Shown in pieces: positions 1 to 64,000 of a DNA stretch of 64,000 bases. A program made the position numbers and the translations under genes. The notes beneath the pieces were generated by a model. The model saw only the letters and a list, made by a program, of their open reading frames with translations. It made no database searches and had not been told where the DNA came from. Positions within the stretch are counted from its first letter, which is position 1; each line of letters begins with the position of its first letter. The DNA lies in the NCBI RefSeq assembly GCF_025961475.1, contig NZ_JAOQNS010000005.1, positions 310,001 to 374,000 of the forward strand, given 5' to 3'. The stretch is from Rhodobium gokarnense (GTDB lineage: Bacteria > Pseudomonadota > Alphaproteobacteria > Rhizobiales > Rhodobiaceae).

Positions 1-544
1 TCAGCCCAGCGTCCTGCGTGAGCCAGCGTTCCAGTTCGCGTCTCGTCGGGAGCGTCCCTGTCGCCGTCTTCACCGAAGCGACGCGGGCGCCGGGCAGCAT
101 CGGGAAGGTGACGACGGAGATCTCCCAAAGGTCGATTTCGATGAGCCGGCGGATGCCGGTGCGGGCCTCGCTGCGGCCCTTGACCGTGCGAAAGCCGATG
201 GAAAGGCCATCGAGCGCGCCGGCGCGCATCAGCTCAAGCACCTCCGCGCCACGGGCGACCGAGGTCATGAGCTGGCCGCGCACGAACAGGCCGGTGCCGT
301 CCTCGGCGACCTCGGTCCACACCCCGATCGGCTCGGCCGGGTCGTGCTGGTAGAGCATCTTGATGCCGGCGGCCCCGCGGGCGCGAAGGCTGGCGGCGAA
401 GGCGCCGGGCTCGACGAGGTCGCGGTTGAGGTCGATGAGGCCGAAGAGGCTGGCATAGCCGGAAAAGCTGCCGTCGGCCTCAACCGAGGTGAGGTCGGCG
501 CGGGCGAACTTCACCTCGCGCCCGAAAGGATCCGCGCTCGTCAT
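1..544 (-). CDS. HK97-family prohead protease (partial, runs off left edge)
   Basis: Maturation protease that cleaves the major capsid precursor in HK97-type heads (family knowledge). I translated the reverse strand from the ATG at 544: 181 codons stay open to the edge. Motifs of the U35 family are visible: SGYASLFG near the N-terminus, then the LYQHD segment with its conserved His, and GLSIGF with IDLWEISVVTFPM containing the usual Ser and acidic positions. It lies 35 bp downstream of the portal gene on the same strand, the order terminase-portal-protease seen in RcGTA-type clusters. The small gene that sits between portal and protease in Rhodobacter capsulatus GTA is absent here. The C-terminus lies outside the window. 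Confidence 0.88.
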   Translation of the reverse strand, partial: MTSADPFGREVKFARADLTSVEADGSFSGYASLFGLIDLNRDLVEPGAFAASLRARGAAGIKMLYQHDPAEPIGVWTEVAEDGTGLFVRGQLMTSVARGAEVLELMRAGALDGLSIGFRTVKGRSEARTGIRRLIEIDLWEISVVTFPMLPGARVASVKTATGTLPTRRELERWLTQDAGL

Positions 545-579
545 TTTTCTATCCGTTTTTCGAAGGATCGGAGTTTCGC

Positions 580-1776
580 TCAGTCCGCCTTGCGCGCGCC
601 GTAGCCGAGGGCCTCGCGCTTTTCGTCGTCGGTGAGGAAGTCGGCGGCGGAGACCCGGCGCCACAGGGCCTCGCGCTCGCCCGACAGCGCCTCGATGGCG
701 TCGAGGTCGGCGGAGAGCCTCAGCCGCTCGCCGAAGGTCGGGGCCAGCCAGGCGCTGAGGGAGGACGCGGTGCGGCGGACGAGCGGCAGCACGGTCTGGC
801 GCCAGAAGGCGCGGCTCGCCTCACGGTAGTTGGCGTAGGTGTTGTCGCCGGGAATGCCGAGCAGCATCGGCGGCACGCCGAAGGCGAGCGCAATCTCCCG
901 GGCGGCGAGGTTCTTGGCCTCGATGAAATCCATGTCCTGGGGAGACAGGCCCATCTGCTTCCAGTCGAGCCCGCCTTCCAGCAGCAGCGGCCGGCCGGCA
1001 TTGCCGGCCCCGGCGAAGCCCTCCTCCAGCTCTTTCTTCAGGCGCTCGAACTGTTCCTCCGTCAGGTTGCCGCCCTCGCGAGCCTGGTAGACGAGGGCGC
1101 CGGAGGGCCGGGCGGAATTGTCGAGGAGCGCCTTGGCCCAGCTTCCGGCCGCGTTGTGGATGTCGATGGCGACCTGGGCCGCCTCGATGGGCGGAAAGCC
1201 GTAATGATCGTTCGTCGGATTGTGCAGGGAAAGGTGCAGGATCGGCGGCGTCGACCCCACCTGGTCGAAGCGCACGGTGCGGCCCGCAACGGTGTATTCA
1301 TAGGCCGCCGGCCAGCCGTCGGTTCCCGGCACCACCTTCATGCGGTCGGGGCGGAGCGCATGGAGTTCGCGCACGTCGCCGTCGAGGCCGACGGCCTCCA
1401 CATAGGCGTTGCCGGCGATCATCAGCGCGCCGATGACCTCTTCCAGGAACGCATTGCCGGACTGGCGCGGATTGGGGCGGGCGAGAAGGTCGAGGAGCGG
1501 ATGGGCGTCGAACTCGCGGGCGCCGTCGTGCAACAGCCAGGAGACCGAGCCGGCGGCCTCGGCGATCATCCGGACCGAGCGATAGACGACGGCGTTGCGC
1601 GAGAACCCCTCGCGGGCAAGGGCCGCGTAGTCGCGGGGCGTCCAGACCGGGCGGCCGGCACTCGACAGGGCGATCAGCGGGCCGGTGCGGGACGCCTTCG
1701 CCTCGGGCACCTGAGGGGATATGGCGGCGGCGTCCGCGCCCCTGTTTTTCGGGCGCAGGCGGGAAAAGAGGGCCAT
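580..1776 (-). CDS. HK97-family phage/GTA portal protein
   Basis: Forms the dodecameric portal ring through which DNA is packaged. 398 aa, the usual length for HK97 portals. I chose the ATG at 1776 (MALFSRLRPKN) because it fits family N-termini and follows the terminase stop by about 30 bp; the frame stays open further upstream but only over the terminase end. Seen motifs: SVRMIAEAAGSV near the N-terminus, HPLLDLLARPNP, the GNAYVEAVG core and the FGVPPMLLGIPGDNTY segment typical of portals. Third gene of the packaging cluster, probably cotranscribed with terminase and protease. Confidence 0.92.
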   Translation of the reverse strand: MALFSRLRPKNRGADAAAISPQVPEAKASRTGPLIALSSAGRPVWTPRDYAALAREGFSRNAVVYRSVRMIAEAAGSVSWLLHDGAREFDAHPLLDLLARPNPRQSGNAFLEEVIGALMIAGNAYVEAVGLDGDVRELHALRPDRMKVVPGTDGWPAAYEYTVAGRTVRFDQVGSTPPILHLSLHNPTNDHYGFPPIEAAQVAIDIHNAAGSWAKALLDNSARPSGALVYQAREGGNLTEEQFERLKKELEEGFAGAGNAGRPLLLEGGLDWKQMGLSPQDMDFIEAKNLAAREIALAFGVPPMLLGIPGDNTYANYREASRAFWRQTVLPLVRRTASSLSAWLAPTFGERLRLSADLDAIEALSGEREALWRRVSAADFLTDDEKREALGYGARKAD

Positions 1777-1808
1777 CGGGAGAGTCCCTTTATCGGATTT
1801 TGCGAAAT

Positions 1809-3203
1809 TCAGAAGGACCGGAGACGCGGGGCGCCGGACGTATCGAGCATCAGGGCCGTCAGCGCCCAGACGAGGGCATCGACCCGGTCCGGCGAGCGGC
1901 CTTTCGCCCTCCCCTCCACGCCGAAATCGCACATCTCGTCCTCAAGCTTCGGCAGCGCGCCGACATGGCGGACCCTCCCCTGCTCGTAGAGGGCGGCGAC
2001 GGGCTCGGCGCGGATCCACTTGCCGCGCGTGGCCCGCACGGCGATGACCGGGATCGTCGCGTCGACCTCGCGCAGCACCTGGGTGACCATCTCGCCGCCC
2101 TGGTTGACCTCGGCAACGAGGCTGTCGGCGGCAAAGCGGTGGTAGAGCTCGATCGCCCGCGAGGCCCATTGAGCGGGCCTCAGGCCCTGCTCGCTGGCGT
2201 CCTGCAGCACATAGGCGGCGCCGTCCGCGGCCCGGCCGGCGACGACGATGCCGCAGGCGTCGGCGCGCGCGCCGGAGGAGGCCGGCGGGTCGATGGCGAC
2301 GACGATGCGGCCGAGATCGGGCGGGCGCTCGACCCTTGAGGCATCGAACATCTCCCGGCGCCAGAGGGCGTCCGGCCGGTCCTCGATCATCTCGCCGTCG
2401 AGCTCCTGACGGCCGAGGCGCGAGCCCTTGTAGCGGCCGACGACGCGCTCCAGGAACCCCGGGGCCAGATTGGCGAGGTTCTCGCGCGTCGCCGCCCGGG
2501 AGACGACGGTTCCCTGCGAGGCCAGCAACTGCTTGACCAGCGGGATCGGCCTTGGCGTCGTCGTCACGACCTGGCGCGGCCGCTCGCCGAGCCGCAGCGC
2601 GAATTGCAGCATGTCCCAGGCCCTTTCGGCATAGCGCCATTTGGCGAGTTCGTCGGACCAGGCCGCATCGAATTGCGGCCCGCGCAACGCCTCCGGATCG
2701 TCGGAGGAAAAGGCGTGGGCGATGACCCCGTTCGGCCATTCCAGCCGGCGCCGGGAGGGGAACCATTCGGGCCGCTCGGCATTGCCATGCACCGCCAGCA
2801 GCCCGGAATCTCCCTCGATCATCACCTCGCGCACGTCCGCAAAGGTGTCGCCGACGAGCGCGATGCGGCCGGCGCGGGGGCCCGGGTTTTCGGGCGTGCC
2901 GAGCGCCAGCGTGCGGACCCACTCCGACCCCGCCCGCGTCTTGCCGGAGCCCCGGCCGCCGAGGATCAGCCAGGTCAGCCAGTCGCCTTCGGGCGCGAGT
3001 TGGTCGTCGCGGGCCCAGAAATCCCAGTCGTGGTTGAACAGCTCCAGGAAGGCGGGCGCGAGCCCGGCCAGCAGCTCGGCAGCGCTGGCGTCACTCTTTC
3101 CCGCCGCCGCGCATGCGAGCCAGTCGGCGCGCAAGCTCCTTGCGAAGGCCCTCAATGTCGCCGGAGGCGTCGTCGGTGCCGGAGGCGTTCTTTGTGGCGG
3201 CAT
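1809..3203 (-). CDS. Large terminase subunit (DNA packaging ATPase/nuclease)
   Basis: Packages DNA into the capsid. About 464 aa from the first ATG. The ATPase domain shows Walker A GGRGSGKTR (about residues 82-90) and a Walker B-like DAAWSDE; the C-terminal nuclease domain has the acidic VVAIDPPASSG motif. The first ATG lies 112 nt inside the upstream HTH gene, so the true start may be a TTG further down (near 3155 or 3131); the conserved part begins around AAELLAGLAPAFLELF. The sequence resembles GTA g2-type terminases in length and N-terminus, which argues for a gene transfer agent over an ordinary prophage, but this is inference. Confidence 0.9.
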   Translation of the reverse strand: MPPQRTPPAPTTPPATLRAFARSLRADWLACAAAGKSDASAAELLAGLAPAFLELFNHDWDFWARDDQLAPEGDWLTWLILGGRGSGKTRAGSEWVRTLALGTPENPGPRAGRIALVGDTFADVREVMIEGDSGLLAVHGNAERPEWFPSRRRLEWPNGVIAHAFSSDDPEALRGPQFDAAWSDELAKWRYAERAWDMLQFALRLGERPRQVVTTTPRPIPLVKQLLASQGTVVSRAATRENLANLAPGFLERVVGRYKGSRLGRQELDGEMIEDRPDALWRREMFDASRVERPPDLGRIVVAIDPPASSGARADACGIVVAGRAADGAAYVLQDASEQGLRPAQWASRAIELYHRFAADSLVAEVNQGGEMVTQVLREVDATIPVIAVRATRGKWIRAEPVAALYEQGRVRHVGALPKLEDEMCDFGVEGRAKGRSPDRVDALVWALTALMLDTSGAPRLRSF

Positions 3204-3624
3204 CGAGCTCGTTCAGCTTGGCAAGGGTCTGGACCAGGGCGGCGATCTTGCGGGCGGAGGCGTCGTCGGCCTTGCCGGTCGTGCGGGTCGTGGACGGCTC
3301 GGCGAAGCGGCGCTCGATCTCCTCCACCTCGCGCTCATAGGCGCGGTAAAGGGCGGCGATGCGGCGCTCCTGGTCGCCCGCCTCCACCTTGGCTCCCGCC
3401 CGGCGCGGCTCGTCATAGCGCCGCTTCCAGTTGCCGGCCCTGACCCAGCGGTAGAGCCGGCTGCGGGAAATCTTTAAGGTCTCGCACGTCTCCGCGATGG
3501 AGAGCGTCCCGGCCTCATAGAGCTTTCGCGCCTGGTGCCGGAGCGCGTCGGCGTCGGGCGGGTCGGCGCCGGGCGGCTCCTGCGCGCCGTCGTCGGGCGG
3601 ATCTTTTTCGGGCGTGTCGGTCAT
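3091..3624 (-). CDS. Small-terminase-like HTH protein heading the packaging cluster
   Basis: 177 aa. After a Pro/Asp-rich N-terminus comes a helix-turn-helix of the terminase-small-subunit/resolvase type (ALRHQARKLYEAGTLS, then ETCETLKISRSRLYRWVRAG), then a charged helical segment (AALYRAYEREVEEIERRF) and a Ser/Thr/Asp-rich linker, ending in a basic tail. Position ahead of the large terminase and the HTH suggest a DNA-recognition packaging subunit, equivalent to GTA g1. ATG at 3624 is the only plausible start; the longer frame to 3834 merely translates a palindromic repeat. The start has no Shine-Dalgarno and directly follows a terminator-like hairpin. The end overlaps the terminase frame. 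Confidence 0.72.
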   Translation of the reverse strand: MTDTPEKDPPDDGAQEPPGADPPDADALRHQARKLYEAGTLSIAETCETLKISRSRLYRWVRAGNWKRRYDEPRRAGAKVEAGDQERRIAALYRAYEREVEEIERRFAEPSTTRTTGKADDASARKIAALVQTLAKLNELDAATKNASGTDDASGDIEGLRKELARRLARMRGGGKE

Positions 3625-3625
3625 C

Positions 3626-3657
3626 AAAAAAGGGCCGCGTTTCCGCGACCCGCCCTT
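3626..3657 (-). terminator. Hairpin plus U-run abutting the first packaging gene
   Basis: On the minus strand the arms AAGGGC (3657-3652) and GCCCTT (3635-3630) pair, with an inner CGCG/CGCG stem around a GAAA tetraloop and a 4-nt left bulge, followed by six T. It reads like an intrinsic terminator and ends one base before the ATG at 3624. It could stop transcription entering from the right, act as an attenuator, or hold a leader structure. The plus-strand reading lacks a T-tract. Confidence 0.55.
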
Positions 3658-3712
3658 GGTTGTTTTGTCTGTCGTCTGGCCGCAGAGGCCGCGATCTGCC
3701 GAAGCGCCGCTT

Positions 3713-3834
3713 CTGGATTGCTTCGCTCCGCTCGCAATGACGAATTCGCTTATGTTTTCAACGTCATTGCGAGGGTCCAAAGGACGGGGAGCGGCGCGTG
3801 ACGCGAGCCTGGGCAGGCCGACGCGGCAATCCAT
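3713..3834. repeat. Palindromic intergenic repeat, copy 1 (mirror of 63901-63990)
   Basis: Begins CTGGATTGCTTCGCTCCGC and ends GCCGACGCGGCAATCCAT, with an inner inverted pair CGCAATGACG / CGTCATTGCG around an AT-rich centre. The reverse complement of 63901-63990 follows the same order of blocks; this copy carries extra bases in the right half. Translation of such elements gives the familiar spurious VIASGAKQS peptide. A REP/MITE-like family; no mobility function visible. Confidence 0.75.
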
Positions 3835-3888
3835 GCTGAGCCCAGCGCGCTCGACTGCTAGTGGTTGGTCTCTCCCGCCAACCCAACC

Positions 3889-4760
3889 TCCGTTGTCACC
3901 CCGGATTTGATCCGGGGCCTAATGCCCCTCACCCCGCGGTATGTCGTTGGTGCGGCGCAGGGCATTCGCGACCGTCACGCCCAATCCTAGACGGCATACC
4001 GTGCCGAGGCGGGCAATAGGCCCCGGGTCTGCGCTTCGCTCCGCCCGGGGTGACGGGAGAGCGAAGGGCGAACGGGGCGCATGGGCCGCAAGCGTCGCAG
4101 GGCATCGAGGCCTCAACGGAGCGGGTCGCCCGCATTTATTCCTAGAAGCCCCTCACCTGCTCCATCTCCCACGCAAGTATGGCGCCGCACCAATCGGTGC
4201 CGGCGCCGCAAGGCGCCTAGCGACCGAAACACTCCGGCTCGCCCAAACCTCCGTCGTCACCCCGGCCACATGACGGTTCTTGGACTGGGGCCTATTGCAC
4301 CTCACCATCCGGTATGCCGTCAGTGGCGGAGAAGAGCATTGGCGAAAGCGGAAGCCAGACCGCGATGGCATACCGTGCCGAGGCGGGCAATAGGCCCCGG
4401 GTCTGCGCTTCGCTCCGCCCGGGGTGACGGGAGAGCGAAGGGCGCGCGGAGCGCCCGAACCCAAAGCTCAGCAGGCCATACGTGCCTCATGCGCAGCGGG
4501 TCACCCGCCTTTATTCCCAAAAGCCCCTCGCCCGCTCCAGCGCAAACGCACAAGCTTGGCGCCGCGCTTTCCAGCGCCGACATCGCAAACCAACTGGCGA
4601 GTGGAACACCGAGGATGCCGAGAGGGCGGCGCGCGGAGCGCGGGAGCCTAAGCGCCCTCGCGACTGAAACACACCGGCCCGCCAAACCCTCCGTCGTCAC
4701 CCCGGCCCGCGAGCCGGGGCCTATTGCCCCTCACCGCGCGGTATGCCGTCGATGGCGCCG
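3889..4760. repeat. Gene-free tract of three degenerate tandem units
   Basis: Units begin with CCTCCGT(T/C)GTCACCCCGG at about 3889, 4248 and 4688. The first two carry an identical 78-bp block (3993-4070 and 4367-4444) containing GGCAATAGGCCCCGGGTCTG and each ends near an ATTTATTCC/TTTATTCCC-AAGCCCCTC stretch; the third is truncated. The GGGCAATAGGCCCCGGG core recurs at 57.4 and 57.7 kb, so this is a genome-level intergenic family. I see no credible gene from 3625 to 4947; open frames here change register between units and look non-coding. Confidence 0.75.
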
Positions 4761-4947
4761 AGGACGCAAGCGAGCGCTGCGCTGGCAAGGGCCGGCACCG
4801 CGTTCCTGTCTGGATTCTTAGGAAAGGCCGCCGCAGCCGCAACTGCCGGACGATGGCACAACCCTAGCGAAGAAGCGTCACGCTGTCAAGGAATTTTTTC
4901 CTTTTCCCAGATGGCCTAGCTGCCGTTTGGTTGACTTCCGTGCAGCA

Positions 4948-5997
4948 CTAATTCTTTGCAAACGATATCTTGAACCCCTGCTGTTTGGGATAGGCTAGCC
5001 CAAACCCATTCGAAAGCGCTAGCTTTTCGTCTTCTTCGTTAGGCTTCCGCTCTAATACGATAAGTAACTTTGGCTTTGTAGCACTTTTTATCCTCTTCAC
5101 TTTTGCCATTTCTCTTTGACAATAATCTAGAAGCTGACCCATCGCGGTCCTGATCGCAAATCGCACTTGACCAATTTCACAAGGTTTAATCTCACATAAA
5201 AATAGATTCTTATTTTTGTCAATGTAACGAACGTCCACAAAATCAACATCTTCTTCTATCGATAAATTTCCCTTCTCTGCAGTCCAATTAGTAAATTTCT
5301 TTTGTAATTCGCTATGCTTTGGAGATATCAAAATTTCTTGTTCAGTAATGTACCTCCACACGGGGTCGCGGGCCGGTGATGGCGATTCAACCGGGGGAAT
5401 AAGCCCTGTATTTTCCCAAAACTCCACCAACCCATCCAATTTTGACAAAAATATTTTTACATTATTAGATAAATTCTTTTTTCGGTCCGGCGCCCACCAT
5501 GGTGTGTGCCCCATCCAACCCTTTCTTGTTCCGAGGCGAAGCGTCCGAAGCGCTGGAGGTAAAACAAATGCATTTTCGGCAGAGGCAACGGTTATAAAGC
5601 TATCTCGACCATCCAATACATGCTGTTTCGATTGGATTACTTCCTTTAAAATTTGGCGCTCTCGATATACAGTGGCATTTCTATACCATCCGACTACTCG
5701 GCGCCGTCGCTCCGTTGGATGCGTCGCCGTCCAAAAAACATCAACTCCATCTATTTTTTGAGAATCTTTTTCCGCACCAAGAAGCTCTTCAATGTTTATC
5801 CTGCGGTCTCTACCGGGAATACTAGTTTCCACATGCCCATACACATTTTTGTCGCGGGCAGAACCAAAATTGTTCACCTCGCCGCCTTCTCCGAATTCCT
5901 CTGGATAACGCCCCCCACCCTTCAATTCATCATCGCAGTTTTTCAATCCTTGGTATTTTTCCATCCAGCCAACATTGAAGAAAATGCGCTTTCGCAT
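4948..5997 (-). CDS. Probable PD-(D/E)XK-type nuclease with N-terminal WxATHP/GWYRNATVYR module
   Basis: 349 aa and clearly AT-rich in codon use against its neighbours, so probably acquired. I chose ATG 5997 because GGAG lies 9 nt upstream; a TTG at 6012 lacks such a site. N-terminal half: RIFFNVGWMEKYQG, a GGGRY segment, VDVFWTATHP and VVGWYRNATVYR, followed by a Leu-Pro-rich RTLRLGTRKGWMG segment. C-terminal half: EEDVDFVDVRY then FLCEIKP and a RxxxGQLLDYC helix, the order (acidic, D, ExK, helix with Q) expected of a restriction-like nuclease fold. From memory, similar N-terminal modules occur fused to endonuclease domains; a modified-base-reading or defence role is inference. No partner methylase is adjacent, so it stands alone. 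Confidence 0.6.
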   Translation of the reverse strand: MRKRIFFNVGWMEKYQGLKNCDDELKGGGRYPEEFGEGGEVNNFGSARDKNVYGHVETSIPGRDRRINIEELLGAEKDSQKIDGVDVFWTATHPTERRRRVVGWYRNATVYRERQILKEVIQSKQHVLDGRDSFITVASAENAFVLPPALRTLRLGTRKGWMGHTPWWAPDRKKNLSNNVKIFLSKLDGLVEFWENTGLIPPVESPSPARDPVWRYITEQEILISPKHSELQKKFTNWTAEKGNLSIEEDVDFVDVRYIDKNKNLFLCEIKPCEIGQVRFAIRTAMGQLLDYCQREMAKVKRIKSATKPKLLIVLERKPNEEDEKLALSNGFGLAYPKQQGFKISFAKN

Positions 5998-6120
5998 GTC
6001 TACGAACTCCAATCCTTGAAAATGGAAAGTTGCACAATCTTACATTTCTGGTTGAGGATAATACAGTTCCAAAACCAGATGAGGCGTTCCGCAGCCCGAC
6101 AAAACTGACACCCTCACAAA

Positions 6121-6137
6121 GAGTATCTAAGATACTC
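6121..6137. promoter_or_regulatory. Perfect 17-bp palindrome upstream of the nuclease gene
   Basis: GAGTATCT-A-AGATACTC, eight-base arms around one base, 124 bp upstream of the nuclease start at 5997 and in the AT-rich flank that belongs to the same island. It has the form of an operator for a dimeric repressor, but no regulator gene is next to it. The rest of 5998-6275 holds no gene I can support. Confidence 0.35.
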
Positions 6138-6275
6138 AGCGTTCATCGCGAGTTGAAAGAGTCTACATCGAATTTTCTGCCTTCGCGAGGATGGGCGGAT
6201 CCAGAGAGAACTCAACAAAAGCAGTGTTCTCGGCGGTAGTCCCGTTTCGCTGCCGCGTTCAACATTGCGCGCGCC

Positions 6276-8219
6276 TCACTCCGCCAACAAAACCCCATCA
6301 AAAAACGCCGCCAGTTCCTCGACCCCATCCAGCGGCAGCACATGCGCCACGTACTGGTCCGGCCGCACAATGACGAGGGCGCCCTCGGCCCGATCGATGC
6401 CGCGCATGTCGAAGATGTCGGCGCCGGACTTCAGGTCCGGTGAGAAACACTTTTCGTAGTCGGTGAGGCCGTAGCGGCCCTTGATCGGCTTCAGGAAGGA
6501 CGGCATGGCGTCGATGGCGAGGTCGCGGAACCCCTGCTGGAAGATGGCGCGGACGTCGAGGGCGGCGTCGAGGTCGGCGCCCTTCGGCGTGTATTTGACG
6601 ACCGGGGAGGCCGGGTTGTTTTCCAAAAAGTCGCAGAGGGTGCGGATTTTTGAGGTCTCGGCGGCCGGGTCGCCGGCGTCCGAAAAGGCGAAGAGGCGCC
6701 AGCGGCCGTCGGCTTCGATGACGTGGCCGAGATGCATCGGCTTGGCGTCGGCGAGGCGGATGACCGGGGCGGAGTGGAAGCGCATGCCGATCTGGAAGCC
6801 TTCGGCGAGGTGCTGGTGGGTTCCCTCGCCCGTCAACACGGATGGCTTGTAGCGGGTCGCGACGCCGGCGGTGTAGCGGCCGCCCTTCTGGAAATATTTC
6901 TGGATCTCGGCCGGGTCGACGCCGTCCGGGTTTTCCGGCGACTTCACCGGCGCGCTCAGCATGCGGGCCCAGGCGCTGTCGAAGTCGATGAGGTCCTGGG
7001 CGATGGCCTTCCTCTCGGCCGAATAGGTGTGCAGGATTGTCGGCGCCATCCGGCCCTGGAGCACCGCCGCCAGCTTCCAGCCGAGGTTGAAGGTGTCCTG
7101 CATGGAGACGTTCATGCCCTGGCCGGCCTTCGGGCTGTGGGTGTGGCAGGCGTCGCCCGCAATGAAGACATGGGGCAGCCGGTCCTCGCCGTCCTTTACG
7201 TCGTCGAACTTGTCGGTGGTGCGGTGGCCGATCTCGTAGACGGACCACCACGCAACCTCCTTCACGTCGAGGGTATAGGGGCGGAGGATCCGGTTGGCGG
7301 CGGCGATCAGGTGGTCGACGGTGAGGTTGCGGTTGGCGACCCGCTCGTTTTCGTTGAGCTCGTCCAGCTCCACATAGATGCGGACCAGGTAGCCGCCCTC
7401 GCGCGGGATGATCAGGATGCTGCCCTCTTCGGCCGACTGGACCAGCGACTTCATGCGGATGTCGGGGAAGTCGGTGACGGCGAGCACGTCCATGACGCCC
7501 CAGGCCTGGTTGGCGGCATCGCCCTTCAGCTCTCGGCCGAGGGACTTGCGGACCGCCGAGCGGGCGCCGTCGCAGCCGACGACGTAGCGGGCGCGGACGG
7601 TCTCGACGCGCCCCTCATGGCCGGCGTCGAGGCGCTCGAGCTGGACGGTGACCGGGAAGTCGCCGCCGGCCGGGTCGACGGTCAGGTCGACGAGGCGGCG
7701 CGAATAGTAGGGCTCCATGCGGTTCGCCGAATTCTTCATGACCTCCAGATAGAAATCGTGGATGCGGGCCTGGTTGAGGACCACATGGGGGAATTCGGAG
7801 AGCCCGTCCTCAACGTCCTGGATGCGGTCGCTGCGGGAAATGGCGTTGCCGTTCGCGCCGTCCGGCTTCCAGAAGGTGGTCTCGTTGACCCAGTAGGCTT
7901 CTTTGAGGAGCTTTTCGGCGAAGCCGAAGGCCTGGAACATCTCGACTGTGCGGCAGCCGACGCCGTCGGCCTGGCCGAGCTCCATCGGCGCGGCTTTCTG
8001 TTCGACGAGCGAGGTCCTAATGTCGGGGAAGCGGGAGAGCTGGGCGGCGAGCGCCAGGCCCGCGGGCCCGGAGCCGACGACGAGGACGTCGACCTCTTCC
8101 GGCACGGCGGGAGACGCCGCGGTCGCGGCGGCGGCGACGTCATCGCCCTCAAGGGCGCCCTCTGCGGGCGCGGAAACGGTCGGATCGCCGGCTTTGAACC
8201 CGTTAAGATGGAATTGCAT
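6276..8219 (-). CDS. mobA: 3-hydroxybenzoate 4-monooxygenase
   Basis: FAD/NADPH aromatic hydroxylase converting 3-hydroxybenzoate to protocatechuate. 647 aa, close to the Comamonas MobA length, and the N-terminus MQFHLNGFKAGDP is nearly the same as in that enzyme. Seen: Rossmann GSGPAGL (residues 49-55), the ELGQADGVGCRTVEMF segment, the DG motif CDGARSAVRKSLG, the GD motif IAGDACHTHSPKAGQGMN, and the C-terminal thioredoxin-like domain of the phenol hydroxylase family. It differs by an Ala/Glu-rich insert after residue 14. Divergent from a MarR regulator with a recognisable shared control region. No protocatechuate ring-cleavage genes are in the window. Confidence 0.9.
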   Translation of the reverse strand: MQFHLNGFKAGDPTVSAPAEGALEGDDVAAAATAASPAVPEEVDVLVVGSGPAGLALAAQLSRFPDIRTSLVEQKAAPMELGQADGVGCRTVEMFQAFGFAEKLLKEAYWVNETTFWKPDGANGNAISRSDRIQDVEDGLSEFPHVVLNQARIHDFYLEVMKNSANRMEPYYSRRLVDLTVDPAGGDFPVTVQLERLDAGHEGRVETVRARYVVGCDGARSAVRKSLGRELKGDAANQAWGVMDVLAVTDFPDIRMKSLVQSAEEGSILIIPREGGYLVRIYVELDELNENERVANRNLTVDHLIAAANRILRPYTLDVKEVAWWSVYEIGHRTTDKFDDVKDGEDRLPHVFIAGDACHTHSPKAGQGMNVSMQDTFNLGWKLAAVLQGRMAPTILHTYSAERKAIAQDLIDFDSAWARMLSAPVKSPENPDGVDPAEIQKYFQKGGRYTAGVATRYKPSVLTGEGTHQHLAEGFQIGMRFHSAPVIRLADAKPMHLGHVIEADGRWRLFAFSDAGDPAAETSKIRTLCDFLENNPASPVVKYTPKGADLDAALDVRAIFQQGFRDLAIDAMPSFLKPIKGRYGLTDYEKCFSPDLKSGADIFDMRGIDRAEGALVIVRPDQYVAHVLPLDGVEELAAFFDGVLLAE

Positions 8220-8356
8220 GGTGGTCTCCTCCGAAATTTTCCCGAACCTTGGGGTTATCCCCGCCCGATGGTTTTTGCTGTCGCCGGGATGTCCCCGGTC
8301 GGTTTGTCGATCGGGCCGCCGGGCGCAAAACGTCTCCGGCGGCGAAATATTTACTC

Positions 8357-8385
8357 AGTATGCTGATTATCAGTACACTTGTCAA
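8357..8385 (-). promoter_or_regulatory. mobA promoter
   Basis: Minus strand: -35 TTGACA (8385-8380), a 17-bp spacer, and -10 CATACT (8362-8357), four of six to consensus. It lies about 140 bp upstream of the mobA start. Confidence 0.6.
8363..8373. promoter_or_regulatory. Putative MobR operator inside the mobA promoter spacer
   Basis: CTGATTATCAG, an inverted repeat with CTGAT/ATCAG arms, flanked by imperfect GTA/TAC. It occupies most of the spacer between the -35 and -10 boxes of mobA, where a bound MarR-type dimer would block polymerase. It is also within 65 bp of the mobR start, so autoregulation is possible. Confidence 0.5.
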
Positions 8386-8423
8386 AACGATTCTAAGCTG
8401 ATGCGCGAAATCGGAGGAAAGCG

Positions 8424-8903
8424 GTGAGAGACGTCGATGAAATGCCGGGACATCTGGTGCGCCGGTTCCAGCAGGTGGCCGTCGCCGTGTTCCAGGCCGA
8501 GGTGGGGGCGGCCGGCTCCGACCTGACGCCGGTGCAGTTCGCCGCGCTGGCGGCCGCCCGATCCGCGCCCGGCATCGACCAGAAGACGCTGGCCGGGCTC
8601 ATTGCCTATGACCGCACGACGATCACCGGCGTCGTCGACCGGCTGGTGCATAAGGGGTTTTTGGAGCGCCGGGCGAGCGCGAAGGACCGGCGGGCGCACG
8701 AGCTGCACGTCACCGCCGAGGGGGAAGCGGTGCTGGAGAAAATCGCGCCGGCGGTGGAGGCGGCGCAAAAGATCATGCTGCGGGGATTGAGCGAGGACGA
8801 GGCCGCCGAGTTCATGCGCCTCCTGGCGAAGGCGGTGGAGGCCGTCAACGACCTCAGCCGGGCGCCGATGCGGGGGGCAAAGGCGGAGGAAGCAGGGAAA
8901 TAA
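8424..8903 (+). CDS. mobR: MarR-family regulator of mobA (MobR-like)
   Basis: 159 aa winged-helix dimeric repressor of the MarR family. The start is GTG at 8424, set by GGAGG at 8413-8417 six bases upstream; an ATG six codons in has no comparable site. Seen: the recognition region QKTLAGLIAYDRTTITGVVDRLVHKGFLERR and the wing with ASAKDRRAHELHVT. Divergent placement next to mobA matches Comamonas, where MobR represses mobA and is released by 3-hydroxybenzoate; the same ligand here is inferred from context. Confidence 0.8.
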   Translation: MRDVDEMPGHLVRRFQQVAVAVFQAEVGAAGSDLTPVQFAALAAARSAPGIDQKTLAGLIAYDRTTITGVVDRLVHKGFLERRASAKDRRAHELHVTAEGEAVLEKIAPAVEAAQKIMLRGLSEDEAAEFMRLLAKAVEAVNDLSRAPMRGAKAEEAGK

Positions 8904-8978
8904 TTGGGATATCTGGCGTTTCCCGCCATCCGATAGGGGGGGACGACCGCAGCGAACGGATCGGGCGCTACGCGTCCC

Positions 8979-9488
8979 CTACCCCTCCTCCTCCGGCCAG
9001 GTGACGACGCGGTCCTCGTATTCCTCGACGGGGATTTCGTCCTCCGAGATCACCTTGCCTTCGACGGAGATACCGGCGAGCTTGACGGTTTCCGGGTCGC
9101 CGGAGAGGAGCGGGTGCCACCAGTAGAGGTCCCGGTCCTCGGCGATGAGGCGGTAGGCGCAGGTCGGGGGTAGCCAGGCGATGGTGCGGACCGTCGCGGC
9201 ATCGAGCGGTACGCAGTCGGGGATCACCCTGGTGCGATTCTCGTAGTCCCGGCACCGACACGTCTTGTCGTCCAAGAGCGTGCAGGCGACGTCGGTCCAG
9301 GCGATCTCGCCGGTATCGTAGTCCTCCAGCTTGTTGAGGCAGCAGCGGCCGCAGCCGTCGCAGAGCGATTCCCACTCGGCCCGGCTCATCTCCTCCAGCG
9401 CCTTCTCCTCCCAGAATGGAAGAGGGCGGGGATAAGAAACATCGGATACGGCCATTGACCTTAACGCTCCAATCGCTTTTTCTTTCAT
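8979..9488 (-). CDS. YcgN-type cysteine cluster protein (UPF0260)
   Basis: About 169 aa. The conserved core [17 protein letters not shown] and CxCRDY, with PDCVPL and a later CAYRL, gives the cysteine pattern of the YcgN/UPF0260 family (putative zinc/iron-sulfur chelating domain); biochemical role unknown. The start is uncertain: ATG 9488 (used), a GTG three codons before, or ATG 9455 ([11 protein letters not shown]), which begins closer to the conserved region. Convergent with mobR; no operon partner. Confidence 0.8.
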
Positions 9489-9618
9489 CCGAGGCACGGC
9501 TCCGAAACCGTCACGGCACGGTCTTTGCTCGCGGCGACAAGACGGTTACATAGTCCAGCCGACCCTGTTCGGCCATCGGCCATCTTCAGGAATTGGCGCA
9601 CGAAAACGGAACAGCATC

Positions 9619-11832
9619 GTGTCCGAACCAGACAACGCCCCCGCGAAACGTCCGCGCAAGCGCTTTTCCGCGCGGCTTTTGGCCGCCGACGCCTTCATCG
9701 ACACGACGGTGTGGCGGATCGGCGACTGGCTGTCGCGCACCTTTTCCGGCTACGCGCGCTTCATGCGCCGGTTCCGGCTGCGCGGCCCGGCCCGCGGCGC
9801 CAACGAACTTTTGTCTGAAGCCTTCACGCTCGGCATGGCCGGCTCCGTCGTCATGCTCGCCTTCGCGCTGCCGGCCTTCGAGGAGACGCGCGAGGACTGG
9901 CGGGCGACCGCGGATTACTCGATCACCATCCTCGACCGCTACGGCAAGGAGGTCGGCAAGCGCGGCATGCTGCTCGACGATTCGGTGCCGCTGGAAGAGC
10001 TGCCCGACTATCTGGTCAAGGCGGCACTGGCGACCGAGGACCGGCGGTTCTTCGACCATTTCGGCATCGACGTCATCGGCACCTTCCGCGCGCTTCTGGA
10101 AAACGTCAGGGCCCGCACCGTCGTCCAGGGTGGCTCGTCGATCACCCAGCAGCTCGCCAAGAACCTGTTCCTGTCCAACGAGCGGACCCTGCAGCGCAAG
10201 ATCAAGGAAGCCTTCCTTGCCATGTGGCTGGAAGCGAACCTGACCAAGCGCGAGATCCTGAAGCTCTATCTCGACCGCGCCTATATGGGCGGCGGCGCGT
10301 TCGGCGTCGGGGCCGCCTCCAAGTTCTATTTCAACAAATCCGTTAAGGACATAAGCCTTCCCGAAGCGGCCATGCTGGCGGGCCTGTTCAAGGCGCCGAC
10401 GCGCTATGCGCCGCATATCGACCTGCCGGCGGCGCGGGCCCGCGCCAACGAGGTGCTGTCCAACATGGTCGAGGCCGGCTTCATGACGGAGGGCCAGGTG
10501 ATCGGCGCCCGGCGCAATCCGGCCAGCGTCGTCGACCGCTCCAAGCAGGAACTGCCGGACTATTTCCTGGATTTCGTGTTCGACGAGATCAAGCGCATCG
10601 CGCCGGGGCCGGACCATGTCCTGACGGTGAGATCGACCCTCGACGTCGACCTGCAGAAGACGGCGGACGAGGCGGTGGAATCGTCGCTGCGCCAGTACGG
10701 CCGGCCCTATGGCGTCAAGCAGGCGGCGATGGTGGTGGTGGAGCCGGACGGGGCGCTGAGGGCGATCGTCGGCGGCCGCGACTACGATTCCAGCCAGTTC
10801 AACCGGGCGACGGACGCCCTGCGCCAGCCGGGCTCCTCGTTCAAGCCGTTCGTCTATCTGACCGCCTTCATGCACGGCTTTTCGCCCAAGAGCGTGGTCC
10901 GCGACGGTCCGATCACCATCGGCCGCTGGTCGCCGCGCAACTATGGCCGCTCCTATTCCGGACCGGTGACGCTGACCAATGCGCTGGTGCGCTCGATCAA
11001 CACCATTCCGGTGCGCCTGTCGCTGAAGATCGGCCGCAAGAACATCATCGAGACGGCCAGGCGCATGGGCATCCGCTCCGAACTGCGCAACGACGCCTCG
11101 CTGCCGATCGGCACTTCGGAGGTGACCGCCCTCGACATGGCCGGGGCCTATGCGGTGATCGCCAATGGCGGGCGCAAGGCCACGCCCTACGCGATCCAGA
11201 CCATCCTCAATTCCAGCGGCGACGTGGTCTGGGAACGCGAGCGCGACGGGCCGCGGCGCGAACAGGTGATGCCGCCCGACAAGGTGCATGAACTCGCCGA
11301 GATCCTGACCCAGGTGGTGGAGCGCGGCACCGGCCGGCGGGCCCGGCTGGAGGGCATCCTTGCCGGCGGCAAGACCGGCACTACCCAGGCCTATCGCGAT
11401 GCCTGGTTCATCGGCTTCACCGGCAACTACGTCGCCTCGGTCTGGTTCGGCAATGACGACTACACTTCGACGCGGCGGCTGACCGGCGGCAGCCTGCCGG
11501 CGATGACCTGGAACGCCTTCATGAAGGTCGCCCACGCCAATGTGAAGCTGAAGTCGATGCCCGGCTTCGGCGACAACATCGACGAGCCGGGCCAGGAACC
11601 GGCTCTGGTCGCCAGCGGCGGCGACGGGGCCGAGGGCGGGGGCCTGCGCAATTTCAGCCTGCCGCAGAAGTCGCGCGACGTGCTCGCCGAGATCGAGCGG
11701 CTGATGCGGGCAAACATCACCCGGGCCGACAGCCGCCAGGCGGTGCTGAAGCCGATGCGGGTGACCGGCCCCGGCATGACCGTGATCGCCGGCCACGAGG
11801 ACGGCTCGGCGGCAACGAGACAGACGCAATGA
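9619..11832 (+). CDS. Bifunctional class A penicillin-binding protein (PBP1 family)
   Basis: 737 aa. Polymerises and cross-links peptidoglycan at the inner membrane. A basic cytoplasmic N-terminus, one membrane segment about residues 68-86, a GT51 glycosyltransferase domain with catalytic Glu140 in ATEDRRFF and the QGGSSITQQLAKN and KIKEAFLA motifs, then a transpeptidase with SSFK (Ser406), SIN (459-461) and KTG (585-587). All catalytic motifs are intact. The start is GTG 9619, the first in the frame that leaves the basic N-terminus. The long opposite-strand frame over this gene is an artefact of base composition. Followed after 67 bp by the DUF1214/DUF1254 pair. Confidence 0.92.
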   Translation: MSEPDNAPAKRPRKRFSARLLAADAFIDTTVWRIGDWLSRTFSGYARFMRRFRLRGPARGANELLSEAFTLGMAGSVVMLAFALPAFEETREDWRATADYSITILDRYGKEVGKRGMLLDDSVPLEELPDYLVKAALATEDRRFFDHFGIDVIGTFRALLENVRARTVVQGGSSITQQLAKNLFLSNERTLQRKIKEAFLAMWLEANLTKREILKLYLDRAYMGGGAFGVGAASKFYFNKSVKDISLPEAAMLAGLFKAPTRYAPHIDLPAARARANEVLSNMVEAGFMTEGQVIGARRNPASVVDRSKQELPDYFLDFVFDEIKRIAPGPDHVLTVRSTLDVDLQKTADEAVESSLRQYGRPYGVKQAAMVVVEPDGALRAIVGGRDYDSSQFNRATDALRQPGSSFKPFVYLTAFMHGFSPKSVVRDGPITIGRWSPRNYGRSYSGPVTLTNALVRSINTIPVRLSLKIGRKNIIETARRMGIRSELRNDASLPIGTSEVTALDMAGAYAVIANGGRKATPYAIQTILNSSGDVVWERERDGPRREQVMPPDKVHELAEILTQVVERGTGRRARLEGILAGGKTGTTQAYRDAWFIGFTGNYVASVWFGNDDYTSTRRLTGGSLPAMTWNAFMKVAHANVKLKSMPGFGDNIDEPGQEPALVASGGDGAEGGGLRNFSLPQKSRDVLAEIERLMRANITRADSRQAVLKPMRVTGPGMTVIAGHEDGSAATRQTQ

Positions 11833-11899
11833 GACGCCGGCCGATGGGCATGCCGTTACCCGTTTCTTCATCGGTCCATTTCGCGGAGCGTTCGCAGCC

Positions 11900-12535
11900 G
11901 TGAAGCTGAAGATGCCGTCCCTGCCCTCCTTCCGGATCCGCTCCTTCAGGATCCGACCCGTGCGGTTCGTGCTCGAACTGTTCGGCGCGATCGTCCTCGG
12001 CGTCGGCCTCGGCCTCGGCTCGGCCTATCTGGCCGTGGAGAACGGCCATCTGGTGGATTCCGTTGCCATCGGCGGCTGGATCGCCTCGCCCAATGCCGGA
12101 ACGCCTGAGGCCGACCCCTACTCCGCCGCCGCATTCGCGCGCACCGGCGAGGTCGCGCTCGGCAGCGGCGAGGGCCTGGCGCTGATCGCCGACCGGGACA
12201 GCGCCGGTAACCTCCTGACCGGCAAATGCGACTATGTGATCGCCGGCAACACGCCGCCGGCGCGGCTGTGGACGCTCTCCATCCTGGAGGACGGCTGGCG
12301 CTCGGCCGCCAACCCGCGCGGCCGCATCGGCTTTCACAGCAAGGACGTCCTGCGCGAGGCCGACGGCTCGTTCCGGATCACCGTCTCGACCTCGGCCAAG
12401 AGCGGCAACTGGTTTCCGATCCGCGACACCGAACGGCTGCGCATGGTGATGAGGCTCTACGACACGCCGGTGACCAGCGGCTCGACGATGATCGAGCTGG
12501 AAATGCCGAAGATCGAACGGGGGGCCTGCCTGTGA
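11900..12535 (+). CDS. DUF1214 membrane-anchored protein
   Basis: 211 aa with one N-terminal membrane segment (FVLELFGAIVLGVGLGLGS, about 28-46) and a periplasmic part carrying the DUF1214 pattern (WTLSILEDGW, GRIGFHSKDVLREADGSF, SGNWFPI). GTG start at 11900. It is translationally coupled by a GTGA overlap to the following DUF1254 protein, a pairing common in Hyphomicrobiales. Function not established. Confidence 0.8.
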   Translation: MKLKMPSLPSFRIRSFRIRPVRFVLELFGAIVLGVGLGLGSAYLAVENGHLVDSVAIGGWIASPNAGTPEADPYSAAAFARTGEVALGSGEGLALIADRDSAGNLLTGKCDYVIAGNTPPARLWTLSILEDGWRSAANPRGRIGFHSKDVLREADGSFRITVSTSAKSGNWFPIRDTERLRMVMRLYDTPVTSGSTMIELEMPKIERGACL

Positions 12536-13083
12536 TCCGCACCCTGCTGTTCGCCGTCGGCGGCATCATGCTGGCCGGCATCATCCACATCGTCAGCGTC
12601 CTGCAGGTGCCGGCCTTCGCGCCGCAGGACACCTGGAGCCGGATCGCCGACATCGCGCCGCTCGACCGGTTCCTGAGGATCAGGGCCGACGCCGAGGACG
12701 ACGCGGTGCACATCCCGATGCTCGATCCGATGATGGAGCACGCGGTGTGCCGCTATTCGCTGGAAACGGGCGCCGTGCGCATGCGCGCCGCACTGCCCGA
12801 CACCTACTGGTCGGTGGCGCTCTACAACAGGCGCGGGGAAAACATCTTCTCGATCAACGACCGGTCCGTCGCCACCAAGGATCTCGACATGCTGGTGCTG
12901 ACGCCGGACCAGCTCGCGATCATTCGCGAGAACCCGCCGGAAGAACTGCAGGACATCCTGATCATCGAGACCGATGACATGCAGGGCTTCGCGCTCTTGC
13001 ACGTCTTCAACGGCGACACCACGCTGACGCCGGAGATCCGCGCCGGCCTCGATGCCGCGCGCTGCGAGATCCGGCCGTTCTGA
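12532..13083 (+). CDS. DUF1254-type protein, partner of DUF1214
   Basis: 183 aa, GTG start overlapping the stop of the upstream gene (GTGA). An N-terminal hydrophobic segment (residues 3-22) probably anchors it. The body resembles the N-terminal half of DUF1254 proteins, with MRAALPDTYWSVALYNRRGENIFSINDR split over conserved YWS and YNRRG motifs. Shorter than full DUF1254 proteins, so the two-gene unit may be a split version of the DUF1254-DUF1214 protein. Convergent with the lipoprotein gene six bases away. Confidence 0.75.
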   Translation: MIRTLLFAVGGIMLAGIIHIVSVLQVPAFAPQDTWSRIADIAPLDRFLRIRADAEDDAVHIPMLDPMMEHAVCRYSLETGAVRMRAALPDTYWSVALYNRRGENIFSINDRSVATKDLDMLVLTPDQLAIIRENPPEELQDILIIETDDMQGFALLHVFNGDTTLTPEIRAGLDAARCEIRPF

Positions 13084-13089
13084 TCCGCC

Positions 13090-13911
13090 CTATTTCTGCT
13101 GCGGCTTTGTCATCGTGCCCCAGCCGCCGGTGGCAAAGCGCGAGGGGCGCTCTTCGGCGGCGACGCGCTGGGCCGAGGCCGTGCCGGCGGTGGCGCAGGC
13201 CTTGACGGCGCTGGCAAGGCGGCGCCAGGCGGTGTTGGCCTCGAACAGGCGCTTCGACGGGGTCTCGATCTCCAGCCGGTCGATGGCGTTGCGATAGGCA
13301 ATCAGCCGGAAGCGCAGGGATCGGCAGGCCCACTCCTGGAGCTGCCGGTTTTCGGCCACCCGCGCGCGGGCGTCGTGGCGCTCCTTCGGCGTCGCTGACA
13401 TTGAGGCGCGGGCGACGCGGATGCGCTCGGCGTCGGCGGCCTGGACCTTCAGCAACAGTGCGTAGAACGGATCGAGCAGGTCCTGGTCGGACCGGATGTC
13501 GAGGATCACGCGCTCGTAGCGGGCCTCGCTCGACTGGTAGCGGTCGGAGCGCAGGAGCTTGTAATAGGTTTCCGGATCGAGCGTGCGGTCGACCTCGCCG
13601 ACGATCCGGGTGCGCTGCAGTTCGGCCTTGTTGGCGGCGAGCCAGTCGCGGGCGTGCATCGGGCGGACGATGGACCAGGTGCGGTCGCGGAATTCGCGCT
13701 CGTCGTCGGTGTAGTTGAAGTCGGAGACCGGTTCCTCGCGGCCGCGCGCCATCACCTTGCCGACGGCGGGCATCATCTGGTCGTGTACGACCGTGCGTTC
13801 GGCACGGCCGAAATCACCTTTCGGCCGGGCGCAGCCGGCAAGTGCGATCGCTACGATCGCGGCGGCGAGAACGGCACACGTCCTGCCGCGCGGGGCCAAC
13901 ACCTGCGGCAC
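13090..13911 (-). CDS. Lipoprotein of unknown function
   Basis: About 273 aa. The GTG at 13911 is chosen because AAGGAG lies six bases upstream; a second GTG at 13902 is possible. Signal peptide with lipobox AIALAGC, then an all-helical charged region (RTWSIVRPMHARDWLAANKAELQR; LDPETYYKLLRSDRYQSSEARYERV) and no recognisable catalytic motif. The frame stays open upstream across a separate small gene, but that part is not coding for this protein. Conserved-looking alphaproteobacterial lipoprotein of unknown role. Confidence 0.7.
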   Translation of the reverse strand: MPQVLAPRGRTCAVLAAAIVAIALAGCARPKGDFGRAERTVVHDQMMPAVGKVMARGREEPVSDFNYTDDEREFRDRTWSIVRPMHARDWLAANKAELQRTRIVGEVDRTLDPETYYKLLRSDRYQSSEARYERVILDIRSDQDLLDPFYALLLKVQAADAERIRVARASMSATPKERHDARARVAENRQLQEWACRSLRFRLIAYRNAIDRLEIETPSKRLFEANTAWRRLASAVKACATAGTASAQRVAAEERPSRFATGGWGTMTKPQQK

Positions 13912-13952
13912 CGGGAACTCCTTGTCGTACTTTCGGAACTGGCGGCCGCGGC

Positions 13953-14147
13953 TCAGCGCCACGTCGCGGGATCGGCGTCCGTCTTCGGCTTTGCCGCGCA
14001 TTTGCGGCAGGGGGCCGATGTTTTCTTCTCCCAGCGTTCGATACGCACGCCCGGAAAGATCAAGACGCTCCCGCTCTCGCCCGGAACCGTCCTCGGCGGC
14101 CGGTGCCGGTACTGCGGCGATGCCACAAACTGCAGGATCGTGCCCAT
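13953..14147 (-). CDS. Small protein (64 aa) upstream of the lipoprotein
   Basis: ATG 14147 is preceded by a strong GGAGG seven bases upstream, which is the main evidence that the gene is real. MGTILQFVASPQYRHRPP then SGSVLIFPGVRIER, ending in a Lys-rich tail with a CRKC pair. No signal peptide. Possibly cotranscribed with the lipoprotein (41-bp gap). Function unknown. Confidence 0.6.
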   Translation of the reverse strand: MGTILQFVASPQYRHRPPRTVPGESGSVLIFPGVRIERWEKKTSAPCRKCAAKPKTDADPATWR

Positions 14148-14388
14148 TCCGACCTCCTTGGCGGTTGTTTCGCCCGGGAACCGGTTGGGGGACCCGAACG
14201 AAATGTCCACGATCGGTCCGTATGCAGCGTTTCTCGCCCGAGCCGGCCTTTTCCGGGGCCCGGCGGACGGGACGCGAAGCGCTTGGGGCATTAATCACCC
14301 GGCAAGGTTAACAGGTTGCTAACGCTTTTGACCGACCATCGGCGCCACCGCGATTTGATACATTTTCAAGCCAAATGAGCCCAGTGCC

Positions 14389-15585
14389 ATGACCCCTCCC
14401 CCCGACGGTTTCGACCTGCTCGTCAGCGCGAAGGATTCGGAACGCGCCGCCGCGCTGCTGCGCATCGCCGTCGACCTGTTCGCCGCACTCGACACCCACA
14501 GCGAGGGCGAGGTCCGGCAACTGGGCGAACTCTGCATCCATCTCATCGCCGAGTGCCCGGCCGAGACGCGGCGCTATGTGGCCGAGCGGCTGACGCCGTG
14601 CCGGGATGCGCCGCGCGACCTGATGCGGGCGCTGGCGCTCGACGAGCCGGACATCGCCCGGCCGGTCATCCTCGGCTCCCATGCGCTCGGCGAGGCAGAG
14701 CTTGCCGAAATCGCCGAAAAGGGCGGCGCCTGGGCCGATACTCTCGCGGGTCGCGAAGACCTGCCGGAGACGATCCGGGACCTCCTCGGGCCGATTGCCC
14801 CGAAGGCGGCGGCCGGCGAAAACACGGCGGACATTGCGCCGGAGGCGGCGGAAGATCCGGAAGAGAAGAACGACGACACCGTCGATACCGGGACCAAGGC
14901 ATCGGACGACGAGGACACGCCTTTGGCCACGGCAGAGGACCTGGCGGAAGAGCAGCCGCCGCTGCGCTTCACCTCGTTCGAGGATCTCGCGGACCATTTC
15001 TTCGACCTCACCCAGGCCGAGCGCAAGGCGGCGATCACGGCCGCCACCAATGCCGCCATCGGCCGGCAGGTAAAGCGCAAGTCCGGCGGCCAACAGGCCC
15101 AGAACGGCAACAAGGCCGACGCCGACAAGGCGGCGGCGGAGGCCGGCGAACGGCTGATGGCGGCGGCCTATGCCAAGGACCGGCGGGAGCTTGTCGGCGA
15201 ACTCACCGAGCGGCTGCAGATCCGCGGCGACCTCGCCGCCCGCATCCTCGACGATACCGACGGCGAGGCGCTCGCCGTCGCGCTGGTCGCCATCGGCGTT
15301 CCGGAAAAGCCGGCCTTCAACATTTATCTCCACGCCGTGGCGGCGGCGGCAACGTCGGTCGAGCGGTTCACCGAGCTGACGCTCTACCACCGCTCGCTGA
15401 CGCCGGAGAACGCCAATCTCCTGATCGCGCGCTGGCGCGGTGACGGTCCGGCCAAGCGGGTCGCGACCGCGGCGCCGCCGAGCGCACAGCGCCGGCCCGG
15501 CCAGCCGCGCATCCTGCTGAGGCTCGCCGACAAGATGCCGAAGCCCGGCACCCCACCCCGGAAGGCCGGCAACGGCGACGACTGA
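14389..15585 (+). CDS. DUF2336-family protein
   Basis: 398 aa, no signal or membrane segment. An N-terminal helical repeat region (AALLRIAVDLFAALDTH, RRYVAERLTPCRDAPRDLMRALALDEPDIARPVI) of the HEAT-like DUF2336 type, an acidic linker (about 138-190, DDDTVDTGTKASDDED), a second helical block with DLAARILDDTDGEALAVAL, and a basic Pro-rich C-terminus. The family is common and uncharacterised in alphaproteobacteria. The ATG at 14389 follows an untranslated AT-rich stretch. Confidence 0.75.
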   Translation: MTPPPDGFDLLVSAKDSERAAALLRIAVDLFAALDTHSEGEVRQLGELCIHLIAECPAETRRYVAERLTPCRDAPRDLMRALALDEPDIARPVILGSHALGEAELAEIAEKGGAWADTLAGREDLPETIRDLLGPIAPKAAAGENTADIAPEAAEDPEEKNDDTVDTGTKASDDEDTPLATAEDLAEEQPPLRFTSFEDLADHFFDLTQAERKAAITAATNAAIGRQVKRKSGGQQAQNGNKADADKAAAEAGERLMAAAYAKDRRELVGELTERLQIRGDLAARILDDTDGEALAVALVAIGVPEKPAFNIYLHAVAAAATSVERFTELTLYHRSLTPENANLLIARWRGDGPAKRVATAAPPSAQRRPGQPRILLRLADKMPKPGTPPRKAGNGDD

Positions 15586-15645
15586 TTTCTCAACTCGCGA
15601 ATTTCGAAAAGTTCGTGGGATCCGGGACCGGCGAGCCCCCCTGCT

Positions 15646-15981
15646 CTACCCGTCGTCCAGGAATGCCCGACCCTGGCGGTCTTCCACTTCCACCACCCAG
15701 ATATCCGGATCGAAGTCCTGCTCGCGGTCGAGCAGGCCGTCGACCTCGGGCTCCGCCACGCCGGTCTTCAGCGCCTCGAAGCGCCGGTCGCGCGGACGCT
15801 CCTCGTCGAACATCGCCTGCGGCGCCGGCCCGTAAAGGTCGAAGGAGCCGTCGAGCCGGTTGATCTTCAGGTAGATGGCGCCGGCCGCCTCGGCGCCGCG
15901 ACGGCAGATGGCGGCCATGGCGCCGCCGGCAAAGCAGCGGCGCACATAGGCGCCGACCCACAGGGACGATGTCACTCTCAT
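15646..15981 (-). CDS. DUF1491-family protein
   Basis: 111 aa. MRVTSSLWVGAYVRRC with GGAMAAICRRGAEAAGAIYLKIN and the C-terminal DIWVVEVEDRQGRAFL are the family hallmarks. Small soluble protein of unknown function, usual family length. It lies 20 bp upstream of the peptidoglycan-binding gene stop, on the same strand and probably at the end of that transcription unit. Confidence 0.8.
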   Translation of the reverse strand: MRVTSSLWVGAYVRRCFAGGAMAAICRRGAEAAGAIYLKINRLDGSFDLYGPAPQAMFDEERPRDRRFEALKTGVAEPEVDGLLDREQDFDPDIWVVEVEDRQGRAFLDDG

Positions 15982-16001
15982 GGGTGCAGCATACGCCGCG
16001 A

Positions 16002-16820
16002 CTATCCGGCGGGGATAGCGCCGATGGCGATCAGTTCCAGGAACAGCTTGTCGCCGATGGTGCCGGTGATCGGCAGGCCGCGGTCGAGCTCGAAGCGGCG
16101 GATCGCGCCGGCCGTCGCCGAGCCCATCAGGCCGTCGACGTCGAGCGGCCCGTAGCCGAGATTGTTGAGGGCCTTCTGCGCCTTGGCGATGCGGTCATCG
16201 CCGACCGGCGCCGGCGGCGTCGGGGTCGCCGTCGGCGTGCGTCCGGCCTCCGGCGCCGGCGCGGCGCGGGGCACGGGCGGCGCCTTGATTGTGGTGACCT
16301 GCACCTTCCGCGTCGTCATGCCGGAAAGCTGCAGGGCGGCGAGGATACGCGGGCTCGGCTCGCCCGTAGGGCTGAGGCCGCGCTTTTCCTCAAAGGCGCG
16401 GATCGCGCCATGGGTCATGGTGCCGGCAAGGCCGTCGATCGGACCATCATAGAGGTCGCGCTCGGCGAGCGCCTTCTGGATATCGGCAACGAGCTCGGAA
16501 GGCTCGGGCGCAGCAGTGCCGGAGGAAGCACTCTCTCCGACAGCCGTCGGGCGCGGCGCCGGGCGCGCGGCATCGGTCGGCACCAGCCGGATCGAGCCGG
16601 TCCCTGCCGCGTCCGGCTCGGCGCCGGAGCGGGTGTAGAACAACGGAGCCGGATGGCGGCCCTCCTGCAGGAGCAGGGCATTGGAGACGATCGTCCCGGC
16701 CGTCAGGGCGATGATGATGAGGCCGCCCGCCGTCAACGGATCGTTGGCGGCGCGGGCAAGCATCCTCAGCGGCCAGCTTCCGGGCAAGCGTCGATCTATC
16801 GTGTCTTCTCGTCGCGCCAT
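16002..16820 (-). CDS. Membrane-anchored protein with two peptidoglycan-binding domains
   Basis: 272 aa. ATG 16820 (MARREDTIDRR) lies 13 bases after the stop of the histidine kinase gene, so the two form an operon. One membrane helix (LIIIALTAGTIVSNALLL), a Pro/Ala-rich linker, and two PG_binding_1 domains (ELVADIQKALAERDLYDGPIDG and IAKAQKALNNLGYGPLDVDG), separated by another Pro/Thr-rich linker. Topology places the binding domains in the periplasm. Its coupling to a sensor kinase suggests a role in linking the envelope to cell-cycle signalling, which is inference. Confidence 0.8.
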   Translation of the reverse strand: MARREDTIDRRLPGSWPLRMLARAANDPLTAGGLIIIALTAGTIVSNALLLQEGRHPAPLFYTRSGAEPDAAGTGSIRLVPTDAARPAPRPTAVGESASSGTAAPEPSELVADIQKALAERDLYDGPIDGLAGTMTHGAIRAFEEKRGLSPTGEPSPRILAALQLSGMTTRKVQVTTIKAPPVPRAAPAPEAGRTPTATPTPPAPVGDDRIAKAQKALNNLGYGPLDVDGLMGSATAGAIRRFELDRGLPITGTIGDKLFLELIAIGAIPAG

Positions 16821-16833
16821 GTCTCTCCCCCGT

Positions 16834-18663
16834 TCAGGCGCTGAGCTTTTCCACCGGCTGCGGCGCAATCGCCGCGCGCGGAGCCGGGGCGTTGCGGGCC
16901 GGCAGCGGTTCGGCCGCGGCCTCGCAGTTGATCGGCAGGCGGACCTCGACCCTGGTTCCCTCGCCGAGAACGCTTCGGATGTCGATGCTGCCGCCATGCA
17001 GCGAAATCAGGCCCTTGACCACCGACAGGCCGAGGCCCGTTCCCTCGTGGCGCCGGTCGTAGCCGGAATCGGCCTGGAAGAAGGGATTGCCCAGCTTGAC
17101 GATATCCGCCTCGGCAATGCCGATGCCGTCGTCATGGACGAAGAGCACGATGCGTGTCCCTTCGCGCCGCGCGCCGATCCGCACCTCGTCGCCCGGATCG
17201 CTGAACTTGACCGCATTGGACAACAGGTTCAGCAGGATCTGCTTGCAGGCGCGGCGGTCGGCGACCAGCTCCGGCAGGTTTTCCGCCGTCTCGCTGCTGA
17301 GGCTGACCTGCTTTTCGTTGGCGGCCGGGCCGATGAGCTGACGGCAGTTCTCGATCAGGCAGCCGACCTCGAAGGGCTCGGCGACGATTTCGAAATTGCC
17401 GGATTCGATCTTCGACATGTCGAGGATGTCGTTGACGACCTGCAAGAGGTGATGCCCGGAATCGTGGATGAGCTGGGCGTACTGGACGTGCTGCTCGGCA
17501 TCGAAGTTCTCGCGCACATCCGGCTGCGAGAGGATCTCCGAAAAGCCGATGATCGCGTTCAGCGGCGTGCGCAACTCGTGGCTGATATTGGCGAGGAAGC
17601 GGGTCTTGGCGTGGCTTGCCGCTTCGGCGGCCTCGCGCGCCTGCTTCAGCTCGTCCTCCTGGCGCTTGCGCCGGCTGATGTCGCGGGTCACGGCGAGAAT
17701 CTCCGCCGCGCCGGTGATCGGATCGGGCTCGGCCAGAGCCTGGCAGCGCATCTCCATCCAGACATAGCCGGGCACGCCGCCGTCGACATCCTTGCGCGAG
17801 GCGCGGAACTCGATCGACTGGGCGCCGCGATGGGCGATGACGTCGGAGATCGCCTTCAGGAAGGCCGGCCGGTCGGCGACATGGACATGGTCGAAGAAGC
17901 CGCGGCCGAGTGCGCTCCTGGTGTCGACACCGAGCACACGGCGCACCGCCGGGGTAATGAAGACGACGTCGCCGTCCTGGGTGTGCAGGCTGACGATGTC
18001 GCTCATGTTCTCTGCGACCAGCCGATAGCGGTTGTCGCGCAGCACCGCCATGTTTTCGGTGTGGCGCTGGTAGAACTGGGCGCGCAGCGCAATGAGGGCG
18101 CCGTAGCCGATGCCGCCGACGAGGCCGACGACGTTGAGGGCCCAGTCGGAAATACCCGTGGCGTGCGGCGCCGGCAGCGCGGACGCCGCGTCGAGCCCGA
18201 TGACGGCGGCAAGGGTCGCCCCGGCAATGGCCGCGGCAACGGCGACCACCCGGCGCGAGCCCGACAGTGCGGCCTCGCCCGGCACCAGAATCAGCCAGAA
18301 CAGAAAGACGGAGCCGACGCCGCCGGTGACGCCGGACACGATGCCGACGAGCGCCGAGAAGGCGACGGCAAGGAGCAGGTGGGCGCTTTCGAAGCGTCCC
18401 GTGCGCGACAGGTAAAGGGCGACCGGCGCCTGGGCGGCGATCCAGGCGAAGGCGGCAACCACATAGACGTCGGTCTTGCCCCAGAGCGCGATATAGAGCG
18501 GCAGAAGTGCCAAAGCCGCGACGCCGCCGATCAGGTTGGCGGAGATGAACGTCTTGTGACGCGCGGCATGGATCGGGTCTTCGGCAACGCTCGGATGAAC
18601 GAGGCCGTCGGCAAACCGGGACAGAGAGGCAAAAACGTCGGTGTGCGACAACTCGGTACTCAA
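16834..18663 (-). CDS. PAS sensor histidine kinase, DivJ-like architecture
   Basis: 609 aa: five to six membrane segments (about 40-200), a PAS domain (NRYRLVAENMSDIVSLHTQDGD), a HisKA domain with the phosphoacceptor in SHELRTPLNAIIGFSE, and an HATPase_c domain with LLNLLSNAVKFS, VHDDGIGIAE and GTGLGLSVVKGL. All kinase boxes are intact. The layout and N-terminus resemble DivJ of Caulobacter and rhizobia, which phosphorylates DivK; assignment rests on architecture only. The TTG at 18663 is the only start available upstream of the first membrane segment. Operonic with the peptidoglycan-binding gene. Confidence 0.8.
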   Translation of the reverse strand: MSTELSHTDVFASLSRFADGLVHPSVAEDPIHAARHKTFISANLIGGVAALALLPLYIALWGKTDVYVVAAFAWIAAQAPVALYLSRTGRFESAHLLLAVAFSALVGIVSGVTGGVGSVFLFWLILVPGEAALSGSRRVVAVAAAIAGATLAAVIGLDAASALPAPHATGISDWALNVVGLVGGIGYGALIALRAQFYQRHTENMAVLRDNRYRLVAENMSDIVSLHTQDGDVVFITPAVRRVLGVDTRSALGRGFFDHVHVADRPAFLKAISDVIAHRGAQSIEFRASRKDVDGGVPGYVWMEMRCQALAEPDPITGAAEILAVTRDISRRKRQEDELKQAREAAEAASHAKTRFLANISHELRTPLNAIIGFSEILSQPDVRENFDAEQHVQYAQLIHDSGHHLLQVVNDILDMSKIESGNFEIVAEPFEVGCLIENCRQLIGPAANEKQVSLSSETAENLPELVADRRACKQILLNLLSNAVKFSDPGDEVRIGARREGTRIVLFVHDDGIGIAEADIVKLGNPFFQADSGYDRRHEGTGLGLSVVKGLISLHGGSIDIRSVLGEGTRVEVRLPINCEAAAEPLPARNAPAPRAAIAPQPVEKLSA

Positions 18664-18723
18664 CGCACGAAAAGCGCGCCGCTCCTCTTGAATTCGATTC
18701 CGATGCTGCCAGCGGGGCCTTAA

Positions 18724-19127
18724 GGAACGTTGAAATGAACGCCCGCCACACCCGGTGAAACGCCCAAATCAAGCCGGGATCGCACCCGCGAGAGGGGGTT
18801 TTGCGCGACGTGGTTAATCGATGCTTTCCGGCTTTCGGGGCCGTTTCCCCGCCGCCTTTACGGGCGGCAAACCATGGTCGTTGCGTGTCCGGGACCGCGC
18901 CGATGTGCAAAAACCGCGGATTTCCGCCATTCGGCTTATGGTAAATAGCCGGTAAAGGCCTTTGCGAAAATTTGAATCAAATATTTCTCAAGTTTATCTC
19001 GTATTTCGATCAAATGTAGGCGGCGCATTCAATTCAAGTTTTATACGTCATTGCTAGGGTGTGAGCGTATCCGGCAGAACAAAAACAAGCCGGAACGAGT
19101 TTTCAAAACAGGGAAAGGGCAGACCCC
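18724..19127. other. Intergenic region between divergent kinase and DUF5330 genes
   Basis: 404 bp without a gene. The left half is GC-rich; the right half (about 18945-19060) is AT-rich and likely holds promoters for both directions. I found no clear -35/-10 pair. AAGGG lies just ahead of the ATG at 19128. Confidence 0.4.
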
Positions 19128-19502
19128 ATGTTTTTGATCCGTACCGCTTTCTGGCTCACCTTGCTTCTGGTGATTCTCCCGATCGACGTGGAGACCAACG
19201 ACGCCGGGCAGCAGCCCCAGATCAGCACCTTCGAGGCGATCGGCGCCGCCTCCTCGGTGATCAACGACTTCTCGCATTTCTGCGACCGCAACGAGGCAGC
19301 CTGCGCCACCGGCGGCGCGGCCATCAAGCATGTCGGTCAGAAGGCGAAGGCCGGCGCGCGCATGGTCTACGAATATCTTGACGGCAATCTCGATGAGACG
19401 CCCGACGCGAACGCCGCGCCCGATGGGGCTGCCGGCGACACGCTGACCGCTTCCGACCGCCAGCCGGCCTGGCGGACCGCGAAGGCCGAACCCTCGGCCT
19501 GA
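19128..19502 (+). CDS. DUF5330-family exported protein
   Basis: 124 aa. N-terminal hydrophobic signal or anchor (MFLIRTAFWLTLLLVILP), then DVET, a conserved ISTFEAIGAASSVINDFSHFC segment with CDRNEAACATGG, and a disordered acidic C-terminus. The cysteines in the middle suggest a periplasmic disulfide. A short family typical of Hyphomicrobiales; role unknown. ATG 19128 has an AAGGG site. Confidence 0.75.
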   Translation: MFLIRTAFWLTLLLVILPIDVETNDAGQQPQISTFEAIGAASSVINDFSHFCDRNEAACATGGAAIKHVGQKAKAGARMVYEYLDGNLDETPDANAAPDGAAGDTLTASDRQPAWRTAKAEPSA

Positions 19503-19686
19503 GCGCGAAGACTCACAGGATTCAAGGGGGAGGAACGGGCAAACCGCTCCCAAGACCAGCCGGCACCTTCGTCGTCGCCCGGCACCCGCCGGGACCGCGC
19601 GGCGGCAAGGGCGCCGGCCCCCCGAGAGAAATTTCTCCCTGACGAGCTGCCATCGATCGCCTTTCCGTCCGCGGTCGATCATCCCT

Positions 19687-19721
19687 GCGCCGCAAGCCGT
19701 CCGCGCTTGCGGCGCTTTTTT
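19687..19721 (+). terminator. Intrinsic terminator after DUF5330
   Basis: Perfect 10-bp stem GCGCCGCAAG / CTTGCGGCGC (19687-19696 and 19706-19715) with a 9-nt loop and six T. It is the only notable element in the 19503-19815 gap, which otherwise contains no gene. Confidence 0.85.
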
Positions 19722-19815
19722 CCGGGCCGGCTGCATTGGTCCGGCGGGTTCCAACGGCCGCGACGATGCCCTATATCTGCGGGCGCAAAGGACACCTCCA
19801 GCCAGCGGCCGCGCT

Positions 19816-20232
19816 ATGCAGATCGACGACATTGTCGAAAATTTCGAACTCCTCGACGACTGGGAAGATCGCTATCGCTATGTGATCGAACTCGGCAAGG
19901 AGTTGGAGCCGCTGCCGGACGACGAGCGTACCGAGGCCAACAAGGTGCATGGCTGCACCAGCCAGGTCTGGCTCGCGACCCATCTTGAGAATGGCGACGG
20001 CACGGCGCGGCTCACCTTCCGCGGCGACAGCGACGCCCATATCGTGCGCGGGCTGATCGCCATCCTGTTCGCCCAGCTTTCCGGGCAGACGGCGCCGGAG
20101 ATTCTGGATGCCGATCCGGCGGCGACCTTCCAGCGCATCGGCCTCAGCGACCACCTGACGCCGCAGCGCGCCAATGGCCTCAACGCCATGATCGCCCGCA
20201 TCCGCAAGGACGCGGCAGCGGCCGCCGCCTGA
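19816..20232 (+). CDS. sufE: SufE-family sulfur acceptor
   Basis: 138 aa, usual length. SufE takes persulfide from the cysteine desulfurase SufS and passes it to the Fe-S scaffold. Seen: DDIVENFELLDDWEDRYRYVIELG at the N-terminus and the catalytic Cys in KVHGCTSQVWL, then the LIAILFAQLSG helix. The other suf genes are not in the window, so this copy stands apart from the main operon. Convergent with the DUF6456 gene 15 bp away. Confidence 0.9.
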   Translation: MQIDDIVENFELLDDWEDRYRYVIELGKELEPLPDDERTEANKVHGCTSQVWLATHLENGDGTARLTFRGDSDAHIVRGLIAILFAQLSGQTAPEILDADPAATFQRIGLSDHLTPQRANGLNAMIARIRKDAAAAAA

Positions 20233-20247
20233 CGGGCAACGCCAGCC

Positions 20248-21045
20248 TCACTCTTCCGCAATCGCCACGATTTGTTGCTGCTTTGCCTGGTTTTGCCGGG
20301 CAGACCGGCCGTGCGCGTAGTAGGCGTCGAGGCGCGAAAGCGCGATCGCCAGGATGACCTTGCCGGCGCGGGCCGGCCAGCCGCGCGCCCGTTCCACCTT
20401 CTCCAGCCCTTTCAGAAAACAGCAGACGTCGATGAGGATGCCGGAGAGTTCCGGCCCAACGGCGTCAAGGGCTTTCCCGACACGACCGCGGGCGGAAAGG
20501 GCCGATTCCGTCAGGTCCGCGATGCCGCCGCGCTCGCCGCTGCGCCGGTCTGCCGGAAGATCCATGGCGCTCCAGTTGGCGGTCACACGTGGCGCCATCC
20601 GGCCGCGCTCGAAGTCGACGCGCAGCCGTTCGCCGGCGGCGACCTGGGCCTCGCTCAGATAGGGCTTGCCGTCGCGGCCGCGCCGGCGGGCGAGCCAGGC
20701 GAGCGGGCTCTCGGCATCGTTGACGGTGACGCGGAGCCTGCGGCCGCCCTCCTCCAGGACCGTTGTCGCACGCAGCGCCCGGTGCTGGTCGCCGAAGCCC
20801 TCGCCGCCGCTGAGGGCGCGGCGGAGCGCCGCCCTGCCGGCATCCGTCAGCGCAGCCGTACCATCTTCGCCGCGCACGATAAGGCCGTCGCTGACGAGCG
20901 GTTGCCAGATGTTCGGGTCGAGCGCCTTCGGTCCCGGGCCCTTGGCCCCGTTTTCTTGCCTGAGGCAGCAGCGGCCGCCGGCGATGCGCTTCAGGAGCCG
21001 TGTCCTTTCGGCGCCGTTGCCGCGCGCGGGGCGGGTTCGCGCCAT
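20248..21045 (-). CDS. DUF6456 domain protein
   Basis: 265 aa. ATG 21045 (MARTRPARG) lies five bases after the HdaB-like stop, so the two are coupled. N-terminal segment with a wHTH-like part (WQPLVSDGLIVRGEDGTAALTDAGRAALRRAL) and a C-terminal helical domain (LSGILIDVCCFLKGLEKVERARGWPARAGKVILAIALSRLDAYY, broken here by function) characteristic of the family. Soluble, basic N-terminus. DUF6456 proteins are usually annotated as helix-turn-helix or unknown; the constant link with a DnaA-domain-IV protein suggests a replication-linked role, which is inference. Confidence 0.75.
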   Translation of the reverse strand: MARTRPARGNGAERTRLLKRIAGGRCCLRQENGAKGPGPKALDPNIWQPLVSDGLIVRGEDGTAALTDAGRAALRRALSGGEGFGDQHRALRATTVLEEGGRRLRVTVNDAESPLAWLARRRGRDGKPYLSEAQVAAGERLRVDFERGRMAPRVTANWSAMDLPADRRSGERGGIADLTESALSARGRVGKALDAVGPELSGILIDVCCFLKGLEKVERARGWPARAGKVILAIALSRLDAYYAHGRSARQNQAKQQQIVAIAEE

Positions 21046-21050
21046 GGCGC

Positions 21051-21443
21051 CTACGCCGCTTCCCAGAAATTGGCGGCGATCATGTCCTTCCACGATCCGA
21101 CGGCCTGCTCGATGCCGTCGAGGAGCCGGTCGAGGCGCGGATCCTCGCGCTGGTCCTCGATGACCCGGCAGGCATGGGCGGCGGTGGTGCGGTCGCGGCC
21201 GAACTGGCGGCCCACTTCGGTCAGCGACAGGCCGAGGCGGACATGGGCGACATACATGGCGACCTGGCGGGCGAAGGCGACGGGTGCGCGGCGGCGCGTG
21301 CGGGCCCGCAGCTCCTCGACCGGCATGCGAAAGGCCATGGCCACCGTGAGCTCCAGAAAACGGCAGGCCTCGGCGGTGCCGAAATCCCGGCGCAGGGGAA
21401 AGGGTGGGCACGAAGCCACGGCGGGTGGGCAGGAATGAATCAT
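21051..21443 (-). CDS. DnaA domain-IV-like protein (HdaB-like)
   Basis: 130 aa and essentially only a DnaA domain IV: ARQVAMYVAHVRLGLSLTEVG then FGRDRTTAAHACRVIED, corresponding to the DnaA signature (RDHTTVxHA) with His replaced by Arg. No AAA+ domain. In Caulobacter the small DnaA-related protein HdaB has this make-up and stimulates replication initiation by limiting RIDA; I infer the same family here. Start ATG 21443 (MIHSCPP) is used; the conserved part begins about residue 25. Operonic with DUF6456. Confidence 0.75.
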   Translation of the reverse strand: MIHSCPPAVASCPPFPLRRDFGTAEACRFLELTVAMAFRMPVEELRARTRRRAPVAFARQVAMYVAHVRLGLSLTEVGRQFGRDRTTAAHACRVIEDQREDPRLDRLLDGIEQAVGSWKDMIAANFWEAA

Positions 21444-21467
21444 TGGGGTCCGTCCTTCCGAAAACAC

Positions 21468-21790
21468 GCTCCTACGGCACGCAATTAGGAATAAATGCCT
21501 CGGACAGGATGGGGCCGGACAGACCGCTCGGGGATAACTTTCCCGGCTGCCGATCTGTTTATCTCAAGTTGTCTTTCGTGGAAGCGCTCGGGAAAAGACC
21601 TGATGCAGGCAATCTACGCTTATCGCAATATGTTGTTTTTAAGAAGGTATTTTGCGCAACGGCCGCACCGGCAGGCAGCAGGAATTACAAGTAAAACGTG
21701 TATTTCTTCAATCGTGCACCGCGCCAAGGCGAGGATAACCAGGCTGCGCGCGCACAAAAGTCTTTGCCCGGGACGGGCGGGCACAACGGA
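21468..21790. other. Intergenic region between HdaB-like and mucR
   Basis: 323 bp, mixed composition, with an AT-rich patch around 21610-21700. Presumably contains the promoter of the HdaB-like/DUF6456 operon (minus strand). No gene or clear structure found apart from the mucR terminator to its right. Confidence 0.4.
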
Positions 21791-21825
21791 AAATGCCGCG
21801 GCCCGCCGTCGCGGCCGCGGCATTT
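21791..21825 (-). terminator. Hairpin after mucR
   Basis: Perfect 13-bp stem AAATGCCGCGGCC / GGCCGCGGCATTT (21791-21803 and 21813-21825) with a 9-nt loop, 28 bp past the mucR stop. The T-tract on the minus strand is short (TTTT), so it is a probable but not ideal intrinsic terminator. Confidence 0.65.
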
Positions 21826-21853
21826 CGAAGACCGGATCGGTATCCGGTCGGAC

Positions 21854-22282
21854 TTACTTGGAACGCCGACGCTGCTGGCCGAGACCCATCTTCTTGGCAA
21901 GAGCCGAGCGGGCGGCAGCATAGTTCGGGGCCACCATCGGATAATCCGGCGGCAGATTCCACTTCTCGCGGTATTCTTCCGGCGTCATATCGTAGTGCGT
22001 CCGCAGATGGCGCTTCAGCGACTTGAACTTCTTGCCGTCTTCCAGGCAGATGATGTAATCGGGCGTCACCGACTTCTTGTAGGGGACGGCCGGCTTCAAC
22101 GGCTCCGGCTCCGGCTCGGCGGCCTCACCGGTGGTTTTCTGGAGTGCGGAATACACCTCGGAGATCAGACCCGGCAAATCGGCCGAGGCAACGGCGTTAT
22201 TACTCACATAGGCGGACACGATATCCGCCGTGAGATCGATCAAGTTGGAATCCATCGCTTCTTCGTTCATCATTTCACCCAT
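21854..22282 (-). CDS. mucR: MucR/Ros-family transcriptional regulator
   Basis: About 142 aa. Zinc-finger regulator of exopolysaccharide, motility and cell-cycle genes in rhizobia and Brucella; MucR proteins silence AT-rich DNA. N-terminal oligomerisation helix ([18 protein letters not shown]), then the Ros finger: [22 protein letters not shown] and [13 protein letters not shown]. The second zinc ligand is Asp in place of Cys (CLED), a substitution known in several MucR proteins. Start ATG 22282 used; ATGs at 22273 and 22270 are alternatives. Its own upstream region is AT-rich, consistent with autoregulation. Confidence 0.9.
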
Positions 22283-22601
22283 TCAGGCGCAGAAACGCGC
22301 CACTTTACCTCGAAATTCCCCGCTGGTGTGCCGGATAAACTTACCGCCAAGTTCTCGTTTGATGCCCGGCACTGATGTGAAGTTTTCAAATATCCGACAT
22401 TGGATGAAAGAGAGGTATAAATCATTTTCTCCAAAAAACAAGAGCCGGAAAAGACTAACGTTCAACCTGCCGATTTATTGCGTTTTTTAGATAGAGTTCG
22501 GATACCATTAATCATATTGCGCCGGCAGGTAAAAACCTGAAGACCACTACTAGTGGTTTATCGCTGGGAAAATAGCGACTCAAAGACGGCGAATCAGCGA
22601 C
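22283..22601. other. AT-rich intergenic region upstream of mucR
   Basis: 319 bp with A/T-rich stretches at about 22370-22530, unlike the flanks. It is the promoter region of mucR and a likely autoregulatory target, since MucR binds AT-rich sites. A short repeat GCGACTC occurs twice near 22576-22603. No gene recognised. Confidence 0.4.
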
Positions 22602-22952
22602 TCAGCCGTCGCGGTCGAACTTCACGGCGTCGGCATAGTCATCGATTCGCGTTTCTTCGGCCGGCTTGTGGCCGACCAGATAGGCGGCGCGGGCCAGAAG
22701 ATGTGTCGAGACCGGGGTCGTCAGCAGAAAGAAGACGACGCCGGCAAGGGCGCGCGAGATGACGTCGATCTCGGCGGCATAGACGGCAAGGCCGACCATC
22801 ATCAGGCCGGAGCCGAGGGTGCCGGCCTTACTGGCCGCATGCATGCGCATATAGATGTCGCGCAGGCGCAGCAGGCCGATGGACGCGACAAAGGCAAAGA
22901 AAGAGCCGGTGAGAAGAATAAGGCCGACGGCAATGTTCTGGATGTCGCTCAT
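22602..22952 (-). CDS. mrpG: Mrp antiporter subunit G
   Basis: 116 aa. Three membrane helices ([54 protein letters not shown]) and the conserved [19 protein letters not shown], the MnhG/PhaG signature. Last gene of the Mrp operon; its ATG overlaps the mrpF stop (ATGA). Small integral membrane subunit required for assembly of the Na+(K+)/H+ antiporter. Confidence 0.9.
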
Positions 22953-23281
22953 GCCGGGTCCTCCGCGGAACGGGCCGACTCTTCCTGGGCGAGCTCCATG
23001 CGGCCGCGATTGAGCACGAATCGCGCGAATGCGACGGTGGCGAGGAACCCGACGAGGCCGAGGGCAATCGCGATGTCGAGATAGAGATAGTAGGACGTCT
23101 TCACCCCGATGACGGCGATGAAGCCGATGCCGACGGCGACCAGCATATCGAGGGCGAGAATGCGGTCCGGCAGGGTCGGCCCGATGATGATCCGGACGAC
23201 GATCAGGACAAAGGACACGGCAAGCACGGCCAGCGACAGCAATACGCACCATTGCAGGAAGGCGGCGGACGACGACATCAT
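22949..23281 (-). CDS. mrpF: Mrp antiporter subunit F
   Basis: 110 aa. Start at the first of two adjacent ATGs (23281), overlapping the mrpE stop. Three membrane helices with the family motif [20 protein letters not shown] and the [19 protein letters not shown] segment. A C-terminal acidic tail ([12 protein letters not shown]). Membrane subunit of the complex. Confidence 0.9.
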
Positions 23282-23754
23282 CGGAATGCCTCCATGATCT
23301 TGCGCTCGAACCCGTTGCGGATGTCGGCGATGGCAGCATCGACGTCGGGGATATCGAGGGCGTGGACGTAGAGCACCTTGCGGTCGTCGGAGACGTCGAC
23401 GCTGAGGGTGCCGGGCGTCAGCGTGATCAGGTTGGCGAGCAGCGTGATCTCGAAATCCCGGTCGATGGTCAGCGGATAGGCGAAGATGCCGGGGCTCAGC
23501 CGCATCTTCGGCGACAGCACCACACGGGCGACCTTCAGCGCAGACAGCACCAGTTCGTAGAGGAACAGCAGCGCCAGGGCGACGACCTTGTAGGAGCGCT
23601 TGACGTAGGCGACCGTGCCGGCCTGCTCGCGGATGATGAGGAGCGCGAGCGAGCCGAGGGCAAAGCCGAACAGGATGTTGACCAGTGTGAAGCTGCCGCC
23701 GACGGCGGCCCACATGATGGCCAGGAGGATGTTGATCAGATAGAGCGCGATCAT
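23278..23754 (-). CDS. mrpE: Mrp antiporter subunit E
   Basis: 158 aa. Two to three N-terminal membrane helices, then the soluble part with [39 protein letters not shown], the MnhE/PhaE hallmark. ATG overlaps the mrpD stop (ATGA), showing tight coupling. Confidence 0.9.
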
Positions 23755-25331
23755 TCGGAGCCTCCGAAGACGGAGTCGAGATAGGCGCCCGGATCGACCA
23801 TACCGAGCGCACTCTGGTTGGCAACGGCAAAGACCGGTTCCGGCCAGACGCCGAGCCAGACGATTAGCGCAACGAGGAAGAACACCGGCAGATAGGCGGC
23901 AAGCCGCGTCTCATGGGGCACCCGCGCCGTCGGCAGGTGCTCCGCGCCGTCCGGGGTGCCGAGCGGGCCACCGCGCCAGAAGGCAAACAGCCAGACCCGG
24001 CCGACGGCAAGGGTGGTCAGGAACCCGGTCAGGAGGATGGCGGCGGCGAGCAGGCCCTGGCCCGCCTTCAGCGAGGCCTCGACCAGCACGACCTTGGGCC
24101 AGAAGCCGGAGAACGGCGGCAGGCCGGAAACGGCAAGGCCGAGCACCAGGAAGAGCCCTGCGAGCAGCGGATTGGCGCCGTAAAGGCCGCCGAGGCCGGC
24201 AAGGTCGAAGGCGCCGCCGGTGCGGCGCATGATGCCGGCGACATAGTAGAGCGCGGTCATCACCAGCATGGAATGGACGGCATAGAGCAGCGCGCCGCCG
24301 ACCGCATCCGCGGTACCGAGCGCAAGGCCGACCAGCATGGAGCCGATGCCGGAGACCACCAGATAGCCGAGCATGCGGCGGATATCGTTCTGGGCAAGCG
24401 CGCCGAGGACGCCCGACAGCATGGTGCCGATCGCCAGCCAGACGATGATGTCCGCCATCACCGCACGGTTCTCCGGCATCAGCATGACCAGGATGCGGAT
24501 CAGCGAATAGACGCCGACCTTGGTCAGGAGCCCGGCAAAGACCGCGCCGACGACGATGCGCGGCGTGTGGTAGGAGGCAGGCAGCCAGAAATTGATCGGG
24601 AAGGCGGCCGCCTTCATGGCAAAGGCGAGCAGGAACAGGGCGGCGATGGTGCCGATCGGCGCGGCGTCGGGCAGCTCGCGCACGGTGCGCACGATGTCGG
24701 CCATGTTGAGGGTGCCGAGGACGCCGTAGAGATAGCCGACGGCGACGAGGAACAGCGTCGTCGCGATCAGGTTGAGGAAGGCGTATTTGACGGCGCCGTC
24801 GAGCTGCGGCCTGGAGGAGCCGAGGATCAAAAGGCCGAAGGACGAGATCAGCGTCACCTCGAACCAGACATAGAGGTTGAAGATGTCGCCGGTGAGGAAG
24901 GCGCCGGAGACGCCGGTCATCAGCAGCATCAGGAGCGGATAGAAGCCGTAGCGCCGGGACAGGGTGCGCACGTCGACGAGGGCATAGACCGAGCCCGTCA
25001 GCGCGACCACCGCGCCAACCAGCGCCATCAGCGCGCCGAAGGCGTCGACCGTGAAGGCGATGCCGAAGGGCGGCAGCCAGTTGCCCATCACCATGGTGAC
25101 CGGGCCGTCGGTCATGACGCGCGCCAGCAGGGCGGCGTCGATGGCGACCAGGAGCGCCATCACGAAGGTGCCGATCCAGGGCTGCAGGGTCGTCTGCTTG
25201 CGGGTCATCAGGCAGATGGCACCGCCGATGATGGTGGTGACGACCGGCGCGATCACCAGCCAGTCGGCAAAGGCCACCGGCTGGGTGAACATGGCATGGG
25301 ACAGGTCTACGGCGTGGCTTTCTCCGGCCAT
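23751..25331 (-). CDS. mrpD: Mrp antiporter subunit D
   Basis: 526 aa, about 14 membrane helices, proton-conducting subunit related to NuoM/N of complex I. Seen: the [15 protein letters not shown] segment with the key Glu, [19 protein letters not shown], and [18 protein letters not shown]. Length and motifs are normal. One base separates it from the mrpC stop. Confidence 0.93.
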
Positions 25332-25332
25332 G

Positions 25333-25710
25333 TCAGTATCCCATCGGCGGTTCGGGTTCCCGCTCCGGTTCGGCGACGCGCATTTCGTTCACGTCGTCGG
25401 TGCCGAGCGCCTGGTAGGCGCGAAAGCCGAGCACGAGCAGGAAGGCGAAGAAGGAAAAGGAGATCACGATCGCCGTCAGGATGAGGGCCTGGGGCAGCGG
25501 ATTGGCGGTCGCCATGGTCGGCACCATCTGGCCTTCGGCGATGATCGGCGGTACTTCGCGCAGGAGCCGCCCGGCGGTGAAGATCAGGAGGTTGACCCCG
25601 TTCGACAGCAGCGCCACGCCGAGCAGGACGCGGATGATGTGGGTCGACAGCATCAGGTAGAAGCTGGCCGAGAACAGCACCGTGATCAGCACGCAGAGAA
25701 CGGGTTCCAT
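25333..25710 (-). CDS. mrpC: Mrp antiporter subunit C
   Basis: 125 aa, NuoK-like, three helices. Start at [21 protein letters not shown] (ATG 25710), sharing one base with the mrpB stop; longer in-frame extension would run through mrpB. Family motif HIIRVLLGVALLSNGVNLLIF and the DPLPQALILTAIVISF-like block (here NPLPQALILTAIVISF) are clear. Acidic/Pro-rich tail. Confidence 0.92.
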   Translation of the reverse strand: MEPVLCVLITVLFSASFYLMLSTHIIRVLLGVALLSNGVNLLIFTAGRLLREVPPIIAEGQMVPTMATANPLPQALILTAIVISFSFFAFLLVLGFRAYQALGTDDVNEMRVAEPEREPEPPMGY

Positions 25711-26129
25711 CAATCGAACTCCCGTTCTTCGAGCGCCAGCGCGATCGAGGTGATGGCGCCGACGACGACGAAATAGACGCCGATGTCGAACAGCATCGGC
25801 GTCGACAGGTCGACCTTGACCTGGAACACCTCGATGGCCGTCCACAGGCCGGTGAGGAACGGCACGCCGCTCAGCATCGACGGCAGGCCGGCGATGGCGG
25901 CGATGAAGAGGCCGAAGCCAGCAATGCCCATGGGATGGAAATAGATCGCCCGGCGCACCGGCGCGACGCCGGAGGCGATGCCGTAGATGGCGAAGGCGGA
26001 GGCCGCGATCAGGCCGCCGATGAAGCCGCCGCCCGGCTCGTTATGGCCGCGCAATAGCACGAAGATCGAGAACAACACCATGATCGCCGCCAGGAACGGC
26101 GCGATCGTGCGGAAAATAACGGTCCTCAC
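25710..26129 (-). CDS. mrpB: Mrp antiporter subunit B
   Basis: 139 aa from the GTG at 26129, which overlaps the mrpA stop (GTGA) and has GGAGGGG seven bases upstream; an ATG 18 bases earlier is less likely. Motif [20 protein letters not shown] is the MnhB signature, followed by helices and [18 protein letters not shown]. Four predicted helices. Confidence 0.92.
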
Positions 26130-28537
26130 GACACGTCCCCTCCCCATCTCTCGCCGCTATAGGTGCGGGCGATGCGCACCTCCCGCTTGGTGCCGTCATA
26201 TTGCTCGACCTTGCGGGTGCGGATGCGGATCAGCGCCAGGATCGCCAGGCCCGTGGTCATGACGACGGCGATCTCGCCGAGCGTATCCAGGCCGCGGAAG
26301 TCGACGATGATGACGTTGACGATGTTGCGGCCGTGGGCAATGACCCGGCTGTTGGCGGTAAAGAATTCCGACAGGCGCGCATCGAATGGCCATTGGGTGA
26401 CCGACAGCAGCAGCAGGCCGAGGCCGACGCCGACGGCGACCGCCACCGTGCCGTCGCGGATCATCGCCGGCATCGGCCGGTGGCCGTGGTGGCCTAGGTC
26501 GAGGCGGGTCATGACGAGGGCGAGGATGACGACCGACAGCGTCTCCACCATGAACTGGGTGAAGGACAGGTCCGGCGCGCCGAACAGCATGAAGATCAGC
26601 GCCACGGCGAAGCCCTGGATGCCGAGGGAGACGATGGCGTTGAGGCGGGTGCGGGCAATCAGCACCGCGCCGACGCCGAGGACGGCAATGGCGATGATCG
26701 CCCATTCGTAGAAATTGGAGCCGGAAAGGGCCGGCCATTCCGGCCATTCCGGCATCTCGCCATAGGCGAATAGCGGCACGAACAGGGCAAGGGCCGTGAA
26801 CAGGAAGACCACGAACATGTAGGTCTGCATGCGGCCCGGCTGGATCACCCGTGTGATGACGATGGCGCTGCGCACGATGAGGCGGACGACCTGGTCGAAG
26901 CCGCGGTCCGGGCCCCAGCCGATCGCCTTCAGGGTCGCGGCGACGATGCCGCGGGCGGTATCGAGCACCAGGAAGATGGCGATGCCGAGGGCGACGGTAA
27001 TGATGGAGAGCACCAGCGGGGCGCCGAAATGGGCCGGGATCAGGTGCAGGTTGACCTCCGCGGTGCCGCCGGAAATGGCCGCGGCCATGGGCCCGATGAG
27101 GTATTCGCCGGTGGTGTGGGCGAACAGCGCAGTGCCAAGGCCGATGAGCGAGAGCGTGACCGGTCCGAGCCAGAGCGAGGCCGGGCCCTCATGGGCGTGT
27201 TTGGGCGTTTCCACCTTTTCGCCGGTGAACGGTTTCAAGGCGACGGCGGCGGCGATCACCAGCATCAATGCGTTGCCGGCGACCGCGGTGGCGGTCACGA
27301 CCCAGTTGTAGGTGGTGGCGCCGAAGGTGCCGTCATAGAGCACTTCCTTGGCGATGAAGCCGATGAAGGGCGGCAGGCCGGACATGGAGAGGCCCGCGAG
27401 CGCGGCGGCAAAGAAGGTTATCGGCATAGCCCGGCCGAGGCCGCCGAGCCTTGTGATGTCGCGGGTGCCGGCCTCGTGGTCGATGGTGCCGGCGACCATG
27501 AAGAGGCCGCCCTTGAAGAGCGAATGGGCAAAGAGATAGAGCACCGCGCCGGTGATGGCGGCATCGATGCTGGTGCCGGTCAGCATGACCAGGAGACCGA
27601 GCGAGGCGACCGTCGTATAGGCCAGCATCAGCTTCAGGTCGGTCTGGCGCACGGCCAGCAGGGTGCCGGAAATCAGCGTGATGCCGCCAAAGATCGGCAG
27701 CACCGTCGTCCACAGCTCCGTGCCGCCGAGGGACGGGTGCATGCGCATCAGGAGATAGACGCCCGCCTTCACCATGGTGGCCGAATGCAGGTAGGCGGAG
27801 ACCGGCGTCGGGGCCTCCATGGCGTTCGGCAACCAGAAATGCATCGGGAATTGGGCCGACTTCGTAAAGGCGCCGCCGAGCACCAGGATGAAGATCGGCA
27901 GGTAGAGCGCGCTGTCGCGCAGGATGTCTCCGGAGGCGTTCAGCACCGACATCTCGGTGATGCCGGTGGAGGAGGAAATCAGCAGGAACGCGGCCAGCAG
28001 CGACAGGCCGCCGGCGCCGGTCACCAGGAGCGCCTGGAGCGCCGCCCGGCGCGAGGCCTCGCGGTTGTTGTCGAAGCCGATCAGAAGGAACGACGTGATC
28101 GAGGTCAGTTCCCAATAGATGAACAGGGTGATGAGGTTATCGGCGAGGACGACGCCGAGCATGGACCCCATGAACAGCAGCATGAAGGACAGGAACCGCC
28201 CGAGATAGCGGTGGCCCTTCAGGTATCCGCCCGAATAGATGACGATGAAGACGCCGATGCCGGAGACCAGCATGGCGAACAGCGACGACAGGCCGTCGAG
28301 ATAGTAGGACAGCTTGATGCCGTAGCTCGGCACCCAGTCATAGGCGATGACCCGGTTGGTGCCGTGGGCCACCTCGCCGATATGGGAGGCAATCAGCGCG
28401 AAGATGCCGAGGGGGACGAGCGCCAGCAGCCAGCCGGCCCGGTGGCCGAGAAAACGGGTGAAGAACGGGGCCACCGCCGCCGCCGCAAACGGCGATAGGA
28501 CTGCCAGAAGAAACAGGTCGTGTTCACTCAGTCCCAT
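26126..28537 (-). CDS. mrpA: Mrp antiporter subunit A
   Basis: 803 aa, about 20 helices, the largest subunit, combining a NuoL-like domain with a C-terminal MrpB-like region. Seen: [49 protein letters not shown], and near the C-terminus [19 protein letters not shown]. MrpA and MrpB are separate genes, the group 1 (seven-gene) layout. ATG 28537 (MGLSEHDLF) is chosen because upstream in-frame sequence is Ser/Arg-rich and unlike the family. First gene of mrpABCDEFG, divergent from msrB. Confidence 0.93.
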
Positions 28538-28770
28538 GCGCGATCCCGGTAACGGCCCGAAGGAGGAAGAACGAATAGCGGCGAAAACGCTGCCGATTCG
28601 CGAGGGGCGAATATCTGTGACATATCTTGCGATTAGGTGAAGGGCAAGGCACACCATCTGCCGATTGGCGGTTGTTAAGCCAATTCTTCAACGTATACGC
28701 GCGCGGTTGCTGCAACGCGGGTTCGGCCCTATTTCAGAACCGGTCCAAGCAGCACAACGAGGTTCCCTCC

Positions 28771-29193
28771 ATGAGCACCGCATCCGCACCGCCCAAGGTC
28801 ACGAAATCCGACGCCGACTGGAAGACGGAACTGACGCCCGAAGAGTACCGCGTCACCCGCAAGCACGGCACGGAACGCGCCTTCAGCCACCCCTATCACG
28901 CCGAAAAGCGCGACGGCGTCTATGCCTGCGTGTGCTGTGGCGCGCCGCTGTTCTCCTCGGACACCAAATACGATTCCGGCACCGGCTGGCCGAGCTTTTA
29001 TGCGCCTGTGGAAGATGGCGCCGTCAGCGAGCATGAGGACCGCGCCCTGTTTATGCGCCGCACGGAGGTGCGCTGCGCCAGTTGCGACGCCCATCTCGGC
29101 CATGTCTTTCCGGACGGACCCGAGCCGACCGGCCAGCGCTACTGCATGAACGGCACGGCGCTGAAACTCGACACGGAGGGCGCGGAGGAGTAG
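28771..29193 (+). CDS. msrB: Peptide-methionine (R)-S-oxide reductase MsrB (cytosolic)
   Basis: 140 aa. Repairs R-methionine sulfoxide. ATG 28771 (MSTASAPPK) with GAGG upstream. Zinc ligands CVCCG and CASC, substrate motif [23 protein letters not shown], and the catalytic Cys in RYCMNG. All key residues are present. No signal sequence, in contrast to the second MsrB at 63377. The divergent 28538-28770 gap carries promoters for both mrpA and this gene but no readable motif. Confidence 0.93.
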
Positions 29194-29257
29194 ATCGGCT
29201 GAAGCCTTTGCTACTGACACCGCCCTCCCCGCGCTCCCAACACATCCAGGTCCTCCC

Positions 29258-31333
29258 ATGCAGCCACCCGTTGCCGAAAAGCGTCCCGTCACGACCACCG
29301 TCCACGACGTTGCCCTCACCGACGACTATGGCTGGCTGAGGGCCGACAATTGGCAGGAGGTGATGCGCGACCCGTCGGTGCTGGCCGGCGACATCCGCAC
29401 CTATCTGGAGGCGGAGAACGCCTATACGGCCGAGATGATGGCCGACACGGAGGCGCTGCAGAAGACCCTCTTCGCCGAGATGAAGGGGCGCATCAAGGAG
29501 GACGATTCCACCGTGCCGGCACCGGACGGGCCGTTCGCCTATGCGGTGAAATATGTCGAGGGGGCCGAGCACCCGATCTATGTGCGCACGCCCCGGGACG
29601 GCGGCGCCGAGACGACCCTCCTTGACGGCAACAGGGAGGCCGAGGGGATCGCCTATTTCCACCTCGGCGGCGTCAGCCACAGCCCGGACCACAAGCTGCT
29701 GGCCTGGGCCTTCGACGGCAACGGCTCGGAGTACTACACGCTGAAGGTCCGCGACGCGGAAACGGCAACGGACCTTGCCGACGTCATGGAAGATACCGGC
29801 GGCTCGGCCGTCTGGGCCAATGACGGAAAAACCCTTTTCTATATCCGGCTGGACGCCAACCACCGGCCGAGCAAGGTGTTCCGGCATGTGGTCGGCACCG
29901 ATCCCGCCGGCGACGTCCTCGTCTACGAGGAGAAGGACACCGGGTTCTACATGGGTCTGGAAAAGACCCAGTCGGACAGGTTCATCGTCATCAATGCCAG
30001 CGACCACCAGACCTCGGAGATCCGGCTGATTGACGCCGATCATCCCGAAAGCGCGCCGGTGATGGTGGCGGCGCGCGAGGTCGACCACGAATACAATCTC
30101 GACCATGGCGGCGACACGCTCTTCATCCTCACCAATTGCGACGGCGCGGAGGATTTTAAGGTCGTCACCGCGCCGGTCTCGTCTCCGGGCCGGGAAAACT
30201 GGCAGGATCTGGTGCCCTACGAGGAAGGCCGGCTGATCCTGTCGCTGACGCCCTACAAGGATCACCTCGTCCGCCTGGAACGCGCCAACGGACTGCCGCG
30301 GATCGTCGTCCGCAGACTGTCGGACGGCACGGAACATGAGATCGCCTTCGACGAGGAGGCCTATTCGCTGGGGCTTGCCGGCAGCTTCGAATTCGACACG
30401 ACAAGTCTGCGATTTTCCTATTCGTCGATGACGACGCCGTCGCGGGTCTACGACTACGACATGGAGAGCCGCGAGCGGGTCCTGCGCAAGGAGCAGGAGG
30501 TGCCGAGCGGCCACGACCCGGACGCCTATGTGACGCGCCGGCTGATGGCGCCGGCGGGCGACGGCGAGACCGTGCCGGTCACCCTCCTCTACCGCAAGGA
30601 CACGCCGCTCGACGGCTCCGCGCCATGCCTGCTCTACGGCTACGGCTCCTACGGCATCTCGATCCCGGCCTCCTTCAGCACGACTGCCCTGTCGCTGGTC
30701 GACCGCGGCTTCGTCTATGCCATCGCCCATATCCGCGGCGGCAAGGACAAGGGCTATCGCTGGTACAAGCTCGGCCGACGCGAGCACAAGACCAACACCT
30801 TCACCGACTACATCGCGGCCGGAAGGTTCCTGGTTTCTGAAAAGATCACCTCCAAGGGCAAGATCGTCGGCCATGGCGGCTCGGCCGGCGGGCTCCTGAT
30901 GGGCGCCGTCGTCAACATGGCACCCGACCTCTTTGCCGGTATCCTCGCCGAGGTGCCCTTCGTCGACGTCCTCAACACCATCCTCGACGACACGCTACCG
31001 CTGACGCCGCCGGAATGGCCGGAATGGGGCGATCCGATCCGCGACATCAAGGCGTTCGAGACAATCCGCTCCTACAGCCCCTACGACAATGTGGAGGCCA
31101 AGGCCTATCCGCCGATCCTTGCCGTCGGCGGCCTCACCGACCCGCGGGTGACCTATTGGGAGCCGGCGAAATGGGTGGCGCGGCTGCGCGCGACCAAGAC
31201 CGACGACAACCTGCTCCTCCTCAAGACCAACATGGAGGCCGGACATGGCGGGGCGAGCGGGCGCTTTGCCCGGCTGGAAGAGGTCGCCCTCAACTATTCT
31301 TTCGCGCTGAAAGTTACCGGCAAGGTAGATTAG
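29258..31333 (+). CDS. ptrB: Oligopeptidase B (S9A serine peptidase)
   Basis: 691 aa, usual length. Cytosolic prolyl-oligopeptidase-family enzyme cutting after Lys/Arg in short peptides. N-terminal segment and seven-bladed propeller, then the alpha/beta-hydrolase domain: LLYGYGSYGI, nucleophile Ser in GHGGSAGGLLMG (about residue 543), the Asp in GLTDPRVTYWEPAKW and the His in GHGGASGR. The acidic SDDEYD-like S1 loop is not checked. Same strand 64 bp after msrB. Confidence 0.9.
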   Translation: MQPPVAEKRPVTTTVHDVALTDDYGWLRADNWQEVMRDPSVLAGDIRTYLEAENAYTAEMMADTEALQKTLFAEMKGRIKEDDSTVPAPDGPFAYAVKYVEGAEHPIYVRTPRDGGAETTLLDGNREAEGIAYFHLGGVSHSPDHKLLAWAFDGNGSEYYTLKVRDAETATDLADVMEDTGGSAVWANDGKTLFYIRLDANHRPSKVFRHVVGTDPAGDVLVYEEKDTGFYMGLEKTQSDRFIVINASDHQTSEIRLIDADHPESAPVMVAAREVDHEYNLDHGGDTLFILTNCDGAEDFKVVTAPVSSPGRENWQDLVPYEEGRLILSLTPYKDHLVRLERANGLPRIVVRRLSDGTEHEIAFDEEAYSLGLAGSFEFDTTSLRFSYSSMTTPSRVYDYDMESRERVLRKEQEVPSGHDPDAYVTRRLMAPAGDGETVPVTLLYRKDTPLDGSAPCLLYGYGSYGISIPASFSTTALSLVDRGFVYAIAHIRGGKDKGYRWYKLGRREHKTNTFTDYIAAGRFLVSEKITSKGKIVGHGGSAGGLLMGAVVNMAPDLFAGILAEVPFVDVLNTILDDTLPLTPPEWPEWGDPIRDIKAFETIRSYSPYDNVEAKAYPPILAVGGLTDPRVTYWEPAKWVARLRATKTDDNLLLLKTNMEAGHGGASGRFARLEEVALNYSFALKVTGKVD

Positions 31334-31417
31334 CACCTGCTTGACCACGGCGGAAAACCGCTTATTCTGCCACTCGAGAAGGCGTCTAAAGAACGCCGGC
31401 ACCGGGGGGCGGGGCTC

Positions 31418-31828
31418 TTGTTTCAGCGACACAGCCGCAATCTGAAGCGGAGGCGCATGTCGGCGTGGCTCGCCCTGTGGGCGATGCTGCTTCAGGCGGC
31501 GTTTGCGGCAGAGCACGCTTCCGCCATGGCCGTTGCCGCCGCAATCGGCGGTCCGGACGGCACGTCCCTCGGCTTTTTGCAGATCTGCACTGCGGACGGC
31601 ATCGTCACCATCGGCGCCGATGGCAAGCCGATACCACGCAGCAATGACGGCACGTCCTGCCTTTTGTGCGGCATCGCCGCGGTCGGCGGCGCCGTCGCGG
31701 CCGTCGCTCCGGTTCTGGGCACCCCGGCAGCGGTCGTCGTCGCTGCCGTCGTTCCAGAAGTGTCCGATTTCCGGCTGGCAACGCCCTGGCGGCGCGTCGG
31801 CACCACCCGCGGCCCTCCCCTCGCCTGA
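31418..31828 (+). CDS. DUF2946-type exported protein
   Basis: About 136 aa from TTG 31418; an ATG at 31457 (MSAWLALWAM) preceded by GGAGG three bases upstream is an alternative start. A basic n-region and a hydrophobic signal ending AAFAAEH, a central ICTADGIVTI segment, and a CLLCG pair (positions about 87-90) typical of DUF2946, then a Val/Ala-rich membrane segment. DUF2946 proteins often accompany metal transport genes; the next gene encodes a ZnuA-like protein 82 bp on. Confidence 0.65.
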   Translation: MFQRHSRNLKRRRMSAWLALWAMLLQAAFAAEHASAMAVAAAIGGPDGTSLGFLQICTADGIVTIGADGKPIPRSNDGTSCLLCGIAAVGGAVAAVAPVLGTPAAVVVAAVVPEVSDFRLATPWRRVGTTRGPPLA

Positions 31829-31910
31829 CACGGCTTTTTCCCGACAGAGACCCACAGCCCTTGCGCCAACGCGCCCAAGGGGAACGCGTGTCATATGAGG
31901 ATTTTTCACC

Positions 31911-32681
31911 ATGCACCGCCTGTTTTCGGCCGGCCGTCCCGTGGCCATCGCCCTTCTCACCCTTTTTTCCGGTTTCGGTATTGCCGCGGTCGGCGAAAAG
32001 GTCGTCGTCTCCACCCCGCCGCTCCACTCCCTCGTCGCCACACTACTTGAAGGCGTCGACAGCCCGGGCCTCCTGTTTTCGTCCGGCGAGGACATTGCCG
32101 CTCCCGTTCCGTCCGCTGGTGCCATGGCCGCCATCGACGGCGCCGACATGGTCGTCTGGGCCGGCAGGGAATACGAGACCGTGCTTTCCGGCCTCAGGAC
32201 CCTCGATCCGTCCGTCAGCTTCAAGAGCCTGACGCTCGGAGCGACGACGCCCTTGATGAGCATATCGCTGCCGGACAATGCCGACCGGCCGAGCGGACGC
32301 CACGACATGCGCTTCTGGCTCGACCCGCGCCTTGCCGGGACCGCCGTCGGCCGCATCGCGTCCAATCTGGTGCGCGTCTATCCGGACGACGCGAACCGCA
32401 TCCTCGACAACGAGATCCTGCTCAAGGAGCGGCTGAAGGAACTGGAGGCTTCCATGCGCGAGGCGCTGGGCTCGCCGGACGGCGTGCCGCTGCACATGCC
32501 AGCCTCCGACGTCCTTTACCTCACCTGGCGGTTCAATCTCGCCGCGCCGAACTGCCCGGCCGCAGCGGCAAAGGTCGAAGCGTTCGGCGAGGTCGCGGGT
32601 CCGGACCTTTATTTCCGGATGATGGCGGCGGTGCTTGCCGACCTGAAGGCCTGCCAGCCGTCCCGCGAGCCTGCAAGCTGA
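31911..32681 (+). CDS. Degenerate ZnuA/TroA-like substrate-binding protein
   Basis: 256 aa with a signal peptide. The TroA fold is recognisable: VVVSTPPLHSLVATLLEGV, then AAIDGADMVVWAGREYE, and RFWLDPRLAGTAVGRIASNLV. The residues that bind metal in ZnuA are not retained: the PHxY loop reads DIAAPVPSAG, and the DPHxWLDP position reads HDMRFWLDP with Arg in place of His; the third His region (PASDVLYLTWRFN) also lacks the expected HDA. It is short for the family and has no ABC permease or ATPase nearby. Likely changed ligand or role. Confidence 0.7.
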   Translation: MHRLFSAGRPVAIALLTLFSGFGIAAVGEKVVVSTPPLHSLVATLLEGVDSPGLLFSSGEDIAAPVPSAGAMAAIDGADMVVWAGREYETVLSGLRTLDPSVSFKSLTLGATTPLMSISLPDNADRPSGRHDMRFWLDPRLAGTAVGRIASNLVRVYPDDANRILDNEILLKERLKELEASMREALGSPDGVPLHMPASDVLYLTWRFNLAAPNCPAAAAKVEAFGEVAGPDLYFRMMAAVLADLKACQPSREPAS

Positions 32682-32780
32682 CCTTCAGACCGGCCGGCAT
32701 CTCGCCTTCGTCTCGTAACTTTCCGGGAGATGCGCTAGCTTTTTGATTCTGACGCCAGCGCATCATCCCCGGAGGGCCGA

Positions 32781-34196
32781 TTGGAAGGTCACGTCGCCGA
32801 ACTCACAGGTATCGCCATCGTTCTTGCGGTTTCGACGATCGTCGGGATCATCTTCCTCTACCTGAAGCAACCGCCGATCGTCGGCTATATCCTCGGCGGC
32901 GTCGTCCTCGGCCCGACCGGGCTCGGGCTCGTCCGGGCGACAGAATCGGTTCTGGTGCTTGCCGAACTCGGCGTCGTGCTGCTCCTCTTCCTCATCGGCA
33001 TGGAGCTCAGCCTTCGGGCGTTCATGCTGGTGCTGAGGCCGGCGGTGCTGACCGTCGTCGGCCAGATCGCGGTGTCGCTCGGCATCACCTTCGGCTTCGG
33101 CGCGGTGTTCGGCTGGCCGCTGCAGCAGAGCCTCCTGCTCGGCTTCATCGTCTCGATCTCCTCGACGGCGGTCACCATCACCATGCTGGAATCCTTCGGC
33201 GAGATGCGCTCCATGACCGGGCGCATCACCGTCGGCGTGCTGATCGCCCAGGACATTGCCGTGGTGCCGATGATCATCCTCATCGGCTCCATGGGCGGCG
33301 GCGCGGACCCCGACTATCTCGGGGTGGCGATCAAGCTCGCTCTGGCGCTCGGGGTTCTGGTGCTGGTGCTGCGCTTCCTGTCCCGGCGCAAGAAAATCAC
33401 CCTGCCCTTTTCCAGGGCGGTGCAGGGGCGCAGCGACGTGGTGGCGGTCGCCGCCATCGCGCTCTGCTTTGCCGCCGGTGCGATCTCGGCCCTGTTCGGC
33501 ATGTCGGCGGCGTTCGGCGCCTTCGTTGCCGGACTGCTGGTGGCCAACTCGACCCTGCGTTCCGAGGCGATCGCCGTCACCCATCCGATCCAGAGCGTGC
33601 TGGTGGTGGTGTTTTTCCTGTCGATCGGGCTTCTGATCGACCTCAACTACGTCTGGGCCAATCTCTGGCCGATCCTGTTGTTCGTCCTCGGCATCCTGAT
33701 CGCCAAGTCGCTGGTCAACGTCCTGCTGCTGCATGCCGTGGGAGAGCCTTGGGAGCGGGCGTTCCCGGCCGGGCTGATGATGGCGCAGATCGGCGAGTTC
33801 TCCTTCGTGCTCGCCGCCATCGGCGCTTCGAGCGGGGTCATCAATGTGGACGGCTACCGGTTCTCCGTCACGGTGATCGCCATCTCGCTCCTCGTCAGTC
33901 CGCTGTGGATGTCGATCGTGCGCCACTTCCTGGAGGTGGCCAAGGACGGGATCACCGATTTCCGCACCGCGCTCGGCGAGACCTATCAGGCGGAGATGGT
34001 CGATCTCGGCCGCGGCGCGACGGCCCTGAAGCGGCGCTGGCTGCGGCTGCGGATCGCGGAACGGCGGCGCCGGCGCGCCATGGGCAAGGCCTGGCGGCTC
34101 AACCGCGAACGCCGGCGGGCATCGAAAAAGGCGGAAAAAATGGCAAAAGTCGAAGAGCGCTTTCGCAATCTCTCCGACTTCCAGGACACGGCCTAA
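32781..34196 (+). CDS. CPA2-family cation:proton antiporter (KefB-like)
   Basis: 471 aa, 12 or so helices, no TrkA-N domain at the C-terminus but a basic helical tail (ALKRRWLRLRIAERRRRR). Motifs: LKQPPIVGYILGGVVLGPTGLG, GVVLLLFLIGMELS, the ISSTAVTITML and VLIAQDIAVVPMIIL block with the conserved Asp. Start TTG 32781 is fixed by GGAGGG ending five bases upstream. The stop codon TAA is the first three bases of a palindromic repeat (34194-34299). Confidence 0.87.
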   Translation: MEGHVAELTGIAIVLAVSTIVGIIFLYLKQPPIVGYILGGVVLGPTGLGLVRATESVLVLAELGVVLLLFLIGMELSLRAFMLVLRPAVLTVVGQIAVSLGITFGFGAVFGWPLQQSLLLGFIVSISSTAVTITMLESFGEMRSMTGRITVGVLIAQDIAVVPMIILIGSMGGGADPDYLGVAIKLALALGVLVLVLRFLSRRKKITLPFSRAVQGRSDVVAVAAIALCFAAGAISALFGMSAAFGAFVAGLLVANSTLRSEAIAVTHPIQSVLVVVFFLSIGLLIDLNYVWANLWPILLFVLGILIAKSLVNVLLLHAVGEPWERAFPAGLMMAQIGEFSFVLAAIGASSGVINVDGYRFSVTVIAISLLVSPLWMSIVRHFLEVAKDGITDFRTALGETYQAEMVDLGRGATALKRRWLRLRIAERRRRRAMGKAWRLNRERRRASKKAEKMAKVEERFRNLSDFQDTA

Positions 34197-34299
34197 AGCA
34201 TGTTGCGTTTTTCCTGAAACACGCAACATGCTTTAGGTCTTTGTTTTGACGCGATTTCTTATCCAAAAAGTCTGTCAACTTTTTGGGAAAGCGCTTTAG
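34194..34299. repeat. Mosaic palindromic element, copy A; supplies a stop codon
   Basis: Begins TAAAGCATGTTGCGT and its complement ACGCAACATGCTTTA, then the linker TTGTTTTGACGCGATTTCTTATCC, then a second hairpin AAAAAGT / ACTTTTT and a terminal GCTTTAG. The same block order is found at 35966-36072. Outer ends (TAAAGC / GCTTTA) are inverted repeats. Resembles the RIME-type intergenic elements of rhizobia. Its first three bases are the stop codon of the upstream antiporter. Confidence 0.8.
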
Positions 34300-34394
34300 C
34301 CGGGATCCGTTGAGAAAGGACCGGCGACTTGCCCGCGGATGGCACCGCCGGCCCTTCCCCCGGTTACGCGCGAAGGGCGCTCGTCCGTAGAGAC

Positions 34395-34601
34395 TTAAGC
34401 GCTCTTCTTGGTGCGCAGACCGAACAGGGTGTAGGCCGGGCACCAGCCGATGATGGCGGTGACGATCGGCACGACGCCGATCCAGCCGACCCACTTCCAG
34501 GCGATGTCCGCCGGGCCGTAAAGGGCAAAGAGCACCAGCAGCACGCCGACGATGAGGCGCAGGACGCGGTCGACAGAACCCATATTGATGAGGGAACCCA
34601 T
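34395..34601 (-). CDS. DUF2892 (YgaP-type membrane) protein
   Basis: 68 aa with two helices (LIVGVLLVLFALYGP and IGVVPIVTAIIGWCPAYTLFGL), the membrane part of YgaP-like proteins, with the conserved GWCPAYTLFG. ATG 34601; ATG 34583 (MGSVDRV) is a possible later start. The rhodanese half is not present. Next gene upstream on the same strand is a Crp/Fnr regulator, a frequent pairing that suggests regulation by sulfide or oxidative stress (inference). Confidence 0.82.
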   Translation of the reverse strand: MGSLINMGSVDRVLRLIVGVLLVLFALYGPADIAWKWVGWIGVVPIVTAIIGWCPAYTLFGLRTKKSA

Positions 34602-34685
34602 GGAAAGTCTCCGTTGTTGTGGCCGCGGTAACGCGCGGCCGGTGAAACGCTGAGGCCACGTTAGCGCAACGCACGGTCGGCTTCC

Positions 34686-34698
34686 GTGACTTTGTCAC
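34686..34698. promoter_or_regulatory. Candidate Crp/Fnr-type operator
   Basis: GTGAC-TTT-GTCAC, perfect 5-bp arms, 85 bp upstream of the DUF2892 start and 34 bp past the stop of the Crp/Fnr gene. The half-site GTGA-N5-TCAC is close to the Crp form (N6), so it may be bound by the adjacent regulator. Confidence 0.45.
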
Positions 34699-34731
34699 CG
34701 AACGGAGAAATGGGGATTCGTCGGACCGAAA

Positions 34732-35409
34732 TCAGCCGGCTGCGGCAATCCGCTGGAGGCCGGCCCGGTCGCGGATTTCGATGCGGCCGCGGTCGAGGCG
34801 GATGAGCCCGTCGCGCTCGAAGGCCTTGAGCTGGCGGCTGACCACTTCGCGGACCGAGCCGAGCTCCACGGCGATGTCCTGGTGCGTCGCATCGAAGGCC
34901 CCGCTGCCGCCTCGCTCCAACAGCAGGCGGGCAAGGCGGATGTCGAGGCGGTGGAAGGCGACGTCCTCGAGACGCATCAGGATGTCAGTGAAGCGGCGGC
35001 CGAAGCCGGCAAAGACGAGGTCGCGGAAGCCGGCGGACTCCTCCAGCAGGCGCCGAAAGGCGCCGACGCCGACGGCGATGCCGACCGTTTCCGTCTCGAC
35101 GATACCGGTTGCCGAATAGAGCTCCTCGCCGAGCAGGCAGGCGGTCGTCAGGATGCAGTTCTCGGTCGGGCCGACCCGGTAGAGCACTACCTCGCGGCCG
35201 GTATCGGACGTCATCTGGACGCGCACGGAGCCCGATTCCACCAGCAGCCAGGCGCGGCAGGGATCGCCGGGCGCGAAGACTTCCGCCCCCGGCGGCAGCG
35301 TCATGCGCTGGCCGGCAGCCAGAAGGGCGGCCCGGGCCGGCGCGTCGAGGCGCGCCAGGGCCGGAAAGGCGGCGACCCAGTCGTCGCCCGGTTGCATCGC
35401 TTCACTCAT
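34732..35409 (-). CDS. Crp/Fnr-family transcriptional regulator
   Basis: 225 aa. Cyclic-nucleotide-binding-like domain (PGAEVFAPGDPCRAWLLVESGSVRV), a conserved ENCILTTACLLGEE motif with two Cys that recurs in Crp/Fnr proteins near DUF2892 genes, and the HTH with TNQDIAVELGS-type sequence (HQDIAVELGSVREVVSRQLK). No Fnr iron-sulfur cysteine cluster at the N-terminus. ATG 35409 used. The cysteines suggest redox or sulfur sensing, which is inference. Confidence 0.85.
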   Translation of the reverse strand: MSEAMQPGDDWVAAFPALARLDAPARAALLAAGQRMTLPPGAEVFAPGDPCRAWLLVESGSVRVQMTSDTGREVVLYRVGPTENCILTTACLLGEELYSATGIVETETVGIAVGVGAFRRLLEESAGFRDLVFAGFGRRFTDILMRLEDVAFHRLDIRLARLLLERGGSGAFDATHQDIAVELGSVREVVSRQLKAFERDGLIRLDRGRIEIRDRAGLQRIAAAG

Positions 35410-35553
35410 GGCCGATCTTTGGCACCCGGACGGGGCCGAACGCAATAGCTGTCGATCCGATCGCGGACCCGCGCCGCCGCAAAACCGCCACCGGGGCGTG
35501 GTTCCGTCGGGGTCCGATCCACGCTACCCTTGGCCAAACTCCAAGAGGCGCCC

Positions 35554-35877
35554 ATGATTCACACCGTCCTTGCCGGCTTCGGCCTTGCCTTCGGGCTGTT
35601 TTCCTTCGACGGCGATATTCCGCTGCAGCCCTTCGAGGCGCCGCCCTATGCCTATGGCACCGCCTATGACTGCCGCATCGCGGTGCCGAAATACGGCGCC
35701 GACCGGGTCTGGACCGGGCGCTTTGCCGGAACGCTCGCCGACGAGCCGGCGCGGCAGCTTTCCGACGTCGCCTGCTTTGCCAGCCACACCGAATGCCGCG
35801 CCTGGCTCGCCATCTGGCAGGGCGAGGTCAACGGCGTCATCCGGGTGCAGAGCTGCACGCCCGGCTATCGCGACTGA
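35554..35877 (+). CDS. Small exported protein of unknown function
   Basis: 107 aa. ATG 35554 has GAGG six bases upstream, which I prefer over the TTG at 35530. A hydrophobic N-terminus (IHTVLAGFGLAFGLFSF), then Pro/Tyr-rich PPYAYGTAYDCRIAVPKYG and a Cys-rich second half (VACFASHTECRAWLAIWQG, QSCTPGY) suggesting disulfides after export. Not a family I can name. Ends just before a bidirectional terminator. Confidence 0.7.
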   Translation: MIHTVLAGFGLAFGLFSFDGDIPLQPFEAPPYAYGTAYDCRIAVPKYGADRVWTGRFAGTLADEPARQLSDVACFASHTECRAWLAIWQGEVNGVIRVQSCTPGYRD

Positions 35878-35906
35878 TCGCGCTCTTTTTCTGAACACTC
35901 AGGCAC

Positions 35907-35936
35907 AAAAAAACGGCGGATCGCTCCGCCGTTTTT
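35907..35936. terminator. Bidirectional intrinsic terminator
   Basis: AAAAAAACGGCGGA-TCGC-TCCGCCGTTTTT: stem CGGCGGA/TCCGCCG with a four-base loop, flanked by A and T tracts that give a U-run on either strand. It serves the exported-protein gene on the plus strand and, on the minus strand, could also end sodB transcription. Confidence 0.88.
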
Positions 35937-35965
35937 CGTCTCGAAAGAAATCGCTCGCCGAGGCT

Positions 35966-36072
35966 TAGAGCATTTCATGCGATTATGGAATCGCCCGAAA
36001 CGCTCTAGCTGGTTGTTTTGATGCGTACTCTTATCCGAAAACCGGTTTCCACTTTTCGGGAATACGCTCTAG
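35966..36072. repeat. Mosaic palindromic element, copy B; overlaps the sodB stop
   Basis: TAGAGCATTTCATGCGATT / AATCGCCCGAAACGCTCTAG, linker TTGTTTTGATGCGTACTCTTATCC, then CGAAAACCGG/CCACTTTTCGGG and terminal GCTCTAG. Homologous block by block to 34194-34299 about 1.7 kb away. On the minus strand its last bases (TAG at 36071-36069) are the sodB stop codon. Confidence 0.82.
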
Positions 36073-36668
36073 CTCGCGGCCTCGTAGAGTTCCTCGACAT
36101 ATTCCCAGTTGATGAGGCTGTCGACGAAGGCGGCGAGGTAGTCCGGGCGCTTGTTGCGGTAGTCGATGTAGTAGGAATGCTCCCAGACATCGACGCCGAG
36201 GATCGGCGTGCCGCCATGCACCAGCGGGTTCTCGCCGTTCGGCGTCTTCATGATCTCAAGCTTGCCGTCCTTGACGGCGACCCAGGCCCAGCCGGAGCCG
36301 AACTGCGCCGCGCCCGCGGCAATGAAGTCCTCGCGGAACTTGTCGTAGCCGCCGAGGTCGGACTCAATCGCCTTGGCGAGCTTCTCCGGCAGGCTCTTGC
36401 CGCCGCCGCCGGCCTTCATCCACTTCCAGAAATGGGTGTGGTTGTAGTGCTGGGCGACGTTGTTGAAGATGCCGGCATCCTTGCCGAAGGAGCCCTTGAC
36501 GACCTCTTCGATGCTCTTGCCTTCGAATTCGGTACCCTTCACCAGGTCGTTGCCCTTGGTGACATAGGTCTGGTGGTGCTTGTCGTGGTGATATTCGAGC
36601 GTCTCGGCGGACATATACGGCGCCAGCGCATCGTATGCGTAAGGCAGATCGGCCAGTTCAAAAGCCAT
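36069..36668 (-). CDS. sodB: Superoxide dismutase [Fe/Mn]
   Basis: 199 aa. MAFELADLPYAYDALAPYMS with the metal ligands His27 (LEYHHDKHHQ), a second His in NNVAQHYNHTHFW, and DVWEHSYYIDY carrying Asp and His. ATG 36668 with GGAGG upstream; an upstream in-frame extension is not coding. No signal peptide, so cytosolic. Stop codon lies inside a repeat element. Confidence 0.95.
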   Translation of the reverse strand: MAFELADLPYAYDALAPYMSAETLEYHHDKHHQTYVTKGNDLVKGTEFEGKSIEEVVKGSFGKDAGIFNNVAQHYNHTHFWKWMKAGGGGKSLPEKLAKAIESDLGGYDKFREDFIAAGAAQFGSGWAWVAVKDGKLEIMKTPNGENPLVHGGTPILGVDVWEHSYYIDYRNKRPDYLAAFVDSLINWEYVEELYEAAS

Positions 36669-36829
36669 TTGGGCCTCCTTGAATGCGTGTAAAGAAGTCA
36701 AATGCCGGCGGGACGCCGGCTTGAAAGGGACACCTGTGTAAATAGGTCGCATCAGGGCCTAAGGCAATCTCCGGATCGGATTACCACGGAGTTTTTGCCC
36801 CTCGCCGCGGCCGGCCCGCCGCCTCCGGT

Positions 36830-37693
36830 TCATCCGCCCGCGTGGGCGAATTCCCAGTAGAGGTCGCGGGCCATCTTGGCGATCGGTCCGGGCTGCAATT
36901 CCCTCTCATCGATACGCGAAACGGGCACGACCTTGGAAATGTTCCCTGTTGAGAAGATTTCATCCGCGCCGAGGAAATCGTCATAGGTCAGCGTCGTCTC
37001 GGCGACGGTGACACCGGCACCCCTGAGGAGGGCGATGATGCGCTGCCGGGTGATGCCATTGAGGAAGGTGCCGTTCGGCACCGGGGTCAGCGCGACGCCG
37101 TCCTTGACCATGAAGACGTTGGCGGTGGCAAGTTCCGCGACATTGCCGAGCATGTCGAGCGCCAGCGCGTTGTCGAAGCCCTTGGCGTGGGCCTCGTTCA
37201 GCATGCGGGCATTGTTGGGGTAGAGGCAGGCGGCCTTGGCGTTGACCGGCATGGTCTCGATGGTCGGGCGGCGGAAGCTCGTTTTCGTCACCGTCGTGGT
37301 CTTGCCCTCCGGCGGCATCGGCACCTCGAAAAGGCAGAGGCAGAAGCGCGTCGAGTCCGGATCGGCGGCGACGACGAAAGCCCCGCCGCGCTCGGCCCAA
37401 TAGGTCGGGCGCACATAGATCGCGGCCTCGGGGGCGAATTTCTCGGCCCCCTCAAGGGTCAGCTCCACCATCTCGCCGACCTCCATGACCGGCTTCAGGC
37501 CGAGGGCGACGGCGGAGTCGTTGAGGCGGGCGCAATGCAGGTCGAGATCGGGCGCAACGCCCTCGAACACCCGCGCGCCGTCAAAGACGGTCGAGCCGAG
37601 CCAGGCGGCGTGGGTGCGCGGCCCGATGATGGGCGGGTTGCCCTCGATCCAGCCGCCGTCGATCCAGGTCCAGGTCTGCGACCAATCCGCCAT
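36830..37693 (-). CDS. ilvE: Branched-chain amino acid aminotransferase
   Basis: 287 aa, PLP fold type IV. Transfers amino groups between Leu/Ile/Val and 2-oxoglutarate. ATG 37693 with GGAGGAG upstream; the frame runs open another 750 bases across the VOC gene but is not coding there. GSTVFDGARVFEGV near the N-terminus, YVRPTYWAERG, catalytic Lys153 in VNAKAACLYPN, and the Glu in GNVAELATANVF. Divergent from the VOC gene. Confidence 0.88.
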   Translation of the reverse strand: MADWSQTWTWIDGGWIEGNPPIIGPRTHAAWLGSTVFDGARVFEGVAPDLDLHCARLNDSAVALGLKPVMEVGEMVELTLEGAEKFAPEAAIYVRPTYWAERGGAFVVAADPDSTRFCLCLFEVPMPPEGKTTTVTKTSFRRPTIETMPVNAKAACLYPNNARMLNEAHAKGFDNALALDMLGNVAELATANVFMVKDGVALTPVPNGTFLNGITRQRIIALLRGAGVTVAETTLTYDDFLGADEIFSTGNISKVVPVSRIDERELQPGPIAKMARDLYWEFAHAGG

Positions 37694-37855
37694 GTCGTCT
37701 CCTCCGATAAACCCCGTGTGATCGAACGACGCGGCGGGGATGCCGTCAACACCCGCGGCGACAAAAAAGCATTTGGTCGCGGCTTGCGAATTTGTTCCTG
37801 TTATGTTCTTGTCTGTTCGGTCGCGGTAACCATTGCCGGGCGGGTGGAGGAGAAC

Positions 37856-38296
37856 ATGGAACAGCGTCTCAACCTGATCACGCTCGGCGTCGACGACATT
37901 GCCGAGACGAAGCGGTTCTTCGCCGACGGGCTCGGCTGGAAACCCTCGGGATTCGAGAGCCCGGAAATCGTCTTCTTTGGCCTTCCCGGCACCGTTCTGG
38001 CGCTTTTCGGCCGCACCGCCCTTGCCGAGGATGTGGGCGCGGACATCGGCCCGGCCGGGCGCGACGGCGTCACCATCGCCTGGAACGGGCGCAGCGAGGC
38101 GGAGGTCGATGCGGCCTATGCCCGCGCGGTTTCGGCCGGCGCGCGCCCGGTCAAACCACCGCAGAAGGTGTTCTGGGGCGGCTATTCGTCCTACGTCCGG
38201 ATTCCCGGCGGGCATTTCCTGGAGATCGCCTTCGTGCCCGACTTCCCGATGGACGATGCCGGAATGTTGCAACTGCCGCCGCCGAAAGACGCTTGA
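37856..38296 (+). CDS. VOC-family protein (glyoxalase/bleomycin-resistance fold)
   Basis: 146 aa. LNLITLGVDDIAETKRFFADGLGWKP and a GHFLEIAFVPDF end, with the paired beta-alpha-beta units of the VOC fold. ATG 37856 with GGAGG. The metal ligand positions are not all obvious. Function unassigned; it lies 76 bp upstream of a haloacid dehalogenase gene on the same strand. Confidence 0.82.
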   Translation: MEQRLNLITLGVDDIAETKRFFADGLGWKPSGFESPEIVFFGLPGTVLALFGRTALAEDVGADIGPAGRDGVTIAWNGRSEAEVDAAYARAVSAGARPVKPPQKVFWGGYSSYVRIPGGHFLEIAFVPDFPMDDAGMLQLPPPKDA

Positions 38297-38371
38297 CGGC
38301 GGCGGCGCGGCCCGGTTCCCTTGGCGCCCGTTACGAACGCGCGCCACAGCCCAACCGCAGGACCGTCCGCC

Positions 38372-39034
38372 ATGTCGCATTCCGTCTTTGTCTTCGATGC
38401 CTACGGCACGCTCTTCGACGTCCATGCGGCGGTGCGCCGGCACGCCGAGGCGGTCGGGCCCGACGGCCAGAAGCTGTCGGAGATCTGGCGCGCCAAGCAG
38501 CTCGAATATTCCTGGGTGCGCTCGCTGATGGGCCGCTACCAGGACTTCTGGAGCTTGACGGAGCAGGCGCTCGACTACGCGTTCCGGGCCGTGCCGAGCG
38601 CCGACACGTCCGTCAAGCCGATGCTGCTCGATGCCTATCGCGAGCTCGACGCCTACCCGGAAGTGCCTGAGGTGCTGAAGGGCCTGAAGGAGGCCGGCTG
38701 CCGGCTGGCGATCCTTTCCAACGGCTCGCCGGAGATGCTGGACTCCGCCGTTCGCTCGGCCTGCATCGCCGACTATCTGGACGCCGTCCTCTCCATCGAC
38801 GAGATCCGCGCCTACAAGACCGACCCGCGGGTCTACGACATGGTGACGACACAGTTCCGGGTGTTTCCGGAGGCCGTGTCGTTCCAGTCGTCAAACCGCT
38901 GGGACGTTGCCGGTGCCACCGCCTTCGGGTTCCGGACCGTGTGGATCAACCGGGCCGGCGTGCCGGACGAATATTCCGACCTGCCGCCGGCCGCCGTCTT
39001 GCAGGACCTGTCGGGCCTGCCCCACGTCGGCTGA
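38372..39034 (+). CDS. Haloacid dehalogenase type II
   Basis: 220 aa. ATG 38372 (MSHSVFVFDAYGTLFDVH). HAD motifs: nucleophile Asp in DAYGT, LSNGSPEM (motif II), YKTDPRVY (motif III, Thr in the usual Pro position) and SSNRWDVAGATAFG (motif IV). Matches the L-2-haloacid dehalogenase group, whose substrates are short-chain 2-haloacids; the actual substrate here is unknown. Convergent with the peptidase gene. Confidence 0.85.
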   Translation: MSHSVFVFDAYGTLFDVHAAVRRHAEAVGPDGQKLSEIWRAKQLEYSWVRSLMGRYQDFWSLTEQALDYAFRAVPSADTSVKPMLLDAYRELDAYPEVPEVLKGLKEAGCRLAILSNGSPEMLDSAVRSACIADYLDAVLSIDEIRAYKTDPRVYDMVTTQFRVFPEAVSFQSSNRWDVAGATAFGFRTVWINRAGVPDEYSDLPPAAVLQDLSGLPHVG

Positions 39035-39047
39035 GTTCCCTTCTGCG

Positions 39048-40439
39048 TCAGGCCGTCTCGGCAAGCTCGCCGATGAGGCGGGCCCAGGAGCGGATGCCCT
39101 TGTGGAAGCTCGTCAGCTCGTATTTCTCGTTCGGCGAGTGGATGCGGTCGTCGTCGAGGCCGAAGCCGATCATCAGCGACTGCATGCCGAGCGTCTTCTG
39201 GAAGTCGGTGGCGATCGGGATCGAGCCGCCCATGGCGATGAGCGCTGCCGGCTTCGCCCATTCCTCCTCCAGTGCCTTCTTGCCCTTGGCAAGGAACGGA
39301 TCGTCGAAGGGGATGGTCACCGCAGCGCCGGAGCCGTGGGCGTGGAATTCGGCCGAGCAGTCCTCGGGCAGATTCTCCTCGACATATTTGCGGAAGGCGG
39401 CGCGGATCGCCTGCGGGTCCTGGTCGCCGACGAGGCGGAACGAGACCTTGGCCGAGGCCTCGGCCGGGATCACCGTCTTGAAGCCATCGCCGGTGTAGCC
39501 GCCGGTGATGCCGTTGACCTCGCAGGTCGGCCGCGACCAGATCTGCTCCAGCACGCTGCGATCCTTCTCGCCGGCCGGGACCGACAGGCCGATCTCCTTC
39601 AAAAAGGCCGCACCGTCGAAGCCGAGATCGTCCCACATCGCGCTGATGTCGTCGGGAAGCTCCGGGACACCCTCGTAAAAGCCCGGCAGGGTCACCCGGC
39701 CGTTGTCGTCGTGGAGGCCGGCGAGGATTTTCGTGAGCACATGGATCGGGTTGCGGGCGGCCGAGCCGAACATGCCGGAATGGAGGTCCATATTGGCCGC
39801 CTTGATCGTCACCTCGTCGCTGGTGAGGCCGCGCAGCATGGTAGAGATCGCCGGCGTTTCGCGGTCCCACATGGAGGTATCGCAAATGAGCGCGAGGTCG
39901 GCCTTCAGTTCCTCCGTGTTCTCGGCAAGGAACGGCGCGACGGACTTGCTGCCGGACTCCTCCTCGCCTTCCAGCATCACGGTGACCGGGATCGGCAGCG
40001 ATCCGGTCTCCTCGATCCAGGCGCGGGCGGCCTCGACGAAGGTCATGAGCTGGCCCTTGTCGTCGGCAGAGCCGCGGGCAACGATCATCCGGGAGCCGTC
40101 GTCGCGGGCGACGAGCTGCGGTTCGAAGGGATCGGTGTTCCACAGCTCCACGGGGTCGACCGGCTGGACGTCATAATGGCCGTAGAAGAGGACGTGCGGG
40201 CCCTTGGCGCCGTCGTCCTTGCGATGGCCGACGACCATCGGCTTGCCGATGGTCTTGCGCGGCTCGGCGGCGATGCCGATGGCGCTCAGCTCGGCGGCGC
40301 ACCAGTCGGCGGCGGCCCGGCAGTCGGCGTCATAGGCCGCATCGGTGGAGATCGACTTGATCCGGATCAGCTCGAACAGCCGGTCCAGGCTGTCATTGAG
40401 ATTGGCATCGATGCGGGAAAGAACGGCGTTGAGGGACAT
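39048..40439 (-). CDS. M20-family dipeptidase
   Basis: 463 aa zinc metallopeptidase. Metal ligands in YGHYDVQP and RGSADDKG, catalytic Glu pair in LEGEEESGS, a ligand Asp in LICDTSMW, dimerisation domain with HSGMFGS, and C-terminal ligand region DDRIHSPNEKYEL. ATG 40439 used. Full length and all motifs intact; likely cytosolic dipeptide hydrolase. Confidence 0.9.
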   Translation of the reverse strand: MSLNAVLSRIDANLNDSLDRLFELIRIKSISTDAAYDADCRAAADWCAAELSAIGIAAEPRKTIGKPMVVGHRKDDGAKGPHVLFYGHYDVQPVDPVELWNTDPFEPQLVARDDGSRMIVARGSADDKGQLMTFVEAARAWIEETGSLPIPVTVMLEGEEESGSKSVAPFLAENTEELKADLALICDTSMWDRETPAISTMLRGLTSDEVTIKAANMDLHSGMFGSAARNPIHVLTKILAGLHDDNGRVTLPGFYEGVPELPDDISAMWDDLGFDGAAFLKEIGLSVPAGEKDRSVLEQIWSRPTCEVNGITGGYTGDGFKTVIPAEASAKVSFRLVGDQDPQAIRAAFRKYVEENLPEDCSAEFHAHGSGAAVTIPFDDPFLAKGKKALEEEWAKPAALIAMGGSIPIATDFQKTLGMQSLMIGFGLDDDRIHSPNEKYELTSFHKGIRSWARLIGELAETA

Positions 40440-40516
40440 GGAAACGGGGCTCCGGAATCATGCGGCCGGCGGAAAAGGGCCGGCGCGAGGGAAATAGTGG
40501 GCGCCAGGGCGCGGCG

Positions 40517-42067
40517 TCAGAAGCCGCGCTTCAGGCTGCCGAGGATACCGCGGAAGATGTCGCGGCCGATCGTGTCCGGCAAGCGGTCGACGCGTTTTCG
40601 AAGCGCGTCGGTCACGCCGTCGACGACCGATTTGACGGCCATCTCGGTCAGGGAGTCGCTGCGCGATGTGCGGCGGGACCGGCTGGAACGGGTGCGCTTT
40701 GCCGAGCCGTATTCCCGGCGGATGCGCTCCAGTTCCTTGGCATCCTCCTCCTCGCGCCGCTGCTCCTCCTCCTGGCGCGCCTTTTCCTCGGCCTTTTTCT
40801 GCAGGACCTCATAGGCCGAGTTGCGGTCGATGGCCTCGTCGTAGCGGCCAAGGAGCGGGCTCCTTGCGATCAGCTCTTCGCGCTCGGCGTCGGTGAGCGG
40901 TCCGAGCCGGGAGGACGGCGGGCGGATCAGCGTCTGCTGGACGACGGAGGGCACACCCTTTTCCTCAAGCGTCGAGACTAGCGCCTCGCCGACGCCGAGT
41001 TCGGTGATGACCCGCTCCGTGTCGAGGTCGGGATTGGGCCGGAAGGTTTCCGCCGCGGCGCGCACAGCGCGCTGGTCGCGCGGGGTATAGGCGCGAAGGG
41101 CGTGCTGGACCCGGTTGCCGAGCTGGCCGAGCACCTCGTCGGGCACGTCGAGCGGGTTCTGGGTGACGAAAAAGACGCCGACGCCCTTGGAGCGGATCAA
41201 TCGCACCACCTGCTCGACCTTGTCGAGGAGCGCCTTCGGCGCCTCGTCGAAGAGCAGGTGCGCCTCGTCGAAGAAGAAGACGAGCTTCGGCTTTGCCGGG
41301 TCGCCGACCTCCGGCAGTTCCTCGAACAGCTCCGACAACAGCCAGAGAAGAAAGGTCGCATAGAGCCGCGGGCTCGCCATCAGCCGGTCGGCCGCAAGCA
41401 CGTTGATCGTGCCCCGGCCCGTCCCGTCGGTGCGCATGAGGTCGGCGATGCTGAGCGCCGGCTCGCCGAAGAAGGCCTCGCCGCCCTGCTCTTCCAGCAC
41501 CAAGAGCCGGCGCTGGATGGCGCCGAGCGAGGCGGTCGAGACGTGGCCGTAGCGGACGGAAATCTCCTTGCGGCGCTCGTCGAGATGGGTCAGCAGCGAG
41601 CGCAGATCCTTCAGGTCGAGCAGCAGCAGCCGCTCGTCGTCGGCGAGCGCGAAGGCGATGTTGAGGACGCCCTCCTGCACGTCGGTGAGTTCCAGGAGGC
41701 GCGACAGCAGCAGCGGCCCCATCTCCGACACCGTGGTGCGGATCGGATGGCCCTTTTCGCCGAAGAGGTCCCAGAACACCGTGGGGAACGCCTCATAGCG
41801 ATAGTCGGCAAAGCCGATGGTCTCGGCGCGCTTCTTCAGGAAATCCTTTTCGGTCCCGGCGACCGCGATGCCGGAGAGGTCGCCCTTGATGTCGGCGCAA
41901 AACACCGGCACGCCGGCCGCGCAGAACCCTTCGGCGAGGATCTGCAGGGAAACGGTCTTGCCGGTGCCGGTGGCGCCGGTGACGAGGCCGTGGCGGTTGG
42001 CGTATCGAAGCGCGATGTATTCCGGCTTGACGCTGGTTCCGAGATAGACCGCGGTGTCGCTGAGCAT
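40517..42067 (-). CDS. HerA-like/DUF853 ATPase (YjgR-type)
   Basis: 516 aa. Walker A GATGTGKT (31-38), Walker [24 protein letters not shown] split over LVFFFDEAH, sensor [14 protein letters not shown], and an arginine in [16 protein letters not shown] basic coiled tail (about 425-475) and a C-terminal helix. Distribution and length match DUF853 proteins, often annotated as DNA helicase HerA-like or YjgR. No NurA-type nuclease is adjacent, so a housekeeping role is more likely than a defence pair. Confidence 0.85.
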
Positions 42068-42281
42068 TGGCAGGTCTCCGGTGGGGATCGTCCCTTATAG
42101 GAGCCCGTTCGCCGGGCGACAACAAAACCGACGATCCCGAAATGGAACAAGGAATATGGAAACCGGATTGTATACGTGACTTCAGTAACACGGCACCGCC
42201 AAAAACGCGCCGCTGCGCTTGTTTTTGACGGTTTGCTGGTGTCACAGTGTCGGCCACTCGCCGGACAAGGAGCGCCCGCCA

Positions 42282-42689
42282 ATGGACGAGCTGATCGCTC
42301 GCATCGTCGCAAAAGTCGGCATCGACGAGGCAACGGCCCGCCAGGCCGTCGCCATCATCCTCAGATTCATCGAGAAAGACGGAGACACCGAAAAGGTGGC
42401 GCCGCTGATCAACGCCATTCCGGGCTCGCGGGAATTCCTTGCCGACCAGGCGCCGGAAGAGGAGCAGAAAAGCGGGCTTTTCGGGGGGCTCGGCAACATG
42501 CTCGGCGGCCTCGGCGGCGCCATGGGGGCGATGGCCGCGCTGAACCAGCTCACCAGCGCCGGGCTCGACATCGACCAGGTCAAGGGAACCGCCCACGAGA
42601 TCGTCGACTTCGCCAAGGAAAAGACCGATCCGCAACAGGTCGACGCGGCGATCTCGTCGATCCCTGGCCTCAGCCAGATCGCGATTTAA
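42282..42689 (+). CDS. Small helical protein, DUF2780-like
   Basis: 135 aa. ATG 42282 with GGAG upstream. Helical N-terminus (ELIARIVAKVGIDEATARQAVAIILRF), repeated INAIPGSREFL and SSIPGLSQIAI units, and a Gly-rich centre (GGLGNMLGGLGGAMGAM), the layout of VcgC/VcgE-type DUF2780 proteins. Assignment is by pattern only. Function unknown. Confidence 0.65.
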   Translation: MDELIARIVAKVGIDEATARQAVAIILRFIEKDGDTEKVAPLINAIPGSREFLADQAPEEEQKSGLFGGLGNMLGGLGGAMGAMAALNQLTSAGLDIDQVKGTAHEIVDFAKEKTDPQQVDAAISSIPGLSQIAI

Positions 42690-42842
42690 GGCACGCCGTC
42701 CCGGGCCCGCTACCGGCTGTGCGACATGGGCGTGCACGAGAACGAAAGACATTGAACGGACACAGTCGAACGCAAGACGGTTCGTTCCCGGGGGTCCCGC
42801 CGCGGTGGCGGGGTGATACAGCAGCGTGGAGGTAGAAGGTCA

Positions 42843-43253
42843 ATGTCGTCCTATCCAATTCTGGATATTGAGGGAATCGGTCCGAAATACGCTGAGAAGC
42901 TGAAGGCGGTGGGCATCCGCACCACCGGCAAGCTGCTCGATCGCGCCAAGGATCCGAAAGGCCGCAAGCAGCTCGCCGAGGACAGCGGCATCGACGAGAC
43001 CCTGATCCTGAAATGGGCCAACATGGCCGACCTCATGCGCATCAAGGGCGTTGCGGAAGAATATTCCGAACTCCTGGAAGCGGCCGGCGTCGACACGGTG
43101 AAGGAACTGAAGCACCGCAACGCCGCCAACCTCACCGCCAAGATGGCCGAGGTGAATGCAACGAAGAAGCTCGTGCGCCTGCTGCCGAGCGAAAAGAACG
43201 TCACCAAATGGATCGAGGAAGCAAAGACCCTCGATCCGATGATGACGTACTGA
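42843..43253 (+). CDS. DUF4332-family protein
   Basis: 136 aa. ATG 42843 with GGAGG upstream. Two helix-hairpin-helix-like units: DIEGIGPKYAEKLKAVGIRTTGKLL and MRIKGVAEEYSELLEAAGVDTVKEL, the DUF4332 pattern. Such tandem HhH modules suggest nucleic-acid or protein binding. Ends before a strong terminator. Confidence 0.85.
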   Translation: MSSYPILDIEGIGPKYAEKLKAVGIRTTGKLLDRAKDPKGRKQLAEDSGIDETLILKWANMADLMRIKGVAEEYSELLEAAGVDTVKELKHRNAANLTAKMAEVNATKKLVRLLPSEKNVTKWIEEAKTLDPMMTY

Positions 43254-43360
43254 ACCGTCTCATTTCCGACAGCGACCGGCTGATTGGGCGGGGACTGCGC
43301 CGCGGTCCCCCCTGCCGGTGTGCGGCCGCCTTGCGCGTGCGCTCCCGGCCGGACCTGTGG

Positions 43361-43387
43361 CCGGCGCTATCCGGCGCCGATTTTTTT
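43361..43387 (+). terminator. Intrinsic terminator after DUF4332
   Basis: GGCGC / GCGCC stem within CCGGCGCTATCCGGCGCC followed by GA and seven T. It separates the DUF4332 gene from the convergent LuxR gene; the rest of 43254-43521 holds no gene. Confidence 0.75.
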
Positions 43388-43521
43388 GCCGATTCCCGCC
43401 TGGAGCGAGGCCGAGTCGGCCTCCCGCATACGGCGTCTACAACCAAAAGTATGCATAATTGACCCATGGGGGCGGTAATCATCGCCGCACCCGATGTCGC
43501 GTGGCATGTCCGCAGGACGGA

Positions 43522-44277
43522 CTAGCTGTACTGGAAGCCGGTTCTCGGAGGCGTCTTGACCAGCGACGCGGCGAGCGAAATCTGGCCGTAGCGGATCGCC
43601 TCGACCACGGTCTGGGTCTTGTTGCGGGCGTCCAGCTTGCCGGACGCATTCTGCAGGTGGGCATGCACCGTGCGGTGCGAGATCTGCAGCATCTCGGCGA
43701 TCTCGCTGGCGGTCTTGCCGAAGGCGGTCAGCTCCACCACGCGCCGTTCCCGCGGCGACAGGCCGCCGGCCCGCTCCGCCATCATTTCGTCCATGCCCAG
43801 AAGCCGGCTAAAGGCGGCCATCGCCAGGTCGTTCACGGCGCCAAGTTCCGGACCGCCCGGACGGTGGTCGAGACCGCCCACGATGAGGACTCCCTGATAG
43901 GGATTATGGGACTGGAAAGGAACAACGATTACAGCACCTTCGGGAGATTCCGCCTGACAGAAGCGGCTCCCTTTCAGCTCCTCGTAACAGGCAAGCTCGG
44001 GGGCGATGACGAAGGGCCAGTGGGCGATCAGCGCCAGCTCCAGTGCCGGGTCGTCCGGGCGCACCTGGGGAAGCGGCATCGCCGGCTCGGTAAGGCCGGG
44101 CCAATCGGAATAAAGGATCAGCATTTCCAGGGTTCGCCCGGGCATCGGCAGCCCGGTCAGGAACATCCGCGATCCTCCAAGCGCGCGGACCGCATCGCCC
44201 AAGGCATCGAACACGGTGGCTGGATCGGTCGCGTCACGGATGGACGCCACCCGATGGTTGATATCGTCCAGTGTCAT
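43522..44277 (-). CDS. LuxR-family regulator (LuxR solo)
   Basis: 251 aa. N-terminal ligand-domain-like region (residues 1-165) and a C-terminal GerE HTH: LSPRERRVVELTAFGKTASEIAEML then SHRTVHAHLQNASGKLDARNKTQTV. The usual autoinducer-binding Trp/Tyr/Asp set is not clearly kept (DWPGLTEPAMPLPQVRPDDPALEL), so acyl-homoserine-lactone binding is uncertain. No luxI-type synthase is in the window. Divergent from mutA; ATG 44277 is preferred over an upstream ATG because of the conserved start of the domain. Confidence 0.82.
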   Translation of the reverse strand: MTLDDINHRVASIRDATDPATVFDALGDAVRALGGSRMFLTGLPMPGRTLEMLILYSDWPGLTEPAMPLPQVRPDDPALELALIAHWPFVIAPELACYEELKGSRFCQAESPEGAVIVVPFQSHNPYQGVLIVGGLDHRPGGPELGAVNDLAMAAFSRLLGMDEMMAERAGGLSPRERRVVELTAFGKTASEIAEMLQISHRTVHAHLQNASGKLDARNKTQTVVEAIRYGQISLAASLVKTPPRTGFQYS

Positions 44278-44579
44278 TTTTAGCCGGCACACTTCCTTGC
44301 AGAAGCGGCCCCTTTTCGCCGGCAAGTTGCTTCAATATCGACATTCTGTCAGTCAGATTGCGTATATGCCACTTCCTCAAAGTTGATAGTCATTGAAAAA
44401 TGGCAAAAAAAGCGACCGAGCCGGAACGTGGTTTGCGGATCGTAACGTTGCCCGCCCGCCTTTTGCCTAACTTGCGGGGTCTTGCCGCTTCTCCTAAGAA
44501 CTTCGCAAGGCCGAACCGCGCCGTCCGTTGGAGTTGAGAGCCCCGTTTGACGGGGGCCGCTGAGAAGGAATTGGTTTCC

Positions 44580-46460
44580 ATGACCTCATTCGCGCCCGAC
44601 CTGTTCCAGCCGACCGCAGACCTCAGCGAGGAGGCATGGCGGGCCGCGGTCGAAAAGGCGCTGAAGGGCGCCTCGCCGGACCGGCTTTCCTCAAGGACCG
44701 AGGACGGCATCGCCATCGATCCGCTCTACCGGCGTATTGCCGACGGCACCGCACAGGCGGCCCGGCCGGCCGGCGCCCGCTGGAAGGTCATGCAGCGCAT
44801 CGACCACCCCGATGCGGCCGACGCCAACGGCCTGGCGCTGGCCGATCTCGCCGGTGGCGCCGACGCCCTGGAACTGGTCGCGGCAGGAAGCCCCAACGCC
44901 TATGGCTACGGGCTCACCGCCCTTGGCGCCGACGACCTCGCCGCCGTCTTCAAGGACGTCTACCTGCACGGCATCCGCCTGAAGCTCTCGCCCGGCCCGC
45001 ACGGCGCGCGGCTGGCCCCGGCGATGGCCGAGGCGGCGGCAAAGCTCGGTGTCGCACCGGGCGAACTCGACGTCGATTTCGGCCTCGATCCGGTCGGCGC
45101 CCTTGCCGTCAGCGGCGGCTTGCCGGAGCCGTGGGACGCCCTGCAGACCCATACGGCCAACACCATTTCCAGGCTGCGCGAGGCGGGCTTCGCGGGCCCG
45201 TTCCTTACTGCCGACGGGCGGCCCTATCACAACGCCGGCGCCACCGAGGCCCTTGAGCTTGCCGCGGTCATCGCCACCGGCGTTGCCTATCTGAAGATGC
45301 TGGAGGCCTCCGGCGTCGACCTTGCCGATGCCGCCGGCGAGATCGGCTTCACGGTTGCCGTCGACGCCGACCAGTTCCTCGGCATCGCCAAGCTGCGCGC
45401 CCTGAGGGCGCTCTGGCGGAGTGTGACGACGGCCTGCGGCCTCGATGCGGTGCCGATGCGGGTCCATGCCGAGACCTCCTGGCGGATGATGACGGAACGC
45501 GATCCCTGGGTGAACATGCTGCGCTCCACCGTTGCCACCTTTGCCGCCGGCGTCGGCGGCGCCGACAGCGTCACGGTGCTGCCCTTCACCGCGACCCTCG
45601 GCCTTGCCGACGGCTTTGCCCGCCGGGTGGCGCGCAACACCCAGAACGTGCTCCTCGACGAATCCAACCTCTACAAGGTGACGGACCCGGGCGCCGGCTC
45701 CGGCTATGTGGAGACGCTGACGGCCGAACTCGCGACGAAGGCCTGGGCGCTGTTCCAGGAGATCGAGGCGGCCGGCGGCATCGTCGCAGCGCTGACGGCC
45801 GGCCTGCCGCAGAAGCAGGTCCGGGAGGCGAATTCGCTGCGCCAAAAGGCGATCGAGAGCCGCAAGCGGCCGATCACCGGCACCAGCGAATTCCCCAACG
45901 TGTCGGAAAAGAAGGTCAGGGTGCTGGCGGTGCCGGCCCGGCCGCTGCCCGTCTCCGGCGAGGATTCCGCGCTGAAGATCGAGGCGCTGAAGCCGATGCG
46001 GCTGGCCGAACCGTTCGAGGCGCTGCGCGACCGCGGCGACGCCATCGAAGCAAAGACCGGGTCGCGGCCGAAGGTGTTCCTCGCCAATCTCGGCAAGATC
46101 GCCGACTTCACGACGCGCTCGAGCTGGGTGAAGAACGTCTTTGAGGCAGGCGGTTTTGAGACCACCGTCAATGACGGCTTCGACGACCCGGCCGATATCG
46201 AGACCGCGTTCAAGGAGAGCGGCGCGGCGATCGCCTGCATCGCCTCCTCCGACGAGCTCTATGCCGAACTCGGGCCCGCCGCGGCCGACGCGCTGAAGTT
46301 TGCCGGCGCCACGCGGGTCTGCCTTGCCGGCAAGGCGAAAGGCATGGAAGATGCGCTGACCAATGCCGGCATCGACAGCTTCGTCTATGCCGGCTCAGAT
46401 ATCGTTCAGGAGCTTGAGGACGCCTACCGGGCGTTCGATGCGAAAGGCACGGCGCAATGA
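44580..46460 (+). CDS. mutA: Methylmalonyl-CoA mutase small (beta) subunit
   Basis: 626 aa. Pairs with mutB to isomerise (R)-methylmalonyl-CoA to succinyl-CoA. TIM-barrel features are clear (RWKVMQRIDHPD, AETSWRMMTERDPWVNMLRST, LDESNLYKVTDPGAGSGYVE), and the C-terminal flavodoxin-like domain (VFLANLGKIADFTTRSSWV) lacks the cobalamin His, as expected for the small subunit. ATG 44580. Ends overlapping the GFA gene (ATGA). Confidence 0.92.
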   Translation: MTSFAPDLFQPTADLSEEAWRAAVEKALKGASPDRLSSRTEDGIAIDPLYRRIADGTAQAARPAGARWKVMQRIDHPDAADANGLALADLAGGADALELVAAGSPNAYGYGLTALGADDLAAVFKDVYLHGIRLKLSPGPHGARLAPAMAEAAAKLGVAPGELDVDFGLDPVGALAVSGGLPEPWDALQTHTANTISRLREAGFAGPFLTADGRPYHNAGATEALELAAVIATGVAYLKMLEASGVDLADAAGEIGFTVAVDADQFLGIAKLRALRALWRSVTTACGLDAVPMRVHAETSWRMMTERDPWVNMLRSTVATFAAGVGGADSVTVLPFTATLGLADGFARRVARNTQNVLLDESNLYKVTDPGAGSGYVETLTAELATKAWALFQEIEAAGGIVAALTAGLPQKQVREANSLRQKAIESRKRPITGTSEFPNVSEKKVRVLAVPARPLPVSGEDSALKIEALKPMRLAEPFEALRDRGDAIEAKTGSRPKVFLANLGKIADFTTRSSWVKNVFEAGGFETTVNDGFDDPADIETAFKESGAAIACIASSDELYAELGPAAADALKFAGATRVCLAGKAKGMEDALTNAGIDSFVYAGSDIVQELEDAYRAFDAKGTAQ

Positions 46461-46956
46461 GCGAGGACAGGACCCCGGTGCTGACCGGCGGCTGCCAGTG
46501 CGGCGCGGTCCGCTATGCGCTCTACGCGCCGCCCGAGGACGTGCATATCTGCCATTGCCGGATGTGCCAGAAGGCGGTCGGCGGGCCGTTCGCACCGCTG
46601 GCGCCTGTCCGAAAGGGCGACTTCCAGTGGACCCGCGGCTCGCCCGGCGCGTTCCGCTCCTCGACCATCGCGGAGCGCCATTTCTGCCGCGACTGCGGCA
46701 CGCCGCTGACCTTCCACTACGTCAACAGCGACTGGATCGACGTCACCATCGGCAGCCTCGACGCACCTGAAGAGGCGCCGCCTGCAAACCAGTACGGCAT
46801 CGAGGGCCGGCTTTCCTGGTTCGCCGGCCTTCACGCCCTGCCCGGCGAGGAGACGTCCCTTCCGGCCGCCCAGAAGCGCCGGATCGCCTCGTTCCAGCAC
46901 CCCGACCACGACACCCCACCGGACTGGAGACCGCCGCAAACGGCGACAGAAATGCC

Positions 46957-46960
<4 letters not shown>
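46457..46960 (+). CDS. GFA-family (CENP-V/GFA) zinc protein between mutA and mutB
   Basis: 167 aa. Zinc ligands [22 protein letters not shown] and [12 protein letters not shown] in the GFA order. Overlaps mutA and mutB by four bases at each end (ATGA junctions), so the three genes are translated as one unit. The family includes the glutathione-dependent formaldehyde-activating enzyme but most members are unassigned; its place in the operon suggests a role connected with CoA thioester or aldehyde metabolism. Confidence 0.87.
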
Positions 46961-49116
<2,156 letters not shown>

Positions 49117-49150
49117 GCCCTTCCCGCGCCGTCCGACCGACCCGACCCGG

Positions 49151-49182
49151 AATACCGGCGCTGCCCGCGCGGCACCGGTATT
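49151..49182. terminator. Inverted repeat after mutB
   Basis: AATACCGG / CCGGTATT arms with a GC-rich inner stem; about 35 bp past the mutB stop. There is no T-run, so it is either a weak terminator or an mRNA-end stabiliser. Confidence 0.5.
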
Positions 49183-49395
49183 ACGGCGCTATTGCAGAGT
49201 CCTTTTTAGCATTGGGCCGCCGGGGAAAGCGCGCCCGATGGCATTTCCGCGAACAGAACGATCGCTCCACTCGGAAAAGTAAGCGCTCGGGCGCGAATTC
49301 AACGCGCGGACACACCAAACCTTAATCTTCATCGGCGACGATCCCGCGAAAGACTACAGACCCAATCAAGTTAGTCATGGGAAGGTGCGTACCTG

Positions 49396-50880
49396 ATGCT
49401 GAAGCTGCTGAAACAGCGGATCCCCGACACCCCTGCGCCCGAGGCGGCCGACGAGATGGAGGCCGCCGAGGCGGTTGCCGCGCTGGCCGAGACCGATGCG
49501 GTCAACGAGATGCGCAAGGCGCTGTCGGAGATCGCCCGGGACCTCGGCGCGCTCGGCCTTACCATTGCCGATGCCACCGGCGTCGTGGAAGACAGCAGCT
49601 CATCGGCGCACCAGCTCGCCGACACCTTCGACGAGCTTTCGGCCGCCTCCAGCGAGGTGCGCGCCACCAACGAATCCATCTCGCAGTCCTGCGGCGAAAC
49701 GGTCTCGGCGACGGCAACCGCCGGCGAGGCCGTCCGCGGCTCGCGCCAGACGCTTGAGACGGCGCTGTCGCGGATCGAGGGCCTGATCGGCGCCGTCGGC
49801 AACATCAACGAACAGCTCCAGGGCCTGCAGTCGGCGCTCGGCAGCGTGCGCGAGGTGGCCGACGCCATCGACGCCATCGCCCGCCAGACCAACCTCCTTG
49901 CCCTCAACGCCACCATCGAGGCCGCGCGCGCCGGAGAGGCCGGCAAGGGCTTTGCCGTCGTCGCCTCGGAGGTCAAGGCGCTCGCCGGTGAGACCAGTTC
50001 GGCGACCGAGCAGATCGCCTCGACCCTTTCGGAACTCGACAGCGAGGCCGACAAGCTCGTGCTGCTCGGCAACCAGGCGATCGAATATACCGGCGAGGTC
50101 AATGAGAGCGCAGGGTCGCTCGACGCCTCCATGGCCGAGATCGAGCGGTCCATCGAGGAGATCGAGGTCTCGTCGCGGGCGATCGAGGAAAGCGTTGCCG
50201 GCAACGAGGAGCGGCTCTCCCATTTCGGCGAGCGGATCGATGCCATGCATGCCGCGCTCGATGCCAATGTCTCGCAGCTCGGCACCTGCGCCGGCGAGAT
50301 GTTCGGCGCGCTCTATTCCACCGACAAGATGGTCGGCCTCGCCGCCACCAGCGGCATCGAGACCGGCGACACCAAGTTCGTGAAGATCATCCTGGAGATG
50401 GCCGACGAGGTCACCCGCCGCTTCGAGGAGGCGATCGTGGGCGGCCAGATCCGCGAGGCCGAGCTCTTCGACTATTCCTACGAGCCGATCCCGGGCACCG
50501 ACCCTCAGCAGGTGATGGCGAAGTTCACCCCCCTCACCGACCGGCTCCTGCCGGACCTGCAGGAAGCCATCCTGGAGCGGGACAAGAACATCGTCTTTTG
50601 CGCCGCCATCGACATCAACGGCTACCTGCCGACCCACAACAAGAAGTTCTCAAAGCCCCAGGGCGACGACCCCGTCTGGAACGCCGCCAACTGCCGCAAC
50701 CGCCGCATCTTCAACGACCGGGTGGGCCTTGCCGCCGGCCAGAACACCAAGAAATTCCTCCTCCAGACCTACCGCCGCGACATGGGCGGCGGCAAGTTCG
50801 TGCTGATGAAGGATATCTCCGCGCCGGTGCACATCGCCGGCCGGCACTGGGGCGGCGTGCGGATGGGGTATAAGGCTTAA
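49396..50880 (+). CDS. Soluble methyl-accepting chemotaxis protein with C-terminal sensor
   Basis: 494 aa, no membrane segment. The signalling domain comes first (coiled coil from about residue 40, with the conserved tip [25 protein letters not shown]) and a C-terminal sensory domain follows ([45 protein letters not shown]), the dCache-like C-terminal module also found in other alphaproteobacterial MCPs. The order is reversed relative to classical chemoreceptors. Cytosolic signal unknown. ATG 49396. Confidence 0.85.
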
Positions 50881-51213
50881 GGGTTCGTTGCCGCGGCCCC
50901 ATCCCATGCGGCGGGCGGCATCATGAATTACCTTAGTTCTTGGCCGCGGTCGTCTCCGCTCCTAAGGCTTGTTCCTAGACCACACTGCACTGGAGTGGGG
51001 AAGCAACGGCGCGATCGATGACGAGATCTGAAACGGGTAGACGGGATGTACTGCGACACCCAATCCCGGTCAAAAACCCGAACAGAAACGAATACTACTA
51101 TCTCCGAACCCCGACATCTTCTGCCGAATCTCGGGCCAAGGCTCTATGAAAGGAACTAGAATTCGTATATCGGTTGTTATCTTCACATCTCTCTATCTTT
51201 AGGGGTATCCGCC
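50881..51213. other. Intergenic region, GC-rich to AT-rich transition
   Basis: 333 bp. GC-rich at the left, then falling toward AT-rich just before the ATG at 51214, marking the left border of the second AT-rich island. AGGGG precedes the ATG. No gene found. Confidence 0.4.
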
Positions 51214-52671
51214 ATGAGAGTGACCTTAACAATCACAATTTTGGTTTGGTGTTACCTCGGCAGTCTGAATTTCTCGCATTCGGCAGATTTTTCCTGCAAC
51301 ACCACACTCAGTCCGGCCAACGACGATCCGTCTTCGTCCAATGAGTGCCTGCAGGAATTGGATCGATGCACTTATCGGGCAAGCATTGGATCGATCTTCA
51401 AACCTATTTATTTGATTTTTTATGATAACAAATTGGTTTGCGGAGGAGACCCCTATGGCCGATTGCGCATTGAAGGGCACAATTATGAGCAAGGCAAGAT
51501 TGATATAGCCGTCCTAGAAAAAATAGGTGGGAATGACTATTTTGAGGAAAATGAGAAGCGAAAAGTTATTTATCGTGGGGCACTGACGAAACGAATTACC
51601 AAGGAGCTTATTATTTGGGAGGGTTATGTTCGAACACCAGACGGCTCCGAGCAACAATCCGCGTACATTAAGCGAAACCGAGAATTCAGAAATATTTTTG
51701 CCAACAAATTCGAATCTCCACCTTTCGGCGTATGGGATAAAGAGCTAATTGCGCAAGTGGAAAATTCAGATCTTGAAGATGGATATATTTATTCCTCCAA
51801 AGAATTGCATGGTGCATACTACTGTGGAGATGGCGGATGTGAAGCTGAAGGAATTGGCGTTATTGTAAGAAAAGATGAGATCGATCATTTCCTTGCGCGT
51901 TTAAAAAAGTCGGGATTACAGTATTTGAGTGTCAAATTTTCTACCGATGACGACAGACTTTTTTGTTATATATCATCATATGGATCCCAAATATACGAAC
52001 GGATTGCAAAAACACTTGGAATAGAAGATGAACAAGATTTTTACGATGAAACTAACCCTGAAGCTGCAAAAGCTGCGAAAAGCCTAAAAGATGAATTTAT
52101 TTGCATACATGTAAATGCTGTTCCACTGCATGAACCACACGTGACCATGTCCTTACGCAAATTTCCAGAAGTTTATGCTGCTAGGAGATTGGGTGGAGGA
52201 GCTGGAGCTGATGCGATATCGTTTTTTGTTAATGGTCAAACTTTTTTGAGGGATTCAAATTCACTCAACTTTGGGCGAGCTATTGAGGTGTTCGGATCTG
52301 CATTGGGCACATACTACCCCAGCTCTTCAAATTATGATATTTCCGACCCCTTTGTTCGAAATAATTCTATTTTTTGGAATGTTAAGGGGCGGCGTGTGGC
52401 CTTAGAAAAAAGGAGAAATTTTAGCGTAGCCGAGGCGGCAGAATGGTGGAAGTTAAGGATCCAACTTTTTATCGCTCAAAAGAATTTCCAAGAGTACGTG
52501 TTGGTACTGAATCTACCCGAAACACGTGTCACTAATTGGGGTTTCGATTCATTTCCCGTTGATGAAAAATTTGAAAAAGAACTAACGAATGATCCCAGAT
52601 TTCTTGATTTTCGAGATCGCCTGATTGGGGTGTTGACGAAGGAAATCAACGATCCGGTGTTCATCCCATGA
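51214..52671 (+). CDS. AT-rich-island exported protein of unknown function
   Basis: 485 aa with a signal peptide (TLTITILVWCYLGSLNFSHSA). AT-rich codon use, so probably acquired. Visible features: paired Cys (CNTT, NECLQ, RCTY; YYCGDGGCEA), a D/E-rich centre, RRLGGGAGADAISFFVNG and AEAAEWWKLRIQLFIAQKN, but no known domain. Overlaps the next gene by ATGA. I recognise no homologue. Confidence 0.65.
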   Translation: MRVTLTITILVWCYLGSLNFSHSADFSCNTTLSPANDDPSSSNECLQELDRCTYRASIGSIFKPIYLIFYDNKLVCGGDPYGRLRIEGHNYEQGKIDIAVLEKIGGNDYFEENEKRKVIYRGALTKRITKELIIWEGYVRTPDGSEQQSAYIKRNREFRNIFANKFESPPFGVWDKELIAQVENSDLEDGYIYSSKELHGAYYCGDGGCEAEGIGVIVRKDEIDHFLARLKKSGLQYLSVKFSTDDDRLFCYISSYGSQIYERIAKTLGIEDEQDFYDETNPEAAKAAKSLKDEFICIHVNAVPLHEPHVTMSLRKFPEVYAARRLGGGAGADAISFFVNGQTFLRDSNSLNFGRAIEVFGSALGTYYPSSSNYDISDPFVRNNSIFWNVKGRRVALEKRRNFSVAEAAEWWKLRIQLFIAQKNFQEYVLVLNLPETRVTNWGFDSFPVDEKFEKELTNDPRFLDFRDRLIGVLTKEINDPVFIP

Positions 52672-53120
52672 AAATGCACCGGAACAAATTTAAGCTCGAA
52701 GCTAGTATTACAATTGTGCTGTCGCACGTTGTAATATTTTTCATCGCCATAATATTCCAAGCGAAATATGGATTCGGCGAACGCAGCGCTTTTGACGTCA
52801 TGTCGGCCACTATTCCACTATTTGGCTTATTTTTGTCAATTATCATAAAAGATACTATTTCCGGACAATTTGATCTATCGTCTGGCAAAATTATTACCCC
52901 ACAAATGGTTTGGATTACTAGAATTATTCTTGGATCTTACGTAATCGCTTGCTTGTTAACGTTTTTACTATTTGGGATTCAGAGTATAAAAACACCAGAT
53001 GAGTTGACAAGTTGGATCGCATCTATTGAGTCCGCTCTTGGCGTTTCACTTGCTATGCTTGTTGATAGCTTGTTCGGTGGAGACCAGAGAAAGAACGATA
53101 ACGTTAAAATTGACATCTAG
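52668..53120 (+). CDS. Four-helix membrane protein coupled to the exported protein
   Basis: 150 aa. Four hydrophobic segments (about 12-32, 44-62, 84-104, 124-138) with a short basic start (MKMHRNKFKLEA) and a KNDNVKIDI tail. AT-rich like its partner and translationally coupled by ATGA. Could be a membrane anchor or channel for the exported protein; function unknown. Confidence 0.65.
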   Translation: MKMHRNKFKLEASITIVLSHVVIFFIAIIFQAKYGFGERSAFDVMSATIPLFGLFLSIIIKDTISGQFDLSSGKIITPQMVWITRIILGSYVIACLLTFLLFGIQSIKTPDELTSWIASIESALGVSLAMLVDSLFGGDQRKNDNVKIDI

Positions 53121-53420
53121 TATGGAATATTTTTTATACCTCTTTTCAATTGGAGAATTGTTTCATCGAAAAGAAAAGCACACGCATACTTTGAACCAAT
53201 TTCAGTTGTACCTTGGCGTTTGACCTGCCTACCGGAGCGGTGACATCTCACGATACCGGTAAGTCTCATCAATGCGATTCCGCTGTCGTGATCTCGTCGA
53301 AGAGAGCGCTCGTACGCCACTTCGGCCCGACAGAAACGTATGCGATAAAAGCGCAAGACGGGCAGCGCTTTCGCGCCGCCCGCCGTCGTATCGATCCGCA
53401 AAATGAAGGACCGCCCGCCC

Positions 53421-54629
53421 CTACTTCCCCATGCAATTGGCGTAGTACGTCACCGTCGCCGGCCAGTCGGAGAAGATGCCTTCGATGCCGACGTCCTCAG
53501 AAAGGACGTTGAGCAGCTCGTAGATGCGGCCGTCGGACTTGGTGATGTCGTTGATCGGGGTGTAGTACCAGCCGCCGCCGGTCTTCAGGGGGCCGGAGCG
53601 CTCAAGGGTCCAGGTGATGATCTTGAGGCCGGCGTCCTTGGCCGCCTTGGCGTAGGCGGAGGCGGCGATTTTGTCGCCGTCGGCGGTGACCAGCATGTTC
53701 ATGGACGGGGCGAGGTAGTTGACGCCCTCAGCCTTCAGAGCCTTGAAGTCTTCCTTCCAGGTCTTGGAATCCTGCTCGTCGAAGCCGTCGCCCCATTCGA
53801 CCAGATAGACGGCCTGCTTGCCGAACTCCGGCTCGGCCTTGATCCAGTAGAGGACGTCGTCGAGGTTGAAGGACTGGGCAAAGACGTCGGACGGGTCGAC
53901 GCCGGCCGCCTTGTACTCGTCGATCATCTTCTGGGCGTAGTCTTCCTGGGAAAAGCCGTCAAACGGCATCTCGACGGCGGGCGACTTCAGCTCCGGGGTG
54001 AACTTGACGCCGAGTTCCTTGAAGAGCGCGATCGATTCCGCGTGGGTCATGACGGTGCCGGCGGATTCCGCATAAAGGTCGGTGCGCCAGTTGGCGGTGC
54101 CGTCCATATAGGCGTCCACCGTTGTCGCGGTCTTGTCGGCGGCGTCCATCTTGCCCTTCAGGCTCTTGAACTCGGCGAGCGTGATGTCGCTGGTGCGGCA
54201 TTCGGCGCTCGCCTCGGTCTCGCCCTCGGCCGGCGAAAACGCCTTGGTGCAGTTGGCGGCAAGGTCTGTGCCGAGGATGTTGGTGGTGGTGTGCAGGTCG
54301 TTCTGGGCGTGGCGGCAGACGAGCTCCTTGTCCTTCGTAAAGGTCACGTCGCATTCGACGATGCCGGCGCCCATGCGGGCCGCCGCGATGTAGGACTCGC
54401 GGGTGTGCTCCGGGAACATCATCGCCGCGCCGCGGTGGCCGATGGAAAAGGCGCTCGGGGCCATCTCCTTGTCGGCGCAGGCGGCGAGCTTGTCCTTCAG
54501 CGCGCCGTCCGTCATCTGATCGATGAGGAAAAAGGGGCGCGGGCCGAGTTCGACCGGCTGGGCAATCGCAGCGGACGCAAATGTCGCCGCGGCGGCGGTC
54601 ATCAGGAGGGTCTTCCAGGTCGTGGTCAT
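53421..54629 (-). CDS. Periplasmic glycerophosphodiester phosphodiesterase
   Basis: 402 aa with a signal peptide ([17 protein letters not shown]). Hydrolyses glycerophosphodiesters to glycerol-3-phosphate and alcohol. Motifs: [15 protein letters not shown] with the catalytic His pair, [28 protein letters not shown], and [11 protein letters not shown] near the end. ATG 54629 used. Resembles GlpQ but longer; the extra mid-domain (residues ~140-220) is typical of a subgroup. Probably phosphate-regulated, not shown here. The AT-rich island ends in the 53121-53420 gap, which holds no gene. Confidence 0.85.
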
Positions 54630-54781
54630 CGGGGTATCCCTGAAATGGCGGTGGGGCCTGAATGGCATCTATAGGGCGGCGGGATGAAACCAGAGCCCGG
54701 TAACGGAGCCGTGTCAGGTCGATGACGTTCCGGTTACGCCGGGCCCGCTGCGACGGCCTGGCGCAGACCAGGTGGGGGTCT

Positions 54782-55051
54782 TCAATTCAACACGATCTGG
54801 CCGTCGACGCAGTGCCAGCTTCCCGGCGCGATCAGGCGCTTGTGGGCATAGCGCACCGAATGCAGCGCGCCTTCCAGGCTGGTGCGCCAGAACTCCAGGA
54901 AGCCGTGCATCTCCGGAAAGTCCGGCGCCAGGTCGTAGTCCTGCCAGACATAGCTCTGCAGCAGCGCCGGGTAGTCCGGCATCCGGTAGAGGATGTGGGC
55001 GGTCGTCAGCCCGTAGCCCTTTAGCTGGCGTTCCAGATCGGTTTGGCCCAT
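54782..55051 (-). CDS. usg: Usg family protein
   Basis: 89 aa from ATG 55051 with GGAG upstream. ERQLKGYGLTTAHILYRMPDYPALLQSYVWQDYDLAPDFPEM is the Usg hallmark (broken here: QLKGYGLTTAHILYRMPDYP). Small soluble protein, common in Hyphomicrobiales; function not established. Usual length. Confidence 0.88.
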   Translation of the reverse strand: MGQTDLERQLKGYGLTTAHILYRMPDYPALLQSYVWQDYDLAPDFPEMHGFLEFWRTSLEGALHSVRYAHKRLIAPGSWHCVDGQIVLN

Positions 55052-55348
55052 CGGACACTCCCTTTGCCACAAAAGCGGCTCCAAGCGTGCCCCGGAAAAA
55101 CGCGCCGTGGCAACCCCCGACCTCGCCGATATCACAATGTTGTCAATTTGTTAGCAGCATAGTCATTTGAGTGCTGTCGGCCGCCGCGGGTAGGATTTCG
55201 CCTTCGCCGGGCCAGCGCACACCGCACCGGGGCGCCGCGACAACGATGCCGGCGCTTGCCCTTGGCGCCGATCTCGCCTATCCGACTAGGCGTCCGGGCC
55301 TTCGGGGGCCTTGCGGCCGGTGCCGCAGCAGTCAGGAGTCTTTGCCAG

Positions 55349-55999
55349 ATGGTTCGCGTCCGCGGCCGGTTCATCCTTTCCCTTTCCTTCGCCCTCGGCC
55401 TTGCCGCCTGCAGCGGCGCCACCCCGCCGGAAGGCATCGGCCCGATCGGCGGCGACGTTCCGGACAACGCCTTTTCGGAAACCAACCCCTATACCGGCGC
55501 CGGCTACGACACGCCGCTGCCGACGCCGATCATGCAGTTCACGGCAACGACCGCCGGCCCGCTCGGCACCGATCCCGCCTATTCGAGCCGGGAACTGCAG
55601 GCAAAACTGCCCGGCTTCGAGACCGCGACCGCAGAGACCGCGCGCGAGAACGGCGTCGCCAACACGCTCGTTGCGCTCCATGACGGCCAGCAGGTGCTGC
55701 AGCTCTTCAAGGGCTCGGGCGGCAAGGTCTCCGAAATCCATGCCGCCAGCGGCGTCGTTGCCGGGCCCGCGGGCGAACAGGTCGGCATGACCTTCCGCCA
55801 GGCCGGCATGAGCCGGTCGAGCTGCCGGGTCGGCCGCAACCTCTGGCGCGGCATGGCGGTGTGCCCGTCGAAGGGCGCAAAGAACGTCACCCTCGTCTTT
55901 GCCCTTCCCGGCTATCGCGGCCCGTTCGACCGCATGCCGCCGGAGGGCAAGATCGGCGATGCCGTCCTGCAGCGCTTCGTGTGGACCCCGACCAGCTAG
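55349..55999 (+). CDS. DUF1131-family lipoprotein
   Basis: 216 aa. ATG 55349 with GGAG upstream. Signal peptide with lipobox GLAACSG, then acidic linker, and the DUF1131 core (LVALHDGQQVLQLFKGSGGKVSEIHAASGVVAGP, MSRSSCRVGRN, GAKNVTLVFALPGYRGP). Two conserved Cys in the last half. Eleven bases before meaB, probably cotranscribed. Function unknown. Confidence 0.82.
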   Translation: MVRVRGRFILSLSFALGLAACSGATPPEGIGPIGGDVPDNAFSETNPYTGAGYDTPLPTPIMQFTATTAGPLGTDPAYSSRELQAKLPGFETATAETARENGVANTLVALHDGQQVLQLFKGSGGKVSEIHAASGVVAGPAGEQVGMTFRQAGMSRSSCRVGRNLWRGMAVCPSKGAKNVTLVFALPGYRGPFDRMPPEGKIGDAVLQRFVWTPTS

Positions 56000-56010
56000 C
56001 AAAGGTTCCC

Positions 56011-57018
56011 ATGGCCGACCCCGCGCCCGCAAAGCCGATGGACGGCACCGATATCGACGCCATGGCCGAGCGGCTGCGCGCCGGCGACCGGGCCGCGCTC
56101 GCCCGCGCCATCACGCTCGTGGAATCGCGCCGCCAGGACCACCAGCAGCGCGCCCATGCGCTGCTGCAGGCCGTGCTGCCGGACACCGGCAAGGCGTTCC
56201 GGGTCGGCATCACCGGCGTTCCGGGCGTCGGCAAGTCGACCACCATCGACATGCTCGGCGCCAATCTGACGGCCGCCGGCCGCAAGGTGGCGGTGCTCGC
56301 GGTCGATCCCTCCTCCACCCGCAGCGGCGGCTCGATCCTCGGCGACAAGACGCGGATGGCCCGGCTCGCGGTCGACCCCGACGCCTTCATCCGCCCCTCC
56401 CCCTCCGCCGGCACGCTCGGCGGCGTCGCCGCCAAGACGCGGGAATCGATGCTCCTTTGCGAAGCCGCAGGCTTCGACGTGGTGCTGGTGGAGACCGTCG
56501 GCATCGGCCAGTCGGAGACGGCGGTTTCCGAAATGGTCGACTTCTTCCTCGTCCTGATGCTGCCGGGGGCCGGCGACGAACTCCAGGGCATCAAGAAGGG
56601 GATTCTCGAAATCGCCGACATGATCGCCGTCAACAAGGCCGACGGCGAGGGCAGGAAACGGGCGGAGGCGGCCGCCGCCGACTACCGGGCAGCCCTCAAC
56701 ATCCTCGCCCCGCGCGACCCGAACTGGACGCCGCCGGTGATCACCGTCTCCGGGCGTGCCAACGAAAATCTCGACGGCCTGTGGCAGCAGATCGAAACCC
56801 ACCGGGAAAAGATGACGAGGCTCGGCACCTTCCAGGACCGGCGCCGGACCCAGCAGGTGAGCTGGATGTGGTCGATGCTGGAAGACCGCATGATGGCCTC
56901 GCTGAAAAACAATCCGGCAACCGCGGAGCGGCTGCCGGAGCTGGAAAAGGCGGTGCGCGAGGGAAAGGTCTCGGCGAGCTTTGCGGTGGATGAGATCAGC
57001 GGCCTGATGAAGCTTTAG
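56011..57018 (+). CDS. meaB: MeaB GTPase chaperone of methylmalonyl-CoA mutase
   Basis: 335 aa. Walker A GVPGVGKST (69-77), the DPSSTRSGGSILGDKTRM switch region, ETVGIGQSE, and NKADGEG. MeaB binds the mutase to gate adenosylcobalamin loading and protect it from inactivation. ATG 56011. It lies about 7 kb from mutAB, separated by the chemoreceptor, the AT-rich island, GDPD and Usg, but in the same direction. Confidence 0.93.
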   Translation: MADPAPAKPMDGTDIDAMAERLRAGDRAALARAITLVESRRQDHQQRAHALLQAVLPDTGKAFRVGITGVPGVGKSTTIDMLGANLTAAGRKVAVLAVDPSSTRSGGSILGDKTRMARLAVDPDAFIRPSPSAGTLGGVAAKTRESMLLCEAAGFDVVLVETVGIGQSETAVSEMVDFFLVLMLPGAGDELQGIKKGILEIADMIAVNKADGEGRKRAEAAAADYRAALNILAPRDPNWTPPVITVSGRANENLDGLWQQIETHREKMTRLGTFQDRRRTQQVSWMWSMLEDRMMASLKNNPATAERLPELEKAVREGKVSASFAVDEISGLMKL

Positions 57019-57100
57019 GTTTTCGCTCACGGGGTTTGTTTTCGCTCACGCCAGGCTCGCTATCGCTCGCGGCTCCGCGGTGGCGGCGCATAAGCGCCGG

Positions 57101-57237
57101 CGGCCGGTCGGCCTTGCGAGCCCTGCGGGCTCGGTTTCTATGTCTCGCGGCCGGGCGTTCGCTAACGCTCACTGGCCTCCGACGGGGCCTCGCATTCGCT
57201 CGGGCGGCCGGTCGGCCTTGCGAGCCCTGCGGGCTCG
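57101..57237. repeat. Short direct repeat pair
   Basis: CGGCCGGTCGGCCTTGCGAG and the following CCCTGCGGGCTCG occur at 57101-57133 and 57205-57237, separated by Ser-Leu-type low-complexity sequence (CGCTCAC). Part of the gene-free region 57019-57946. Confidence 0.8.
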
Positions 57238-57886
57238 ATGAACGTCGCACCTCACTCAGCCGTCATCCCGGGCGGAGCGAAGCGGAGACCCGGGACCCAT
57301 TGCCCCTCTCCACACAGCGGCCCGCCGCGGAGCCTTTCGCGCCATCGATGCGCGCTCATGCCCGGTCCGGCCTGCAACCGCCATACCGCGTTGACAGGGG
57401 CAATAGGCCCCGGGTCTGCGCCCGGGGTGACGACTGAACATGTGGCGAAGCGAGTGGAAAAACCGCCGCCGTCATTGCCAGTGAGCGAAGCGAGCGTGGC
57501 AATCCAGCGCTACGCGCTCCGGGCAAGCGGACCTGGATCGCCGCGTCGGCCTTGCGGGCCCTCCGGGCTCGATGAACGTCGCACCTCACTCACCCGTCAT
57601 CCCGGGCGGAGCGAAGCGGAGACCCGGGACCCATTGCCCCTCTCCACACAGTAGCCCGCCGCGGAGCCTTTCGCGCCATCGATGCGCGCTCATGCCCGGT
57701 CCGGCCTGCAACCGCCATACCGCGTTGACAGGGGCAATAGGCCCCGGGTCTGCGCCTGGGGTGACGGCTGAACATGTGGCGAAGGAAGTAGAAAAAACCG
57801 CCGCCGTCATTGCCAGTGAGCGAAGCGAGCGTGGCAATCCAGCGCTACGCGCTCCGAGCAAGCGGCTCTGGATCGCCGCGTCGGCC
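57211..57886. repeat. Tandem duplication of a 334-bp unit
   Basis: GTCGGCCTTGCG.GCCCT.CGGGCTCGATG followed by AACGTCGCACCTCACTCA starts at about 57211 and again at about 57545, and the sequence is nearly identical for the whole 334 bp (offset 334 at every landmark). Each unit contains the GGCAATAGGCCCCGGGTCTG block also seen at 3993 and 4367, and the GTCATTGCCAGTGAGCGAAG palindrome block. Non-coding. 57019-57946 contains no gene I can support. Confidence 0.85.
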
Positions 57887-57946
57887 GTACGGCCTCCTCG
57901 CGATGACGACGAAGCCCTATCGCTGTGTCCCGTCAAACACCTGACC

Positions 57947-58234
57947 CTACCGCCCCGACAGGATCGGATCCTCCAGCACCACCGCGTTCTCGCTGAGGAA
58001 GTGGCGCAGCGCCATGACCAGGTGCCAGGCGTGGCGGTCGTCGCCGCGGGCAAGGGCGTCGCGGATGTCGTCGGCGATCATGTTGCGCACCGCCTCCACC
58101 CCGCGGTCCCTGTGCATCAGGTAGTTGCCGAGGGCGGCGGCGGCGATTTCCGGGATGTGTTCGTGTTCGGCAATCGCCAGGATCTCGTCTTCGTCGAGAC
58201 CGCTGAGGGCGATGCAGTCTTCCAGCGAGATCAT
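57947..58234 (-). CDS. Small conserved-looking protein (about 95 aa)
   Basis: MISLEDCIALSGLDEDEILAIAEHEHIP, then GNYLMHRDRGVEAVRNMIADDIRDAL and HAWHLVMALRHFL: helical, with a His-rich start. ATG 58234 is preferred because GGAGGGAG lies immediately upstream; the frame is open to ATG 58270 with a lysine/arginine-rich extension. I do not recognise the family; probable alphaproteobacterial conserved protein. Confidence 0.65.
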   Translation of the reverse strand: MISLEDCIALSGLDEDEILAIAEHEHIPEIAAAALGNYLMHRDRGVEAVRNMIADDIRDALARGDDRHAWHLVMALRHFLSENAVVLEDPILSGR

Positions 58235-58465
58235 CTCTCCCTCCACGTTTTTTCTTTTCTTCATCCTCATATGGGTGCTGCGGCGCTGTTTTCGATGCGG
58301 TTCATGCGCGGAAACACTTGGTTTTTCTGCGGCTTATCGACGCCGAAACGGTGATCCGGCTCAGGATTCCCTCCGTTCACCTTTGCGTTTCAAAACGAAA
58401 CGGGAGCGCAGGCACGGGGCTTGCTGAGGTCCTTGCAGACACAGAGCCCGTTTGCAGGACGCTTC

Positions 58466-59833
58466 ATGCTGGACCGCCGATCGTTTCTGACTGCCGGCGG
58501 CGGATTTGCCGCCGCTGCCCTTGCCCCCGCCGCGCCGGCGCGGGCCAACATCGAAGTCGCCGAACTGCGCGGCTCGCTCGATGCGTCCCATTTCGGCGCA
58601 CGACCCGGCGCCGTCGACGACCAGAGCCGCATCCTGCAGATGGCGATCGACCAGGCGACGCGCGAGCACCGGCCGCTGTTCATCCCGCCGGGCCGCTACC
58701 AGGTCTCCAACCTCACCCTACCGGACGGCGCGCAGATCGTCGGCATTCCCGACGAGACGCAGCTCGTCTACCAGGGCGGCGGGCATTTCCTCCTCGGCGA
58801 GAAGGCCGAGCGGCTGTCCCTGGAGGGCATCGTCATCGACGGCTCCAACCGGCTGCTGGAAGACTACGCGCCGGGCCTCGTCCACTTCATCGACGTGGAG
58901 CGGGTGACGATCGCCAACTGCTCGATTTCCGGCAGCGCCATGAACGGCATCTCGCTGCATCGCTGCGGCGGGCGCATCGAGCGCTCCACGGTCTCCGGCG
59001 CCGGCCAGGCCGCGATCCAGACCATGGAGGCCAAGGGCCTTGCGATCCGCGACAACGTCGTTACCAACTGCGCCAATGGCGGCATCCTCGTCCATCGCTG
59101 GACCGAGGGCGACGACGGCACGCTCGTCACCGGCAACCGCGTCGAAGAAATCTACGCCCGGGACGGCGGCACCGGCCAGAATGGCAACGGCATCAACGTC
59201 TTTCGCGCCCACAATGTGATGGTCGCCAACAACCGGGTGGCCAATTGCGCGTTTTCCGCGATCCGCTCCAATGCCGGCTCGAACGTCCAGATCACCGCCA
59301 ATAGCTGCCTGAAGTCCGGCGAGACGGCGATCTATTCGGAATTCGCCTTCGAGGGCGCCGTCATCTCCGACAACATCGTCGACGGCGGCGCCAACGGCAT
59401 CTCCGTCGTCAATTTCCGCGAGGGCGGCCGGCTCGCCACCGTCTCCGGCAACCTCGTGCGCAACATGTCGACCATCGGCCCCTACACGTCCGAGCCGCCG
59501 GGCTTCGGCAGCGGGATTGCTGCTGAGGGCGACACCACCATCGCAAACAATGTGGTGGAGAACGTGCCGCTCTTTGGCCTGGCGCTGGGCTGGGGCCCGC
59601 ACATGCGCAATGTCACAGCGACCGGCAATATCGTGCGCAATGCCAAGGTCGGCATCGCCGTTTCCGTCGTCGACGGGGTCGGGCCGGCGGTCGTTGCCAA
59701 CAACATTCTGGAAGAGACCGCGGACGGCGCCATCATCGGCTTTCGCTGGGCCGATCGGGCGAGCGACGACCTCGTGGACGGCGGCGGCGACGCCTTTGCC
59801 GGCCTCACCGTTGCCAACAATGTCGCGCGCTGA
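58466..59833 (+). CDS. TIGR03808-type Tat-exported beta-helix protein
   Basis: 455 aa from ATG 58466 with a twin-arginine signal (LDRRSFLTAGGGFAAAALAPA). A parallel beta-helix follows: repeated N-x-(I/V)-x-(N/G) turns such as VTIANCSISGSAMNGISLH, LAIRDNVVTNCANGGILVH, VQITANSCLKSGETAIYS. The Gly/Asn-rich FIPPGRYQVSNLTLPDG start fits TIGR03808. Polysaccharide binding or hydrolysis is usual for this fold but no catalytic site is evident. Upstream neighbour is the small minus-strand gene; the 58235-58465 gap holds both promoters. Confidence 0.87.
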   Translation: MLDRRSFLTAGGGFAAAALAPAAPARANIEVAELRGSLDASHFGARPGAVDDQSRILQMAIDQATREHRPLFIPPGRYQVSNLTLPDGAQIVGIPDETQLVYQGGGHFLLGEKAERLSLEGIVIDGSNRLLEDYAPGLVHFIDVERVTIANCSISGSAMNGISLHRCGGRIERSTVSGAGQAAIQTMEAKGLAIRDNVVTNCANGGILVHRWTEGDDGTLVTGNRVEEIYARDGGTGQNGNGINVFRAHNVMVANNRVANCAFSAIRSNAGSNVQITANSCLKSGETAIYSEFAFEGAVISDNIVDGGANGISVVNFREGGRLATVSGNLVRNMSTIGPYTSEPPGFGSGIAAEGDTTIANNVVENVPLFGLALGWGPHMRNVTATGNIVRNAKVGIAVSVVDGVGPAVVANNILEETADGAIIGFRWADRASDDLVDGGGDAFAGLTVANNVAR

Positions 59834-59982
59834 AATCCGCCGTTCCGCGCCGCCTCGGTCAACCGCCCGTTACCGCCACTGCCGAAAATTGCGGCAAATT
59901 AACCGGACTTTCACGGCAGCCACCGTATAAAGGTCCACCTTCAACCGTCGGCGCGCTCCGCCTGCGCCAGGATCCGTGGACG

Positions 59983-61212
59983 ATGCACCAGACGACGCTT
60001 GCCCGCAGCACCTTGAGCTGGACGGCGTATCATTCGCTCGCCGACTGCGCCGCGCTCTGGTGCGACTTCCAGAAGCGCGCGATCCGCACGCCCTACCAGC
60101 GCTTCGAATGGCTGAACAGCTGGATGGAGACCTTCGGGCGGCGCGACGGCACCGAGCCGCTGATCCTCGTAGGCTTTGAGGGCGACAATCCGCGAATCCT
60201 GTTGCCGCTCGCCGTCGACCGGGAACTCGGCGCACGGCGCCTCACCTGGCTCGCCGGCGACTGGTGCGACTACGCCATGCCGCTGATCGCCCCGGAACTG
60301 GCCGAAGCGCTGACGGATGGCGACGTCGCGGCGATCTGGCGAACCGTCGCGGAGATCGCCGACGGCGCCGATTATCTGCTGCTTGAGCGGCAGCCGCTAA
60401 ACCTCGGCGACTTCGACAACCCCTTCGCGCGCTATGATGCCCGGCCCTTCACCTCCAAGGCCTATGCGCTTCGCATCGGCGGCGACTGGGAGAGCTTCTA
60501 CGAGCGCATGCACAGCACCAAGTCGCGGCGGCGCCTGCGCGACAAGGAAAAGCGCATCAAGCGCTGCGGCGAGATCGCCTTCCGCAGGCTTTCCGGCGCC
60601 ACCGAAATCCACGGCGCGGTCGGCGAACTCCTTGACTGGAAGGTGGCGCAGATCCTGGAGCGCGGCGCCTTCAACCCGTTCGACGACACCACCAGCGACA
60701 TGTTCCTTGCCCATGTGCTGACGAGCGCGCCGGAGTTCGTCCGGTTCTACGCGCTGGAGGTCGGCGGCAAGATGGCCGCGGCGGCGATCGGCCTCGTCGA
60801 CGGCAAGACGATCTCCATCTTCCAGCTCGCCTACGGGCCGGGTCCCTGCGCGCGCTATTCGCCGGGCCGTATCCTGATTCACAAGGTGATGAAGGCGGCG
60901 ATCGAGGAGAAGCTGGAGATTTTCGACTTCTCGCTCGGCGACGAAGGCTACAAGCTGGATGTGTGCGACATCCATGTGGAGATGATGCAGACCTCGCACG
61001 CCATGACCGCGAGCGGCTGGCTGCCGGCGACCCTGCACACCGCCAAGAGCATTGCCAAGCGGCGGGTCAAGGCCTCCGAACGCCTGACGGCGGCGACCTT
61101 CGCCGTCAACCGCGCCGTCCACCGGCTCGGCTTTTCCGCGGTCGGGCGCGTGCGCAGCGACATCGATCCGGAACCGCCGACCACGAAGGCGCCGGTCAGC
61201 GCGCAATCCTAG
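59983..61212 (+). CDS. BioF2-like GNAT acyltransferase (CelD/BcsL type)
   Basis: 409 aa. Contains the BioF2-type acetyltransferase core: WCDFQKRAIRTPYQRFEWLNSW, EFVRFYALEVGGKMAAAAIG, GKTISIFQLAYGPGPCARYSPGRILIHKVM and LEIFDFSLGDEGYKLDV. Such proteins are found with polysaccharide genes (CelD-like). ATG 59983. 150 bp after the beta-helix gene, same direction, so they may act on the same envelope polymer (inference). Confidence 0.83.
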   Translation: MHQTTLARSTLSWTAYHSLADCAALWCDFQKRAIRTPYQRFEWLNSWMETFGRRDGTEPLILVGFEGDNPRILLPLAVDRELGARRLTWLAGDWCDYAMPLIAPELAEALTDGDVAAIWRTVAEIADGADYLLLERQPLNLGDFDNPFARYDARPFTSKAYALRIGGDWESFYERMHSTKSRRRLRDKEKRIKRCGEIAFRRLSGATEIHGAVGELLDWKVAQILERGAFNPFDDTTSDMFLAHVLTSAPEFVRFYALEVGGKMAAAAIGLVDGKTISIFQLAYGPGPCARYSPGRILIHKVMKAAIEEKLEIFDFSLGDEGYKLDVCDIHVEMMQTSHAMTASGWLPATLHTAKSIAKRRVKASERLTAATFAVNRAVHRLGFSAVGRVRSDIDPEPPTTKAPVSAQS

Positions 61213-61219
61213 ACGACCT

Positions 61220-61245
61220 TGATCGGCGACGACGGACCGGCATAG
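61220..61245 (+). promoter_or_regulatory. Candidate ECF promoter before the sigma gene
   Basis: TGATCGG-N14-CATAG, matched by TGATCGG-N13-CATAG before the fasciclin gene (62539-62563). CATAG ends 10 bases before the sigma ATG, so a leaderless or short-leader transcript is implied. The shared words are few and the spacer differs by one, so this is tentative. Confidence 0.3.
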
Positions 61246-61255
61246 TCTTGGTCCG

Positions 61256-61846
61256 ATGGACGGGTTTGCGAAGAGCCCGGAGCGAGGCGGCGCCGGAGAT
61301 CATTTGCCCCAGGCTGAAGACATCGAGGAGCTGCTTTCGCGGACCGCGCTCGGCGACCGGGACGCCTTTCGCCTGCTCTACGTGCACACCTCGGCGAAAC
61401 TTTTCGGCGTTTGCCTCCGTTTGCTGAAAGACAAGGCCCGGGCCGAAGACGCGCTGCAGGAGGTCTATGTCAAGATCTGGTCCAACGCTTCGAAATACGC
61501 CCCATCCGGCTACAGCCCGATTTCCTGGCTGGTGGCGGTCGCCCGCAACCATGTCATCGACATCCTCAGGGCGGCGAAGCCGGAAGCGGTCGATATCGAC
61601 GACGTGCCGGACGCGGCCGACGACGGGCCGACGCCGGAGCAGGTGTCGGAACGCCGCTCGACCCGCCGGGCGATCGAGGACTGCCTCGACGAACTGGACC
61701 ATGCTGCGGCGGAGGCCGTGCGCAGCGCCTATCTCGACGGCGACAGCTACCGGGAACTGGCCGAGCGCCAGGATGTGCCGCTCAACACCATGCGAACGCG
61801 GCTCAGGCGCAGCCTGATGAAACTGAGAGACTGCCTGGAACGATGA
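61256..61846 (+). CDS. ECF sigma factor (SigK-like)
   Basis: 196 aa. Sigma-70 region 2 (RDAFRLLYVHTSAKLFGVCLRLLKD, ALQEVYVKIW, ISWLVAVARNHVIDILR) and region 4 (YLDGDSYRELAERQDVPLNTMRTRLRRSLMKL). No extra C-terminal domain. ATGA overlap with the anti-sigma gene. In mycobacteria SigK with RskA controls the fasciclin proteins MPT70/MPT83; the same gene order here suggests the same circuit, though the organism is unrelated. Confidence 0.85.
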   Translation: MDGFAKSPERGGAGDHLPQAEDIEELLSRTALGDRDAFRLLYVHTSAKLFGVCLRLLKDKARAEDALQEVYVKIWSNASKYAPSGYSPISWLVAVARNHVIDILRAAKPEAVDIDDVPDAADDGPTPEQVSERRSTRRAIEDCLDELDHAAAEAVRSAYLDGDSYRELAERQDVPLNTMRTRLRRSLMKLRDCLER

Positions 61847-62541
61847 GTGCTGGCGACGACAAACGGCGGAAGGACGACGCGGCGATTGCCGAATACGCGC
61901 TCGGCGTGCTGCCGGCCGAGGAGCGCGCCGCCCTTTCCCGCCGGCTCCAGGACGAGCCGGACCTCCAGGCCGACTTGCGCGCCTGGGAGGAGCGGTTCGC
62001 GCCGGTCGCCGACGAGGTGGTGCCGGTCGCACCGCCGGCCGAGACGCTGTCGCGGATCGAGGATCGGCTGTTCGGCGCACCGGCACAGAAGCCCGGCATT
62101 GCCAGAAGAACCCTTCTCCTCTGGCAGGGCCTCAGCGCCGTGTCGCTCGCCGCCCTGGTGGTTGTCGCGGCGTTGTTCCTGACGCAGCCCGGACCGCGCG
62201 AGGCCGGCCCGACCTATGTTTCCGAACTCACCGCCGAGGACAAGGCGTTCCACCTGGTCGCGCTCTATGACGGCGAAGAGGGCGTCCTGCGCCTTCACCG
62301 CACGACCGGGGCACCCGCGGGCGGGCACGATTTCGAGCTGTGGCTGATCGAAGGGGGTAACGCCCCGATCTCGCTCGGCCTGGTGCCGCGCGATCCGGCC
62401 GGCCGGCTCACCATCCCCGGCGAGCTTGCCGGACGGCTTTCCGGCGCGACGCTCGCCGTCAGCGACGAGCCGGCAGGCGGCTCGCCCACCGGCGCTCCCA
62501 CGGGACCGGTCGTTGCCACCGGGGCGATCACGCCGATCTGA
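61843..62541 (+). CDS. RskA-like membrane anti-sigma factor
   Basis: 232 aa. Cytosolic N-terminus with the anti-sigma domain (IAEYALGVLPAEERAALSRRLQDEPDLQADL), one membrane helix (91-113), and a periplasmic RskA domain with LTAEDKAFHLVALYD, GGHDFELWLIEGG and a C-terminal Gly/Pro-rich stretch. No zinc HxxxCxxC. Translationally coupled to the sigma gene. Confidence 0.85.
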   Translation: MSAGDDKRRKDDAAIAEYALGVLPAEERAALSRRLQDEPDLQADLRAWEERFAPVADEVVPVAPPAETLSRIEDRLFGAPAQKPGIARRTLLLWQGLSAVSLAALVVVAALFLTQPGPREAGPTYVSELTAEDKAFHLVALYDGEEGVLRLHRTTGAPAGGHDFELWLIEGGNAPISLGLVPRDPAGRLTIPGELAGRLSGATLAVSDEPAGGSPTGAPTGPVVATGAITPI

Positions 62542-62563
62542 TCGGGTGTGATCGGCCCCATAG
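62539..62563 (+). promoter_or_regulatory. Candidate ECF promoter before the fasciclin gene
   Basis: TGATCGG-N13-CATAG; the first three bases are the stop codon of the anti-sigma gene. It resembles the stretch ahead of the sigma gene (61220-61245), as expected if the sigma factor drives both. About 90 bp from the fasciclin start. Confidence 0.3.
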
Positions 62564-62655
62564 ATATTTTTCCGTATTCCCCGAAACTTTTTTGAAAAGC
62601 GCTCCGTTGCTTGGCCTGTCCCACGAACGAGGACGTCAAACCAAGGAGCCACTAC

Positions 62656-63216
62656 ATGACTTCCAAGACCACCTCGATTTTCGCCGCTGCCGGTCTGGCA
62701 CTTTCGCTCACCGCCGGTGCCGCGCTCGCCGACAACCCGATGGTCGGCGGCGCGCCGATGTACGCGAACAAGAACATCGTGGAGAACGCGGTCAACTCCA
62801 AGGACCACGAGACGCTGGTCGCCGCCGTCAAGGCCGCCGGTCTCGTCGAGACGCTGCAGGGCAAGGGCCCGTTCACCGTCTTTGCGCCGACCGATGAGGC
62901 CTTCGAGATGCTGCCGGACGGCACCGTCGAGACGCTCCTGAAGCCCGAGAACAAGGACCAGCTCACCAAGATCCTGACCTGCCATGTGGTCGCCGCGGAC
63001 GCCATGTCCGACGCCATCAAGAAGATGGTCGCCGACGATGGCGGCATGCATCCGGTCAAGACCGTGGGCGGCTGCGAGTTCACCGCCATGACCAAGGACG
63101 GCAAGATCATGATCAAGGACGGCCAGGGCAATGTCGCCACCGTCACGATCGCCGACGTCGAACAGTCGAACGGCGTCATCCACGTCATCGACCACGTGCT
63201 TCTGCCGGCCTCGTAA
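62656..63216 (+). CDS. Secreted fasciclin (FAS1) protein
   Basis: 186 aa. Signal peptide ending AALADN, then one FAS1 domain: NIVENAVNSKDHETLVAAVKAAGLVETLQGKGPFTVFAPTDEAFEMLP with the conserved TVFAPTDEAF (H1 motif) and GVIHVIDHVLLP (H2 motif). ATG 62656 with AGGAG. Downstream of the ECF/anti-sigma pair and probably its target. Adhesion or surface function, as for other FAS1 proteins. Confidence 0.92.
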   Translation: MTSKTTSIFAAAGLALSLTAGAALADNPMVGGAPMYANKNIVENAVNSKDHETLVAAVKAAGLVETLQGKGPFTVFAPTDEAFEMLPDGTVETLLKPENKDQLTKILTCHVVAADAMSDAIKKMVADDGGMHPVKTVGGCEFTAMTKDGKIMIKDGQGNVATVTIADVEQSNGVIHVIDHVLLPAS

Positions 63217-63228
63217 GGCGCCAGGACT

Positions 63229-63266
63229 GCGGCCCCGCCCCGATTTCTGCCGGCGCGCGGGGCCGC
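63229..63266. terminator. GC-rich inverted repeat after fasciclin
   Basis: GCGGCCCCGC / GCGGGGCCGC perfect 10-bp arms (63229-63238, 63257-63266). No T-tract, so a weak terminator or mRNA 3'-end structure. Confidence 0.5.
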
Positions 63267-63376
63267 GGCTCCCAATCTCACCGAAACGTGCTTCAGTGTT
63301 GAGGCGCTTCAGCGTTTCCACATGAGGGTCACGCATCCTATTTAAGGCCAAAGACGTTCAACGGAGGTATTTGCTC

Positions 63377-63874
63377 ATGAAACGCCGCGAGTTTCTGATT
63401 GTCGGCGGCGCCGTCGTCGCGGCAGCGGCCGGCAGTTTTGCCTATCTCGGCGGGTCCTTCGCCGAGGAAAAGGGTGTGGAGGGGAACTTCGAGATCACGA
63501 AGACGCCGGAGGAATGGCGCGCGGAGCTGACCGAGGCGGAATTCGCCGTCCTTCGCGAAGAAGATACGGAGCGCGCCTACACCAGCGACCTTCTCAAGGA
63601 AAAGCGCGAAGGCACCTATGTCTGTGCCGGCTGCGCGCTGCCGCTCTATTCGTCCGAGACCAAGTTCGACAGCGGAACCGGCTGGCCAAGCTTTTATGCG
63701 GCCATCGACGGCGCGGTTGGCACGAAGGAGGACAACTCCCTGTTCATGACGCGCACCGAAGTCCATTGCCGACGCTGCGGCGGCCATCTCGGCCACATTT
63801 TTGATGACGGCCCGCCGCCGACCGGCAAGCGCCACTGCATCAACGGCGTCGCGCTGGATTTTGAGGCGGCGTAG
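63377..63874 (+). CDS. msrB: Tat-exported MsrB
   Basis: 165 aa from ATG 63377 with GGAGG upstream. Twin-arginine signal (MKRREFLIVGGAVVAAAAG) then the MsrB domain: zinc CAGC and [26 protein letters not shown], catalytic RHCING. Same fold as 28771 but exported, so it repairs periplasmic methionine sulfoxide. A TTG start at 63371 is a shorter alternative. Confidence 0.9.
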   Translation: MKRREFLIVGGAVVAAAAGSFAYLGGSFAEEKGVEGNFEITKTPEEWRAELTEAEFAVLREEDTERAYTSDLLKEKREGTYVCAGCALPLYSSETKFDSGTGWPSFYAAIDGAVGTKEDNSLFMTRTEVHCRRCGGHLGHIFDDGPPPTGKRHCINGVALDFEAA

Positions 63875-63900
63875 GGCGCGTTCGCCCGAGCGAGCAGCAA

Positions 63901-63990
63901 ATGGATTGCCGCGTCGGCCTGACGGCCTCCTCGCAATGACGTTGAAATAATTTAGAAAATCGTCATTGCGAGCGGAGCGAAGCAATCCAG
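63901..63990. repeat. Palindromic intergenic repeat, copy 2
   Basis: ATGGATTGCCGCGTCGGCC ... GCAATGACGTT, AT-rich centre, then CGTCATTGCGAGCGGAGCG ... AATCCAG. It is the inverted form of 3713-3834. Confidence 0.8.
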
Positions 63991-64000
63991 TCCGGAGGCG

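Follow-up and report, generated by a model that had tools for sequence, protein, structure and literature searches.

An AT-rich pair of orphan genes at a variable chromosomal spot in Rhodobium gokarnense, a candidate lineage-restricted envelope module

A GC-rich stretch of the Rhodobium gokarnense genome (contig NZ_JAOQNS010000005.1, positions 310,001 to 374,000; hereafter the window, 64,000 nucleotides long) contains two adjoining genes of very different base composition, which raises the question of where such a pair came from and what its products might do. ORF1 (51214–52671, forward strand, ATG start) encodes 485 amino acids and ORF2 (52668–53120, forward strand, ATG start) encodes 150; the stop codon of the first and the start codon of the second overlap as ATGA. 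Their GC content is 38–42%, against about 67% for the region. In 500-base windows, GC content is 0.38–0.44 inside the island (51250–53249) and 0.61–0.73 around it (46.25–50.75 kb and 53.25–60 kb). By codon position, GC is 0.49/0.38/0.38 in ORF1 and 0.40/0.34/0.40 in ORF2, and at third positions it is 0.87–0.91 in the five genes adjoining the island. The AT-rich pair is most likely foreign, acquired DNA.

A second AT-rich dip lies elsewhere in the window (4948–6012, reverse strand), where two 500-base blocks have 39.6% and 47.2% GC. It holds a lone ORF of 354 amino acids, listed with a TTG start, for which Pfam gave nothing at E 1. Close to the C-terminus, one stretch (VDVRYIDKNKNLFLCEIKP) has what we take to be a resemblance to the core of PD-(D/E)XK nucleases, and the ORF is likely another acquired gene.

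Chance is excluded as the origin of ORF1, because none of 1000 Markov shuffles of the island gave a frame reaching 485 codons, the longest stop-free frame being 248. The length of ORF2 is not significant alone, as a frame of at least 150 codons appears in 126 of 1000 shuffled islands. Period-3 power exceeds that of all 500 shuffles in both genes (z 12.2 for ORF1, 5.7 for ORF2), and it does not do so at the edges of the island (50886–51213 and 53121–53352). Periodicity, the overlap with ORF1, and the hydrophobic segments described below together make ORF2 likely to be a gene. A Shine-Dalgarno-like AGGGG lies 8 nt upstream of the ORF1 ATG. Pattern scans found promoter-like sites without excess (5 against 5.3 expected, for the one sigma type scanned) and no terminator-like sites (0 against 2.6 expected), and an Rfam search of 50000–54500 gave no match. 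Two AT-rich genes coupled by ATGA had been described in a first-pass annotation of this DNA, and the coordinates, the low GC, and the periodicity all bear that description out.

The island is bordered on the left by a gene for a methyl-accepting chemotaxis signalling protein (MCP; 49396–50880, forward strand; PF00015, E 5.4e-27) and on the right by a convergent gene for a glycerophosphodiester phosphodiesterase (GDPD; 53421–54668, reverse strand; PF03009, E 7e-25). We compared this site in three genomes of the genus, namely that of R. gokarnense, a close sister (G002), and a more distant congener (G001). The MCP protein is 96% identical in G002 and 56% identical in G001; the GDPD protein is 94% identical in G002 and has no match in G001 at E 0.001. 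Aligned by blastn, the window and G002 are colinear on both sides of the island, at 91.3% over 42694–50885 and 89.4% over 53353–57223. On the left, homology extends five bases past the MCP stop codon; on the right it picks up again 68 bases short of the point where the convergent GDPD gene has its 3′ end. The intervening DNA of the window is a variable segment (50886–53352, no strand assigned) of 2467 bp and 42.9% GC that is not common to G002, where 1275 bp of 51.2% GC are found instead. No significant match links the two inserts (best 13 nt, E 0.11). Because the inserts are unrelated and their flanks are about 90% identical, the two sister species carry different, unrelated foreign genes at one and the same position. 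G001 also has its MCP gene, followed by other DNA of 60.9% GC (not markedly AT-rich) in which lie a gene of the YbjQ family and an ORF of 160 amino acids that has no Pfam match, before the part that carries DUF1131 and meaB. The ORF1–ORF2 pair was found in neither congener. Conserved flanks that enclose different content in relatives, by which hotspots of horizontal gene transfer (HGT) are recognized, are thus seen in G002, and G001 has other content again. Judged from one close and one distant sequence comparison, the spot between MCP and GDPD is one of gene turnover.

The right edge of the segment carries a GC-rich inverted repeat (53353–53385) that is largely kept in G002; by eye it looks like the terminator of the GDPD gene, and it is absent from the pattern-scan list.

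This layout revises part of the earlier reading, in which the pair separated mutAB from meaB and had probably inserted into an older mut region. The names mutAB and meaB are ones we assume by recognition, rather than from a profile scan of those proteins. The MCP and GDPD genes, along with a Usg-like gene and a DUF1131 gene, also lie between them, and since G002 and G001 both keep mutAB and meaB apart without the pair, the island did not split them. What stands of that proposal is the acquired cargo, at a site that carries different genes in different species.

The cargo of G002 is essentially one gene, P0003, on the strand opposite to that of the pair. As listed it encodes 380 amino acids; a later start is likely, because none of its matches starts before residue 35. 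For P0003, Pfam gave nothing above cut-off, PADLOC nothing at E up to 10, and the phage records nothing at E 0.01; among its relatives are 10 plasmid records from Lactobacillaceae (best E 1e-10). Within the order, 2 of 150 genomes match, one being G002 and the other a partial, stop-containing match. A further relative, 68% identical in its best segment, occurs in one IMG/VR contig (L036:3803-5990) after a Phage_integrase gene. From these sequence relatives, P0003 is a member of a mobile cargo family. A Toprim-domain protein is also encoded near the IMG/VR relative.

Another element shared by these genomes is a dispersed GC-rich repeat of about 95 bp, present in two copies at 57038–57237. With 40 candidates scored per genome, it has at least 56 matches at E ≤1e-8 in the R. 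gokarnense genome, at least 46 in G002, and at least 5 in G001. In G002, one copy (94%) directly follows the MCP stop, at the left border of the cargo.

How the pair entered the spot is suggested mainly by the neighborhood. There is no tRNA gene in the 64,000-nt window. The other ORFs of at least 80 amino acids between the flanks are two antisense and two short end frames, with no evident recombinase in the ORF list. Weak repeats flank the genes, one direct (12 nt, 51082/53330) and one inverted (20 nt, 75%, 51009/53290), leaving some room for an element with short ends. With neither a recombinase gene nor a tRNA in view, and with no convincing repeat at the ends, entry probably took place by recombination in the flanking genes. 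A study of HGT hotspots describes many chromosomal hotspots without mobile-element genes as exchanging their content in this way (PMC5635113). The spot resembles hotspot cargo in its fixed flanks, its differing foreign genes in sister species, and the lack of a visible recombinase; a population-scale definition calls for many gene families at one spot across a population, and three genomes were compared here.

Searches for homologues of the two proteins gave a consistently sparse picture. Matches in Pfam, NCBIfam, PHROGs, and PADLOC were listed to E 10, with weak ones above about 0.1 mostly filtered out. For ORF1 the best Pfam match is GalA_N (E 0.13), under the curated cut-off; for ORF2 it is DUF2231 (PF09990, E 0.029), also under its cut-off. 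DUF2231 comprises predicted membrane proteins and aligns weakly and nearly full-length with ORF2 residues 16–139. We rejected the assignment, since its 14.9 bits lie below the 26.4-bit cut-off and probably reflect shared hydrophobicity only. NCBIfam gave nothing for ORF1 and one match for ORF2 (E 0.24), the best PHROGs matches (E 0.021 and 0.012, respectively) are both to families of unknown function, and PADLOC gave no family for either protein at E up to 10. Searched by sequence, the PDB returned one match for ORF1 (E 0.27) and three for ORF2 (E 0.46–0.55). By tblastn, ORF1 has no match among plasmid records at E 10, and the best 20 of 80 matching phage records fall at E 1 to 8; ORF2 has one plasmid match (E 7) and no phage match. 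A plasmid search with the DNA of 50600–53700 hit 13 records, and among the 8 listed only parts of the flanking MCP or GDPD genes match. No relative of either protein turned up when peptide patterns were scanned against 84,980 species genomes and IMG/VR, an approach that detects close relatives only and may leave out records near the source genome.

Six-frame searches of genome sets, which may overlap, place ORF1 in its own genome alone among 101 relatives (1/101) and among 398 genomes of the phylum (1/398). Among 385 genomes of the class, 11 match, these being its own genome and ten others at E 0.0019–0.096 per genome. We took the ten as chance matches, since their E-values are at the level expected for that many genomes. 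Seven of them, covering 33–103 query residues, were re-scored with phmmer against the ORFs of their loci and reach 5.9 to 16.9 bits. Six of the seven clear phmmer's inclusion threshold (E 3.5e-5 to 0.0045), but in so small a set, pre-selected from 385 genomes, that carries little weight. One weak match (L004) lies in a frame that we take to be peptide deformylase. For ORF2, 21 of the 385 class genomes match at E ≤0.1, its own included (best other E 0.003), as do 2 of 150 relatives at E ≤0.01, again with its own included, the other being a 317-residue frame in G017 (E 0.003). These non-self matches are short, at 22–47% identity, and were set aside.

One phage candidate for ORF1 received closer scrutiny. 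Residues 30–100 match phrog_12338 (E 0.021), and the same residues align with a hypothetical protein of an rV5-like phage at 25 of 71 identical positions. As a single pairwise comparison, the latter scores E 2e-7 and better than 2000 shuffles of the phage protein. We took it as most likely due to chance, the phage protein having been selected out of a collection of 2.3 billion bases in which its E is about 1. There is no other aligned stretch of note, and, unlike ORF1, the phage protein has by eye no leader. Since the same ORF1 stretch is matched, our guess is that phrog_12338 and the phage protein belong to one family. The first-pass annotation recognized no family for the pair, and this impression holds: apart from chance-level matches, the searches place the pair in its own genome alone, and on sequence comparison ORF1 and ORF2 are two orphan proteins without a convincing homologue in the sets searched.

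The proteins themselves give some indication of where they would act. ORF1 is probably exported by the Sec pathway, with a predicted leader of about residues 1–23, a call made by eye. Its N-terminus consists of Met-Arg, an uncharged hydrophobic stretch, and then a small-residue region. The n-region has a single charged residue, no 11-mer in the protein is more hydrophobic than the one beginning at residue 3, and no lipobox is seen by eye in the leader. Past the leader are 462 amino acids with 8 cysteines. ORF2 is probably a four-helix membrane protein with both termini inside and short outer loops. Its hydropathy segments (12–30, 42–60, 83–101, 117–135) parallel the helices of an AlphaFold model (3–34, 38–66, 78–106, 110–137; a low-confidence model, mean pLDDT 59.3), and loop charges, read by eye, would put both termini and the middle loop on the cytosolic side. 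Four hydrophobic segments occur in 0 of 2000 random proteins of island base composition and in 8 of 2000 of ORF2's own base composition. The helix count adds little over amino-acid composition, because 126 of 2000 residue shuffles have four or five such segments. The short outer loops leave little surface for an exported partner. The leader, the 8 cysteines, and the four hydrophobic segments agree with the original description of an exported, cysteine-containing protein beside a four-helix membrane protein. The profile and structure searches that had been proposed yielded no convincing family for either. The AlphaFold model of ORF1 is unusable (mean pLDDT 35.8), and the low-confidence ORF2 model has no fold match in the PDB (2 matches, best E 7.2).

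We favor, with a probability of roughly 60%, the reading that the pair is a lineage-restricted accessory envelope module, acquired as cargo in the turnover spot between MCP and GDPD. In such a module Sec would carry ORF1 into the periplasm or further out, and disulfides would stabilize it; ORF2, made from the same message, would be its inner-membrane partner, serving either as an anchor for ORF1 or as the receiver of its signal, and together they may provide a niche-specific envelope function. An ordinary accessory role in the envelope, in transport, adhesion, or a stress response and with no antagonism, is quite possible though short of probable. A single small operon with a leader, cysteines, and a membrane partner fits it, and nothing suggests conflict, but no substrate, pathway, or family match ties the genes to such a role. 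The genes might instead be decaying or unexpressed passenger DNA, intact only through recent acquisition. The lack of excess promoter-like sites, the absence of terminator-like sites, and the lack of homologues that would show selection are compatible with that view, which the two intact frames with coding periodicity and the site upstream of ORF1 make unlikely; the promoter scan, moreover, covered one sigma type.

Protection from phage or from a competitor, the two taken jointly, is a tentative option, and we regard a role in transport, adhesion, or stress as about as likely. In an envelope phage defence, periplasmic ORF1 would sense or block phage DNA entry or lysis and ORF2 would act in the membrane. 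Membrane effectors are common in defence, and the other known occupant of the spot, P0003, comes from a mobile family; yet ORF1, ORF2, and P0003 all lack a PADLOC match, the five neighboring genes scanned with Pfam include no phage or defence gene, and we know of no defence role for P0003, so we consider this version rather unlikely. Kiwa-type pairs join a membrane protein to a partner in phage defence. ORF2 is similar in being a small membrane protein of four helices with a partner gene alongside, but neither protein matches PADLOC and the partner here bears an export leader. The first-pass annotation had named a toxin/immunity pair, a defence system, or a surface system as options; in the first of these, ORF1 could be a secreted antibacterial toxin and ORF2 the membrane immunity protein that shields its producer. 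The order of the genes, with a leader-bearing product first and a small multi-helix membrane protein second, the stop/start overlap, and the variable spot fit this, but no toxin, bacteriocin, or immunity family is among the Pfam, NCBIfam, PHROGs, and PADLOC matches listed, and on sequence grounds we find it distinctly improbable. Phrased more broadly, as a two-protein envelope conflict system in which an exported disulfide protein works with a four-helix membrane protein, be it effector or immunity factor, and neither protein family has detectable relatives, the idea is rather unlikely.

The pair combines something new with something familiar: the orphan proteins are new, and their setting is of a known kind, that of fairly ordinary acquired cargo. 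If they do form a defence or antagonism module, they would add two new protein families to the envelope conflict systems. The turnover spot between MCP and GDPD is, in turn, a place in which to seek more cargo in this genus.
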